Below are positions 1-36,034 of a stretch of DNA of 36,034 nucleotides, one piece after another. Position numbers and translations under genes: made by a program. This DNA comes from a virus. The stretch lies in IMG/VR virus record IMGVR_UViG_3300012532_000008, positions 1 through 36,034 of that record; one strand, 5' to 3'. Every line of letters starts with the position of its first letter. Positions within the stretch are counted from its first letter, which is position 1. The notes under the pieces are model-generated. The model was not told the DNA's origin. It saw nothing but the letters and a program-made list of their open reading frames with translations, and searched no databases.

Positions 1-1302
1 GATGCGGTGTTCGGGGAGAAGAAGGTCAACGCCGCCGACATCGAGCGCCACGCCAATTCGATCATTCACCGGACGCTGATCGGCTACGCGCTCGATTCCG
101 CCGTCGCCAACCAGCTCCAGCCGGTGCTCGCCCTGTTGCACGTCAGCCCGCAGAATCTGTTCCGCGGTGTGCGCGCATCGGTGACAAAGTCCGGCCAATC
201 ACTCACGCAATTCCTGACGTTGCCGAAGCGCTCCGGCGAGGACGTCATCTCCGAGACGCGCGAGCTGCTCGGAAAGGGCCACAAGGAAAAGGGCGGGATC
301 ATTGGGGATCCTGGCCGGCCGCTCCGCATGTCGGACGACGCGAACCGGCGCCGCGTTTACCTGGCGTTCCTCGATCGCGAGGGCTGGATGGACAAGGCGC
401 TCGCCGGCAAAAAGGTGCCCGACGACGTCCACGAACAGGCGCTCTCGATCGTGCGCCGGACCCAGGGTGACCCGGGACCGCTCGGCCGGAATCCGTTCCA
501 CCGCGGCCCGCTCATGGGCCCCGCGACGGCGTTCCAGAAGTATCCGGGAATCTTCCTGGAGAACCTGGCCGACGCTTTCAACGACCCCAAGTCGCGCGGG
601 AAAGCGTTCGTCGCCTCGATCGCCGGATTGATGGCCGTCGGCAAGCTGCTGGGCATCGACATGGAGGACATGCTACTCTCTGGCGGCCGACCGCTGGGGA
701 TTGACCTGATGCACCCCGGCGAGACGTTGAAACGCGGCATCTCCGTGCTCCCCGCAGGCCGCGCGCTCGTCGACGTCGGCAAGCATCTTTCTGGTTCCGC
801 TGATCATTCCTTCGCAGCGCTCCCCGGCGAAGGCTTCCTGGACTCTGACGTCGCGCAGCTCGTGCTTGGCCGCTATCCGGTCAAGTTCATGAAGAAGGGC
901 GGCGAGGTTGTGAGCCAGGGCCTCGGGGAGCATCTCCCCGAAAGCGTGTCGGATAACCGCCCGGCGCACACCGGCATCGACGATCTCGCCAACCTGGTCG
1001 GCGTCAAGACCAGCCGGCAGACCGACGCCCAGGACGCCGCGCGTGAGGCTCGGCGCTTTAAGGAGCGCACGCGCCAGCAGCAGCTTGAATCGACGCGGGA
1101 CCATCGGACGGCCTTGGAAAACGCGCTTCGCTCAGGTGACAGCCGCGCTATCCGTGACGCCGAACAGGCGATGACGCCGCTGCAGAAGCGTGATTTCTAC
1201 CGCCGCCGCAAGATGACCCAGTATCAGCGGCAGCGGCAAACGGTGCCGAGGGACAAACGCCAGGAATTCGACGAACGGTTCAAGGATCGGCTGGAAAGGT
1301 AG
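1..1302 (+). CDS. Large virion protein, C-terminal part (5' truncated)
   Basis: The reading frame is open from the first base, so the gene begins left of the window and only about the last 433 residues are seen. The visible part has no catalytic motif I recognise. A middle region alternates hydrophobic and Gly-rich stretches, and the last ~110 residues are very rich in Arg, Gln and Glu, predicted helical or coiled. Position just upstream of a lysis cassette and this composition fit the C-terminus of a large internal virion or ejection protein of a podovirus-like phage. That role is inference; a tail protein is the alternative. It is probably the last gene of the late structural operon that starts at the right side of the window. 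Confidence 0.75.
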   Translation, partial: DAVFGEKKVNAADIERHANSIIHRTLIGYALDSAVANQLQPVLALLHVSPQNLFRGVRASVTKSGQSLTQFLTLPKRSGEDVISETRELLGKGHKEKGGIIGDPGRPLRMSDDANRRRVYLAFLDREGWMDKALAGKKVPDDVHEQALSIVRRTQGDPGPLGRNPFHRGPLMGPATAFQKYPGIFLENLADAFNDPKSRGKAFVASIAGLMAVGKLLGIDMEDMLLSGGRPLGIDLMHPGETLKRGISVLPAGRALVDVGKHLSGSADHSFAALPGEGFLDSDVAQLVLGRYPVKFMKKGGEVVSQGLGEHLPESVSDNRPAHTGIDDLANLVGVKTSRQTDAQDAAREARRFKERTRQQQLESTRDHRTALENALRSGDSRAIRDAEQAMTPLQKRDFYRRRKMTQYQRQRQTVPRDKRQEFDERFKDRLER

Positions 1303-1311
1303 AGGCTGACG

Positions 1312-1614
1312 ATGAGCCCGCACCGGAAAATCTTCGATTTGGAGGAAGAGAACGTCGACGACCCGCGCGCGCCGAGCGGCCGCCGATCGCGCGACCGAAA
1401 CGACACGATCACGCTGGAGATCGCCAAGATCGTCATCCCGGTCCTGCTGGCCTGGGGACTGGCGATCTACACGGCGCGCACGGAAGCTGCCGAAGCGGTG
1501 AAAACCGAAGTCGCCATCATCAAGACGACCGAACAGACCCACTTCGACGAGATCCAGCGCACCCTGCAACGGATCGACGAGTGGATGATCCGGCAGGAGG
1601 AAAAGGAGAAATGA
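1312..1614 (+). CDS. Small membrane protein with C-terminal coiled coil (holin/spanin-like candidate)
   Basis: A 100-residue protein starting at an ATG with GAGG six bases upstream. Residues 1-35 are charged, residues ~38-56 form one hydrophobic segment (IVIPVLLAWGLAIYT), and residues 57-100 form an amphipathic, Glu/Lys-rich helix. One TM helix plus a coiled coil is common in small phage lysis-associated membrane proteins, including haemolysin XhlA-like ones, but no family signature is clear. It sits directly before other probable lysis genes and its stop abuts the next start. Helper holin or i-spanin-like are the two most plausible roles, both inference. Confidence 0.75.
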   Translation: MSPHRKIFDLEEENVDDPRAPSGRRSRDRNDTITLEIAKIVIPVLLAWGLAIYTARTEAAEAVKTEVAIIKTTEQTHFDEIQRTLQRIDEWMIRQEEKEK

Positions 1615-1881
1615 ATGCGAACCGGGCCCCACGGACCGTATCAGAAGGCGCCGAAGATCATCGTCTCCTGCCCGCATTGTCGCCCCGGCGATGACTCCTG
1701 CTGTGCCTGCAACGTCACCGGCAGTTTGCCCCTGGAGGATTCGGTGAGGTTCGTCACGAACTGCTGGGACGCCCCCGGCTGCCTGTGTGGAGCGTGCGCC
1801 CGGTTGCGCGCACGCTTCGCCGCCATCAACCGTCAACCGACTACGCTCCCCGGTCGCAACCCAGTTTGGAGACAGCGATGA
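1615..1881 (+). CDS. Small cysteine-rich zinc-finger-like protein
   Basis: An 88-residue protein whose ATG follows the preceding TGA directly. Cysteines come as CPHC near residue 20, a CCAC group about ten residues later, and CLCGAC near residue 60. This spacing suggests one or two zinc-binding knuckles, the first resembling a DnaJ-type finger. The tail is basic. The stop overlaps the next ATG as ATGA, so it is translationally coupled to the exported protein at 1878. No function is assignable; a zinc-finger protein inside a lysis cassette is unusual. Confidence 0.6.
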   Translation: MRTGPHGPYQKAPKIIVSCPHCRPGDDSCCACNVTGSLPLEDSVRFVTNCWDAPGCLCGACARLRARFAAINRQPTTLPGRNPVWRQR

Positions 1882-2540
1882 AGAAGCGCCTCATTCTCGC
1901 CTTTGCGTTCGTTCTGCCCCTGTTGGTACCTCCCCCTTCGTTTGCCCAGGCGAACCTCAAGGGTGACGTCGCTACGGCTCGTGCAAAGTATCCAACGCCG
2001 ATGTCGGCCGCGCAGCAAGCCGCCGTCGTCAACGAGGTCGCGTGGAAGCATCGGGCTGAGGGCTGGGGGCTCCTGTCGAAGCCGTCCGGCAATCACTGTC
2101 CGCAGCCGGCGACGGGGACGCCTGTGTCGTGCGACTTTCTCGTGTTCAAGGTTGGATCTAACTTGGTCGGCTTCGATGTGCTCGTGGGCGCCGAGGATGC
2201 CGGCATCCCCACCTGGGACGGGCCACAATCAGGTCTCGACCCTGGGCGCTTCGTCGCGCCGGTGGAACCTGTCGACGGCGGACGCGGGCCGGTCGACCCT
2301 CCCCCGCCGCCGCCGAACACCGACGTCATCCGGGCAATCGTCGCGCTGGAGACACGACTCGACCAGATCGACGACCAGCTCAACGCGATCGCCAGGGAGA
2401 TCGCTAACCAGCCGGACACACGCGCCGCGCTCGCCGCCATCAAGGCAGAGATCGAAGCGCTCCGGTCGCGGCCGCTCGACTTCCCCGTCTACAAGGGCCG
2501 CGTCCTGGGGCAGCCGTTCACGCTTAGTCCGCAGCGCTGA
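1878..2540 (+). CDS. Sec-exported protein with proline linker and coiled-coil C-terminus
   Basis: I chose the ATG at 1878 rather than an upstream in-frame start because it begins a typical signal peptide: MKKR, a hydrophobic core to about residue 20, then a PPPSFAQ cleavage region. It also overlaps the previous stop as ATGA. The mature part has a compact domain (~25-125) with two cysteines (NHCPQ, SCDF), a Pro-rich linker (~138-147) and a predicted coiled coil (~150-195). The product should reach the periplasm or cell surface. A spanin-like or envelope-disrupting role is possible, but no known family is recognised. Confidence 0.75.
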   Translation: MKKRLILAFAFVLPLLVPPPSFAQANLKGDVATARAKYPTPMSAAQQAAVVNEVAWKHRAEGWGLLSKPSGNHCPQPATGTPVSCDFLVFKVGSNLVGFDVLVGAEDAGIPTWDGPQSGLDPGRFVAPVEPVDGGRGPVDPPPPPPNTDVIRAIVALETRLDQIDDQLNAIAREIANQPDTRAALAAIKAEIEALRSRPLDFPVYKGRVLGQPFTLSPQR

Positions 2541-2553
2541 AGGGAGAACCACC

Positions 2554-2739
2554 ATGAACGACAACGCGAAGTATTGGCTGGGCCTCGTGACCTCTGTGTT
2601 CACGGCGCTTGCCGGCCAGGCGGAAGTGATTCCCGAACCATACCGCCACTTCGTCTCGGTGCTCGGGATCATTGGGACGGCGATCAACGGTTACATGATC
2701 CAGCGCCAGCCGACGACGAAGGCAGGGGACCATGCCTGA
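2554..2739 (+). CDS. Two-TM holin-like protein
   Basis: A 61-residue protein with a good ribosome binding site (AGGGAG, seven bases before ATG). Two hydrophobic stretches (~7-20 and ~33-49) are separated by a short polar turn containing Pro-Glu-Pro, and the tail is short and charged. Size, topology and position two genes before the endolysin suggest a class II holin that forms the membrane lesion at lysis. No sequence-specific holin family can be named. It overlaps the next gene by eight bases. Confidence 0.65.
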   Translation: MNDNAKYWLGLVTSVFTALAGQAEVIPEPYRHFVSVLGIIGTAINGYMIQRQPTTKAGDHA

Positions 2740-3055
2740 CAACACAGCGGACCGCGCCGCGATCGCCCAGCTCCGCAAGATGCTCGGCCGCGGCATCTCC
2801 CAGCAGCCGATCGTCCAGGGCACCGACATCGCCCGCGGCGACCAGCTCCCCGGCGAAGCGGAGCGGCAGCTTTACGGTCGGCCGATGCCCACGCGGCAAG
2901 ACGTCAACCTGCCAGCCGAGAGTCAGTCCGGTCCGATGGCCTGGCTGCGGCAGCTCGCCCACGGAACGTTTTTTGGGCCGAAAGAAGTGCAGGACGATCC
3001 GAACGCCATCGTCTACCAAGGCGATGCGCGCGGGATCGGCCGGAGGGTCCGATGA
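2732..3055 (+). CDS. Hypothetical protein between holin and endolysin
   Basis: A 107-residue soluble protein with a strong ribosome binding site (AGGGGACC before ATG). It has no TM segment and no recognised motif. The N-terminal ~25 residues look helical and the rest is Pro/Gln-rich and probably partly disordered. It overlaps the holin-like gene upstream by eight bases and the endolysin downstream by ATGA, so it is embedded in the lysis transcript. It may be a virion or lysis accessory protein; no function is assigned. Confidence 0.65.
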   Translation: MPDNTADRAAIAQLRKMLGRGISQQPIVQGTDIARGDQLPGEAERQLYGRPMPTRQDVNLPAESQSGPMAWLRQLAHGTFFGPKEVQDDPNAIVYQGDARGIGRRVR

Positions 3056-3492
3056 TCAAGCGCATCGAGCTCACAGCTCTTATGCTGGCGCAGCGGTTCA
3101 TTGGCGTCCGGGAGATCCCTGGTCACGCTTCCAACCCGCTCGTGCTCGCCATGCTCAAGCTGGATTCCTCGTGGGTAGAGGATGACGAGACCCCCTGGTG
3201 CTCCGCGTTCGTGAACGCGGTCGCCTGGCTGCTCGATCTGCCCCGGTCGAAGTCGCTGGCTGCGCGCTCGTGGCTGACGATCGGCACGCCGATTCGCCTG
3301 GAGGAAGCGGTCCAAGGCTTCGACGTCGTCGTTCTCAGCCGCGGAGCGAGTTCGTCGGCCGGACACGTCGGTTTCTATCTGGCGCATGACGCCAGCACGG
3401 TAACGCTCGTCGGCGGGAACCAGGGTGATAAGGTTTGCGCGGCGACCTTCGACAAGGCGCGCGTCATCGGGGTTCGCAGGATTTTCTCGTAA
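3052..3492 (+). CDS. Endolysin, TIGR02594 / NlpC-P60-like peptidase
   Basis: A 146-residue protein with the family hallmarks in order: an N-terminal helix with a GVREIPG-like segment near residue 19, DDETPWCSAFVN with the presumed nucleophile Cys50, GHVGFY with presumed catalytic His105, and a GGNQ near residue 122. This arrangement is characteristic of TIGR02594, a small NlpC/P60-related family found in phage lysis modules that cleaves peptidoglycan peptides. There is no signal peptide, so release depends on the holin. The start overlaps the upstream stop as ATGA; the stop overlaps the next ATG as TAATG. Confidence 0.88.
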   Translation: MIKRIELTALMLAQRFIGVREIPGHASNPLVLAMLKLDSSWVEDDETPWCSAFVNAVAWLLDLPRSKSLAARSWLTIGTPIRLEEAVQGFDVVVLSRGASSSAGHVGFYLAHDASTVTLVGGNQGDKVCAATFDKARVIGVRRIFS

Positions 3493-3917
3493 TGCGAAAG
3501 TTTATTTGGGCAGCCCTCTTCATCCTTGTCTCGACCGTGCCGGCGCCCGCGCAGACCGTCTCTGTCGTCTGCACCGACAGCACGAACACCGACTGCACCG
3601 CGAAGAAGAATCAGCCGTTCGGTGTGACGGCCGATCCGGCGCTGACGACAGACACGGTCCACACCGACCGTTGGCGGTTGTATCTCGACGGCACGAAGGC
3701 CGGTGAGCAGGTCAACGCAGGCACCGCGCCGCTGTTCAACTTCGCGCAAGGACTCGGCGCAGAGGGCGCGCACACGCTCTACATGGAAGCGGTTGGCACC
3801 TGCTACGACGTCGGCGGGACGGCGATCGAATGTTCGAGCGGGCCAAGCAACGTCGTCAAGATCACCATCGTGACGGGGTCGCTTTCGGCGCCGAAGAACG
3901 TCCGTCTAGTCAAGTAG
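3492..3917 (+). CDS. Exported Ig-like/fibronectin-like domain protein
   Basis: A 141-residue protein starting at an ATG that overlaps the endolysin stop (TAATG). Residues 1-21 form a signal peptide (MRKF, hydrophobic core, PAPAQ cleavage region). The mature part looks like one beta-sandwich: RWRLYLDG, a central AHTLYMEAVG strand, SNVV near the end and a closing APKNVRLVK. Four cysteines could form disulfides. It probably reaches the periplasm or surface and may bind carbohydrate or the envelope, but no activity is shown. It is the last rightward gene; its stop lies one base from the stop of the converging gene. Confidence 0.7.
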   Translation: MRKFIWAALFILVSTVPAPAQTVSVVCTDSTNTDCTAKKNQPFGVTADPALTTDTVHTDRWRLYLDGTKAGEQVNAGTAPLFNFAQGLGAEGAHTLYMEAVGTCYDVGGTAIECSSGPSNVVKITIVTGSLSAPKNVRLVK

Positions 3918-3918
3918 G

Positions 3919-4455
3919 TCATTCCTCGTTGAAGTCGAACCGGCGGCGGCCTGTGGCGGGTGGAATGGGCCTCTTTTCCTCCTGCCCCAACGCCACCGTC
4001 GCTCGATCGACGACCTGCCCGACCAGCATCCTGAGAAAATCGTCCGCCAGTTGCGGGCTCTTCGCCGCGTAAAGCCGCATCCGCTCACGGTCCGCGGTGA
4101 TGTAGGCCACCAGGCTCATCATCGTCTGCCGTCGCGCCGCGGGGCCCATGTCTACCCCGGTCATCACGAAGAAGCCGACCGCGATCTGGTCGAGGTATTC
4201 CTCCACGCTCGGCATCCCATTCGGGACGTAGAGCTGCGCGGGCCGCTCCGCGATCAGGTCGACGTAGCGGTAGGAGAACGACCCTTCCGGCGCGGGAACG
4301 ACCTCGATCGATTTGCTTGGGCTTCCAGGGAACAGCTCGGCAACATCCGCGGCGGTGACCCAGCCGCGCTCGTCGTTCTCCAGCTTCTCCCGCTGCCGTT
4401 GGTCCCAGCGCTCGCGGAGGCTGTTCGCGCTACGTTTCGAGGATCCTTTTGCCAT
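3919..4455 (-). CDS. Hypothetical protein with C-terminal aromatic-acidic motif
   Basis: I prefer the ATG at 4455 (MAKGSSKR), which has GGAAG upstream and avoids overlap with the preceding gene; an upstream in-frame start at 4527 would overlap it by 38 bases. It has 178 residues. The N-terminus is basic with a helical RERWDQRQREKLEN stretch. A WVTAADVAELF segment could be a helix-turn-helix start, and the second half is helical. It ends in RRRFDFNEE, resembling the C-termini encoded at 14018 and 16617. It is the promoter-distal gene of the leftward cluster. Function unknown. Confidence 0.65.
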   Translation of the reverse strand: MAKGSSKRSANSLRERWDQRQREKLENDERGWVTAADVAELFPGSPSKSIEVVPAPEGSFSYRYVDLIAERPAQLYVPNGMPSVEEYLDQIAVGFFVMTGVDMGPAARRQTMMSLVAYITADRERMRLYAAKSPQLADDFLRMLVGQVVDRATVALGQEEKRPIPPATGRRRFDFNEE

Positions 4456-4489
4456 ATCGCTTCCGGTCGCTTCCGCTGGCGGATCGCTT

Positions 4490-4978
4490 TCACGTCTCTC
4501 GAATCTCCTTGCCGTATTGCGTGGCAAACCACCGCTTTTTCAGCGCGTAAACCTCTTCCCTGAACGGCACCATTTTCCCGCCGCGTTTCATAAATCCTGA
4601 CGGCTTGGTGTCCTCTACGGCGTCGACCAAATCGGATCCGACTTGCTCCTGGTAGCAGAAATCAGCCACGTAGTGCGCGACCGTCTCCATGAGCCCATCC
4701 GGCCTCTTCGCTTGCAGCGGGAATCGAACCTGCCGGCGGAGATTCTGAATTCGTCCGGCCTCCTGCTCGACCAGGAGCGAGACCCAGCGCTTCGCTTCCT
4801 TCCCGGACCGAAACAGGATCCCCTTGATGCCGTGCTCGTCGGCCAGCTTCTTCGTGTAGATCGTCTGGCCGTCGACGATGAACCACTTCGCGCCGCGGAG
4901 GGATCCGCGGTCCTTCGACTTGTTGGCCTCGGTGGCGGTCGGCCGGGCCGGCGTCAGAACGTCTCCAGGTTCGCCCAC
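4490..4978 (-). CDS. DUF1064 phage protein (nuclease-fold candidate)
   Basis: The conserved core reads as a DUF1064 protein: an N-terminal KWFIVDG with YTKKLADEHG, then LFRSGKEAKRW, LVEQEAGRIQNLRRQVRF, YVADFCY, VEDTK and a C-terminal YALKKRWF. DUF1064 is a phage family with a predicted PD-(D/E)XK-like fold (SxxEA, ADF and VEDxK form the core), often found near recombination genes. The open frame runs far upstream, but that part shadows the neighbouring gene. Possible starts are GTG at 4978 or a CTG at 4957 that overlaps the upstream stop as CTGA and has GGAG five bases before it. I list the GTG. Start uncertain, family call fairly firm. Confidence 0.75.
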   Translation of the reverse strand: MGEPGDVLTPARPTATEANKSKDRGSLRGAKWFIVDGQTIYTKKLADEHGIKGILFRSGKEAKRWVSLLVEQEAGRIQNLRRQVRFPLQAKRPDGLMETVAHYVADFCYQEQVGSDLVDAVEDTKPSGFMKRGGKMVPFREEVYALKKRWFATQYGKEIRET

Positions 4979-5538
4979 TCCTGCAGCCGGCGCGCGCGTT
5001 CCTCCGGCGATTCTCGACGGATTAAAGCCGCGCCACTCGTCACCCCAGCCTCTTCCTCCCATTCGATCTCGACTCCTTCCCAGGCGCCGACCGGCCGGCG
5101 CTCGATCCGAATCCAGACGATCTCCGGCAGCTCCAGCCGGCGCAGGCGGATGAAGTCCCGAACGGACACGCCGCCGAAGCATTTTACGCAGTCGACCGCT
5201 TCGGTCCACACGCGCGCGGGATCCGTGATCGGCTTGCCGTAGTCGACGCGCTGGATCGTTCGCTGGCCCCGGTAGCACTGGTTGCAAGGCCAGCGCGCGT
5301 CGGGGTCCGTGATGGTCCTGAAATAGCGCCACGGCGCCGGCCCGAACATCCGCCAGCACCGGATGGCAGCTTCCAGGGTTTGAAAGTGCTTGTATTTTGG
5401 CCTCAGCTTTCCCGCCTCCGTCTTACGCTGCCAGCCGACGCGGTAGACGTAGCCGTGTCCCTTGAGTGACTTTGGCGGCGCGGGCTTCTTCCTCGGCTTC
5501 GGATCGACGAGCTCGTATCGGCGTTTCCGCGGGGTCAA
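4954..5538 (-). CDS. Hypothetical protein with CxxC pairs
   Basis: A 194-residue protein starting at TTG, overlapping the upstream stop as TTGA. The N-terminus is basic and Pro/Lys-rich (RKRRYELVDPKPRKK). Two cysteine pairs, CNQC near residue 85 and CVKC near residue 117, could bind one zinc. A central aromatic, basic region and an acidic WEGVEIEWEEE stretch follow. The ends overlap both neighbours, indicating coupled translation. I do not recognise the family; a nucleic-acid-binding role is a guess from the zinc pairs and basic tail. Confidence 0.65.
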   Translation of the reverse strand: MTPRKRRYELVDPKPRKKPAPPKSLKGHGYVYRVGWQRKTEAGKLRPKYKHFQTLEAAIRCWRMFGPAPWRYFRTITDPDARWPCNQCYRGQRTIQRVDYGKPITDPARVWTEAVDCVKCFGGVSVRDFIRLRRLELPEIVWIRIERRPVGAWEGVEIEWEEEAGVTSGAALIRRESPEERARRLQEWANLETF

Positions 5539-5762
5539 TCCTTCTTCCCCGTCTTCAGCATCTTGAGCTGCCGCTCCAGGGCCTTGATGTTTCCATCCCG
5601 GTCGCCGCTGCTGATGTAAAACAGCGACTTGTCGTCCCCGTATTCGTAGATGAACACGGTGAACCCACAGCCCTTCGGCAGCGCTGTCCCCAAGACACCG
5701 GCGATCTTCCGAAGGTGCTCTTCGACCTCGGCGTTGCGAACCTCGAAATCAGAATCCAGCAT
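5535..5762 (-). CDS. Small hypothetical protein
   Basis: A 75-residue protein with a strong ribosome binding site (AGGGAGGGAACG before ATG). It begins with a helical acidic stretch, has a central beta-like segment (FTVFIYEYG then SLFYISSGDRD), and ends in a helix with a Lys-rich tail. It overlaps the upstream gene by 14 bases and the downstream one by TTGA. No family is recognised. A compact alpha-beta fold is likely. Confidence 0.65.
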   Translation of the reverse strand: MLDSDFEVRNAEVEEHLRKIAGVLGTALPKGCGFTVFIYEYGDDKSLFYISSGDRDGNIKALERQLKMLKTGKKD

Positions 5763-6549
5763 CGTTCCCTCCCTGTTCCGGTTCGTCTGGGGCGTTCGGA
5801 TCCCTGAACCCCATCCGGACCGCCCAATCCCTCATGCTCTCGCCCTGCGCCGGCACCGGGAAATTCGACGGACGCTCGCTCTTCGGGTGCGGGCAGTGAT
5901 TCGGGCAGCGGTGTTTCCCTTGGCCGCCACAGTTCTCGTGCCATTGGCGGGTCCAGACCGCGTATTTCATGCCTCCAGGCGGCGCGCAGCAGCGCCAGCC
6001 GCTCCGTCGACGGTAGGGCTCACCGCAGCACGCGCACGTCAAGAGCTGATTGCCCCATTCGCGCCGCCGCTTCTCGATGTCGGTCTCCCCATCGCGCGGG
6101 GGGAACGCCTCGTTGCTGACCGGCAGCATTTTCGAGGGATCCGGCAGCGGCGTCTGGAGCATTCCCAGGTGCACCGGAGGGGCCTCGCCACCGCGCTTGC
6201 ACTCACAGGCGACGACGCCGGGCCCATACTCAGCCGGCCGCCAGCCGGTGTCCTCGCAAGCGTTGCACTTTCGGACGGCGCGCGGATCCTTGTAGATCGG
6301 CTCGCGCAGCTCGAACAGCCGCTCCGCTATTTCGCGCCAGCGACCTGGCGGTGGCACCGTAATCAGCTCGGTTTCGACGGCAATGATCTCGTCGGCAACC
6401 TGCTCGATCGTGCCGATGTTGAAGTGCCGGAGCGCCGCGAAGTAGACCTTTAGGGTCGCCTTGTCCGGCTTCTCGTTCTTCGACGTCAGCAGCGCTACTT
6501 TGCCGATCGCGGAGGCAAAGCGCGCACGTTCCGCGGCAGTATCCTGCAT
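5749..6549 (-). CDS. Probable helicase-loader-like replication protein with zinc clusters
   Basis: A 266-residue protein; ATG preceded by CTGGAG. Residues ~25-80 (ATLKVYFAALRHF, then a PPPGRW segment followed by a helix) resemble the helical N-terminal domain of phage helicase loader/inhibitor proteins of the G39P type, which end in a Pro-containing turn. Two cysteine-rich regions follow: CNAC near residue 95 with CEC near 115, and CACC near 173 with CC, C and HC groups to about residue 220. The next gene upstream is a replication initiator, which supports a role in loading the replicative helicase. The loader assignment is inference; the zinc clusters are directly visible. Confidence 0.6.
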   Translation of the reverse strand: MQDTAAERARFASAIGKVALLTSKNEKPDKATLKVYFAALRHFNIGTIEQVADEIIAVETELITVPPPGRWREIAERLFELREPIYKDPRAVRKCNACEDTGWRPAEYGPGVVACECKRGGEAPPVHLGMLQTPLPDPSKMLPVSNEAFPPRDGETDIEKRRREWGNQLLTCACCGEPYRRRSGWRCCAPPGGMKYAVWTRQWHENCGGQGKHRCPNHCPHPKSERPSNFPVPAQGESMRDWAVRMGFRDPNAPDEPEQGGNDAGF

Positions 6550-7439
6550 TCCGGCTCCAGGTCAGGTGCGTCGTTGACGAAGTCGTTGATCCCCCCAACG
6601 ATCGCGGCGGTCCCCTTGTTGAAATGCTGCACGTTCGGCCGGCGGTCAAGCCACCGGCGATCGGTGAAGTAGTTGTAGAGCGACGGCGCGTAGTGCCCGC
6701 CCTCCTTCAGCCAGTCCCGTTGCTGGCACTGCCATTCGAGCGCAGACCAGATTTGCACCATCAGTTCCGCGGTCGGTTTCAGCTTCGCCATGGCGGCCCT
6801 GGCTTTCGCCAGCTTGACCTGTTTCGGATAGACCGCGGCGATCCGCTCGAACCAAGTATCCAGGTCGCCGGCTGTCATCGCCTGGGGTCTCGTGCGCGCG
6901 GGAAGATCCTTCTTCTCTCCCAGCAGATCAAAACCCGGAGATGGTGATGGTGATGGCCCCTCCGAAGGGGCTGGGGGAGCCCCTTGCAAGGCCCTTCGCT
7001 CGACGGGCTCCGGCTCGGAATCCAGGTGCAGGTCGATGAGATGGTGATCGAACCAGTCGCCCAGGAACGGGTTCACCGGCAGCGCGGCATACCAGCGCTT
7101 CGCGTGCCGGACGTTGTTGTCGTTCGGCATGAGCGGCCACCGGCTGAACTGACTGGACGGCATGTCTGGCACCCAGACGAACTGCGTGCCGATGTCGTAG
7201 AAGGCGAACCGGAGCTCCTGGAGCGCCGCCAGGGCTTTCAACACATTCGGCTCCTTCCGTCCGGTCTGCAGGACCATCGTGTCCAGCTCCATGTGCCAGA
7301 TCCCCCACGTCTCGCTCGTCGGGCCAGTCAGCAGATAGGCGGCCAGCTCGCGGACGTCGGCCGGGTGCTTCCGCATTTCCCGCGCGACTGTTCCCGTCCA
7401 GAGAACCTCCGGCTTCACGAGCGCAAATCGGCGGCTCAT
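6495..7439 (-). CDS. Phage replication initiator / replisome organiser
   Basis: A 314-residue protein. The N-terminal ~95 residues look like a winged-helix domain (VREMRKHPADVRELAAYLL, then a LKALAALQEL helix and FVWVPD wing). Residues ~145-185 are a Pro/Ser-rich linker with PSPSPSP. Residues ~193-272 carry the pattern of initiator C-terminal domains: WFERIAAVYPKQ, AKARAAMAKL, WQCQQRDW and YNYFTDRRWLD. Winged helix, linker, then this domain is typical of phage O-like or DnaD/DnaT-like initiators. The DNA of the linker shares a CCATCA-type repeat with the intergenic region at 23414. It overlaps both neighbours (55 bases downstream, ATGA upstream). Confidence 0.8.
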   Translation of the reverse strand: MSRRFALVKPEVLWTGTVAREMRKHPADVRELAAYLLTGPTSETWGIWHMELDTMVLQTGRKEPNVLKALAALQELRFAFYDIGTQFVWVPDMPSSQFSRWPLMPNDNNVRHAKRWYAALPVNPFLGDWFDHHLIDLHLDSEPEPVERRALQGAPPAPSEGPSPSPSPGFDLLGEKKDLPARTRPQAMTAGDLDTWFERIAAVYPKQVKLAKARAAMAKLKPTAELMVQIWSALEWQCQQRDWLKEGGHYAPSLYNYFTDRRWLDRRPNVQHFNKGTAAIVGGINDFVNDAPDLEPECRILPRNVRALPPRSAK

Positions 7440-7684
7440 GACCGCTTCCCATCGAACAGCTCCCGAATCGCGGCGGACAGCTCGGCCATCAGGCGTTCGG
7501 CCTTCCCCTGCAGCTCGGTTTTACGTCGTTCGTGCCATCGACTCCTGCATAGGTCTGAACAAAACCGCCTGGTCTTTATCCGCCGCCGGCCCTCCGTCTC
7601 TTTCGGGCCGCCACAGAACTCACACAGGAACCGGGCTGTATCCGCAGCTACGGATTCCTGGACAACATTCTCGTCGTCCGGCAC
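7436..7684 (-). CDS. Small zinc-finger protein
   Basis: An 82-residue protein starting at GTG with GGGGGAG upstream. CEFCGG near residue 21 and FCSDLCRSRWHERR near residue 41 form a four-cysteine zinc knuckle followed by a basic helix, similar to small DNA-binding treble-clef or FCS-like fingers in phages. A C-terminal helix follows. It is coupled to the initiator gene by ATGA. Probably DNA- or protein-binding; no specific family is named. Confidence 0.7.
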   Translation of the reverse strand: MPDDENVVQESVAADTARFLCEFCGGPKETEGRRRIKTRRFCSDLCRSRWHERRKTELQGKAERLMAELSAAIRELFDGKRS

Positions 7685-7711
7685 GTCGCTCCCCCTTCGC
7701 CCTCGCGGGCC

Positions 7712-8341
7712 TTACGAGCGGGCTTTCCTGCGGTCCAGGTAATCCCATGTGACCCGCCTGGGGAGAGCGGGACTGATAACCCCTGGTTGGGGGTGCCACA
7801 CCACGAGCGCCGAAGGGAAGCCGGCTCCACCGGTCTTCGTCAACGGAGCTAATCCTGATGCGATGCGCCGGGCGTTGCGCGCCAAGAAGGCTTCAGGTGG
7901 AAGAACGAACTTGACCCGGTGGGGAATCTCTCGAATCTCGGCCGCGTGTTTCGTGAGGCTCCACCATCTCGTATCCGGCCGGTGCGGGAGCAGGCTGAAG
8001 TAGAACCCGCCTTTGGCGGACTCGTCCCTCAGCTTCTCCACCCAGGGCTCGATCGGCATATTCAGCTCGCGGGAGTAGGGCGGATTCAGGAAGCACGGCT
8101 GCGGCAGGAGATGCCAGTCCGCCATCAGCGCGTCTTCCCCGTAGTTGCCGCCAGGGCCCAGCCAATTCGGAGCCAGGTGAGTTGTGATGCTCGCGGCCAG
8201 GTCGGTCGAGATGCCGGGCGTGTTGGACTCGAAGAACCCGTAAGCCTGGACCTCCAGGTCGAGGGCTCGATACAGCTCGCCGGGCGTCATCCAGTCCGGG
8301 AATTCCGATCCGTTGACGATTGCGGTGTCGTGTTTCCTCAT
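7712..8341 (-). CDS. dam: Phage DNA N6-adenine methyltransferase (Dam, PF05869-like)
   Basis: A 209-residue protein. The ATG at 8341 overlaps the upstream stop (TAATG) and begins just before the family pattern: DWMTPGELYRAL near residue 16, STDLAAS near 45, the catalytic NPPYS at 86-90, then FSLLPHRPDTRWW near 125. This is the compact phage Dam family, which methylates adenine using S-adenosylmethionine. Phages use it to evade restriction or to mark their own DNA. It sits between a small membrane protein and a zinc-finger gene. Confidence 0.88.
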   Translation of the reverse strand: MRKHDTAIVNGSEFPDWMTPGELYRALDLEVQAYGFFESNTPGISTDLAASITTHLAPNWLGPGGNYGEDALMADWHLLPQPCFLNPPYSRELNMPIEPWVEKLRDESAKGGFYFSLLPHRPDTRWWSLTKHAAEIREIPHRVKFVLPPEAFLARNARRIASGLAPLTKTGGAGFPSALVVWHPQPGVISPALPRRVTWDYLDRRKARS

Positions 8342-8514
8342 TATCGCCTCGACAGCGAGACGCCCACGAGCAGGAAGAGCCCTGCAATGGACGCAAGCAA
8401 GACCACGTCTGCCCAACTGAACCTGGATTTACCGGCGAGCACGTGTGCAGTGGCGAGCATGACGACCACCGCAATAATCACGTCGAGAGCGTGGCCGATG
8501 GGTCGATGGATCAT
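8341..8514 (-). CDS. Two-TM small membrane protein
   Basis: A 57-residue protein. I choose the ATG at 8514 because it overlaps the RecT stop as ATGA; a start five codons upstream is possible. It has two hydrophobic helices (~11-28 and ~38-53) around a short polar loop (GKSRFSW) and ends in Arg-Arg. The topology is holin-like, but the position inside the early recombination cluster argues against a lysis role. Function unknown. Confidence 0.6.
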   Translation of the reverse strand: MIHRPIGHALDVIIAVVVMLATAHVLAGKSRFSWADVVLLASIAGLFLLVGVSLSRR

Positions 8515-9536
8515 CGGCCGCCACCCCAATCGATCTCGTCTGCGGTGACCGGCGGTGCCTGGGTTTCGACCGTGGCTTCCCCGCCGGTGGTTCTGCCCGC
8601 GTCGACCCGGACCGCCTCTTTTGGCGTCGGCGTAGGGACGCGCATTGTCTGTTTCAGTCCTTCGAGCGCCTTGGTCGGCGGGGCGTTCGTGCCCTGTGTG
8701 GCCGCGGGATCCGCTTGCGGGATGACCATGCCTTCGATGTCGAAGTCCTGCCCCTCGCCAATGTCGGCCTGCTCGTCGAGAGCCATGGCGCGCGCGAGCT
8801 CCAGGGACGCTTTCGGTAGGTATTTGGCGATCTTCCGGATGCCGGTCTTGAGCGCCATTGGGACGTAGTCGGTCACCCAGGGCCCGTTGTCCTTCGCGCG
8901 CGAGCGGTTCCGGTGCCGTTCGACTTCCTCAATCTCCAGCACTTCCATCTGTTTCCCGCCGCCGCGCAGGCGAGCGACGACGTAGACGGCCCGGAGCTGC
9001 TCCTTCCACTCGGGCATGGGATTCCGCGGCCGGTGCACGATGCGGGGCTCGTCTCCGAACCAGAAGTCGAATTCGTCCGGAGTGCCGGCGGAGAACCCGG
9101 CCGGCCGCTTCGTCTTGGCGTCGATCGCGCCGGCCGTCATGCCGTTGTGCACGGACCGCGGGTGCATGTCCAGGGTGGAGCGCGCGCGGTCGACCAGGTT
9201 CCGATACCCCTGGTAACCGATGATGAGAGTGGCCTCCTTCACGGATTCCCATTGCCCATTGATCTGCTTTCGGGCGCTGAACGGGATGAGCCACGCCTCC
9301 TGCATGGGGCCGCCGAGTGTCAGCCCCAGCTTGACCGCTTCGAACGTGCCGCCGATGAGTGATTCCCTGGTGCACATCAGCAGGTCGGAGTTGTAGGCGA
9401 TCGCGTTGAAGGCGACGGCCAGGAGCCGCTGGGGGTCGAAGCCCTTCGGGGCCGCGCGCATCATCCGCTGCGCGTTGAGCTGAAAGAGTTTCTTGACGTC
9501 GTCGGATTGCTGAGTGAGCTGAACCAGTTGAGCCAT
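8511..9536 (-). CDS. recT: RecT-family single-strand annealing protein
   Basis: A 341-residue protein from the ATG at 9536 (GGAGAAAAAGT upstream; overlaps the preceding stop as TAATG). The RecT core is clear: an N-terminal helix region, LIGGTFEAVKLGLTLGGP near residue 60, AWLIPFSARK, then ATLIIGYQGYRNL near 103, a beta-rich centre with WKEQLRAVYVVARL, and PMALKTGIRKIAKYLP near 227. RecT anneals complementary single strands after 5' resection. The partner YqaJ exonuclease lies a few genes upstream. The last ~90 residues are Pro/Thr-rich and probably disordered, ending in an acidic IDWGGGR. Confidence 0.92.
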   Translation of the reverse strand: MAQLVQLTQQSDDVKKLFQLNAQRMMRAAPKGFDPQRLLAVAFNAIAYNSDLLMCTRESLIGGTFEAVKLGLTLGGPMQEAWLIPFSARKQINGQWESVKEATLIIGYQGYRNLVDRARSTLDMHPRSVHNGMTAGAIDAKTKRPAGFSAGTPDEFDFWFGDEPRIVHRPRNPMPEWKEQLRAVYVVARLRGGGKQMEVLEIEEVERHRNRSRAKDNGPWVTDYVPMALKTGIRKIAKYLPKASLELARAMALDEQADIGEGQDFDIEGMVIPQADPAATQGTNAPPTKALEGLKQTMRVPTPTPKEAVRVDAGRTTGGEATVETQAPPVTADEIDWGGGR

Positions 9537-9757
9537 TACTTTTTCTCCAGGTTGTGAACCAGACCGCAGCTCGGACACTGTCCGGCGATCCGGAGATGTG
9601 TGGCAGCCGGCGGGATCCATGTTCCGCAGGAACAGCGGAGGTAGCCGGACCCTTTCAGGTGGACGACGCAGAGCTTTTGTCCTGGCTCCGCGAGCGCCCC
9701 ACAGCGCCGATTCTCGAAAACCTTGCCTTTGCCGGCGTGCCCTTCACAGACCGCCAT
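9536..9757 (-). CDS. Small zinc-ribbon protein
   Basis: A 73-residue protein. The ATG at 9757 has GAGG six bases upstream and overlaps the preceding gene by 14 bases; an in-frame ATG at 9769 is an alternative. Cysteines occur as CEGH, RRCG, KLCVVH, RCSCG and CPSCG, which could fill two zinc sites. It is coupled to recT by TAATG and so is probably made with it. It may bind DNA or a recombination partner; this is unproven. Confidence 0.65.
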   Translation of the reverse strand: MAVCEGHAGKGKVFENRRCGALAEPGQKLCVVHLKGSGYLRCSCGTWIPPAATHLRIAGQCPSCGLVHNLEKK

Positions 9758-10091
9758 CGAGAACCTCATTGATGAAACCGGCGTCCAGGGACGCCAGCCG
9801 CATGAGAACCTGGGCCCGGCGGAGCGCCGCGACGAGGCGCGCGTGATGCTCCAGGCGGTCCGCGTAGCCGTCGAGGATCGGGAAGAGGACGCGAAGCTCC
9901 TGGATCGCCAGCGCTTGCTCCGCGAACTCGGTCCCCATCGACTCGGCCACACAGCCGCCGCACTCGGAGCTGCCGTTCCCCTCGGCCATGTTCATCGGGG
10001 GAATGTCCTGGTGCCTCGCGCATCGGTGCGCGACACAGTCCGCGATCGCCGCCTTCATTTCGGGGGTCGGCTCCCCGCGCAGGAGCTTCAT
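9744..10091 (-). CDS. Hypothetical protein
   Basis: A 115-residue protein starting at an ATG that overlaps the upstream stop as ATGA. The N-terminal half has HRCARHQ and ECGGCV groups that may bind metal. The C-terminal half is a long amphipathic helix rich in Leu and Arg (ELRVLFPILDGYADRLEHH). No family is recognised. It lies in the coupled run of small genes between the YqaJ exonuclease and recT. Confidence 0.6.
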   Translation of the reverse strand: MKLLRGEPTPEMKAAIADCVAHRCARHQDIPPMNMAEGNGSSECGGCVAESMGTEFAEQALAIQELRVLFPILDGYADRLEHHARLVAALRRAQVLMRLASLDAGFINEVLDGGL

Positions 10092-10357
10092 CGCCGGCGG
10101 AGATCCGTCTCGTTGATCGCCATCCCCGTTTCCCGAAGCCGCTGTTTCAGGGTCGCCTTGTCGGACTCGTGGAAGATGACGACGTTGGTGACCTTCTCGA
10201 ACGCCTCGCTGGGCGGGTTCACCAGGAGGGTCTTTTTCTCACGAAGATAGTCGATCCCCTGGTCGGTGATTCCGACAATGAGAACGAATCCTGTGCCGTC
10301 CATCTTCTCGCCGTAGGCGTAGATGATGTGCTCGTTTTTGATGCTGTCAGCGTTCAC
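10088..10357 (-). CDS. Hypothetical protein
   Basis: An 89-residue protein. I choose the GTG at 10357 because GGAGGG lies four bases upstream and the start overlaps the preceding stop as GTGA; an ATG at 10372 is the alternative. The sequence alternates strands and helices (HIIYAYGEKM, FVLIVGITDQGIDYL, VVIFHES), consistent with a small alpha-beta domain. No known family. The stop couples to the next gene by ATGA. Confidence 0.65.
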   Translation of the reverse strand: MNADSIKNEHIIYAYGEKMDGTGFVLIVGITDQGIDYLREKKTLLVNPPSEAFEKVTNVVIFHESDKATLKQRLRETGMAINETDLRRR

Positions 10358-10449
10358 CGAACCCTCCGCCATTGAATCCAGAGCGTGACGCCGGTGGCCC
10401 ACAGAGCGCCCCAGCCGCAGCCAAGAAGAAACGCCGTCGTCGACGTCAT
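10354..10449 (-). CDS. 31-residue single-TM micropeptide
   Basis: This short frame has start and stop placed exactly by coupling: its ATG overlaps the YqaJ stop as ATGA, and its stop overlaps the next GTG as GTGA. GGGAAGGA lies about six bases before the ATG. The peptide is nearly all one membrane helix (residues ~5-26, Trp- and Gly-rich) with a QWRRVR positive tail. The coupling on both sides makes chance less likely. Role unknown. Confidence 0.55.
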   Translation of the reverse strand: MTSTTAFLLGCGWGALWATGVTLWIQWRRVR

Positions 10450-11453
10450 TGCGTGTCCTTCCCTTCGTCGTCGATCGGAATGTCGAGCTCCAGGGCGGAC
10501 CGCTTCCCCGGCGGCAGCGCTGGGCGCTTCGCCTCGAAGCATCGGAGCACGCGGAACGTGGTTTCCTTGGCGACGTATTCCCGGCGAGTCTGCGGCTTCC
10601 AGGTGTAGACCGTGCCGTTCGGCAGCCGGCCGCCGATGTTGTCCCCGATCGACATGCGGAGGACGTTCTCCGCAGCGTTCTTGCGGTTCTTCGCTTCGGC
10701 CACGGCGACCTTGGCGTCCTGCAGCTCGATGTGCACGTCGACCAGCTCCGGGGGAAACGCGACGATTTCCCCGGTCCCCGGCTTCCGGAACATCGCGTCG
10801 ATCGCGCGCTTCGTGGCGTCGGAGCCGTCCGGGACTGGCGGTTCCTGCCGGAGCAGGCGGCTCCAGAACTCGTCCTCCGCCTTGATGAGCAGCTCGATGA
10901 ATTCCTCGTCCCTTGGGATGTCGGCCCACACGAACCGGCAGCCGCCGATGAGTGCCGCGAGCGAGCCCCACTTCTCTCCGCTGACGGCAAGCTGGTGCTG
11001 GAGCTGGACCTGGAATTCGGCCGGCGGCTCCTGATAGTCGAGCCACGATTTGCCGACAAAGAAATGCGCGTTCTTGATTTCCAGTACGCCTTCGCCGTCC
11101 TCGGGGCGCTCCGGGTTGATGGTGTAGCGGTCGACCGATGCGACCATGAATTCGACGGTGCGCGAGCGGGCCAGGGTGAACGTGCCTGGCAGCCGCGGGT
11201 TCCTGACGGAGCGACCGGTTTCGAGCGCGTAGCGCTGGGCGATCGGCTCTTCCAGGATGTTGCCCCACTCGATCTGCTCGTTGTCGCCCTTGGTTGGCAT
11301 CTCCAGACCCAGCTTTTCCCGATAGAGCTGGAAGGCCGATTTGTAGCGGGAGATCCCCAGGATGGCCGGCGCGTCGGACGAGCCGATCCCCAGCGTTCGG
11401 CGGGCTTCGAGCCACTCTTTGCGGGTTGGAACGACGATTTCTTCAGTCTGCAT
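10446..11453 (-). CDS. yqaJ: YqaJ-like viral recombinase exonuclease
   Basis: A 335-residue protein with YqaJ/lambda-exonuclease motifs in order: an N-terminal LGIGSSDAPAILGISRYKS near residues 21-39, WGNILEEPIA with Glu near 68, a central ASVDRY with Asp108, and the catalytic EIKNA (Glu125, Lys127) of the PD-(D/E)XK core, followed by QVQLQHQLAV. These enzymes resect one DNA strand to give single strands for RecT. It lies upstream of recT in the same transcript, the usual pairing. The C-terminal ~120 residues contain a coiled-coil-like segment and are less conserved. Confidence 0.9.
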   Translation of the reverse strand: MQTEEIVVPTRKEWLEARRTLGIGSSDAPAILGISRYKSAFQLYREKLGLEMPTKGDNEQIEWGNILEEPIAQRYALETGRSVRNPRLPGTFTLARSRTVEFMVASVDRYTINPERPEDGEGVLEIKNAHFFVGKSWLDYQEPPAEFQVQLQHQLAVSGEKWGSLAALIGGCRFVWADIPRDEEFIELLIKAEDEFWSRLLRQEPPVPDGSDATKRAIDAMFRKPGTGEIVAFPPELVDVHIELQDAKVAVAEAKNRKNAAENVLRMSIGDNIGGRLPNGTVYTWKPQTRREYVAKETTFRVLRCFEAKRPALPPGKRSALELDIPIDDEGKDTQ

Positions 11454-11458
11454 GGCTA

Positions 11459-11647
11459 CTACTGCTCCAGGAACTTCGTGAACGCTGCCGCCAGGCGCGG
11501 AACTTCAACGCCGTGCAACTCGGGGATCTCTGCCGTCGTCTTCGTGGGCGTGAGCGAATCCCACCAGCCTCTCGGCCTCGTCAACCGAGAGACGGACGGT
11601 GATGAACGTCTTACGCCATGGGATTCCTCCTCTGGCGCGTAGTTCAC
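11459..11647 (-). CDS. Uncertain short gene; frame conflict
   Basis: The listed frame begins at a GTG that overlaps the upstream stop as GTGA, with GAGG seven bases before it, and encodes 62 residues. Its first half (many Arg, Ser, Pro) looks like an out-of-frame translation. A second frame over 11505-11620 reads far more like protein (KTFITVRLSVDEAERLVGF) but has no usable start. A strong GAGGAGG site precedes an ATG at 11621 that meets TAA after two codons. A gene with indels or frameshifting would reconcile these signals. Treat boundaries and product as unresolved. Confidence 0.35.
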   Translation of the reverse strand: MNYAPEEESHGVRRSSPSVSRLTRPRGWWDSLTPTKTTAEIPELHGVEVPRLAAAFTKFLEQ

Positions 11648-11907
11648 GCGAGCACCTCTTCGCTGGGGTCCACGAAGTCCAGCCACTGGTCGTTACAGCA
11701 CAGGTCAAGCTGCGTGCCGTTCCATCCGCGCTCGTTCGCGTCACCAGCCGCTCTGTCGATTTCGTCACGCGTCGGGAATCTGTTGCCAGTCCAGACCACC
11801 ACGTCATCAGCCAGCAGTTTGTAGGTGGCAGACGCCTTGATCACTCTGTCGATGGCCTCGGCTTCGCGGGTGGTTTGCGAGTTGCTGTCGAATCTCGATT
11901 TTGCCAT
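11644..11907 (-). CDS. Small hypothetical protein
   Basis: An 87-residue protein; the ATG has GGGAG seven bases upstream. The N-terminus is a charged helix (REAEAIDRVIKAS), followed by a beta-like VVVWTGNRF, a helix, and a C-terminal LDLCCNDQW with adjacent cysteines. It is acidic at the end. No family recognised. It is the first gene of a coupled group leading to the YqaJ exonuclease. Confidence 0.65.
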   Translation of the reverse strand: MAKSRFDSNSQTTREAEAIDRVIKASATYKLLADDVVVWTGNRFPTRDEIDRAAGDANERGWNGTQLDLCCNDQWLDFVDPSEEVLA

Positions 11908-11961
11908 CTGTCGTCTCCCGGTTCTCGGTCGGCGTCATTGCCATCCGATAGGAGAATTGTT

Positions 11962-12546
11962 TTACCTCTCGCTGGCGCCGACTGGTTCGGGCTCCGGCTC
12001 CGCCGTTCCCTCGGTCTGCTCAGCCTCTCCGCGGCGCTTCCGCCCCAGCTTCGGCGCCTTCGCTTCCTCCGCCGGCCGCTGCTCGTCCAGCATGTTGAGC
12101 TGCGTGTCATACATCGACACCACGATCTGCTCGTTCTGCTGGTTCGCCAGGAACATCAGAATTTCCGGCGTCGGGTAGGGGAAGTCGACGTAGAACGTCG
12201 CTTCCATCGTCGGGGTCTCCTTGTCCCGCCTGACCTTCAGCTCGGAATCGACGCACACGTTCTGGATCATGACCAGGTCCTCGGTCTGGTCCGGCGCGAG
12301 CTTGACCCGCATCTCCTGGAGCGGCACGGCGATCTTGAACTTCGCCTCCGCGAGCTGTTCCAGCGGCTCGGCGTCGGTCCGCCGGAAGATGTGTTCGCGG
12401 ATCCCCGGGCCCAATTCCTCGGCCATCGCCGCCGTGAAGGGTGCGATCAGGAGCGTGCAGGCGACGATCTTCCTGGTCTCCCCGTCCTTCTTCTCCGTGC
12501 TGAAGCGCACTTCGCGGAGGTAGACGGGCATGTTCGGATGCAGCAT
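11962..12546 (-). CDS. Hypothetical early protein
   Basis: A 194-residue protein. The start at 12546 has only a weak GAGA-type site; an ATG five codons downstream is possible. The central region is beta-rich (VYLREVRFSTEKKD, KIVACTLLIAPF, KFKIAVPLQEMRVKL, MEATFYVDFPYP), followed by a helix and an acidic/basic disordered tail (LGRKRRGEAEQ). The ordered part suggests a compact beta-sandwich. It lies between a 162-residue unknown protein and the YqaJ group. Function unknown. Confidence 0.7.
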   Translation of the reverse strand: MLHPNMPVYLREVRFSTEKKDGETRKIVACTLLIAPFTAAMAEELGPGIREHIFRRTDAEPLEQLAEAKFKIAVPLQEMRVKLAPDQTEDLVMIQNVCVDSELKVRRDKETPTMEATFYVDFPYPTPEILMFLANQQNEQIVVSMYDTQLNMLDEQRPAEEAKAPKLGRKRRGEAEQTEGTAEPEPEPVGASER

Positions 12547-12601
12547 TTCTCGTGTCTCTTTCTCGGCGGTTTCAGTGATTTGTGACTCAGGATTCAGGGA
12601 T

Positions 12602-13090
12602 TTATTTATACAGGTCCGCTTCCGCCCCTCCCTCCGGCGACGTCGTTTCTTCCAGGGCTTCGGCCACCGCGGCGTCGACCAGTGGCTTCAGCACGGCAAC
12701 GAACTCGTTCACGTTGACCCTAGCGATCGGCTCCAGCTTCGGCGTCCAGTGCCCGGGCGACAGCTCCGGCGAATAGGGGACGTCCCGCTTCGGCAGCGCG
12801 CCCAGCTCGGGATCGAGAATCAGCAGGCTGACCATCCCGTTGAGCTCCCCCTCCTTGTTCCGGTTGTGCCGCATGATGAACCCGGCGATCGGCTCCGGCT
12901 TCCGGCCAGCCTCGATCGCCGCGACGTAGCGCGTCCGGTCCGCGTAGTAGACAACCTCCCCGATGTCTGGGATCCCGGTGTTGGCGGCCGTCTGTTTCTC
13001 TGGGTCACCCCCGATCGGAGGCTCCGCCACCGCCGACGATGTCTCCGGTGGCTTCTCCTTCTCCGCCCTCGCCGCTCGTGCCTTTCCCAT
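12602..13090 (-). CDS. Hypothetical early protein
   Basis: A 162-residue protein; the ATG at 13090 has a near-perfect AGGAGGGAG upstream, which decides it over an in-frame start 48 bases earlier. The N-terminal ~35 residues are charged and disordered. The rest is a small domain with EVVYYADRTRYVAAIEAG, AGFIMRHNRN, MVSLLILDPELG and a C-terminal helix. It overlaps the upstream gene by 86 bases in another frame, an unusually long overlap. No family recognised. Confidence 0.7.
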   Translation of the reverse strand: MGKARAARAEKEKPPETSSAVAEPPIGGDPEKQTAANTGIPDIGEVVYYADRTRYVAAIEAGRKPEPIAGFIMRHNRNKEGELNGMVSLLILDPELGALPKRDVPYSPELSPGHWTPKLEPIARVNVNEFVAVLKPLVDAAVAEALEETTSPEGGAEADLYK

Positions 13091-13286
13091 CTCGCTCCCT
13101 CCTGGCCCGTTCGTGGGCCGCCTTTCCAGCCTCAACAATCAGCCGGTAAACCTCGTCTGGCGTGAACTTCTCGAAGATGACCGTCCGCCCCCGAACGTGC
13201 TTCATGTGCTTCGTGACTGGGTCGTAGACGCGCATCGACACATAGACCACCTGGCCGGCCCAATGCCGTTTCTTGTTCTCAGGCAC
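13005..13286 (-). CDS. Small basic hypothetical protein
   Basis: A 93-residue protein starting at GTG, with GGAGG about ten bases upstream and an eight-base overlap with the preceding gene. Residues 1-40 form beta-like strands (WAGQVVYVSMRVYD, RGRTVIFEKF), then a basic helix (DEVYRLIVEAGKAAHERARR). The last ~25 residues are Gly/Glu-rich low complexity and are encoded where this gene overlaps the next in another frame. The tail may exist only because of that overlap. Confidence 0.6.
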   Translation of the reverse strand: MPENKKRHWAGQVVYVSMRVYDPVTKHMKHVRGRTVIFEKFTPDEVYRLIVEAGKAAHERARRERDGKGTSGEGGEGEATGDIVGGGGASDRG

Positions 13287-13623
13287 TCGGAATATCCTCC
13301 GCCGGCATATTCAGCAGCTCCTCTTCCGATATGAGCCCGGGCGGGTTCGGTGGCGGCTCGTTGCCGCGGATGATTTGGATCTGCACGCCAGTCATCACCC
13401 GATGGGTGAGGATCTGGAGCACCTTGAACGGGTTGCTGATTTCCTCCAGCATCCGGTCGATCGTCACCGCCAGCAGCACGCCCGTAACCACGACGTCCCT
13501 GGGCTGCCCGGGATGCCCCGGAATGTCGTTCTCCGGGAGCGATCCCTCCTGAGTCCTGACGAAGTTGTTCAGCTCGGTTTGCATCCGGGCGCACGACCCG
13601 CAGGGCGTTTCGTCCTCCATCAC
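13279..13623 (-). CDS. Hypothetical protein with N-terminal CxxC
   Basis: A 114-residue protein. The start is GTG at 13623 (GTGA overlap with the upstream stop) or the adjacent ATG at 13620; both share a GGAGGG site. An N-terminal CGSC is followed by a helical region, a Gly/Pro turn, a beta-like DVVVTGVLLAVTI and a VLQILTHRVMTGVQIQII segment. The C-terminus is acidic. It is coupled to both neighbours. No family recognised. Confidence 0.65.
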   Translation of the reverse strand: MMEDETPCGSCARMQTELNNFVRTQEGSLPENDIPGHPGQPRDVVVTGVLLAVTIDRMLEEISNPFKVLQILTHRVMTGVQIQIIRGNEPPPNPPGLISEEELLNMPAEDIPSA

Positions 13624-14021
13624 ATAACCCTCCGCTTCTTCGCGGCCGCAGCCGTCGCGTCGTCCTCGTCTTCGTCGTCGTCGATGTGCGCGGCGGACGC
13701 TCCCTCGGCCTCGGCTCGCTCGCGGCGCTCCTTCCGGCTGGGGTCAATCTGGTCCTTCGTGTCGTCCTCGTCCTGGATGAGCATGAGCGCCTTCAACGCC
13801 CGTTCGGACGTCGAACCGTGCGCGATGAGCTGACAGAGCGCCATGCAGAGAAACGGGCCCATGCCGGCGCGCCGGAAGGCGTCGATCCCGATCTCGATGA
13901 GGGAGTAGGCCAGGCGCGCGCTTTCGTCCGGATCCTGGGCGTGCTTCTTTAACGTGTCGATGACGTCCCGCTTCGTCTGCACCTGTTTCCCGATGTCGGC
14001 AATCAGATCGTTGACGTTCAT
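13620..14021 (-). CDS. Hypothetical helical protein with acidic tail
   Basis: A 133-residue protein whose ATG overlaps the upstream stop as ATGA. Residues 1-85 are predicted helical (DLIADIGKQVQTKRDVIDTLKKH, then ARLAYSLIEIGIDAFRRAG). From about residue 95 it becomes highly charged, with a run of Asp/Glu near 115-123 and a final AAAKKRRVM. A helical domain plus an acidic disordered tail suggests a protein- or DNA-mimicking interaction surface, which is only an inference. Confidence 0.65.
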   Translation of the reverse strand: MNVNDLIADIGKQVQTKRDVIDTLKKHAQDPDESARLAYSLIEIGIDAFRRAGMGPFLCMALCQLIAHGSTSERALKALMLIQDEDDTKDQIDPSRKERRERAEAEGASAAHIDDDEDEDDATAAAAKKRRVM

Positions 14022-14647
14022 AAGTCCTCGTCGAAGTTGTATTTGCGTTTACCGGTGCCGACCGTGGCCGGCGGTTTGCTGGGTTTCGCGGCGGAACGTT
14101 TGTCCGCCATTCGCTGACCAGCGGCGGCTCGCTGTTCGGCCTCCTGCATGAGCTTCATCCACTCCTGCATGGCCGGCGCGCGGCGCTTCTCTTCGCCACG
14201 CATGAATTTCTGCTCGGCCATGAGAGCTCGCGCGCGTTCCAGGGCAGCCAACAGGTCGATCGTCGGCTCCTGGGCGACGATGCGCGAGAGAATCGGGCGC
14301 AGGTCGTCGAAGTCCGGATTCTGGCGAGAGATCATCGCCAGTTCCTTGGCCGCGCGCTTCCGCATCGCCTCCATGAATACCGGCGCGGCCGCTACCATCG
14401 CGTTCGGGACCAGCGGCGCGCGTTTCAGCATTTGCCAGAGCTTCGTCCGCTGCGCTTCGACTTCCGGAAGGGCGTAATCGCTCGGGCCGTCGACCTGGAT
14501 CGGGCAGAAGTAGGCGCCCGCGACGACGTCCCTCTGGTGGGTCGCCGCCGGGCAGCCGCAGGCCGGGCAGGCCGCGTCGTCCGCGAGCGCACCGGTAGCC
14601 AGGCGCTTCCAGAGATCGGACGACGGCCAGGTAGAACGATTCGTCAT
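14018..14647 (-). CDS. Hypothetical protein with zinc knuckle and C-terminal YNFDEDL
   Basis: A 209-residue protein. The ATG at 14647 is chosen although no Shine-Dalgarno site is visible; TTG at 14656 is possible. CPACGCPAATH near residue 29 and an FCPIQ further on form a possible CCHC zinc site. The rest is helical and Ala/Arg-rich, with MQEWMKLMQEAEQR near residue 163, then a disordered Lys/Pro region. It ends KRKYNFDEDL, like two other products of this cluster. A tRNA-like element lies directly upstream. Function unknown. Confidence 0.65.
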   Translation of the reverse strand: MTNRSTWPSSDLWKRLATGALADDAACPACGCPAATHQRDVVAGAYFCPIQVDGPSDYALPEVEAQRTKLWQMLKRAPLVPNAMVAAAPVFMEAMRKRAAKELAMISRQNPDFDDLRPILSRIVAQEPTIDLLAALERARALMAEQKFMRGEEKRRAPAMQEWMKLMQEAEQRAAAGQRMADKRSAAKPSKPPATVGTGKRKYNFDEDL

Positions 14648-14661
14648 GGGGAGCAAGTAGG

Positions 14662-14745
14662 TGGGGCGGCAGGGGAGTCGAACCCCCGCCCTGTCTACGT
14701 CGCAACCGCCGGAAGTAACGCTTCCAGGTGTCCGCAGGCCGCCCC
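14662..14745 (-). tRNA. tRNA-like element (T-arm and acceptor stem; atypical)
   Basis: On the minus strand the 3' part has a textbook T-arm (GGGGG, TTCGACT loop, CCCCT), and the ends pair as GGGGCGGC with GCCGCCCC, an eight-base acceptor-like helix. The span is about 83 bases. The middle does not fold as a normal cloverleaf: the best hairpin (CTGGAA with TTCCGG) leaves a loop lacking U33, and no D-arm fits with it. It could be a degenerate tRNA gene, a tRNA-derived attachment site, or a tRNA-mimicking RNA. No amino acid identity is assigned. Confidence 0.35.
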
Positions 14746-14758
14746 GTCAGAGCTTTGG

Positions 14759-14830
14759 TTACCGTGAGCCGCGCCTATACAAGAGCCGCAGCAGCAGTAG
14801 CAGCATCAGCCCCGCTATCGCTTCGCTCAT
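14759..14830 (-). CDS. Candidate 23-residue hydrophobic micropeptide
   Basis: An ATG with AGGGG about eight bases upstream opens a frame encoding MSEAIAG, then a LMLLLLLRLLY helix and a basic RRGSR tail. It overlaps the end of the 81-residue gene at 14775 in another frame. It resembles the single-TM micropeptide at 10354 in design. Chance is a real possibility because it is so short and Leu codons are common here. Confidence 0.35.
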   Translation of the reverse strand: MSEAIAGLMLLLLLRLLYRRGSR

Positions 14831-15020
14831 TGCGCCACCCCTTTTCATCGGAGATCACGTCTTCGATCCGCTGCCACAGCCGCTTTTGCTCCTGGGCGTC
14901 CGCCACGTTCACGAGCGCGGCGGCGTTCTTGATCGCCTTGAAGTTGCGGGTCCGGGGTTCGTATTTGCCCATGGCGATCCGCAGCCGCGGGCCTACAGGG
15001 CGGGAAAAGTCTCTTGCCAT
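14775..15020 (-). CDS. Small hypothetical protein
   Basis: An 81-residue protein; the ATG has GGAGAG upstream. The N-terminus is basic and Pro-containing (ARDFSRPVGPRLRIAMGKYE), followed by a helix (FKAIKNAAALVNVADAQEQKRLWQRIED) and an Ala-rich tail. No family recognised. It is followed by a tRNA-like element and, in another frame, by a candidate micropeptide. Confidence 0.6.
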   Translation of the reverse strand: MARDFSRPVGPRLRIAMGKYEPRTRNFKAIKNAAALVNVADAQEQKRLWQRIEDVISDEKGWRNERSDSGADAATAAAALV

Positions 15021-15080
15021 CGTCGTCTCTCCGTTGGAAGTGTAGACATTACAGCACGCTGACAGTTCGCGTCTAGTGTC

Positions 15081-15773
15081 TCAGAATGAGTCACTGGCGT
15101 CGATCGTTTCCTCGCTCTTCTTTGGCGCGAACCGCTCCGGGCAGTCCGCGATGTCGCAGAACCGGCATTCACTTTCACTCGGCGCGCGCGGTGGCTCGGT
15201 GTCGGCGCCGATGAGGGTCAGCGTCGACCAGATCGCTTGCTGGGCCCTGTCGTCGAGCTCGCCCGGCGGGATCGGTGACGTCTTGCCGCGGTATTCTACG
15301 GCGCCCTCTACGGTCAGCCCTTTGAGCTTTTGCCGCGCCAGCGACAGCATGTAAATCAAGACCTGCCAGCGGTCGCTGCGGCGTTCCTTCCCGCTCTTCT
15401 CGTCGAAAATGACGGCGCGCGCACCCTTCACGGCGACCAGGTCCGGCTTGCCGGCGAGAGTCGCGGCGCGCCCTTCGAGTTTGAAGCTGTTGGCTTCCTC
15501 CAGGGTCACCGCCCAGCCGTCAGCCTCCAGGAGCTTCCGGCGGTCCTGAACCATCTTGTTGTGCTCGCGGGTCCATGTGCTCCGGTCGAAGTTGTCGTCC
15601 CGGTCGCGCTTCGCGTAGCGGTAATGGGACTTGAACCAGGCCGCCCACTGACAGGAGCTGCCAGCCAGCAGCGGAGTCGCCCAGGAGACCCATATATAGG
15701 GCCGCCGCCGCCGGCTGTTCCGGACGTCATCGCCAAGCTGTTGATCGCCGCCCAGCGGTAGCTGATTGCTCAC
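15081..15773 (-). CDS. Cas4/RecB-like PD-(D/E)XK nuclease with Fe-S cysteines
   Basis: The GTG at 15773 is chosen because it overlaps the upstream stop as GTGA and has GGGGAGG before it, giving 230 residues. Visible motifs are Cys41, a core GKPDLVAV with Asp111, VIFDEKSGK (Asp124, Lys126), RWQVLIYML (the QxxxY motif at 137-141), and a C-terminal C-x2-C-x4-C at 203-211. One N-terminal cysteine plus a C-terminal trio is the 4Fe-4S signature of Cas4 and AddB-like nucleases. No CRISPR array or other cas gene is in the window, so this is a phage recombination nuclease rather than an adaptation module. Confidence 0.82.
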   Translation of the reverse strand: MSNQLPLGGDQQLGDDVRNSRRRRPYIWVSWATPLLAGSSCQWAAWFKSHYRYAKRDRDDNFDRSTWTREHNKMVQDRRKLLEADGWAVTLEEANSFKLEGRAATLAGKPDLVAVKGARAVIFDEKSGKERRSDRWQVLIYMLSLARQKLKGLTVEGAVEYRGKTSPIPPGELDDRAQQAIWSTLTLIGADTEPPRAPSESECRFCDIADCPERFAPKKSEETIDASDSF

Positions 15774-15955
15774 CTGAACCTCCCCGGGTTGTCGATTCGC
15801 CCGTTTCGGTCGCGCTGGCGGTTGCTCTCCAGGCAGGCGGCCAGATACCAGCCCACTCCGGCGATCGCGGTCAGCGCTCCACCGAACGACCAGGGCACCG
15901 GCGCCGCCATCATAACGATCGCGCCGATGACGATGAGAGCTGCGCCAAATCTCAT
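15770..15955 (-). CDS. Two-TM small membrane protein
   Basis: A 61-residue protein; the ATG overlaps the upstream stop as TGATG, with GAGGG upstream. Two hydrophobic helices (residues ~4-19 and ~26-42) are followed by a basic, polar C-terminal tail (NRQRDRNGRIDNPGRFR). It is coupled to the Cas4-like nuclease by GTGA. One of several small membrane proteins in the early cluster; function unknown. Confidence 0.6.
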   Translation of the reverse strand: MRFGAALIVIGAIVMMAAPVPWSFGGALTAIAGVGWYLAACLESNRQRDRNGRIDNPGRFR

Positions 15956-16554
15956 CAATCCCTCGGGTCGACAGTGCCGACAAGGCCGGGCACCGCGTTG
16001 GGTGTCGGCACTCCAGCCGGGTCGTCGTTGACGTAGTTACGGGTTCCCCTGAGCGTTACGCGCTCGCTGGGGGCCTGGGGGTATTCGCCGGCTTGGGGGA
16101 ACCCGACGAGCTCCGCCGCCGCCGCGTCCAGGGCGTTCCGTAATTTGGCGTTCTGGACCTGTAGCGTCTTGAGCTGTCGATCGCGCTTCTCGGCCCTCGA
16201 TGGTGTCTCAGGGCTCGGCATCGCATCGCCGCCGTAGCCGTTGAAAACCGTTTTCAATGCCTGGTATCCGTCGCTGTCGACCCGGAGGTTCGCGCTTCGG
16301 TAGCCGCCTTTCCCGTCCGGTTCGGTGATCGTCAGCTTCAGCGCTTGCTGGTTCGGCTCCTGGGCGATGACCAGGCGCCCCCATCCCTTCGTTGACGGAA
16401 TCCCGTAGACGTGGGCCGCCCGGCAGAGCGTAAGGCGCGCCGGCTCGGTTTCGTTGTCGCTCGTGTCGGCGGTCATTACTGGGGCCGTGTCGTCGTCCCA
16501 GGTATCGCCGGTCCTGGAGCTGGTCATCATCGGTTCCGCTGCTGTCTCGTCCAT
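15955..16554 (-). CDS. Hypothetical protein downstream of an RNA pseudoknot
   Basis: A 199-residue protein whose GGGGAA site follows a possible pseudoknot directly. The first ~40 residues are acidic and Thr-rich. Residues ~42-115 look ordered (LTLCRAAHVYG, GWGRLVIAQEPN, LKLTITEPD, ANLRVDSDGYQALKTV), and residues ~122-150 form a coiled coil. The Pro-rich tail is disordered. No family recognised. It is the fifth gene of the run that starts with the AAA+ ATPase, so it may belong to that system. Confidence 0.65.
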   Translation of the reverse strand: MDETAAEPMMTSSRTGDTWDDDTAPVMTADTSDNETEPARLTLCRAAHVYGIPSTKGWGRLVIAQEPNQQALKLTITEPDGKGGYRSANLRVDSDGYQALKTVFNGYGGDAMPSPETPSRAEKRDRQLKTLQVQNAKLRNALDAAAAELVGFPQAGEYPQAPSERVTLRGTRNYVNDDPAGVPTPNAVPGLVGTVDPRD

Positions 16555-16566
16555 GTGGCTTTTCCC

Positions 16567-16607
16567 CTTCAGGCGGATGCGGGCGAGAGCCTGAAGCCCC
16601 CGCCCGC
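16567..16607 (-). promoter_or_regulatory. Candidate H-type RNA pseudoknot before a ribosome binding site
   Basis: In the minus-strand transcript GCGGGCG pairs with CGCCCGC (7 bp), and CTTCAGGC, lying in the loop of that stem, pairs perfectly with GCCTGAAG (8 bp) downstream. The order stem 1, GGGG, stem 2, TCT, stem 1, ATCC, stem 2 is an H-type pseudoknot layout. The second helix ends directly against the GGGGAA site of the gene starting at 16554. This resembles translational operators such as autoregulatory phage leaders; the function is inferred. Confidence 0.5.
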
Positions 16608-16616
16608 GGTCCCGCG

Positions 16617-17543
16617 CTACTCGTCCAGGTTGTAGCTACGCCCGCCGGTGACAACCAGGCGATCGAGCTGTGTTTTTACCTCGGTGAACCGCGCGCGCGT
16701 GGCGTCTCGAACCGCCCGGGAGTTTCGGAGAGCCCGCGGCGTCACGCCGGCCAGGAGCGCGCGCGCCTCGTCGACAACCCGCTGCAGCTCGGCATCGTCC
16801 GCGATGTCGCGGGCCTTGAAGTTCGAAAGGAATTCGTCCAGGTTCTCAACAAGCGAAGCGTTGAACCGCTTCCCCTTGCCGCTGGCGTCCGGGGTCAGCC
16901 GATCGACCATGTGATCGACCAGCTCCGCGACTTCCGCGCGCAGCACGTTGCGCGACTCGTCCAGCACGGACTGCCATTGACTCGCGGCCTTCTCCTGCTC
17001 GCGGGCGAAAATGTCGCCGCGGATGCGCTCTAGGCCGGACGGGGCGCCCAGGGTGAAGTAGCGAACCTCCGCGCCAAACGTCTCCCGGACGCGCTCGACC
17101 GTGGGGTATTCCTCCGCCCGGAAGTGTGGGCCCAGCCGCCGGCGCGCCTCGTCGACGCTGCGATCGTAAACGCCCAGGAATTCGGGCACGAGCACGCGCG
17201 CCCGCTCGTCCAGGCGCGCCCGCAGCTCGTCGTCGACGGGCCCCAGCAGCTCATACGAGATCATGTAAACCCCGCTGCGGAAGAGGGCCGGGCCGCTCAC
17301 TTTGGTTTCCAGCCACCGGCGGATCGCGCCGTCGTGCTTGCGGATGGCGTCCAGCTCCGGCGCGTCCAAGAGATCCTTGGAAACGTGGATCATCTCGGCG
17401 TCGGATTCGACGCCCGGCTTCAGGTCGCCAACGTTCATCTTGCGTTTCGTTCCCAGGCGCCGGAGCTCCAGGGAGAGGCAGGCGGCGCGCTCGAAGATCG
17501 TAGCGGCCGGGGTTGCGGCGTCGAGGATGGCGGTTGCGTTCAT
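16617..17543 (-). CDS. DUF3150-like helical protein next to AAA+ ATPase
   Basis: A 308-residue protein; AAGGAG lies ten bases before the ATG. It is almost entirely helical: an N-terminal LSLELRRLGTKRK, then LDAIRKHDGAIRRWLETK, a short LFRSGVYMIS strand, FLGVYDRSVDEARRRLG, and long C-terminal helices. The layout resembles DUF3150, which often accompanies MoxR-type AAA+ ATPases in phages and integrative elements; this match is tentative. It ends in RSYNLDE, like two other proteins of the cluster. Its neighbours, the AAA+ ATPase and two small Ycf35/DUF2997-like genes, support a shared complex. Confidence 0.6.
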   Translation of the reverse strand: MNATAILDAATPAATIFERAACLSLELRRLGTKRKMNVGDLKPGVESDAEMIHVSKDLLDAPELDAIRKHDGAIRRWLETKVSGPALFRSGVYMISYELLGPVDDELRARLDERARVLVPEFLGVYDRSVDEARRRLGPHFRAEEYPTVERVRETFGAEVRYFTLGAPSGLERIRGDIFAREQEKAASQWQSVLDESRNVLRAEVAELVDHMVDRLTPDASGKGKRFNASLVENLDEFLSNFKARDIADDAELQRVVDEARALLAGVTPRALRNSRAVRDATRARFTEVKTQLDRLVVTGGRSYNLDE

Positions 17544-17578
17544 GGTCGTCTGCTCCTTTGTGACGGGTTGACGGGTGT

Positions 17579-17776
17579 TTACTTCTGCTCGATGTGTGTA
17601 TGGCTGTGCGTGTTGCCGTGCGCGTGCGGGCGGCGCTGCCTGGTGGCCTCCCCTCCGGTCAGGCGCGCGAAGTCGTTCATAAAGGCTTCCGCGCTCTGGT
17701 GATTGGCGGGGCTGATCGGGCTCGTTTCCGTCTTGATGGTCCCGTCAGCCAGGATCTCGATCTTCATCTCGTCCAT
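17579..17776 (-). CDS. DUF2997-like small protein with His-rich tail
   Basis: A 65-residue protein with GAGG before the ATG. Residues 4-25 (MKIEILADGTIKTETSPIS) resemble DUF2997, whose members begin with two strands and a Gly turn and are usually followed by an Ala/Phe helix, here SAEAFMNDFARLTGG. DUF2997 genes typically lie beside DUF1257 (Ycf35-like) and Ycf46-type AAA+ ATPase genes, which is the case here. The last ~15 residues contain five histidines (PHAHGNTHSHTH), a possible metal-binding tail. The family call rests on pattern and context. Confidence 0.6.
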   Translation of the reverse strand: MDEMKIEILADGTIKTETSPISPANHQSAEAFMNDFARLTGGEATRQRRPHAHGNTHSHTHIEQK

Positions 17777-17778
17777 GG

Positions 17779-18102
17779 TTACCTCTTCGTCACGGCGTAG
17801 CTGTTGGTTCCGGTTTGCTTCAGCGTCCAGCCGTTGCGCGCGGCCGTCGCCTGCACAACCTGGTGGCTGTATGCGGTCTTGAGCCGATCGGCGGCGCGGC
17901 CGACTTCCTCCGCGCTCTGCCCGTCGCGGCCGCTCAGCCGGCCGTTTTGGAGGACGTAGTCCGATCCGTCCAGGGTGAAGTAGACCGTCGCGCCGGCGGT
18001 CCTGACATTGGTAACACCCAGGGCCTTTAGGCCCCGGGTGAGCAAATCCGGGTGCATTTTCGGCATGTCAACCCGGTTGATGATGACGCTATCGCAGGGC
18101 AT
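17779..18102 (-). CDS. DUF1257 / Ycf35-like protein
   Basis: A 107-residue protein starting four codons after the ATPase stop. It has the Ycf35 layout: an N-terminal strand, then LLTRGLKALGV, a beta segment around VYFTLDGSDYVLQNGRLSG, a helix ending DRLKTAYSHQVVQATAARNGW (family form: AYxxxxV...A...G), and a closing NSYAVTKR strand. In cyanobacteria and plastids Ycf35 is conserved but poorly understood, and bacterial DUF1257 genes cluster with AAA+ ATPases and DUF2997. Function unknown; a substrate or adaptor for the ATPase is plausible. Confidence 0.65.
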   Translation of the reverse strand: MPCDSVIINRVDMPKMHPDLLTRGLKALGVTNVRTAGATVYFTLDGSDYVLQNGRLSGRDGQSAEEVGRAADRLKTAYSHQVVQATAARNGWTLKQTGTNSYAVTKR

Positions 18103-18105
18103 CGG

Positions 18106-19653
18106 TTACGACTCCATGAAACGGCGTTTTGCGGTCCCGGTCGGCCCGTCCGCCGGGTGCGTGTAGGGCCCGACGTGCGAAGCGCTCAGGAACTTCCCCG
18201 CGGCCGCGCGCCGGAGCCGCTCGATTGAATCGGGATCGCTGACCGACACCGGCACGATCCGCCGCGCCATCTCCGCGATCGGCTTCCGCATCTCGAACGC
18301 CAGCCGGCAGACGTTGCGAACCTCGGCGCCCGTCCAGCCCTCGGACAGCTCTAGCAGCTCGTCGAGGTTCTCGCCCTGCAGCCCATAGCGCAGCAGGTTG
18401 ATCGTCCAAATCGGGTGCAGTTCTTCGCGCGTCGGCACGTCGAAAAACCAAATGCCGTGCACGAACCGGCGCCGCAGCTCCGGCGGCAAAACATCCAGCT
18501 TGTTGCACGTCGCCACGAAATACGCGCCGCTGCCGGCGATCGCCTTGATGACCTTCATGGCTACGCGGATGTTTTCCTCCGACTGCCCGACAAGCGAGCC
18601 CTTCAGCGCGCCGAGGTCCAGCTCCAGCGTCGGCACCTGGTGCGACCGGCCGAGGGTCTTGCTGTAGATCGACTTGCCGGATCCAGGGGGCCCGACTGCG
18701 ATGAGCCCGCGCCATTCGTTGTCTTCCATCTCGCGGAGGATGACGCCCAGCGCATCCTGGCTGACCCCGGAGCTGTCCGCGATCGCGCCGCTTGCGCCGG
18801 CCATGTGCTTCTCGATCTCGTCGATTCGAATGATGGCGCGCGGTGGGAGCGAGCCCTCAAACATCTGCCGGCCGTGCTCCTTCGCCGCTTCGAGCCCGCC
18901 GACGTCGTCAAAGGTTTCTCGCCCGTTGTCGAACTTCAGCCCGCGCGTCTGCTGGACGAACGCCTTCTTGCGGCTCCAGAGCTGATCCAGGTCCAGCCGC
19001 TTATCAGCCGCCGCCAGACTCATCGCCGTCGACTGCTCGACGGGGAACACAGCCAGCCCGCTGAGCGCTTCAACGGCATGGCGGATCGTCTCGTCGTCCG
19101 GCTGCGCCATGTCCTTGGTTGCCTCGCGCGCGAATGCGATTTGCTCGACAACGATCGCGCGAATGACGTCTTCGCCGGGCAGCGGTTCGTCAAACGTCAT
19201 GACGTCTTGCTGCAGCTCGATCGGAAGCTGCATCACTGGCCCCAGCAGCACCAGCGTCCGCTGGTTCTCCTTGAACAGCTCGCGCAGGTTCATGACGCCC
19301 TGCAGCACGGCCGGCTCGTTGAAAAAGCGCTGCGCGTTCAGCAGGAACAGGATCGTCCGCTGCGGGAGCTTCGTTGCCATCGTCAGCGCTTCGATCAGGT
19401 TCAGCCCGGGCGTCTGACCGGGGAACGAGTCGGCTGGCATAATCGCCTGAATCGCCGGCTGCCCCTGGTCGTTGACGGGCATAAACCCGCGGCAGCAATC
19501 CCACTGCACGATCGGCGGGATCTTGGTGGCGTCGGCGTAGCTCTTGGAAATCGTCGCCATCGTGGCCCATTGGTCGGCGGTCGAGATCGCCACGAGCGGC
19601 GTTGACACCTTCCGGGCGGTTTTCAGAAGATCAGTGATCATGTCCTCTCTCAT
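18106..19653 (-). CDS. Ycf46-like AAA+ ATPase with permuted Walker B before Walker A
   Basis: A 515-residue protein; ATG preceded by AAAGGAACCGCCG. Residues 1-240 resemble the degenerate N-terminal ATPase domain of Ycf46, including TLVLLGPVMQLPIELQQD near 133-150. The C-terminal AAA+ domain has all motifs in an unusual order: DVGGLEAAKE (~250), then Walker B IIRIDEIEK (~274-282) with its following helix, then Walker A GPPGSGKS (321-328), LDLGALKGSLVGQSEENIR (~345), sensor-1 VATCNK (~380), arginines at PPELRRRF (~391) and a sensor-2-like GWTGAEVRN (~439). Walker B and helix 3 therefore precede the P-loop, with no frameshift or break. Remodelling activity is inferred. Confidence 0.85.
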   Translation of the reverse strand: MREDMITDLLKTARKVSTPLVAISTADQWATMATISKSYADATKIPPIVQWDCCRGFMPVNDQGQPAIQAIMPADSFPGQTPGLNLIEALTMATKLPQRTILFLLNAQRFFNEPAVLQGVMNLRELFKENQRTLVLLGPVMQLPIELQQDVMTFDEPLPGEDVIRAIVVEQIAFAREATKDMAQPDDETIRHAVEALSGLAVFPVEQSTAMSLAAADKRLDLDQLWSRKKAFVQQTRGLKFDNGRETFDDVGGLEAAKEHGRQMFEGSLPPRAIIRIDEIEKHMAGASGAIADSSGVSQDALGVILREMEDNEWRGLIAVGPPGSGKSIYSKTLGRSHQVPTLELDLGALKGSLVGQSEENIRVAMKVIKAIAGSGAYFVATCNKLDVLPPELRRRFVHGIWFFDVPTREELHPIWTINLLRYGLQGENLDELLELSEGWTGAEVRNVCRLAFEMRKPIAEMARRIVPVSVSDPDSIERLRRAAAGKFLSASHVGPYTHPADGPTGTAKRRFMES

Positions 19654-19702
19654 CGGCGGTTCCTTTCGTCTAGGTCCAGTCTTTGTGTGTCCTCATCTTG
19701 CC

Positions 19703-19735
19703 GCCGCTCGTCCCCGCGATGGGGACGGCAGCGGC
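19703..19735 (-). other. Strong intercistronic hairpin
   Basis: GCCGCT-C-GTCCCC pairs with GGGGAC-G-AGCGGC around a five-base loop, with a two-base bulge. It lies in the 93-base gap between the gene ending at 19747 and the AAA+ start. No U-run follows on either strand, so it is not a standard intrinsic terminator. It may stabilise or segment the message. Confidence 0.5.
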
Positions 19736-19746
19736 TCGCATTCCGA

Positions 19747-20172
19747 TCAGAGTTCGACGGCCGGAAGGTCGGCGATCGTGGCGTGAATGGCCGCTTGCCA
19801 CTTGGCGCGTCCCTCGGCATCGCCCTCTGCAATCGCCAACTCGTCTCCGACTCCTCGGATCGCGTCGATGATCTGCCCTACTGTTGCCTGCTCCAGCAGC
19901 ACGCCGCGCCGCGCCGACCCCCCCTTCTCACCCTGGTAGCACGTCGAGTAATCGTAGACGCCGTAGATGATCGCGCGGCCGTCAGCGTGCTGGCGGACAC
20001 GGAGCGTGCGCTCCCATTCGCGGTTCGGCAGGTTGCCGCGTCCGTCGCTGTCGTCGTCGTCGCCCGCGCCATTGTCCGTAGCGATCACGGGCCACTCATC
20101 CTCGCGGATTTTGACGGGCGGTCTGTTGCTCAGAGTGATCGTGCGGGTCTTGGTTGTTGTGGTGTCGGTCAT
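19747..20172 (-). CDS. Hypothetical protein upstream of AAA+ ATPase
   Basis: A 141-residue protein; ATG with GAGGACACC upstream. A Thr-rich N-terminus is followed by RTITLSNRPPVKI, an acidic Asp run (~37-42), then RTLRVRQHADGRAIIYGVYDYS with TCYQGEKGG, and a C-terminal helical half ending IADLPAVEL. The centre looks like a small beta domain with an aromatic, Gly-rich loop. No family recognised. Immediately upstream of the AAA+ gene in the same direction, so it may be expressed with it. Confidence 0.65.
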   Translation of the reverse strand: MTDTTTTKTRTITLSNRPPVKIREDEWPVIATDNGAGDDDDSDGRGNLPNREWERTLRVRQHADGRAIIYGVYDYSTCYQGEKGGSARRGVLLEQATVGQIIDAIRGVGDELAIAEGDAEGRAKWQAAIHATIADLPAVEL

Positions 20173-20308
20173 GGTGTCCTCGTATCTGCCGTGGTGCCGG
20201 ATGGCCGTCCGGCGCGGTCGTGCGTGTCAGTAGCCGTCGCAGTCGTGCCCGCCGCAGCCCGCCGCAGGAGCGCCCCGAGCCGAACGACGAGCAATTGCCG
20301 TCCGTGAT

Positions 20309-20515
20309 TTATTCCTCGTCTCGGTCGTCGTAGTCGTCGCACGCGCAGCCGCGGGGCCCTGGGAGCGTTCCGCACTCGGAGCACGGCTCCAGGCTGGGAT
20401 CGGTTACTTCCTCCGGTTCGTCGTTTTCCACTTCCACCAAAGGCTGGTTATCGCCGCCAGGAGCATCGGCACCGCTGCGATCTCTTCGTGATGTTTGCGC
20501 GTTGTCTGCATTCAA
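20309..20515 (-). CDS. Acidic cysteine-rich protein, TTG start (overlaps alternative frame)
   Basis: A TTG five bases after AGGAGG opens a 68-residue frame: a polar, disordered first half, then VENDEPEEVTDP, CSECG with a CAC further on, and an acidic DDYDDRDEE tail. The CxxC...CxC pattern suggests one metal site. An ATG four bases further on, using the same ribosome binding site, opens a different frame (20404-20511). Which is used, or both, cannot be told from sequence alone. Confidence 0.45.
   Translation of the reverse strand: MNADNAQTSRRDRSGADAPGGDNQPLVEVENDEPEEVTDPSLEPCSECGTLPGPRGCACDDYDDRDEE
20404..20511 (-). CDS. Candidate 35-residue single-TM peptide (alternative frame)
   Basis: This ATG is eight bases after AGGAGG, a good spacing. 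The 35-residue product has a polar start (MQTTRKHHEE), a hydrophobic helix (IAAVPMLLAAITSLWW) and a basic end (KWKTTNRRK), like the other single-TM micropeptides here. It lies inside the TTG-started acidic gene in another frame. Both could be real. Confidence 0.45.
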   Translation of the reverse strand: MQTTRKHHEEIAAVPMLLAAITSLWWKWKTTNRRK

Positions 20516-20600
20516 TCTGCCCTCCTGTTTGCTGATAAGCAACCGGCGCGCCCACTTCGCGCCGGCTGTGGAGCATACGCCCATTGTGGGGGGCTGTCAA

Positions 20601-20993
20601 TCAGGGCCGCAGGCCGGGCAGGTAAGAGCCCGGACACATGCGGCCGGCGGTCGAGTGACCTGGGATCGAAGCGTTCGCGGACAGGTCGGACGTCTTGAAC
20701 TGCTGCGAGCACCTGGAGCACTGGAGCCGGCCGGCCTTCCCCAGCACGGCGACCGTTACCGTCGTCGCGGGGGATTCCTCCGGCAGTCGCGCGGCCAGGG
20801 CGTGCGCGTGGCGCGTGGCCGATGCTACGGACTTCCGCGCCTTCGCCACCGCGCGCGCGGCCTCGCGGCACCCCTGGGTCATCAGGGCGTGCTGCATCTT
20901 CCAGAGCTGCGCGCCGGCCGTCTCACAGATGGCGATCCGGAGCGCGGCGCGCGTCTTAGGTTCGAGCGTTTCAACTAGTGATTGTTTTCTCAT
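20601..20993 (-). CDS. Helical protein with C-terminal zinc ribbon
   Basis: A 130-residue protein; AAAGGAACCGCCG precedes the ATG, identical to the leader of the AAA+ gene. Residues 1-70 are helical and Ala/Arg-rich (SLVETLEPKTRAALRIA, EAARAVAKARKSV). Residues ~87-125 hold CSRCSQQF and a later HSTAGRMCPGSY, a probable C2HC zinc site. It overlaps the upstream gene by 23 bases. Likely a nucleic-acid- or protein-binding small protein, family unknown. Confidence 0.65.
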   Translation of the reverse strand: MRKQSLVETLEPKTRAALRIAICETAGAQLWKMQHALMTQGCREAARAVAKARKSVASATRHAHALAARLPEESPATTVTVAVLGKAGRLQCSRCSQQFKTSDLSANASIPGHSTAGRMCPGSYLPGLRP

Positions 20994-21183
20994 CGGCGGT
21001 TCCTTTCGGTTTGCGTGCGACGACCAGGTAAAACCAGACTTCCGCGCCGCCCCCCTTGCAGCGGCGCGGCATGACTCGAACGTGGCAGCCTTCCGCGGTG
21101 TAAACCCGCTTGAGCTGCCGGGCGCCTTCCTCGGTCTGGACGACGCGCGCGGCGTGCAGGGGCAGCGATCGGTATTCGGCCAA
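20971..21183 (-). CDS. Small basic hypothetical protein
   Basis: A 70-residue protein starting at TTG directly after the upstream TGA, with GGAGG about nine bases before it. The sequence is basic with beta-like segments (YRSLPLHAARVV, GCHVRVMPRRC, EVWFYLVVARK) and two cysteines. It overlaps the next gene by 23 bases. No family recognised; small beta-rich DNA- or RNA-binding fold possible. Confidence 0.6.
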   Translation of the reverse strand: MAEYRSLPLHAARVVQTEEGARQLKRVYTAEGCHVRVMPRRCKGGGAEVWFYLVVARKPKGTADEKTITS

Positions 21184-21402
21184 TCAGTCAGCCTCCTCGA
21201 TACTCTCGATCTCGCGGTCGGTTTCGTCGGCGGTTTCCTCGTCGGTGCAATCCAGGCTGACGCCCTCGGGAGGGTCACAGCCGCCGCAGAGCGAATCGCG
21301 GATCTCGTCCTCAGTGAGCGGACAATTAGCCGTCACGATCCAGCGTTCGCGGATCGTGCCGGTGCAGATCGCGCGGACGACGTAGCGGTGAATGCGCTTC
21401 AT
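21184..21402 (-). CDS. Small acidic protein with CGGC
   Basis: A 72-residue protein. The ATG at 21402 overlaps the upstream stop as ATGA, which decides it over an earlier in-frame start. It begins basic and beta-like (RIHRYVVRAI, TIRERWIVTA), then has CPLTEDEIRDSLCGGCDPP and a strongly acidic tail. Four cysteines may bind zinc. Function unknown. Confidence 0.65.
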   Translation of the reverse strand: MKRIHRYVVRAICTGTIRERWIVTANCPLTEDEIRDSLCGGCDPPEGVSLDCTDEETADETDREIESIEEAD

Positions 21403-21599
21403 AGCTGCACCTTTACCAGCCCGCACGTATTGCCGTTCGCGTCCCTCAGCCGGCGCAGCTCGCCCGTCTGCATGTCGAACCCGGTGCCGTGCTCGTCCCT
21501 GAGATCCTGAGCGAGCGTTTCGAGGATGCGGATTACTTCAAGCGTCGGCCGCGGTTGGAAAGCGTCGTTGTCCGTGTTGATTGTGATCGTGATGTTCAT
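21399..21599 (-). CDS. Small hypothetical protein
   Basis: A 66-residue protein with ATGA overlaps at both ends. An N-terminal strand (MNITITINTDNDAF) is followed by a helix (TLEVIRILETLAQDLRDEH) and a short C-terminal strand around LRDANGNTCGLVKV. The beta-alpha-beta layout is like other small phage early proteins. No family recognised. Confidence 0.65.
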   Translation of the reverse strand: MNITITINTDNDAFQPRPTLEVIRILETLAQDLRDEHGTGFDMQTGELRRLRDANGNTCGLVKVQL

Positions 21600-21811
21600 T
21601 CGGCGCCCCCTTCCTCTACGCGCCACTGGCAACAGCTCTGCCCGATGTATTCCCCGGCGCCGCGGTCGTGAGCCCCCAGCCCGGGCGCCACCCGGAACCA
21701 GGCCCCGCGCCGCGCCGCGATCGGCCGGCCGCATTCGGCGCAGTCGTGCGGCTTCCGCGTCCGCATCAGCCGCCACCCGTTGATCGTCGTTCCGATTGGA
21801 TAAAGTCGCAT
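21596..21811 (-). CDS. Small zinc-finger protein
   Basis: A 71-residue protein; AGGAGG lies eight bases before the ATG. CAECGRPI near residue 24 followed by a basic, aromatic stretch (ARRGAWFRVAP) and a SCCQW near residue 59 suggests a zinc finger of the CxxC...CC type. The stop is coupled to the next gene by ATGA. Function unknown. Confidence 0.65.
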   Translation of the reverse strand: MRLYPIGTTINGWRLMRTRKPHDCAECGRPIAARRGAWFRVAPGLGAHDRGAGEYIGQSCCQWRVEEGGAE

Positions 21812-21873
21812 GTTGGCTGCCTCCTGTATGTAAGGCGACCGGGGGGACCGTCCCCCCGGCCTGTTTGGCGGGA

Positions 21874-22209
21874 CTAGAACCGCTCCCCGGCGAGCGTTCC
21901 CATGCTGGAGGCGGGCGACGTCGGCAGCGCCTCGGCGTGCTCTGCGTAGGCGGCGAGGATGAGATCGCGCACCCGGTTGGAAGCGTCGTCGAGCACCGGC
22001 CGCAGCAGCGCGAACGATCGCCGCTCGCCGTTGACCGAATACTGACGCGCCGGGAACGTCACATTGCGGCCGTTCCCCGTCCGGCGCTCCCACACCGAGA
22101 ACCCGATCAGTTTCATGCCGGCGAGCGGGCCCTCCGTAAAGTGCAGCTCCGCGTCTGCGAGCTTGCCAGGGGGGTTCCCCTTGTCGTTCGGGACGATGAT
22201 TACTTTCAT
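21874..22209 (-). CDS. Small alpha-beta protein, possible SpoVG-like fold
   Basis: A 111-residue protein; the ATG at 22209 follows GGAG and AACCGCC. The order of a first strand (MKVIIVPND), LADAELHFTEG, a GFSVWERRTG strand-turn, NVTFPARQY, and a C-terminal helix (ASNRVRDLILAAYAEH) resembles the SpoVG family, small nucleic-acid-binding proteins with a similar strand order and final helix. Identity is too low to be sure by eye. Confidence 0.6.
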   Translation of the reverse strand: MKVIIVPNDKGNPPGKLADAELHFTEGPLAGMKLIGFSVWERRTGNGRNVTFPARQYSVNGERRSFALLRPVLDDASNRVRDLILAAYAEHAEALPTSPASSMGTLAGERF

Positions 22210-22292
22210 GGCGGTTTGCTCCATCCGTTCGAAGGGGCGGAATTGCCCCAGCGGAGGCAGGCGAAGTGCCCCCGCTGCGACCTTCCCGCCGG

Positions 22293-22652
22293 CTACAGCT
22301 TTGCGCTTCCGTCTGCGTTGTAGCGGTGCGGGTTCCGAATCTCGTCCGGCGCCTTGGGCCGGATGATCTCCCTGTAGTGGCCGCTCTGGTGTTCCTCATA
22401 CACCACCGGCTCCGGCTCCGGCAGCTCGAACCGGCGCCGCTCTTCCTTCGTCGCGGCCTTGGCTTCCTTCTGCGCCAGTGCAAACGCGCGCGCCCAACTC
22501 GACGCGCACGGCAGCCCGCAAAACTGGTGTTTGGTCAGCTTGCCACCAGGCGCAATGTGCAGCTCCGCCCAGCCCGCCGGCAGACTCACGAACCCGACCG
22601 AATCAATCGCTTGCTCCGCTCCGCATTCCTCGCACCTGACAAACGCTGCCAT
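22293..22652 (-). CDS. Zinc-finger-like early protein
   Basis: A 119-residue protein; AAAGGGGG precedes the ATG. CEECGAEQ near residue 7 and HQFCGLPCASSW near residue 42 form a four-cysteine site followed by a helix rich in Ala, Lys and Glu. The C-terminal ~45 residues are polar and Pro-rich. The second gene transcribed from the leftward promoter, so probably very early. Function unknown; could act on host transcription or replication. Confidence 0.65.
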   Translation of the reverse strand: MAAFVRCEECGAEQAIDSVGFVSLPAGWAELHIAPGGKLTKHQFCGLPCASSWARAFALAQKEAKAATKEERRRFELPEPEPVVYEEHQSGHYREIIRPKAPDEIRNPHRYNADGSAKL

Positions 22653-22700
22653 ACCTGCCCCCTTTCGATTACGACTCTGATTGCCGGCCCTGGCCTACGC

Positions 22701-22853
22701 TCACAAAGAGCGGTTCCGCTGGAGCCAGACTGCGCGCTCGCCATCGTCAGCGCGCAGACTCCACAGTGCCCGCCGTCGCATGACATCAGCAGCGAGCGCG
22801 ATGCTCAGGACGAACGCCGCGACGACCAGCAGAACGATTGCCCCTGAACTCAT
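22701..22853 (-). CDS. 50-residue single-TM protein, first leftward gene
   Basis: The ATG at 22853 has AAGGAG nine bases upstream. Residues 5-22 form one hydrophobic helix (AIVLLVVAAFVLSIALAA), followed by a basic, polar C-terminal half (DVMRRRALWSL, QRNRSL) predicted cytoplasmic. As the first gene after the leftward promoter it is likely expressed earliest. An early membrane protein may alter the host envelope or exclude other phages, which is a guess. Confidence 0.6.
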   Translation of the reverse strand: MSSGAIVLLVVAAFVLSIALAADVMRRRALWSLRADDGERAVWLQRNRSL

Positions 22854-22869
22854 GGCGGTTAGCTCCTTC

Positions 22870-22889
22870 CCCCGCGGATGGATGCGGGG
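22870..22889 (-). promoter_or_regulatory. Leader hairpin before first leftward gene
   Basis: In the transcript CCCCGC pairs with GCGGGG around ATCCATCC. The stem ends two bases before the AAGGAG of the gene starting at 22853. It could modulate ribosome access or protect the 5' end. Confidence 0.45.
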
Positions 22890-22898
22890 CGAGCGGCA

Positions 22899-22928
22899 AC
22901 GTTACCATGCGGGCGTGTTTGCTGTCAA
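22899..22928 (-). promoter_or_regulatory. Leftward sigma70-like promoter candidate
   Basis: On the minus strand TTGACA lies at 22928-22923. Eighteen bases further on is TAACGT (22904-22899), preceded by TGG as a weak extended -10. The -35 is perfect but the -10 is poor. Its position just before the long leftward gene run makes it the best candidate for the early promoter. Confidence 0.45.
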
Positions 22929-23159
22929 GCGTGCTGTGCAGCGTGCGCTATTGCAGGACACACTACCGCTTGGGGCGAAGGTGCCGGGCGCCGAGTGCAG
23001 CGAAGGGGCGTGTATTCCCTAGCCTTTTCCGCTGGGTCTGATAAGGGAGCTTCCGTTACCTTGGCCGTCGCTGCCCAGCGTGCTTACCAGCAGGGGCAAC
23101 CACTCTGCCCCAGGCGGGACTTGGCACACACTGAGGGGCGATGCCTCGACCTGGCCGCA

Positions 23160-23218
23160 GGGGGAGGGGGGGGGAGGCCCCTTCTGGCACGGACCCGCGG
23201 GGCGCGGGGGTAGGGGGG
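23160..23218 (+). other. G-run tracts with G-quadruplex potential
   Basis: The plus strand has runs of five and nine Gs separated by A at 23160-23174, then near 23199-23218 runs of GGGG, GGGGG and GGGGGG spaced by short loops. Several runs of four or more Gs within 60 bases can fold as G-quadruplexes. Role unknown. Confidence 0.5.
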
Positions 23219-23413
23219 TGTCCTCACGCCAAAATTTCTCCTAAAAATTTTCAACTTTGCGGGAAAGAGTGTCCCCTGCGGGCTACAGGCGAAAGCAGGC
23301 GTATGTTCTATTTCGGCACACTGTTCGCGTTTGGTGACACTTCGCTCTATCTTGTTGTGTTTATTCAGAATCAGAAGGGGCTTAGGAGGGGCTCCAAAGG
23401 GCCTCTGGAGGGC

Positions 23414-23456
23414 CCATCACCATCACCATCACTCTTAATAGTAGCTATATAGCTAC
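23414..23456 (+). repeat. Iteron-like CCATCA array with adjacent AT-rich palindrome (candidate origin)
   Basis: Three tandem CCATCA units (23414-23431) are followed by AT-rich sequence holding a perfect 16-base palindrome, GTAGCTATATAGCTAC (23441-23456). The array and its left flank (GGAGGGCCCATCACC) match the reverse complement of the linker DNA of the replication initiator gene near 6940-6965. Repeats beside an AT-rich dyad are typical of phage origins; the sharing with the initiator gene supports, but does not prove, an origin role. Confidence 0.5.
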
Positions 23457-23649
23457 CAAGAAGATCTAAGAACCCCTACGCGCGCGCGTGGCTGACTTCT
23501 GTTATCCTTCTGGCGCTGGATGAGCAACCGCTGCGGGGGAACCGTCCCTTGCGTCCTGGGCAAACGGCTGGCGGGCCGGCGAGGCTCACTCAACCACTCG
23601 TCGACGGGGCGCACACCACACGGAAGCCATGGCCGTCGCGTATCCAGTA

Positions 23650-23696
23650 GGCCGCGTCTCGGGGCTCGCACCCCTGGGGGCGCGGCCGTTTTGTTG
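23650..23696 (+). terminator. Rho-independent-like terminator
   Basis: GGCCGCG (23650) pairs with CGCGGCC (23681), with an inner GGGG/CCCC pairing, followed by GTTTTGTTG. This is the standard intrinsic terminator form on the plus strand. With no gene just upstream, it may end a short noncoding RNA or insulate the late promoter region. Confidence 0.5.
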
Positions 23697-23716
23697 AAGG
23701 GTGGCGGCGTTCAGCT

Positions 23717-23731
23717 CACAGTCGGACTGTG
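23717..23731. promoter_or_regulatory. Operator-like inverted repeat
   Basis: CACAGTC-G-GACTGTG is a perfect 7+7 dyad with a one-base centre, about 200 bases before the rightward promoter. Its size fits a dimeric repressor or activator site. No regulator gene is visible in the window. Confidence 0.4.
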
Positions 23732-23936
23732 CTCAGCGCGGGGCCAGAACGCCGCTCGCAGGGGAGGGCCGGTTGGTGCGGATACACCGACGGCTGCTGG
23801 GGAGTGTGTAGGAGTTACATAGTTGGTCGTAATGAAACCGAACTGAGCGGGGGAGCAAAACGCCCAATTCGGCCTCAACCAGCCACGTGGAGCACAATCG
23901 CTGCCAAGCCGCGACGTGTGTGCTATTTTCGGACAC

Positions 23937-23965
23937 TTGACAGCCGATAGCAGCGCGCTCACAAT
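23937..23965 (+). promoter_or_regulatory. Rightward sigma70-like promoter
   Basis: TTGACA at 23937-23942, a 17-base spacer, then CACAAT at 23960-23965. The -35 is perfect and the -10 matches four of six bases. Transcription would start near 23972, about 28 bases before the ATG at 24000, whose GAGG lies in that leader. GGACAC sits directly before the -35. Confidence 0.6.
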
Positions 23966-23999
23966 CCGCATTCAACACGATTCTTCCGAGGAATTCTGT

Positions 24000-24242
24000 A
24001 TGGTGCCTTACATTGGGGCGTCTGTTTTGTTCGTGCTCACGTCCGGCGAGCGCAGGCCCGCGATCGTCACGAGCCTCAACCCGGACGGCACGATCAACGG
24101 CCAGGTCATTCCCGATCCAAGTGATGCCGTGATGCTCGCGGCGACGAGCGGCACCCGTCCGTTCATCGGCGTGGGCTTCGGAGAACACCCTGGGCAATGG
24201 CACTGGCAGCCCCCGCCGTCCGCCGATCCCAGACGCATCTAA
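24000..24242 (+). CDS. Small protein, first rightward gene
   Basis: An 80-residue protein; the ATG at 24000 has GAGG eight bases upstream and follows a good promoter. Beta-rich and compact: YIGASVLFVLTSG, PAIVTSLNPDGTINGQVI, and a C-terminal Trp/His/Pro-rich GQWHWQPPP. Similar small beta-barrel-like proteins occur near phage terminase genes, but no family is recognised. Function unknown. Confidence 0.65.
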   Translation: MVPYIGASVLFVLTSGERRPAIVTSLNPDGTINGQVIPDPSDAVMLAATSGTRPFIGVGFGEHPGQWHWQPPPSADPRRI

Positions 24243-24297
24243 CCAAGCGAAGAGACCGCTGGCCCGACTCCATAGGACCGGGCACGGTCTGTGAATA

Positions 24298-24337
24298 GGG
24301 GGACCGGCGCCACGTCTACGGGCACCGCCGGTCCCCC
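24298..24337 (+). other. Perfect 12-bp hairpin before a gene lacking a ribosome binding site
   Basis: GGGGGACCGGCG pairs perfectly with CGCCGGTCCCCC around a 16-base loop. It ends nine bases before the ATG at 24347. No U-run follows. It may attenuate transcription from the upstream promoter or control translation of the next gene. Confidence 0.55.
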
Positions 24338-24346
24338 GCCTGAATC

Positions 24347-25090
24347 ATGGCGCGCCGATACGTTTTCTCCGACGAGGATCTCCCCGATCCGCCCGCGCCC
24401 TGGGTCTGGCGCATCAACCCGGCTGATCCCAGCCGGTTTGCCTACCCGCCTGGCGGCGCCGACGATTGGGTTGAGCTTCCCTCCGACATCCTGGCGATCA
24501 AGGTCGTCACCCGCTCTGGCGGCGAGCCGGCGGTTGAACTGAGTTGCCGCGACGGCGTTTACCAGCTTCGCCAGTGGGAATCCGCCGACACGCTCTGCAT
24601 CGTCAAGGTTTCGGCGTTCCGCCCTCGCTCGTTCCAGGAAGCGGTCGAGCAGGAGAGGAACGGGCTGATCCGCGACATCCAGCGAAGCGAAGAGGCGAAC
24701 TGGAGCGCGCAGATCCCGCGTGAACCCGCGCGCCCGATCGGCCCCCCTGATCTCCAGTCGATCGGCAACGTCCTGAAGGACGTCTACGGCGACTACGTTC
24801 GCCAGCAGATTGAGGACTCCCCCAAGGGAATCCTGTCGCTGCTCGACGATGGCGGGCCGGCTTCGCGCTTTTCCGGAGAACCCGGGCAGATCATCCGCTA
24901 CGCCGCGCAGCCAGTTCCACAGATTCTCGCGTTGGATTTTTCCCAAGTTTTCTACCAGCTCCAGAACGATCCGGAGCGATTTATAAAGCAGCTCTCGACC
25001 GAAGACGTCCAGCAGATCCTGGCGTTGCCGCCGGAGAATCGCATCCGGAATCTGATCGAGCAAATTACCTCAGCATTGCCAAAGAAATAA
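24347..25090 (+). CDS. Hypothetical protein upstream of terminase
   Basis: A 247-residue protein whose ATG lacks a Shine-Dalgarno site and directly follows a stable hairpin. The N-terminal half is beta-rich (YVFSDEDLPDPP, WVELPSDILAIKVV, VELSCRDGVYQLRQW), the middle is helical, and the C-terminal part repeats short helices (QILALDFSQVFYQL, VQQILALPPENRI). No known family. Position before the small terminase suggests a packaging or early-late accessory role, which is not shown. Confidence 0.65.
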   Translation: MARRYVFSDEDLPDPPAPWVWRINPADPSRFAYPPGGADDWVELPSDILAIKVVTRSGGEPAVELSCRDGVYQLRQWESADTLCIVKVSAFRPRSFQEAVEQERNGLIRDIQRSEEANWSAQIPREPARPIGPPDLQSIGNVLKDVYGDYVRQQIEDSPKGILSLLDDGGPASRFSGEPGQIIRYAAQPVPQILALDFSQVFYQLQNDPERFIKQLSTEDVQQILALPPENRIRNLIEQITSALPKK

Positions 25091-25112
25091 CGGCTGGGCG
25101 ACCCTATCGGCT

Positions 25113-25697
25113 ATGTCGGACAGACAGCCGGAGGCGAGCCCTGCCCCGCCGGTGGCGGTGGAAACCGCCCGCTTTGCGCGGGATGGCGAAGCGCTGCCCC
25201 CCTACGTGGCCGGCGGTCCTGACATGCAGAAGGCGCAGGGCGCCGCCCGCCAACTCCCCCACGAACTCTACGCCGCCCGCGTGGCGATCGTGGCGGCCCT
25301 GAAAACAGAAAACTACACCCGGAAACAGATTGCGGAAGCCCTCGGCATGACGCAGGGCGGTGTGCATTGGTGCATCCGGAAGGCGCGCGAGCGCGAGCTG
25401 CTCAAGAACGGCATGGCCGAGACGATCGAGCTGCTCGAAAACGAAGCGCTCCCGCTGGCGGTCGAGGGGCTCTTGAAGGACTTGCGGAAAGGCAACCAGG
25501 CCGCCTATCTCGCCACCCTCCAGGGGAAAGGGCTCCTGCGGAACTACAACCAGGTGAAAAACGAAGGGGGCGGCGGGGGCGCCAATCTCGCGTTCCAATT
25601 CAACTTCGTCACCCCGGACGGGAAGGCGATCGAGCGCCCGGCGCTGCCGGAGCTGCCCGGCCAGGTCTTCGGCGTCGAACGGACGGATCCGGAATGA
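25113..25697 (+). CDS. terS: Small terminase subunit-like DNA-binding protein
   Basis: A 194-residue protein with no strong ribosome binding site. After a disordered N-terminus, residues ~68-92 form a helix-turn-helix (TRKQIAEALGMTQGGVHWCIRK), followed by helices and a Gly-rich C-terminus. It lies directly before the large terminase and overlaps it as ATGA, the usual place of TerS, which recognises phage DNA for packaging. The call rests on the HTH and position rather than sequence identity. Confidence 0.7.
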   Translation: MSDRQPEASPAPPVAVETARFARDGEALPPYVAGGPDMQKAQGAARQLPHELYAARVAIVAALKTENYTRKQIAEALGMTQGGVHWCIRKARERELLKNGMAETIELLENEALPLAVEGLLKDLRKGNQAAYLATLQGKGLLRNYNQVKNEGGGGGANLAFQFNFVTPDGKAIERPALPELPGQVFGVERTDPE

Positions 25698-27196
25698 GCC
25701 TCTCGCTTCCGGCGCCAGCCAATACGTCCGGCGTCTCGCAACTGCTCTACAACCCGTATCAGCAAGCATTTCTGGCGGCCCTTCTGAAGCGCTCCGCGGC
25801 CGGCTGGGCGTTCAATCGGCTCTCCCTCTTCGCCGGCCGCCGCGGCGGGAAGACGAAGATTGGGGGCGTAGCGACGGTCATGAAGGCCATGGAGGCGCGC
25901 GATCGCCTGCTGTGGGTCTGCGCGCCGACCTATCCGGACCTGAACGACTTCGTCATGCCGGCGGTTTTCGAACAGCTCAACATCGACTGGATCGCGGACT
26001 ACAAGGCGTCGTTTCAGACGCTCATCCTGAAAAACGGCTCGAAAATCCAGTTCCGCTCGCTCGACGACCCAAACAAGGGCCGCGGCCCCGGTCTGGACTT
26101 CGCGTGGCTCGACGAAACCCGAAAGATTCAACAACTTGCCTGGGACACGCTCCTGCCGGCGCTCGCGGACCGGCAAGGGCAGGCGATCTTCACGACGACC
26201 CCGAACAGCTTCGACTGGTGCTATGAGCGCCTGTGGGCCCCGGCCGAACAGGGGGAACCAGGGTTTTGGGCCGCGAAATACCGGACGATCGACAACCCGT
26301 TCATCAAAAAATCCGAGATCGAAGCGCTGCGCCGGCAGATGGATCCGCTGTTCTTCCAGCAGGAATTCGAGGCCGACTTCGTCTCCTTCGCCGGCCGGAT
26401 CTACGACATCGAAAAAGCGATCCTGCGGACCGACGACCAGATCCGCACGGTGCTCCCGGAGTGGCCGAAGATCGACCCGACACGGACCGTCATGGTCGGC
26501 CTGGACCCCGGCGCCGATCACCCGTTCGCCGCGGTGCTGCTCGCGGTCTCCGAGGAAGGGCTCGTCGTCATCGGGGAGCATCTCCAGCGCAATCGGCCGG
26601 TCATCGAGCACGTCCGCCAGCTCCAGGCGCTCCTGGGCAAATTCAACCCTGAACGGCCATTTACGCCGGATCGCTGGGCGATTGACCGGTCCCAACGGCA
26701 GACCGCGATCGAGCTGGCGCAGTTCGGCATCTACGCGCAACAGGCGGAAAACCGCGTCGTCGACGGCATCCGGCGCGTGCAGGGCTGGCTGGCCGCCGAC
26801 CAGCTCTTTTTCATCGAGAAACTCGTTCCGCAGACGATCAAGCAAATGCGGGGCTACCGATGGGCGGACAACACCCGTCCTGACGGTCAGGTTCGCCCGG
26901 AAGCGGTCTGGAAGGAAAACGACGACCTACCGGACGCCCTCCGCTACGCGGTTATGACCTGGCCGGAGCTGCCGAAGCGCGACGAGGCGCCCTCCGCCGG
27001 CCGGCGCGACGTCTCGAACTTCTCCGAAATCGAACAGTGGGCGCTGGACCGCATGGCGCGGGTCAATCGGCGCGAGGCCGGCATCGAGGACGAGGACGAG
27101 GAATCCTCCGGAATGCTCAGCCCGGCGGCCGGCGGCAGCGCCCTTGGCGACTTCTACGGCGGCGGTGGCCGCGGCTACTTCCTGGACGAGTCATAA
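25694..27196 (+). CDS. terL: Large terminase subunit (ATPase-nuclease)
   Basis: A 500-residue protein with an ATGA-coupled start. Motifs in order: Walker A LFAGRRGGKT (residue ~45), adenine-binding-like WVCAPTY, Walker B DFAWLDE (~135-141), coupling motif TTTP (~167), and a C-terminal RNase-H-like nuclease with MVGLDPG, WAIDRSQRQT and NDDLPDALRYAV. It cuts and pumps phage DNA into the prohead through the portal. The C-terminus has an acidic stretch and a Gly-rich tail. Confidence 0.93.
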   Translation: MSLSLPAPANTSGVSQLLYNPYQQAFLAALLKRSAAGWAFNRLSLFAGRRGGKTKIGGVATVMKAMEARDRLLWVCAPTYPDLNDFVMPAVFEQLNIDWIADYKASFQTLILKNGSKIQFRSLDDPNKGRGPGLDFAWLDETRKIQQLAWDTLLPALADRQGQAIFTTTPNSFDWCYERLWAPAEQGEPGFWAAKYRTIDNPFIKKSEIEALRRQMDPLFFQQEFEADFVSFAGRIYDIEKAILRTDDQIRTVLPEWPKIDPTRTVMVGLDPGADHPFAAVLLAVSEEGLVVIGEHLQRNRPVIEHVRQLQALLGKFNPERPFTPDRWAIDRSQRQTAIELAQFGIYAQQAENRVVDGIRRVQGWLAADQLFFIEKLVPQTIKQMRGYRWADNTRPDGQVRPEAVWKENDDLPDALRYAVMTWPELPKRDEAPSAGRRDVSNFSEIEQWALDRMARVNRREAGIEDEDEESSGMLSPAAGGSALGDFYGGGGRGYFLDES

Positions 27197-27199
27197 CCG

Positions 27200-27562
27200 A
27201 TGAACACGCTTCCCTCCGGCCCGATCTACCAGCTCTCGCCCTGGCGGCATCCGTTTCGGTTCGCTGGTCTGTCGATCCGGCGCTTCGTCATCCGCGAGCT
27301 GCGCCGGTTCCACATCCGGGACGACAACAACGCCACGAGCCCGCTGGACGGCGACTTCGACGGCGGCGAGATCCCCCACGAGCTGCAGCACTTTCAGAGG
27401 GGCGAGCTCGTTCCGTTCAAGGGGCTCATGTTCCGCGTCGGCAAGGTCGTCGGCGGCCCGATGCCCGCGGTGATCCTCGTGCCGGTCGGGCTCACCCGCG
27501 GGACGAAGCTCCGCACCATGCGGCAATTCCGCGATCGCGCGCGCGCGCAGAAGAGGGCCTGA
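27200..27562 (+). CDS. Hypothetical protein between terminase and portal
   Basis: A 120-residue basic protein; weak ribosome binding site. The central part is beta-like (PFRFAGLSIRRFVIRELRRFHI, GELVPFKGLMFRVGKVV, PAVILVPVG) and the C-terminus is strongly basic. It overlaps the next start as TGATG. No family recognised. It may be a head or packaging accessory protein. Confidence 0.65.
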   Translation: MNTLPSGPIYQLSPWRHPFRFAGLSIRRFVIRELRRFHIRDDNNATSPLDGDFDGGEIPHELQHFQRGELVPFKGLMFRVGKVVGGPMPAVILVPVGLTRGTKLRTMRQFRDRARAQKRA

Positions 27563-28041
27563 TGTTCATTCCGAAATTCATCTTGGAGACGCTGTTCTCT
27601 GCGATCGCCGCGCACCGTGAGGGCGCCGCGCGCGTGGCGCACCTGGAAGCCGAAAACGCCCGGCTGAAGGCGAGCTGCGATTGGCTGGCGCAGCACGTGT
27701 CGGAGCTGAAGGTCGAGCGGTCGATGCTCTTCGAGCGCGTCCTCCAGGTCCAGCTCCCGGTCTTCGAAGTCGCCCGCCAGGAAGCGCGCGAGATCCCCGC
27801 CCGCGATCTCCCGCCGGAGATGACCCCAGAAGCGCTGAAGTCGATGGCCGCGCGTTTCGTCGCGCCGATGTCGACCGGCGAAAAAGGACAGGTCTACCGG
27901 CCGACCGCGGAGGAACCGCTGGACGTCGCGCTGGCGGAATCGCAGGCGGCGATGTCGATTTTCGAGGATATGGGCGACGAGCGCGCCGCGAAAGCGGGCG
28001 CCGGCTGGAGCGAAACCGGCGAGCTGGCTTTTTCGAAGTAG
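27562..28041 (+). CDS. Coiled-coil protein upstream of portal
   Basis: A 159-residue protein starting at an ATG that overlaps the upstream stop as TGATG. Residues ~10-60 form a coiled coil (AARVAHLEAENARLKAS), then a helical, Pro-rich middle (PARDLPPEMTPEALK) and an acidic Ala-rich C-terminus. No recognised family. It lies ten bases before the portal gene. Confidence 0.65.
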   Translation: MFIPKFILETLFSAIAAHREGAARVAHLEAENARLKASCDWLAQHVSELKVERSMLFERVLQVQLPVFEVARQEAREIPARDLPPEMTPEALKSMAARFVAPMSTGEKGQVYRPTAEEPLDVALAESQAAMSIFEDMGDERAAKAGAGWSETGELAFSK

Positions 28042-28050
28042 GGAGCATCC

Positions 28051-30456
28051 ATGGGACAGGGGATCGACGTCAAAGCGCCGCCCGATGTCGGCGCGGAACC
28101 TGGTGGGCTCGGCGGCGCGGCAGCGGCCGCCTTCGGCACGGCGATCCCCGGCGCCGCGCCGGATCCCTACGTCGACGACCGCGCGCTGCTGAAGCAATAC
28201 AGCGAATTCGCCAAGGAATGCTTCGACCAGCGCTGGGTCTACGAGCGCTCCTGGTGGCGGAACCTGCTCTACATCCTCAGTCGCCAGTGGATTTACTACG
28301 ACAACGATCGCGGCCAGTGGCGCGACAAGCGCATGGCGAAATGGATCCCCCGCCCGGTGACGAACAAGATGGGCGAGACGGTCGAAGCGATCATGTCGGT
28401 GTTTCAGAGCGTCCAGCTCGCGGTCACCTGTCGGCCTGACGGCGCCGATCCGAACGACGTCACGACCGCCGAGACGTCGAACAAGCTCGCGCCCTGCCTG
28501 GATTTCGAGCATCAGATCCCCTTCGTGTTCCGCACCGGCGATTTCTGGCTGATTTCCACCGGAAACGTGTTCTACAACGTCTGGTGGGATAAGCGATCGA
28601 CGCGCGGCCCGATCACGGTGTCTTACGAGCAATGCCAGGAGTGCCAGCAGGTCTACCCGCCCGACGAAGTCCTCGCGGCGCAGGGGGCGTGCCCGGGCTG
28701 TGGGTCGCCGTCGATGTCGATGGCGATGGACGAGAACGGCCAGCCGGTCCAGAAGTCGCTCAGCTCCGGCCGCGGCTGCACCGATGCCTGTTCGCCTTTC
28801 GAAGTCGCGTTCCCGCTGACCTACGCGCTGTGGGATGACATTCCCGGGCTCATTCGCAAGCGGTGGCGGACGAAGTCCTGGGCGGAGAAGAACCTCCCGC
28901 CGGACGTGTGCGCCAAGATTCAATGGGAAACCATGTCGACGGATCGCAGCCTGCAGCTCTTGAAGGGGCTCGCGCTGCAGAACGACACGTCGAGCCAGCC
29001 GCTCACGACCCAGGGTTCCGGCAGCGAAGCCGGCGTCGAGGGCTACACCGAATACGAACAGTGGATGAAACCCAGCCGGGAATACCCGGAAGGACTCCTG
29101 CTGCGCGTGGCTGGCGAGGGGGAGGCCGCGATCATTCTCCGCCAGGATGACCAGTCACTCCCGGGCCCGCTGCCCTACAAGACCATTCAGGGGGAACCGA
29201 TTTTCCCCTGGATTCACGTCGGCTACAACCCCTTCGGCGGCCGCATTTGGGCGCGATCCCCGCTGGACGTGCTGATTCAGAAACAGGACCAGATCAACCA
29301 GATCGACTCCCTCATTCAGCTCATCGTCCAGCGGGTCGCCAACCCGGTGTGGCTCGAACCGAAGGGCACGGAAGTCAAGAAATTCACCGGCGAGCCAGGC
29401 CTGGTGGTGAAATACAACCCCCTCGCGCTCGGTTCGTCGACGGCGAAGCCGGAGCGGATCGAGGGCTCGAACGTCCCCGGAAGCCTCTTCACGCTCCGCC
29501 AGCAAATGCTGGACGACATCGAAAACCTCGCCGGCACCTACGACATCGTCAAGGGGCAGAAGCCGGCCGGCGTCGAAGCGTTTTCCGCCCTGCAGCTCTT
29601 GGTCGAGCGGTCGCAGTCGCGCTACGCGCCGGTGCTCGCGGCGCGCGGAGAAGGGTATCGCCGCTGGTTCACGATCGCCCTGGAGCTCGAACGCCAATTC
29701 GGGCCGATGGAGCGCACCTGGGCGGTGCTGGGACCGAATCAGCGCTGGACGTTCGAAAACTTCAAGAGCGCGAACCTCCAGGGCGCGATCCGTGTCGTCG
29801 TCGAGGACGGCAGCCAGACCCCGAAAACGTCGCTTGGGAAACGCGCCGCGATCGAGCAGCTCAACACCCTGGGCGTCATCCAGCCGCAGAACCCGGACAC
29901 CGCCTACGCCATCTTGCAGGCGTTCGGCCAGACCGACCTGTGGCCGGGGCTCGATTACGACGTGAAATCAGCCCTGCAGGAACAGGACGACTTCGAGCGC
30001 TGGGCGAACCAGGTGCAGATGGTGTCGTCGATGGCGCCGGTGATGGATCCAGCGACCGGCCAGCCGCAGGTCGATCCCGCGTCCGGTCAGCCGGCGATGG
30101 GCCCGTCGATGCAGCTCTCGTCGCAGCCGCCGGGCGCGCGCAAGGCGTGGCACAACGACCAGGTTCACCTGGCGGAGCACAAGAAGTGGGCAAACGGCGA
30201 TTCGGTCCGCCAGATCCTCCAGGAGAAGCCGTTCCTGGAGGTTTACGTCTCCTGGATGATCGAACAGCACGAATTCATGCTGCAGCAGCAGGCCATGCAG
30301 GACGCGGTCATCTCCGCCGGCCCCGGCGGCGGTCCGCCGGCCGGCAAGGATGGCGGCGGCGTCGGCGGCGGCCGCGCGATGCGGAACAGCAACCAGGAAT
30401 CGGGGTCGACGGAGGATGTTCCACGTGGCACACAACCCGGTTCCGGCCCCGCCTAG
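28051..30456 (+). CDS. Portal protein with inserted zinc-ribbon motif
   Basis: An 801-residue protein with GGGAG before the ATG. Portal features: an N-terminal helical wing with WRNLLYILSRQW, a conserved WVTNKM-like PRPVTNKMGE, GNVFYNVWWD, FPWIHVGYNPFGG, a long QDQINQIDSLIQLIVQR helix (~415), and a Gly/Gln-rich C-terminal barrel. Length matches podovirus-like portals. At residues 195-217 C-x2-C and C-x2-C pairs 15 residues apart (QCQECQ, ACPGCG) form a zinc-ribbon-like insertion. The portal is the dodecameric DNA channel; next to TerL and capsid genes. Confidence 0.85.
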   Translation: MGQGIDVKAPPDVGAEPGGLGGAAAAAFGTAIPGAAPDPYVDDRALLKQYSEFAKECFDQRWVYERSWWRNLLYILSRQWIYYDNDRGQWRDKRMAKWIPRPVTNKMGETVEAIMSVFQSVQLAVTCRPDGADPNDVTTAETSNKLAPCLDFEHQIPFVFRTGDFWLISTGNVFYNVWWDKRSTRGPITVSYEQCQECQQVYPPDEVLAAQGACPGCGSPSMSMAMDENGQPVQKSLSSGRGCTDACSPFEVAFPLTYALWDDIPGLIRKRWRTKSWAEKNLPPDVCAKIQWETMSTDRSLQLLKGLALQNDTSSQPLTTQGSGSEAGVEGYTEYEQWMKPSREYPEGLLLRVAGEGEAAIILRQDDQSLPGPLPYKTIQGEPIFPWIHVGYNPFGGRIWARSPLDVLIQKQDQINQIDSLIQLIVQRVANPVWLEPKGTEVKKFTGEPGLVVKYNPLALGSSTAKPERIEGSNVPGSLFTLRQQMLDDIENLAGTYDIVKGQKPAGVEAFSALQLLVERSQSRYAPVLAARGEGYRRWFTIALELERQFGPMERTWAVLGPNQRWTFENFKSANLQGAIRVVVEDGSQTPKTSLGKRAAIEQLNTLGVIQPQNPDTAYAILQAFGQTDLWPGLDYDVKSALQEQDDFERWANQVQMVSSMAPVMDPATGQPQVDPASGQPAMGPSMQLSSQPPGARKAWHNDQVHLAEHKKWANGDSVRQILQEKPFLEVYVSWMIEQHEFMLQQQAMQDAVISAGPGGGPPAGKDGGGVGGGRAMRNSNQESGSTEDVPRGTQPGSGPA

Positions 30457-30526
30457 AAAACCTCGCCCGCCGGTGGTGTCGAACCTGGATACAGGGCCCG
30501 ACATCCCCGGCGGCGGCGCGGCGTAA
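30425..30526 (+). CDS. Candidate 33-residue Pro-rich protein overlapping portal end
   Basis: A GTG nine bases after GGAGG opens a 33-residue frame that overlaps the end of the portal gene by 32 bases in another frame and stops before the next gene. The product is Pro/Gly-rich (PVPAPPRKPRPPVV, PDIPGGGAA) without a domain. Plausible but small; chance cannot be excluded. Confidence 0.4.
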   Translation: MAHNPVPAPPRKPRPPVVSNLDTGPDIPGGGAA

Positions 30527-30544
30527 AGAACCCAGGGAGGCCCC

Positions 30545-30778
30545 ATGATCCGGCGGCTGTGGCTGTTGGCGCTACTCGTCGCTCTGAGCGGATCATGTGC
30601 GCGCGGCCATCTGCGTCCGCCGCCGCCGAAGCAGCCAGGGCAGCAGCGGTTCCTGGTCCCGCTTTACGCCAGGAACGGCGATCTGATTTGCGCGGAGACC
30701 GTCACAGCCGAACCGAACGTCTGCCGGCGAGTGGAAGACTTCCGGCGGTGGATTTTCGTGGTCCGCGCGGAGCCGTAG
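30545..30778 (+). CDS. Small probable lipoprotein
   Basis: A 77-residue protein with GGGAGG before the ATG. A basic start and hydrophobic core lead to a lipobox-like LSGSC (Cys18), then a Pro-rich stretch (RPPPPKQPG) and a basic, beta-like C-terminal part with two cysteines. The signal suggests lipid attachment at the membrane. An exported lipoprotein inside the head-gene block is unexpected; possible superinfection-exclusion or spanin-like role, both guesses. Confidence 0.6.
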   Translation: MIRRLWLLALLVALSGSCARGHLRPPPPKQPGQQRFLVPLYARNGDLICAETVTAEPNVCRRVEDFRRWIFVVRAEP

Positions 30779-30880
30779 TCGATACCTCAGCATTGCTCGA
30801 CCGTTCCCGCCTGTGTTTTCCTTTTCCCACTACAAAAACCCGGCGGAACTGACCGCCACGGCTGAAAAGCCGGCACAAAG

Positions 30881-31882
30881 GTGGGTAGCGAAGTGTTCAA
30901 TTTCTGGCGTTTTCTGAACGGTCCGACCCTTTACTTCGATGCCATGGACGACCTTGGCGGCGGGGGCGGGGGCGGGGGGGAACTCGAAGAAGAGGCCCCG
31001 ATCGGAGAACATCCGGATTTTGAGACACCGGAGGGCGTCGGCGGAACTGGCGAAGAGGGAGTCAAGCCCGGTGCTCCCGCCGGGAACGGTGAACGGCGCG
31101 CAGCAGGCGAGGAAGGCGAGCAGCCTGTCGGCGGTCGGAAACCGGGCCAGCAGCCCGTCGAAAACGTCCCCAAGCATCGCCTCGATGCTGTCATCCAACA
31201 GCGCGACACGCTCCAGACGGAGATCACGTCGACGAAAACGGAGCTGAAGCGGCTCCAGCGACTCGTCGGCGCGTCCCTCGGCATCGTCGACCCGGACGCT
31301 CCGGGCCAGCCGAAGGTGCTCTCCGACCGGGAAAAGGCAATCCAGGCGCGGATCCTCGAACTGGTTCCGTGGCTGAAGAACCTGCAGGGGTTGTCGGAAA
31401 AGGCGGAAAGCCTTGCCGGCCTGGCCGAGTCAGCGCCCGATTTCGAGCGCCAGACGAAGCAGTATTGGGGCCGAGTCGCCCAGCAAATGCTGGACGGCAT
31501 GGAAGCCTCGATCGCGCCCCTGATTCTCGGAGAGGGCAAGAAGGCGACCGACCTCAGCCCGGAGATGAAGGCGCGGTATCGCGTCGACTTCTTCAACTGG
31601 GTCCAGGCCGACCCGAAGCGGGTTGATCGCTACGAAGCGGTCGACCGGTCGCTGGTGGATGACTACCGGAAAGAGCTGGACGATTACTTCGTCGGTCCGG
31701 TTCGCCGGCAGTATGGCGCCGGGGTTGTGACCCGCCAGAAACAGGTGGCAAAGCTGCCTGTCGGCGGAAACAGCTCAGCACCGGTCGCAGGCGGAAAACC
31801 CAAGCCGAAGCTGGCAGATGAGGACGCGGCCGCGGATGCGGCGTGGACCAACTTCCAGGAGCGGCAACAGGCCCGCGGGTAG
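30881..31882 (+). CDS. Probable scaffold protein
   Basis: A 333-residue protein. The GTG at 30881 has only a modest AAAGG site; ATG at 30944 is an alternative. A Gly/Glu-rich N-terminus is followed by a coiled coil (QQRDTLQTEITSTKTELKRLQ near 105), further helices (SDREKAIQARILELVPWLK, DYRKELDDYFVG) and a polar Lys-rich tail. Charged, helical protein just before the major capsid gene is the usual picture of a scaffold that directs prohead assembly. Inference from position and composition. Confidence 0.65.
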   Translation: MGSEVFNFWRFLNGPTLYFDAMDDLGGGGGGGGELEEEAPIGEHPDFETPEGVGGTGEEGVKPGAPAGNGERRAAGEEGEQPVGGRKPGQQPVENVPKHRLDAVIQQRDTLQTEITSTKTELKRLQRLVGASLGIVDPDAPGQPKVLSDREKAIQARILELVPWLKNLQGLSEKAESLAGLAESAPDFERQTKQYWGRVAQQMLDGMEASIAPLILGEGKKATDLSPEMKARYRVDFFNWVQADPKRVDRYEAVDRSLVDDYRKELDDYFVGPVRRQYGAGVVTRQKQVAKLPVGGNSSAPVAGGKPKPKLADEDAAADAAWTNFQERQQARG

Positions 31883-31904
31883 TCCCCCGGGCGGAGAACA
31901 GACC

Positions 31905-33266
31905 ATGTTTCCAACCCTTGCAGCACTCGCCCTGCTGGGTTTCGGCATTCTCGGCATGGCCGGCGCCGACACTCAGATCATCGGCGGCGTCCTCAAGACC
32001 GTCTACGAGGACTTCGTCGCGGAAGCCACGAACAACAAATACCCACTGAAAGACCTCTACAAGTGGGAAAACGCTGAATACGCGGGCCAGGAAGTCGTTT
32101 ACACGGCACACGTTACCCGGAACGTCAGCCCGATGTGGGTTGGTGAGGATTCGGCCTTCGCGGACGCCGGATCGCAGGGTTACGTCAAGGTGCACATCGG
32201 CCAGCGGAAGCTGATGGCGCGTGTTCGGCTGACCGCCGAAGCGATCGCGGATTCGATGAAGTCGGAAGGGGCGTTCAAATCGGCCCGCAAGGACGAGATG
32301 AACCGGCTGATCGACGACATCGCGCGCATGGAGGAATACTCCTGCACGGCTGACGGTCGCGGCGTGCTCTCGCTCATCAACGACGCCACGCCCAACGGCG
32401 CGGTGACCCTCGGCGTCGACTCGCCGGGCGGAATCACCGGTGCCGACTTCGGCAACCGCTTCTACCTCCCGGGCATGTATCTCGCGGCGGTCAACCCGGC
32501 CACCGGCGAAATGCGATCCGGCATCCGGAAGGTTGTTTCCGCGGCGTCGGACGGCACGACAGTCGACCTCGACGCGGTTTGCGATGCGACCTGGGCCGAC
32601 AACGACTATCTGGTCCAGGCGGCCAACAGCTCGGTGACGTCGATCCTCGACACGAGCTACGAGCACGCCGCGTGGGGCCTGACGGCGCTCTTCGACGACG
32701 GCACGTATCGGTCGAATTACTTCAACGTCGACCGCAACATCTACCCGCAGTATCAGACCTATGTGAAGGCGGCGACTGGGACGCTCTCTGAGGATCTGTT
32801 CAACCAGGTGGCGGACGTCGTTGACCAGCGGCTCGGCGGCGAAATCGACCTCATGACGGCTCACCACTCGGTGCGCCGGCTGATCGTCCAGCTCACGCAG
32901 TCGGACCGCCGCTACAGCGGTTCGAACCTGATGAAGCCGGACGCCGGAACCGCGACGTTCACCCAGGGCGACATCCCCTTTGGTGGCGTGCCGGTGAAGG
33001 CGATCCGCACGCATCCGCTGGCGATGCTCTTCGGGCTCGACAAGAAGAATAGCGGTTTCGTCCGCTACGGCTCCGAAAAGGGCAAATGGGTGGATGAGGA
33101 CGGCAGCGTCCTGGTCCGCGTGGGAACGGGCGGCTCGGGCCGCGACTCGTTCGAAGCCTGGTATCGCAAGCGGTATCAGAACCACGTCCGGATGCCCGGG
33201 AAGAGCTTCCGCCTCGATGGGATCACCGGTCAGTCGCTCATCGTTGTGAGGGAAGCCGGTTCGTAA
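31905..33266 (+). CDS. Major capsid protein
   Basis: A 453-residue protein from the ATG at 31905 (GGAG eight bases upstream). Capsid-like features: DTQIIGGVLKTVYEDF and NNKYPLKDLYKW in the N-terminal arm, a central helical segment, long beta-rich domains with GTYRSNYFNVDRNIYPQYQ and a closing EAWYRKRYQNHVRMP with SLIVVREAGS. Size, position after a scaffold-like gene, and composition fit an HK97-fold capsid protein. The first ~18 residues are strongly hydrophobic (LAALALLGFGILG), which is unusual for a capsid protein. Confidence 0.82.
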   Translation: MFPTLAALALLGFGILGMAGADTQIIGGVLKTVYEDFVAEATNNKYPLKDLYKWENAEYAGQEVVYTAHVTRNVSPMWVGEDSAFADAGSQGYVKVHIGQRKLMARVRLTAEAIADSMKSEGAFKSARKDEMNRLIDDIARMEEYSCTADGRGVLSLINDATPNGAVTLGVDSPGGITGADFGNRFYLPGMYLAAVNPATGEMRSGIRKVVSAASDGTTVDLDAVCDATWADNDYLVQAANSSVTSILDTSYEHAAWGLTALFDDGTYRSNYFNVDRNIYPQYQTYVKAATGTLSEDLFNQVADVVDQRLGGEIDLMTAHHSVRRLIVQLTQSDRRYSGSNLMKPDAGTATFTQGDIPFGGVPVKAIRTHPLAMLFGLDKKNSGFVRYGSEKGKWVDEDGSVLVRVGTGGSGRDSFEAWYRKRYQNHVRMPGKSFRLDGITGQSLIVVREAGS

Positions 33267-33289
33267 CGAAGCGGGTTCGTAAAGCTGAG

Positions 33290-33360
33290 GGCCCCCGCCG
33301 CGGGATCCTGCACTTGACTGCTGGGGAGCAAGTGAGGGCGCGGGGAATCAGGCGGGGGCC
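33290..33360 (+). other. Long structured intercistronic element after capsid gene
   Basis: GGCCCCCGCC (33290) pairs perfectly with GGCGGGGGCC (33351), enclosing a 51-base loop in which CACTTG (33311) and CAAGTG (33329) form a second hairpin. No U-run follows. Such a structure after the major capsid gene could protect the message or reduce read-through to the next gene. Confidence 0.5.
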
Positions 33361-33391
33361 TTCGGATTCTCGGTTCTGAAAGAGAGCGACC

Positions 33392-33931
33392 ATGTCATTT
33401 ACGCGAATCGTCCACGTCGTCAACCGCACCGCCGACCAGGAGCTCCAGGTCACCGACGACGGCATCCCATGGGTGATTCGACCCGGCTACAAGCGGGTGG
33501 AAAGGCTTGACGCGGAGGGCAAGGCAGTCGTCGACGAGAACGGCCAGCCCACCTACGACGTGGTCGGCGCGGGCCCCGGCGGCACCGTGTTCATGGAACC
33601 GCTCCCCTACTTCGCGGCCGAACGCGCGAAGCGCCAGAACCCCGTCATGGGGACCGAGGATCCCTACAACCCCAACGACTTCGCCACGCTGATTGCCGTG
33701 CCGGAGTGGGGGGAGGATTACTCGCCGCTCGAACAGTCGCCCGCGATCGAGCGCCTCGATCGGACCCTGCTGCCAGGAGACGCGCAGAAGGTGCAGGTCA
33801 TCGGCGCGGTCGGCGCGCGCAAGCCGAAGACGATTCGCGGGAAGGACGGCAAATTCAAGAAGGTCATTCCGGGTGCGCGCTCGATGATGGCCGGAGAGCA
33901 GATCGAGAACCCCGCCGGCATCCGGATGTAA
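33392..33931 (+). CDS. Probable head accessory protein
   Basis: A 179-residue protein with GAGAG before the ATG. The N-terminal half is beta-like (SFTRIVHVVNRTADQELQV, IPWVIRPGYKRV, GTVFMEPLPYFAAERA) and the C-terminal half is Lys/Arg-rich (KPKTIRGKDGKFKK). It follows the capsid gene after a structured RNA element. No family recognised; head decoration or completion is likely by position. Confidence 0.6.
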   Translation: MSFTRIVHVVNRTADQELQVTDDGIPWVIRPGYKRVERLDAEGKAVVDENGQPTYDVVGAGPGGTVFMEPLPYFAAERAKRQNPVMGTEDPYNPNDFATLIAVPEWGEDYSPLEQSPAIERLDRTLLPGDAQKVQVIGAVGARKPKTIRGKDGKFKKVIPGARSMMAGEQIENPAGIRM

Positions 33932-34510
33932 ATGCAGAACTTCATCCAGACGGCCAACCCGTTCAACCTGGCGAGCCCGCCGGACTGGTTCCTCCGGGCG
34001 CTCTTCGCCTATGACCCTCTCCTGGTGATTTTCCAGTCGGTCAGCGATCCGATGTATCGGCTGGCGCGGCGGACGTCGACGGGGCGGGCGCAGTTGAACA
34101 AGGTGCTGAAGTCCTACCCGGACAGCGACATTTACTTTCGGCACCGGCTGTGGGCCTGGAAGAGCGTCGAACCGATGGCGATCGGCGGGACGTTGCACGG
34201 CATGACATGGCAAAAGCTGCTGTTGGAGATTCCCGAATTCGACCAGCAGCGTTTTGGAACGGCCGGGCAGGTTGCGGACCGCATGGACGACCTTGACGCC
34301 CTGGGCGAACGGGACGTCGACCGCGGGATCCAGACGGAGCTCGACGCTCGAAACCACGACGCCTACATTCTGGCCGCCTCGCGGCTGGGGACGCGCGTGG
34401 GCATGTCGATTCGGAAGCCGGAGGGTGCGCGCGCGAACCGCGCCAGCCGCCGGGCTGCGTATCGGCCGCCGAACTTTGGCGGTGGCTCAGCGATCTTCAT
34501 CGGCCGCTGA
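33932..34510 (+). CDS. Probable head-tail connector or structural protein
   Basis: A 192-residue protein whose ATG directly follows the upstream stop. Mixed composition with a helical N-terminus, DSDIYFRHRLWAWKSVEP, IPEFDQQRFG, RMDDLDALGERDV and a C-terminal basic tail. No recognised family. Position after the capsid gene suggests a connector or neck protein; inference only. Confidence 0.55.
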   Translation: MQNFIQTANPFNLASPPDWFLRALFAYDPLLVIFQSVSDPMYRLARRTSTGRAQLNKVLKSYPDSDIYFRHRLWAWKSVEPMAIGGTLHGMTWQKLLLEIPEFDQQRFGTAGQVADRMDDLDALGERDVDRGIQTELDARNHDAYILAASRLGTRVGMSIRKPEGARANRASRRAAYRPPNFGGGSAIFIGR

Positions 34511-34562
34511 TCCTGCAAGAAACCGGGCCTTGTCCAAACCGTCCGGTAAGGAGGAAACGTAG

Positions 34563-35027
34563 ATGGCGCTCACCCTCGTTGGAATCAACGTCGCCAAGGA
34601 ACTGGCCCGCGGCGAGTCGCGGAAGCCGGGCGTTCACGAGTCGCTCCGGTCGCTGTGGAAGCACATGCAGCAGCTCGGGAATCCCGATCTGCAGCTCGTG
34701 TTTTTCTCGGGCCTCGGCGCGGCGGACAAGGTTATCGCGGACGTCGCGTGCAAGCTCTTCGCGCTCTACGCGATCAAGCCTGCGGCGTCGACGGTCGACT
34801 CCTGGCTGAAGGGCAGCGACCACGCCACGGTCGCGGCGGCAAACGGCGACGTCGTCGCCAAGATGATCGGCACCGGCGGGGGTGGCCGCGCTTACTGCCC
34901 GGTCTTCCACGACGGGCTGAAGCTCGGAACCGGGCTGACCCTCGGCGCGCACACCACGGTCAACGGCAACACGAAGTCGAACGCGGCGGACGCGCCGACC
35001 GGCTTTGCCATCGTCGGCGCGGCGTAG
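34563..35027 (+). CDS. Probable structural protein
   Basis: A 154-residue protein; AAGGAGG lies about eight bases before the ATG. The N-terminal half is helical, with SLRSLWKHMQQ and VIADVACKLFALYAI. The C-terminal half is Gly/Thr/Asn-rich and beta-like (TGGGGRAYCPVFHDG, TGLTLGAHTTVNG). It resembles a decoration or neck protein by composition. No family recognised. A terminator-like hairpin follows. Confidence 0.6.
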   Translation: MALTLVGINVAKELARGESRKPGVHESLRSLWKHMQQLGNPDLQLVFFSGLGAADKVIADVACKLFALYAIKPAASTVDSWLKGSDHATVAAANGDVVAKMIGTGGGGRAYCPVFHDGLKLGTGLTLGAHTTVNGNTKSNAADAPTGFAIVGAA

Positions 35028-35074
35028 CGCTGCAGCGGGCAAGACGGGTTAGGGGTTCACGGCCAGAAACCTCG

Positions 35075-35102
35075 GCCGGGCTGAGACGCCCGGCAATTTT
35101 CC
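35075..35102 (+). terminator. Rho-independent-like terminator
   Basis: GCCGGGC pairs with GCCCGGC around TGAGAC, followed by AATTTTCC. It lies 48 bases after the gene ending at 35027 and before the next head gene. The U-run is short, so read-through is likely and it may act as an attenuator. Confidence 0.55.
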
Positions 35103-35185
35103 TGGGGCGGTGGGGCGCCCTTCACGTCCACTCAAGCGCACCCGAGTTCCGGCCCTCACGCGGAGCACGGTAGCAGGGGGAGCAC

Positions 35186-35710
35186 ATGGCAGTCCGCAAG
35201 ATCCGCCGGCAGTCCGGCGTGGCGAACTTCAAATCTCAGGTCAACGCGAACGACATCACGGTCGATTCCGCGACCGACGAGTTGAAATTCGGGACTGGCG
35301 CGAGCGGCAGCTCGGCGCGGATCGTCCCGAAGAACGTCGTCCTCATGTTCAATCTCAACGCGAATGCCTCGCTGGCTGACCAGGCGATCTTCATTGCCAA
35401 CCGCGCATATCAGGTCAAGACGATCTCCGAGGTTCACTCGACGGCCGGCAGCGATGCTGGTGCGGTCAACCTGCAGGTCACAAAGGACACCGCGACGGAC
35501 GCCCCTGGCGCCGGCACCGACCTGCTGACCAACAACACGAACGCTGGTTTCGACCTGAAGGGCACCGCGAACACGGTCCAGAACGGTGCGCTCACCGCGA
35601 CCGCCGCGGCGTTGCTCCTGGCGGCTGGCGACCGGCTCTCGCTCGACTTCTCGGGGGTGCTCACGGCGCTCGTGGGCCTCGTCATCACGATCGAACTCGA
35701 ACCGGTTTAG
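35186..35710 (+). CDS. Probable decoration or structural protein
   Basis: A 174-residue protein with GGGGGAG before the ATG. Beta-rich, Ala/Asn/Thr-rich: NANDITVDSATDELKFG, KNVVLMFNLNANASL, TISEVHSTAGSDAGAVNLQV, and a hydrophobic C-terminus (LVGLVITIELEPV). The composition is typical of phage surface or decoration proteins. No specific family. A hairpin follows before the next gene. Confidence 0.65.
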   Translation: MAVRKIRRQSGVANFKSQVNANDITVDSATDELKFGTGASGSSARIVPKNVVLMFNLNANASLADQAIFIANRAYQVKTISEVHSTAGSDAGAVNLQVTKDTATDAPGAGTDLLTNNTNAGFDLKGTANTVQNGALTATAAALLLAAGDRLSLDFSGVLTALVGLVITIELEPV

Positions 35711-35716
35711 TCGGCG

Positions 35717-35740
35717 GGCGGCCCTGGCAACGGGGCCGCC
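35717..35740 (+). other. Intercistronic hairpin
   Basis: GGCGGCCC pairs with GGGCCGCC around an eight-base loop. No U-run follows. It lies between two structural genes, like the hairpins near 33290 and 35075. Confidence 0.4.
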
Positions 35741-35756
35741 TCCGCTTGAGGCTGAC

Positions 35757-36034
35757 ATGCCAACTCCAGTCGGAAATTACGAGCAGCGAACGTGCTTCCA
35801 GGACATCTCCGGTCGGACGACGCTGGCGGCCGCGGACAACCTGTCGGCCACAGCTCGCCAGCTCGTTGCCGCCAAGCCGTCGCACACGATTTTCATTCAG
35901 AGAATCACCGTGAACGTGATCACGGATAACGCCGCCACTCTGAAATTCCAGGACAACAACGGCACGCCCCGCATCATCGCTGGGACGAAGGTGAGCCCAG
36001 GGATCGGACCGATAGTCTTCGACATGGGCGACGA
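35757..36034 (+). CDS. Structural protein, 3' truncated by window edge
   Basis: An ATG with GAGG six bases upstream opens a frame that runs to the window end; 92 complete codons are seen. It starts MPTPVGNYEQRTCFQD, then a helix-like ADNLSATARQLVAAK, then beta-like IFIQRITVNVITDN and TLKFQDNNGTP. The pattern suggests a beta-rich virion protein like its neighbour. No family is recognised. Confidence 0.65.
   Translation, partial: MPTPVGNYEQRTCFQDISGRTTLAAADNLSATARQLVAAKPSHTIFIQRITVNVITDNAATLKFQDNNGTPRIIAGTKVSPGIGPIVFDMGD

Follow-up and report, generated by a model that had tools for sequence, protein, structure and literature searches.

The window analysed here, the whole of a 36-kb virus record (IMG/VR IMGVR_UViG_3300012532_000008, 36,034 nucleotides, 65% G+C), encodes a Ycf46-like tandem AAA+ ATPase of 515 residues (P0001) in which two segments of the second AAA+ domain (D2) have exchanged places. 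The usual AAA+ order is β1 (Walker A)-β2-β3 (Walker B)-β4 (sensor 1)-β5; in P0001, β3/Walker B-α3 comes first, followed by β1/Walker A-α1-β2-α2 and then by β4/sensor 1, giving β3-β1-β2-β4-β5. This rewired variant of a very common enzyme fold has been retained by evolution in at least 75 distinct phage proteins. Most probably, P0001 is a phage Ycf46-type tandem AAA+ ATPase whose D2 was transposed once in an ancestor, with the sheet intact and the ATP site complete in cis, and which is a probable ring remodeller working with its operon partners. We also consider it likely that an AAA+ domain of new connectivity (5-2-4-1-3), still able to hydrolyse ATP, was fixed once in nature and diversified across a large phage clade, and that the constraint on the P-loop Gly was released and the residue repeatedly lost. 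The AAA+ fold is one of the commonest and best-studied enzyme folds, and domain databases and sequential aligners treat its motif order as fixed. A natural transposition that keeps every catalytic residue offers a direct test of how folding and catalysis depend on chain connectivity; the family also bears on how rearrangements become fixed, and on the reason why the P-loop must otherwise have its glycine.

The ATPase is read from the minus strand (19653-18106) in one unbroken frame of 515 codons, and 75 distinct relatives share its order; a plus-strand reading of 18106-19653 was dropped, as no such protein is encoded there. A 396-aa open frame lies antisense to the gene (18415-19605, plus strand) and is probably a mere effect of high G+C. 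All following coordinates of the ATPase are on the minus strand. Residues 1-240 (18934-19653) form a degenerate AAA+-like domain (D1) that lacks Walker A and has the canonical strand order, as judged from the AlphaFold2 model and its match to p97 D1-D2; canonical relatives have a first AAA-like domain of the same kind. An alignment-defined linker with a conserved GG (residues 252-272; 18838-18900) leads into the moved β3-α3 segment (residues 273-312; 18718-18837), which holds the Walker B motif DEIEK (residues 278-282; 18808-18822) upstream of Walker A. The β1-α1-β2-α2 segment follows (residues 314-374; 18532-18714), carrying Walker A, GPPGSGKS (residues 321-328; 18670-18693), and a putative pore-loop-1-like GSLVG (residues 352-356; 18586-18600), assigned from the alignment and canonical AAA+ topology. 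Both segments were delimited by profile tiling and the AlphaFold2 model. Beyond them lie β4/sensor 1 (residues 376-385; 18499-18528), the putative arginine finger R396 (18466-18468), and a lid or sensor-2-like region (residues 406-498; 18160-18438), seen in the model and matched by Pfam AAA_lid_3 at E 1e-4, under the gathering score. The motifs named in the sequence-only reading are all present in this frame: IIRIDEIEK at 274-282, SSGVSQDALGVILREMED at 294-311, GPPGSGKS at 321-328 and VATCNK at 380-385.

A profile of canonical-order Ycf46-like D2 domains, built from 68 canonical relatives, matches P0001 only in three separate pieces: residues 314-373 align to profile positions 6-65, residues 235-312 to 31-106 (the Walker B part to approximately 65-106), and residues 376-449 to 109-185. 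In most of 18 permuted proteins, such pieces cover the profile side by side and hardly overlap (in L011, for example, 7-67, 66-107 and 110-185). When the two segments of P0001 were swapped in silico, a single full-length match of 167.7 bits was obtained, where the best single piece had scored 63.1 bits; the swap likewise gave one match of 112-169 bits in 18/18 permuted proteins tested, versus 31-66 bits for their best pieces. A Walker B-like motif 50-70 residues past the P-loop is found in 61 of 64 canonical relatives, versus none of the 75 distinct permuted proteins. Pfam AAA (PF00004) aligns to residues 319-371 of P0001 only and ends where Walker B should come; permuted AAA+ proteins are thus a class that order-bound profiles detect merely piecewise. 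Together, these comparisons point to a rearrangement far beyond chance. The claim made from the bare sequence, that Walker B and its helix had moved ahead of Walker A, is therefore upheld by the tiling, the swap and the relatives alike.

Because the pieces tile the profile and the swap restores one match, the event reads as an exact exchange of [β1-α1-β2-α2] and [β3-α3] with the flanking parts unmoved. In a circularly permuted P-loop NTPase, the old termini are joined and new ones opened inside the domain; here, the linker before the exchanged segments and everything from β4 to the lid after them keep their canonical places. The N-terminal domain, linker, sensor 1, arginine finger and lid stand in canonical sequence; hence, as the earlier reading had it, this is a segmental transposition and no circular permutation. 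At the DNA level, the simplest explanation would be a tandem duplication with subsequent loss of the outer copies; leftover duplicated segments, as intermediate forms would carry, were not seen in the aligned sets.

The nearest annotated relative is gp103 of Tunturi 3 (PP885686), a cultured podovirus (isolate described in PMC11924767), with 38% identity over its length and the same permuted order (WYDEIEK, GVPGVSKS, FATCN). This member makes the permuted ATPase experimentally accessible. An alignment of P0001 and the Tunturi 3 protein served as query in a first scan of viral contigs, which yielded 80 loci. In 18 of them, Walker B lies 39-45 residues ahead of Walker A, a clean split from the other loci, nearly all weaker, where it lies approximately 59 residues past Walker A wherever both motifs were recognised. 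A second scan with the 18 permuted proteins as query returned permuted proteins at all of the best 80 loci, 78 recognised by motif and two (L111 and L112, with SPPGCGKT) by eye. Removal of near copies left the at least 75 distinct proteins, whose median pairwise identity is 40%. When a divergent member (P0023) was used as query, the top matches were all permuted and canonical loci that were already known. A genome scan with the two-row alignment retrieved one permuted-family relative (L174, 33% identity, on an 8-kb MAG contig, its Walker B unconfirmed by motif search) and one canonical relative (L175); carriage in cellular genomes looks rare. Plasmid matches with 80-86% coverage are canonical, with no permuted one among those read. 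Among the canonical proteins, L004:1479-3056 (MK448457, Streptococcus satellite phage Javan368) encodes a Ycf46-like ATPase annotated just as hypothetical, and the 783- and 785-aa frames of L055 and L057 carry approximately 250 additional N-terminal residues. A canonical query found no second Ycf46-type ATPase in the twelve phage records searched; the phage of L105 also encodes a further AAA ATPase (L209:315-1904), which has the canonical order and belongs to another kind.

In a D2-domain tree of 75 permuted and 64 canonical proteins, one branch separates the two orders (SH-aLRT 99), and in a tree of the N-terminal part only, which the event left untouched, one branch again does so (SH-aLRT 98); both trees are quick searches run with no bootstrap. 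Each tree covers a different part of the protein and needs a single change of order, so the permuted order appears to have arisen in one event, and the family to be monophyletic. We infer that the permuted order is the derived state, because the canonical one is general among AAA+ proteins.

The moved domain keeps the catalytic outfit of an AAA+ ATPase. P0001 has a Walker A of the form GxxxxGK[ST], a Walker B of the form hhhhDE, a sensor 1 Asn, the putative arginine finger R396 from the alignment, and the C-terminal lid. K327, G356, T382, N384 and R396 are invariant in the 75 permuted proteins, and none of them was fixed by the search patterns; D278 and E279 of Walker B are likewise in 75/75, although the DEIEK motif belonged to the patterns of both scans, so that its invariance is partly by construction. 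The earlier statement that the Walker residues, sensor 1, arginines and sensor-2-like region are kept is borne out for P0001. The residue before the P-loop Lys behaves otherwise: it is Gly in all 64 canonical relatives, versus Gly in 37, Ala in 32 and Ser in 6 of the 75 permuted proteins, and the tree requires a minimum of 16 changes at this site. From these counts and changes, the strict P-loop glycine appears to have been lost repeatedly after the transposition. P0001 itself retains Gly at residue 326 (18676-18678), and the homologous sites vary in L094-L173. In the 38 members without it, the loss may reflect a changed P-loop backbone or may go with weaker nucleotide binding.

Such losses would also suit a regulatory or structural pseudo-ATPase, one that keeps its fold and its partners but has lost ATP hydrolysis, all the more as D1 is already without Walker A. 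A pseudo-enzyme would be expected to lose some of its catalytic residues, however, and Lys327, Asn384 and Arg396 (unbiased by the search), together with the Walker B Asp and Glu (search-biased), persist in 75/75 proteins; we therefore regard this explanation as unlikely. The permuted ATPase is probably an active protein remodeller.

An AlphaFold2 model of P0001, built with 17 natural permuted sequences, has a pLDDT of 83.6 and a pTM of 0.77, with pLDDT of 91-92 around β3 and β1. Its elements are β3 at 273-277, α3 at 297-311, β1 at 315-320, α1 at 327-337, β2 at 342-345, α2 at 357-373, β4 at 377-383 and β5 at 401-403; the linkers between α3 and β1 and between α2 and β4 are thus approximately 3 residues each. 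A canonical relative folded likewise (L026, pLDDT 88.7) has β1 at 243-248, β2 at 269-272, β3 at 302-306 and β4 at 345-351. Over both domains, the permuted model matches p97/Cdc48 with Z 19.2 (401 residues, rmsd 5.6). The permuted D2 alone matches p97 D2 over 201-203 residues at 2.5-2.6 Å (chain 6g2v: 203 residues, 2.6 Å, Z 17.2), versus 225 residues at 2.1 Å and Z 23.4 for the canonical control on the same chain. This shortfall is what would be expected if a sequential aligner drops part of the moved segment. The core is predicted to be ordered and to resemble p97 and Vps4. The sequence-only reading had allowed for another Walker B after residue 328; the predicted α/β core is ordered, and no second Walker B occurs past that residue.

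The AAA+ sheet is parallel, has the strand order 5-1-4-3-2, and is built with right-handed crossovers. The three new junctions in P0001 would be short loops, all at the same edge of this sheet, and the new crossovers β3-α3-β1 and β2-α2-β4 would keep the old direction, each skipping one strand. For these reasons, the canonical sheet could form unchanged with linkers of approximately 3 residues, β3 would lie between β2 and β4 as in known AAA+ topology, and the connectivity by sequence order would become 5-2-4-1-3. Walker A, Walker B and sensor 1 would thereby be brought together in cis, and the next protomer would supply the arginine finger, as is usual. D1 would be a nucleotide-free scaffold, whereas rings of D2 would form, hydrolyse ATP, and thread or remodel polypeptide via the GSLVG pore loop.

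Alternatively, the transposition may be real and the moved β3-α3 may complete the next protomer's ATP site, in a fixed domain swap in which the exchanged segments hold the ring together. Walker B now lies on an N-terminal arm joined by a linker, and a monomer prediction is blind to placement in trans; yet the approximately 3-residue linkers on either side favour an adjacent strand in the same sheet, and the monomer model is confident there, which makes an arrangement in trans quite unlikely. That an assembly, recombination or cloning artefact misordered the segments of this metagenomic contig is vanishingly improbable, given that 75 distinct proteins, drawn from many metagenomes and an isolate genome, show the same order at a near-constant spacing of 39-45 residues; relatives with this order, including that of cultured Tunturi 3, rule out an assembly error.

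Several features place P0001 among the Ycf46-like proteins: the tandem arrangement, an N-terminal domain without Walker A, top BFVD matches to Ycf46-named phage proteins, and homology of both D1 and D2 to canonical members by tblastn and profiles, with D2 matches in 18/18 tested. Ycf46-type AAA+ ATPases of phages, plasmids, cyanobacteria and plastids (Rhizobium phage L338C AHC30467.1 and Javan368 QBX09687.1, for example) likewise combine a degenerate D1 with a second domain that has all D2 motifs, and share the DUF1257/DUF2997/DUF3150-type neighbours of the permuted family; they differ in the order Walker A, β2, Walker B, sensor 1 and in always having Gly before the P-loop Lys. The classical remodellers p97/Cdc48 (D1-D2), Vps4, spastin and fidgetin are the best PDB matches, resembling P0001 in tandem arrangement and D2 fold as predicted, but with approximately 15-20% identity, canonical connectivity and other N-terminal adaptor domains. 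Circularly permuted GTPases of the RsgA/YjeQ and YlqF type are working P-loop NTPases with motifs in non-standard order; in these the chain ends move, whereas P0001 keeps its ends and exchanges two internal segments of an AAA+ domain. The best phage family match, PHROG 8638 (E 8.5e-44), has no assigned function and matches P0001 in four separate stretches, which suggests that this profile, too, follows the canonical order. Assignment to the anti-phage ATPase IetA/IteA was rejected, as only weak generic AAA+ matches were obtained. A literature search of limited coverage found no earlier report of a permuted or transposed AAA+ domain. What is already known is the family and, probably, the class of function; the chain topology seems to be new.

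The window also encodes a terminase, a portal, a major head protein, RecE, RecT and a replication-initiation-like protein, and is therefore a tailed-phage fragment or small genome. The ATPase gene heads an operon, with three genes downstream on the same strand: a 107-aa DUF1257 (Ycf35)-like partner (17779-18102), a 65-aa DUF2997-like partner (17579-17776) and a 308-aa DUF3150-like partner (16617-17543). Pfam scans with the three single sequences were negative, and the window's own 107- and 65-aa proteins join their DUF families solely by profile comparison (family profile against DUF1257-like family, hhalign 92% and E 6e-7; against DUF2997-like family, 88% and E 3e-6). Among 89 permuted loci, near copies included, the 308-aa family occurs in 80, the DUF1257-like in 73, the DUF2997-like in 74 and all three in 65. 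The partner-family profiles match annotated DUF1257, DUF2997 and DUF3150 genes beside the canonical ATPase L089 (E 2e-26, 5e-14 and 8e-34, respectively), and on this basis the permuted ATPase occupies the same kind of operon as its canonical relatives. From this neighbourhood, the three partners may be adaptors or substrates during infection.

In cyanobacteria, a duf2997-ycf35(DUF1257)-fed7 cluster is known (PMC4284462); a radical-SAM-like protein with a single 4Fe-4S cluster is encoded in some of the phage operons (L041:5173-5811; L090, L092), which may be compared with the ferredoxin of that cluster. A family of approximately 105 aa with the motif ASHVEP ... MSP[IV]GGP lies downstream in 43/89 permuted loci (e.g., L018:5610-5867). 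In several phages, HNH/AP2-like endonuclease genes, probably homing and identified by eye, lie between the ATPase and its partners (L015:5045-5722, L016:4539-4988, L016:5640-6170 and L020:4706-5146). Downstream of the operon in the window is a PD-(D/E)XK/Cas4-like nuclease gene (15081-15983, minus strand), and the RecE-like (10446-11453) and RecT-like (8511-9620) genes are on the same strand; the proximity of these three genes hints at early-phase work.
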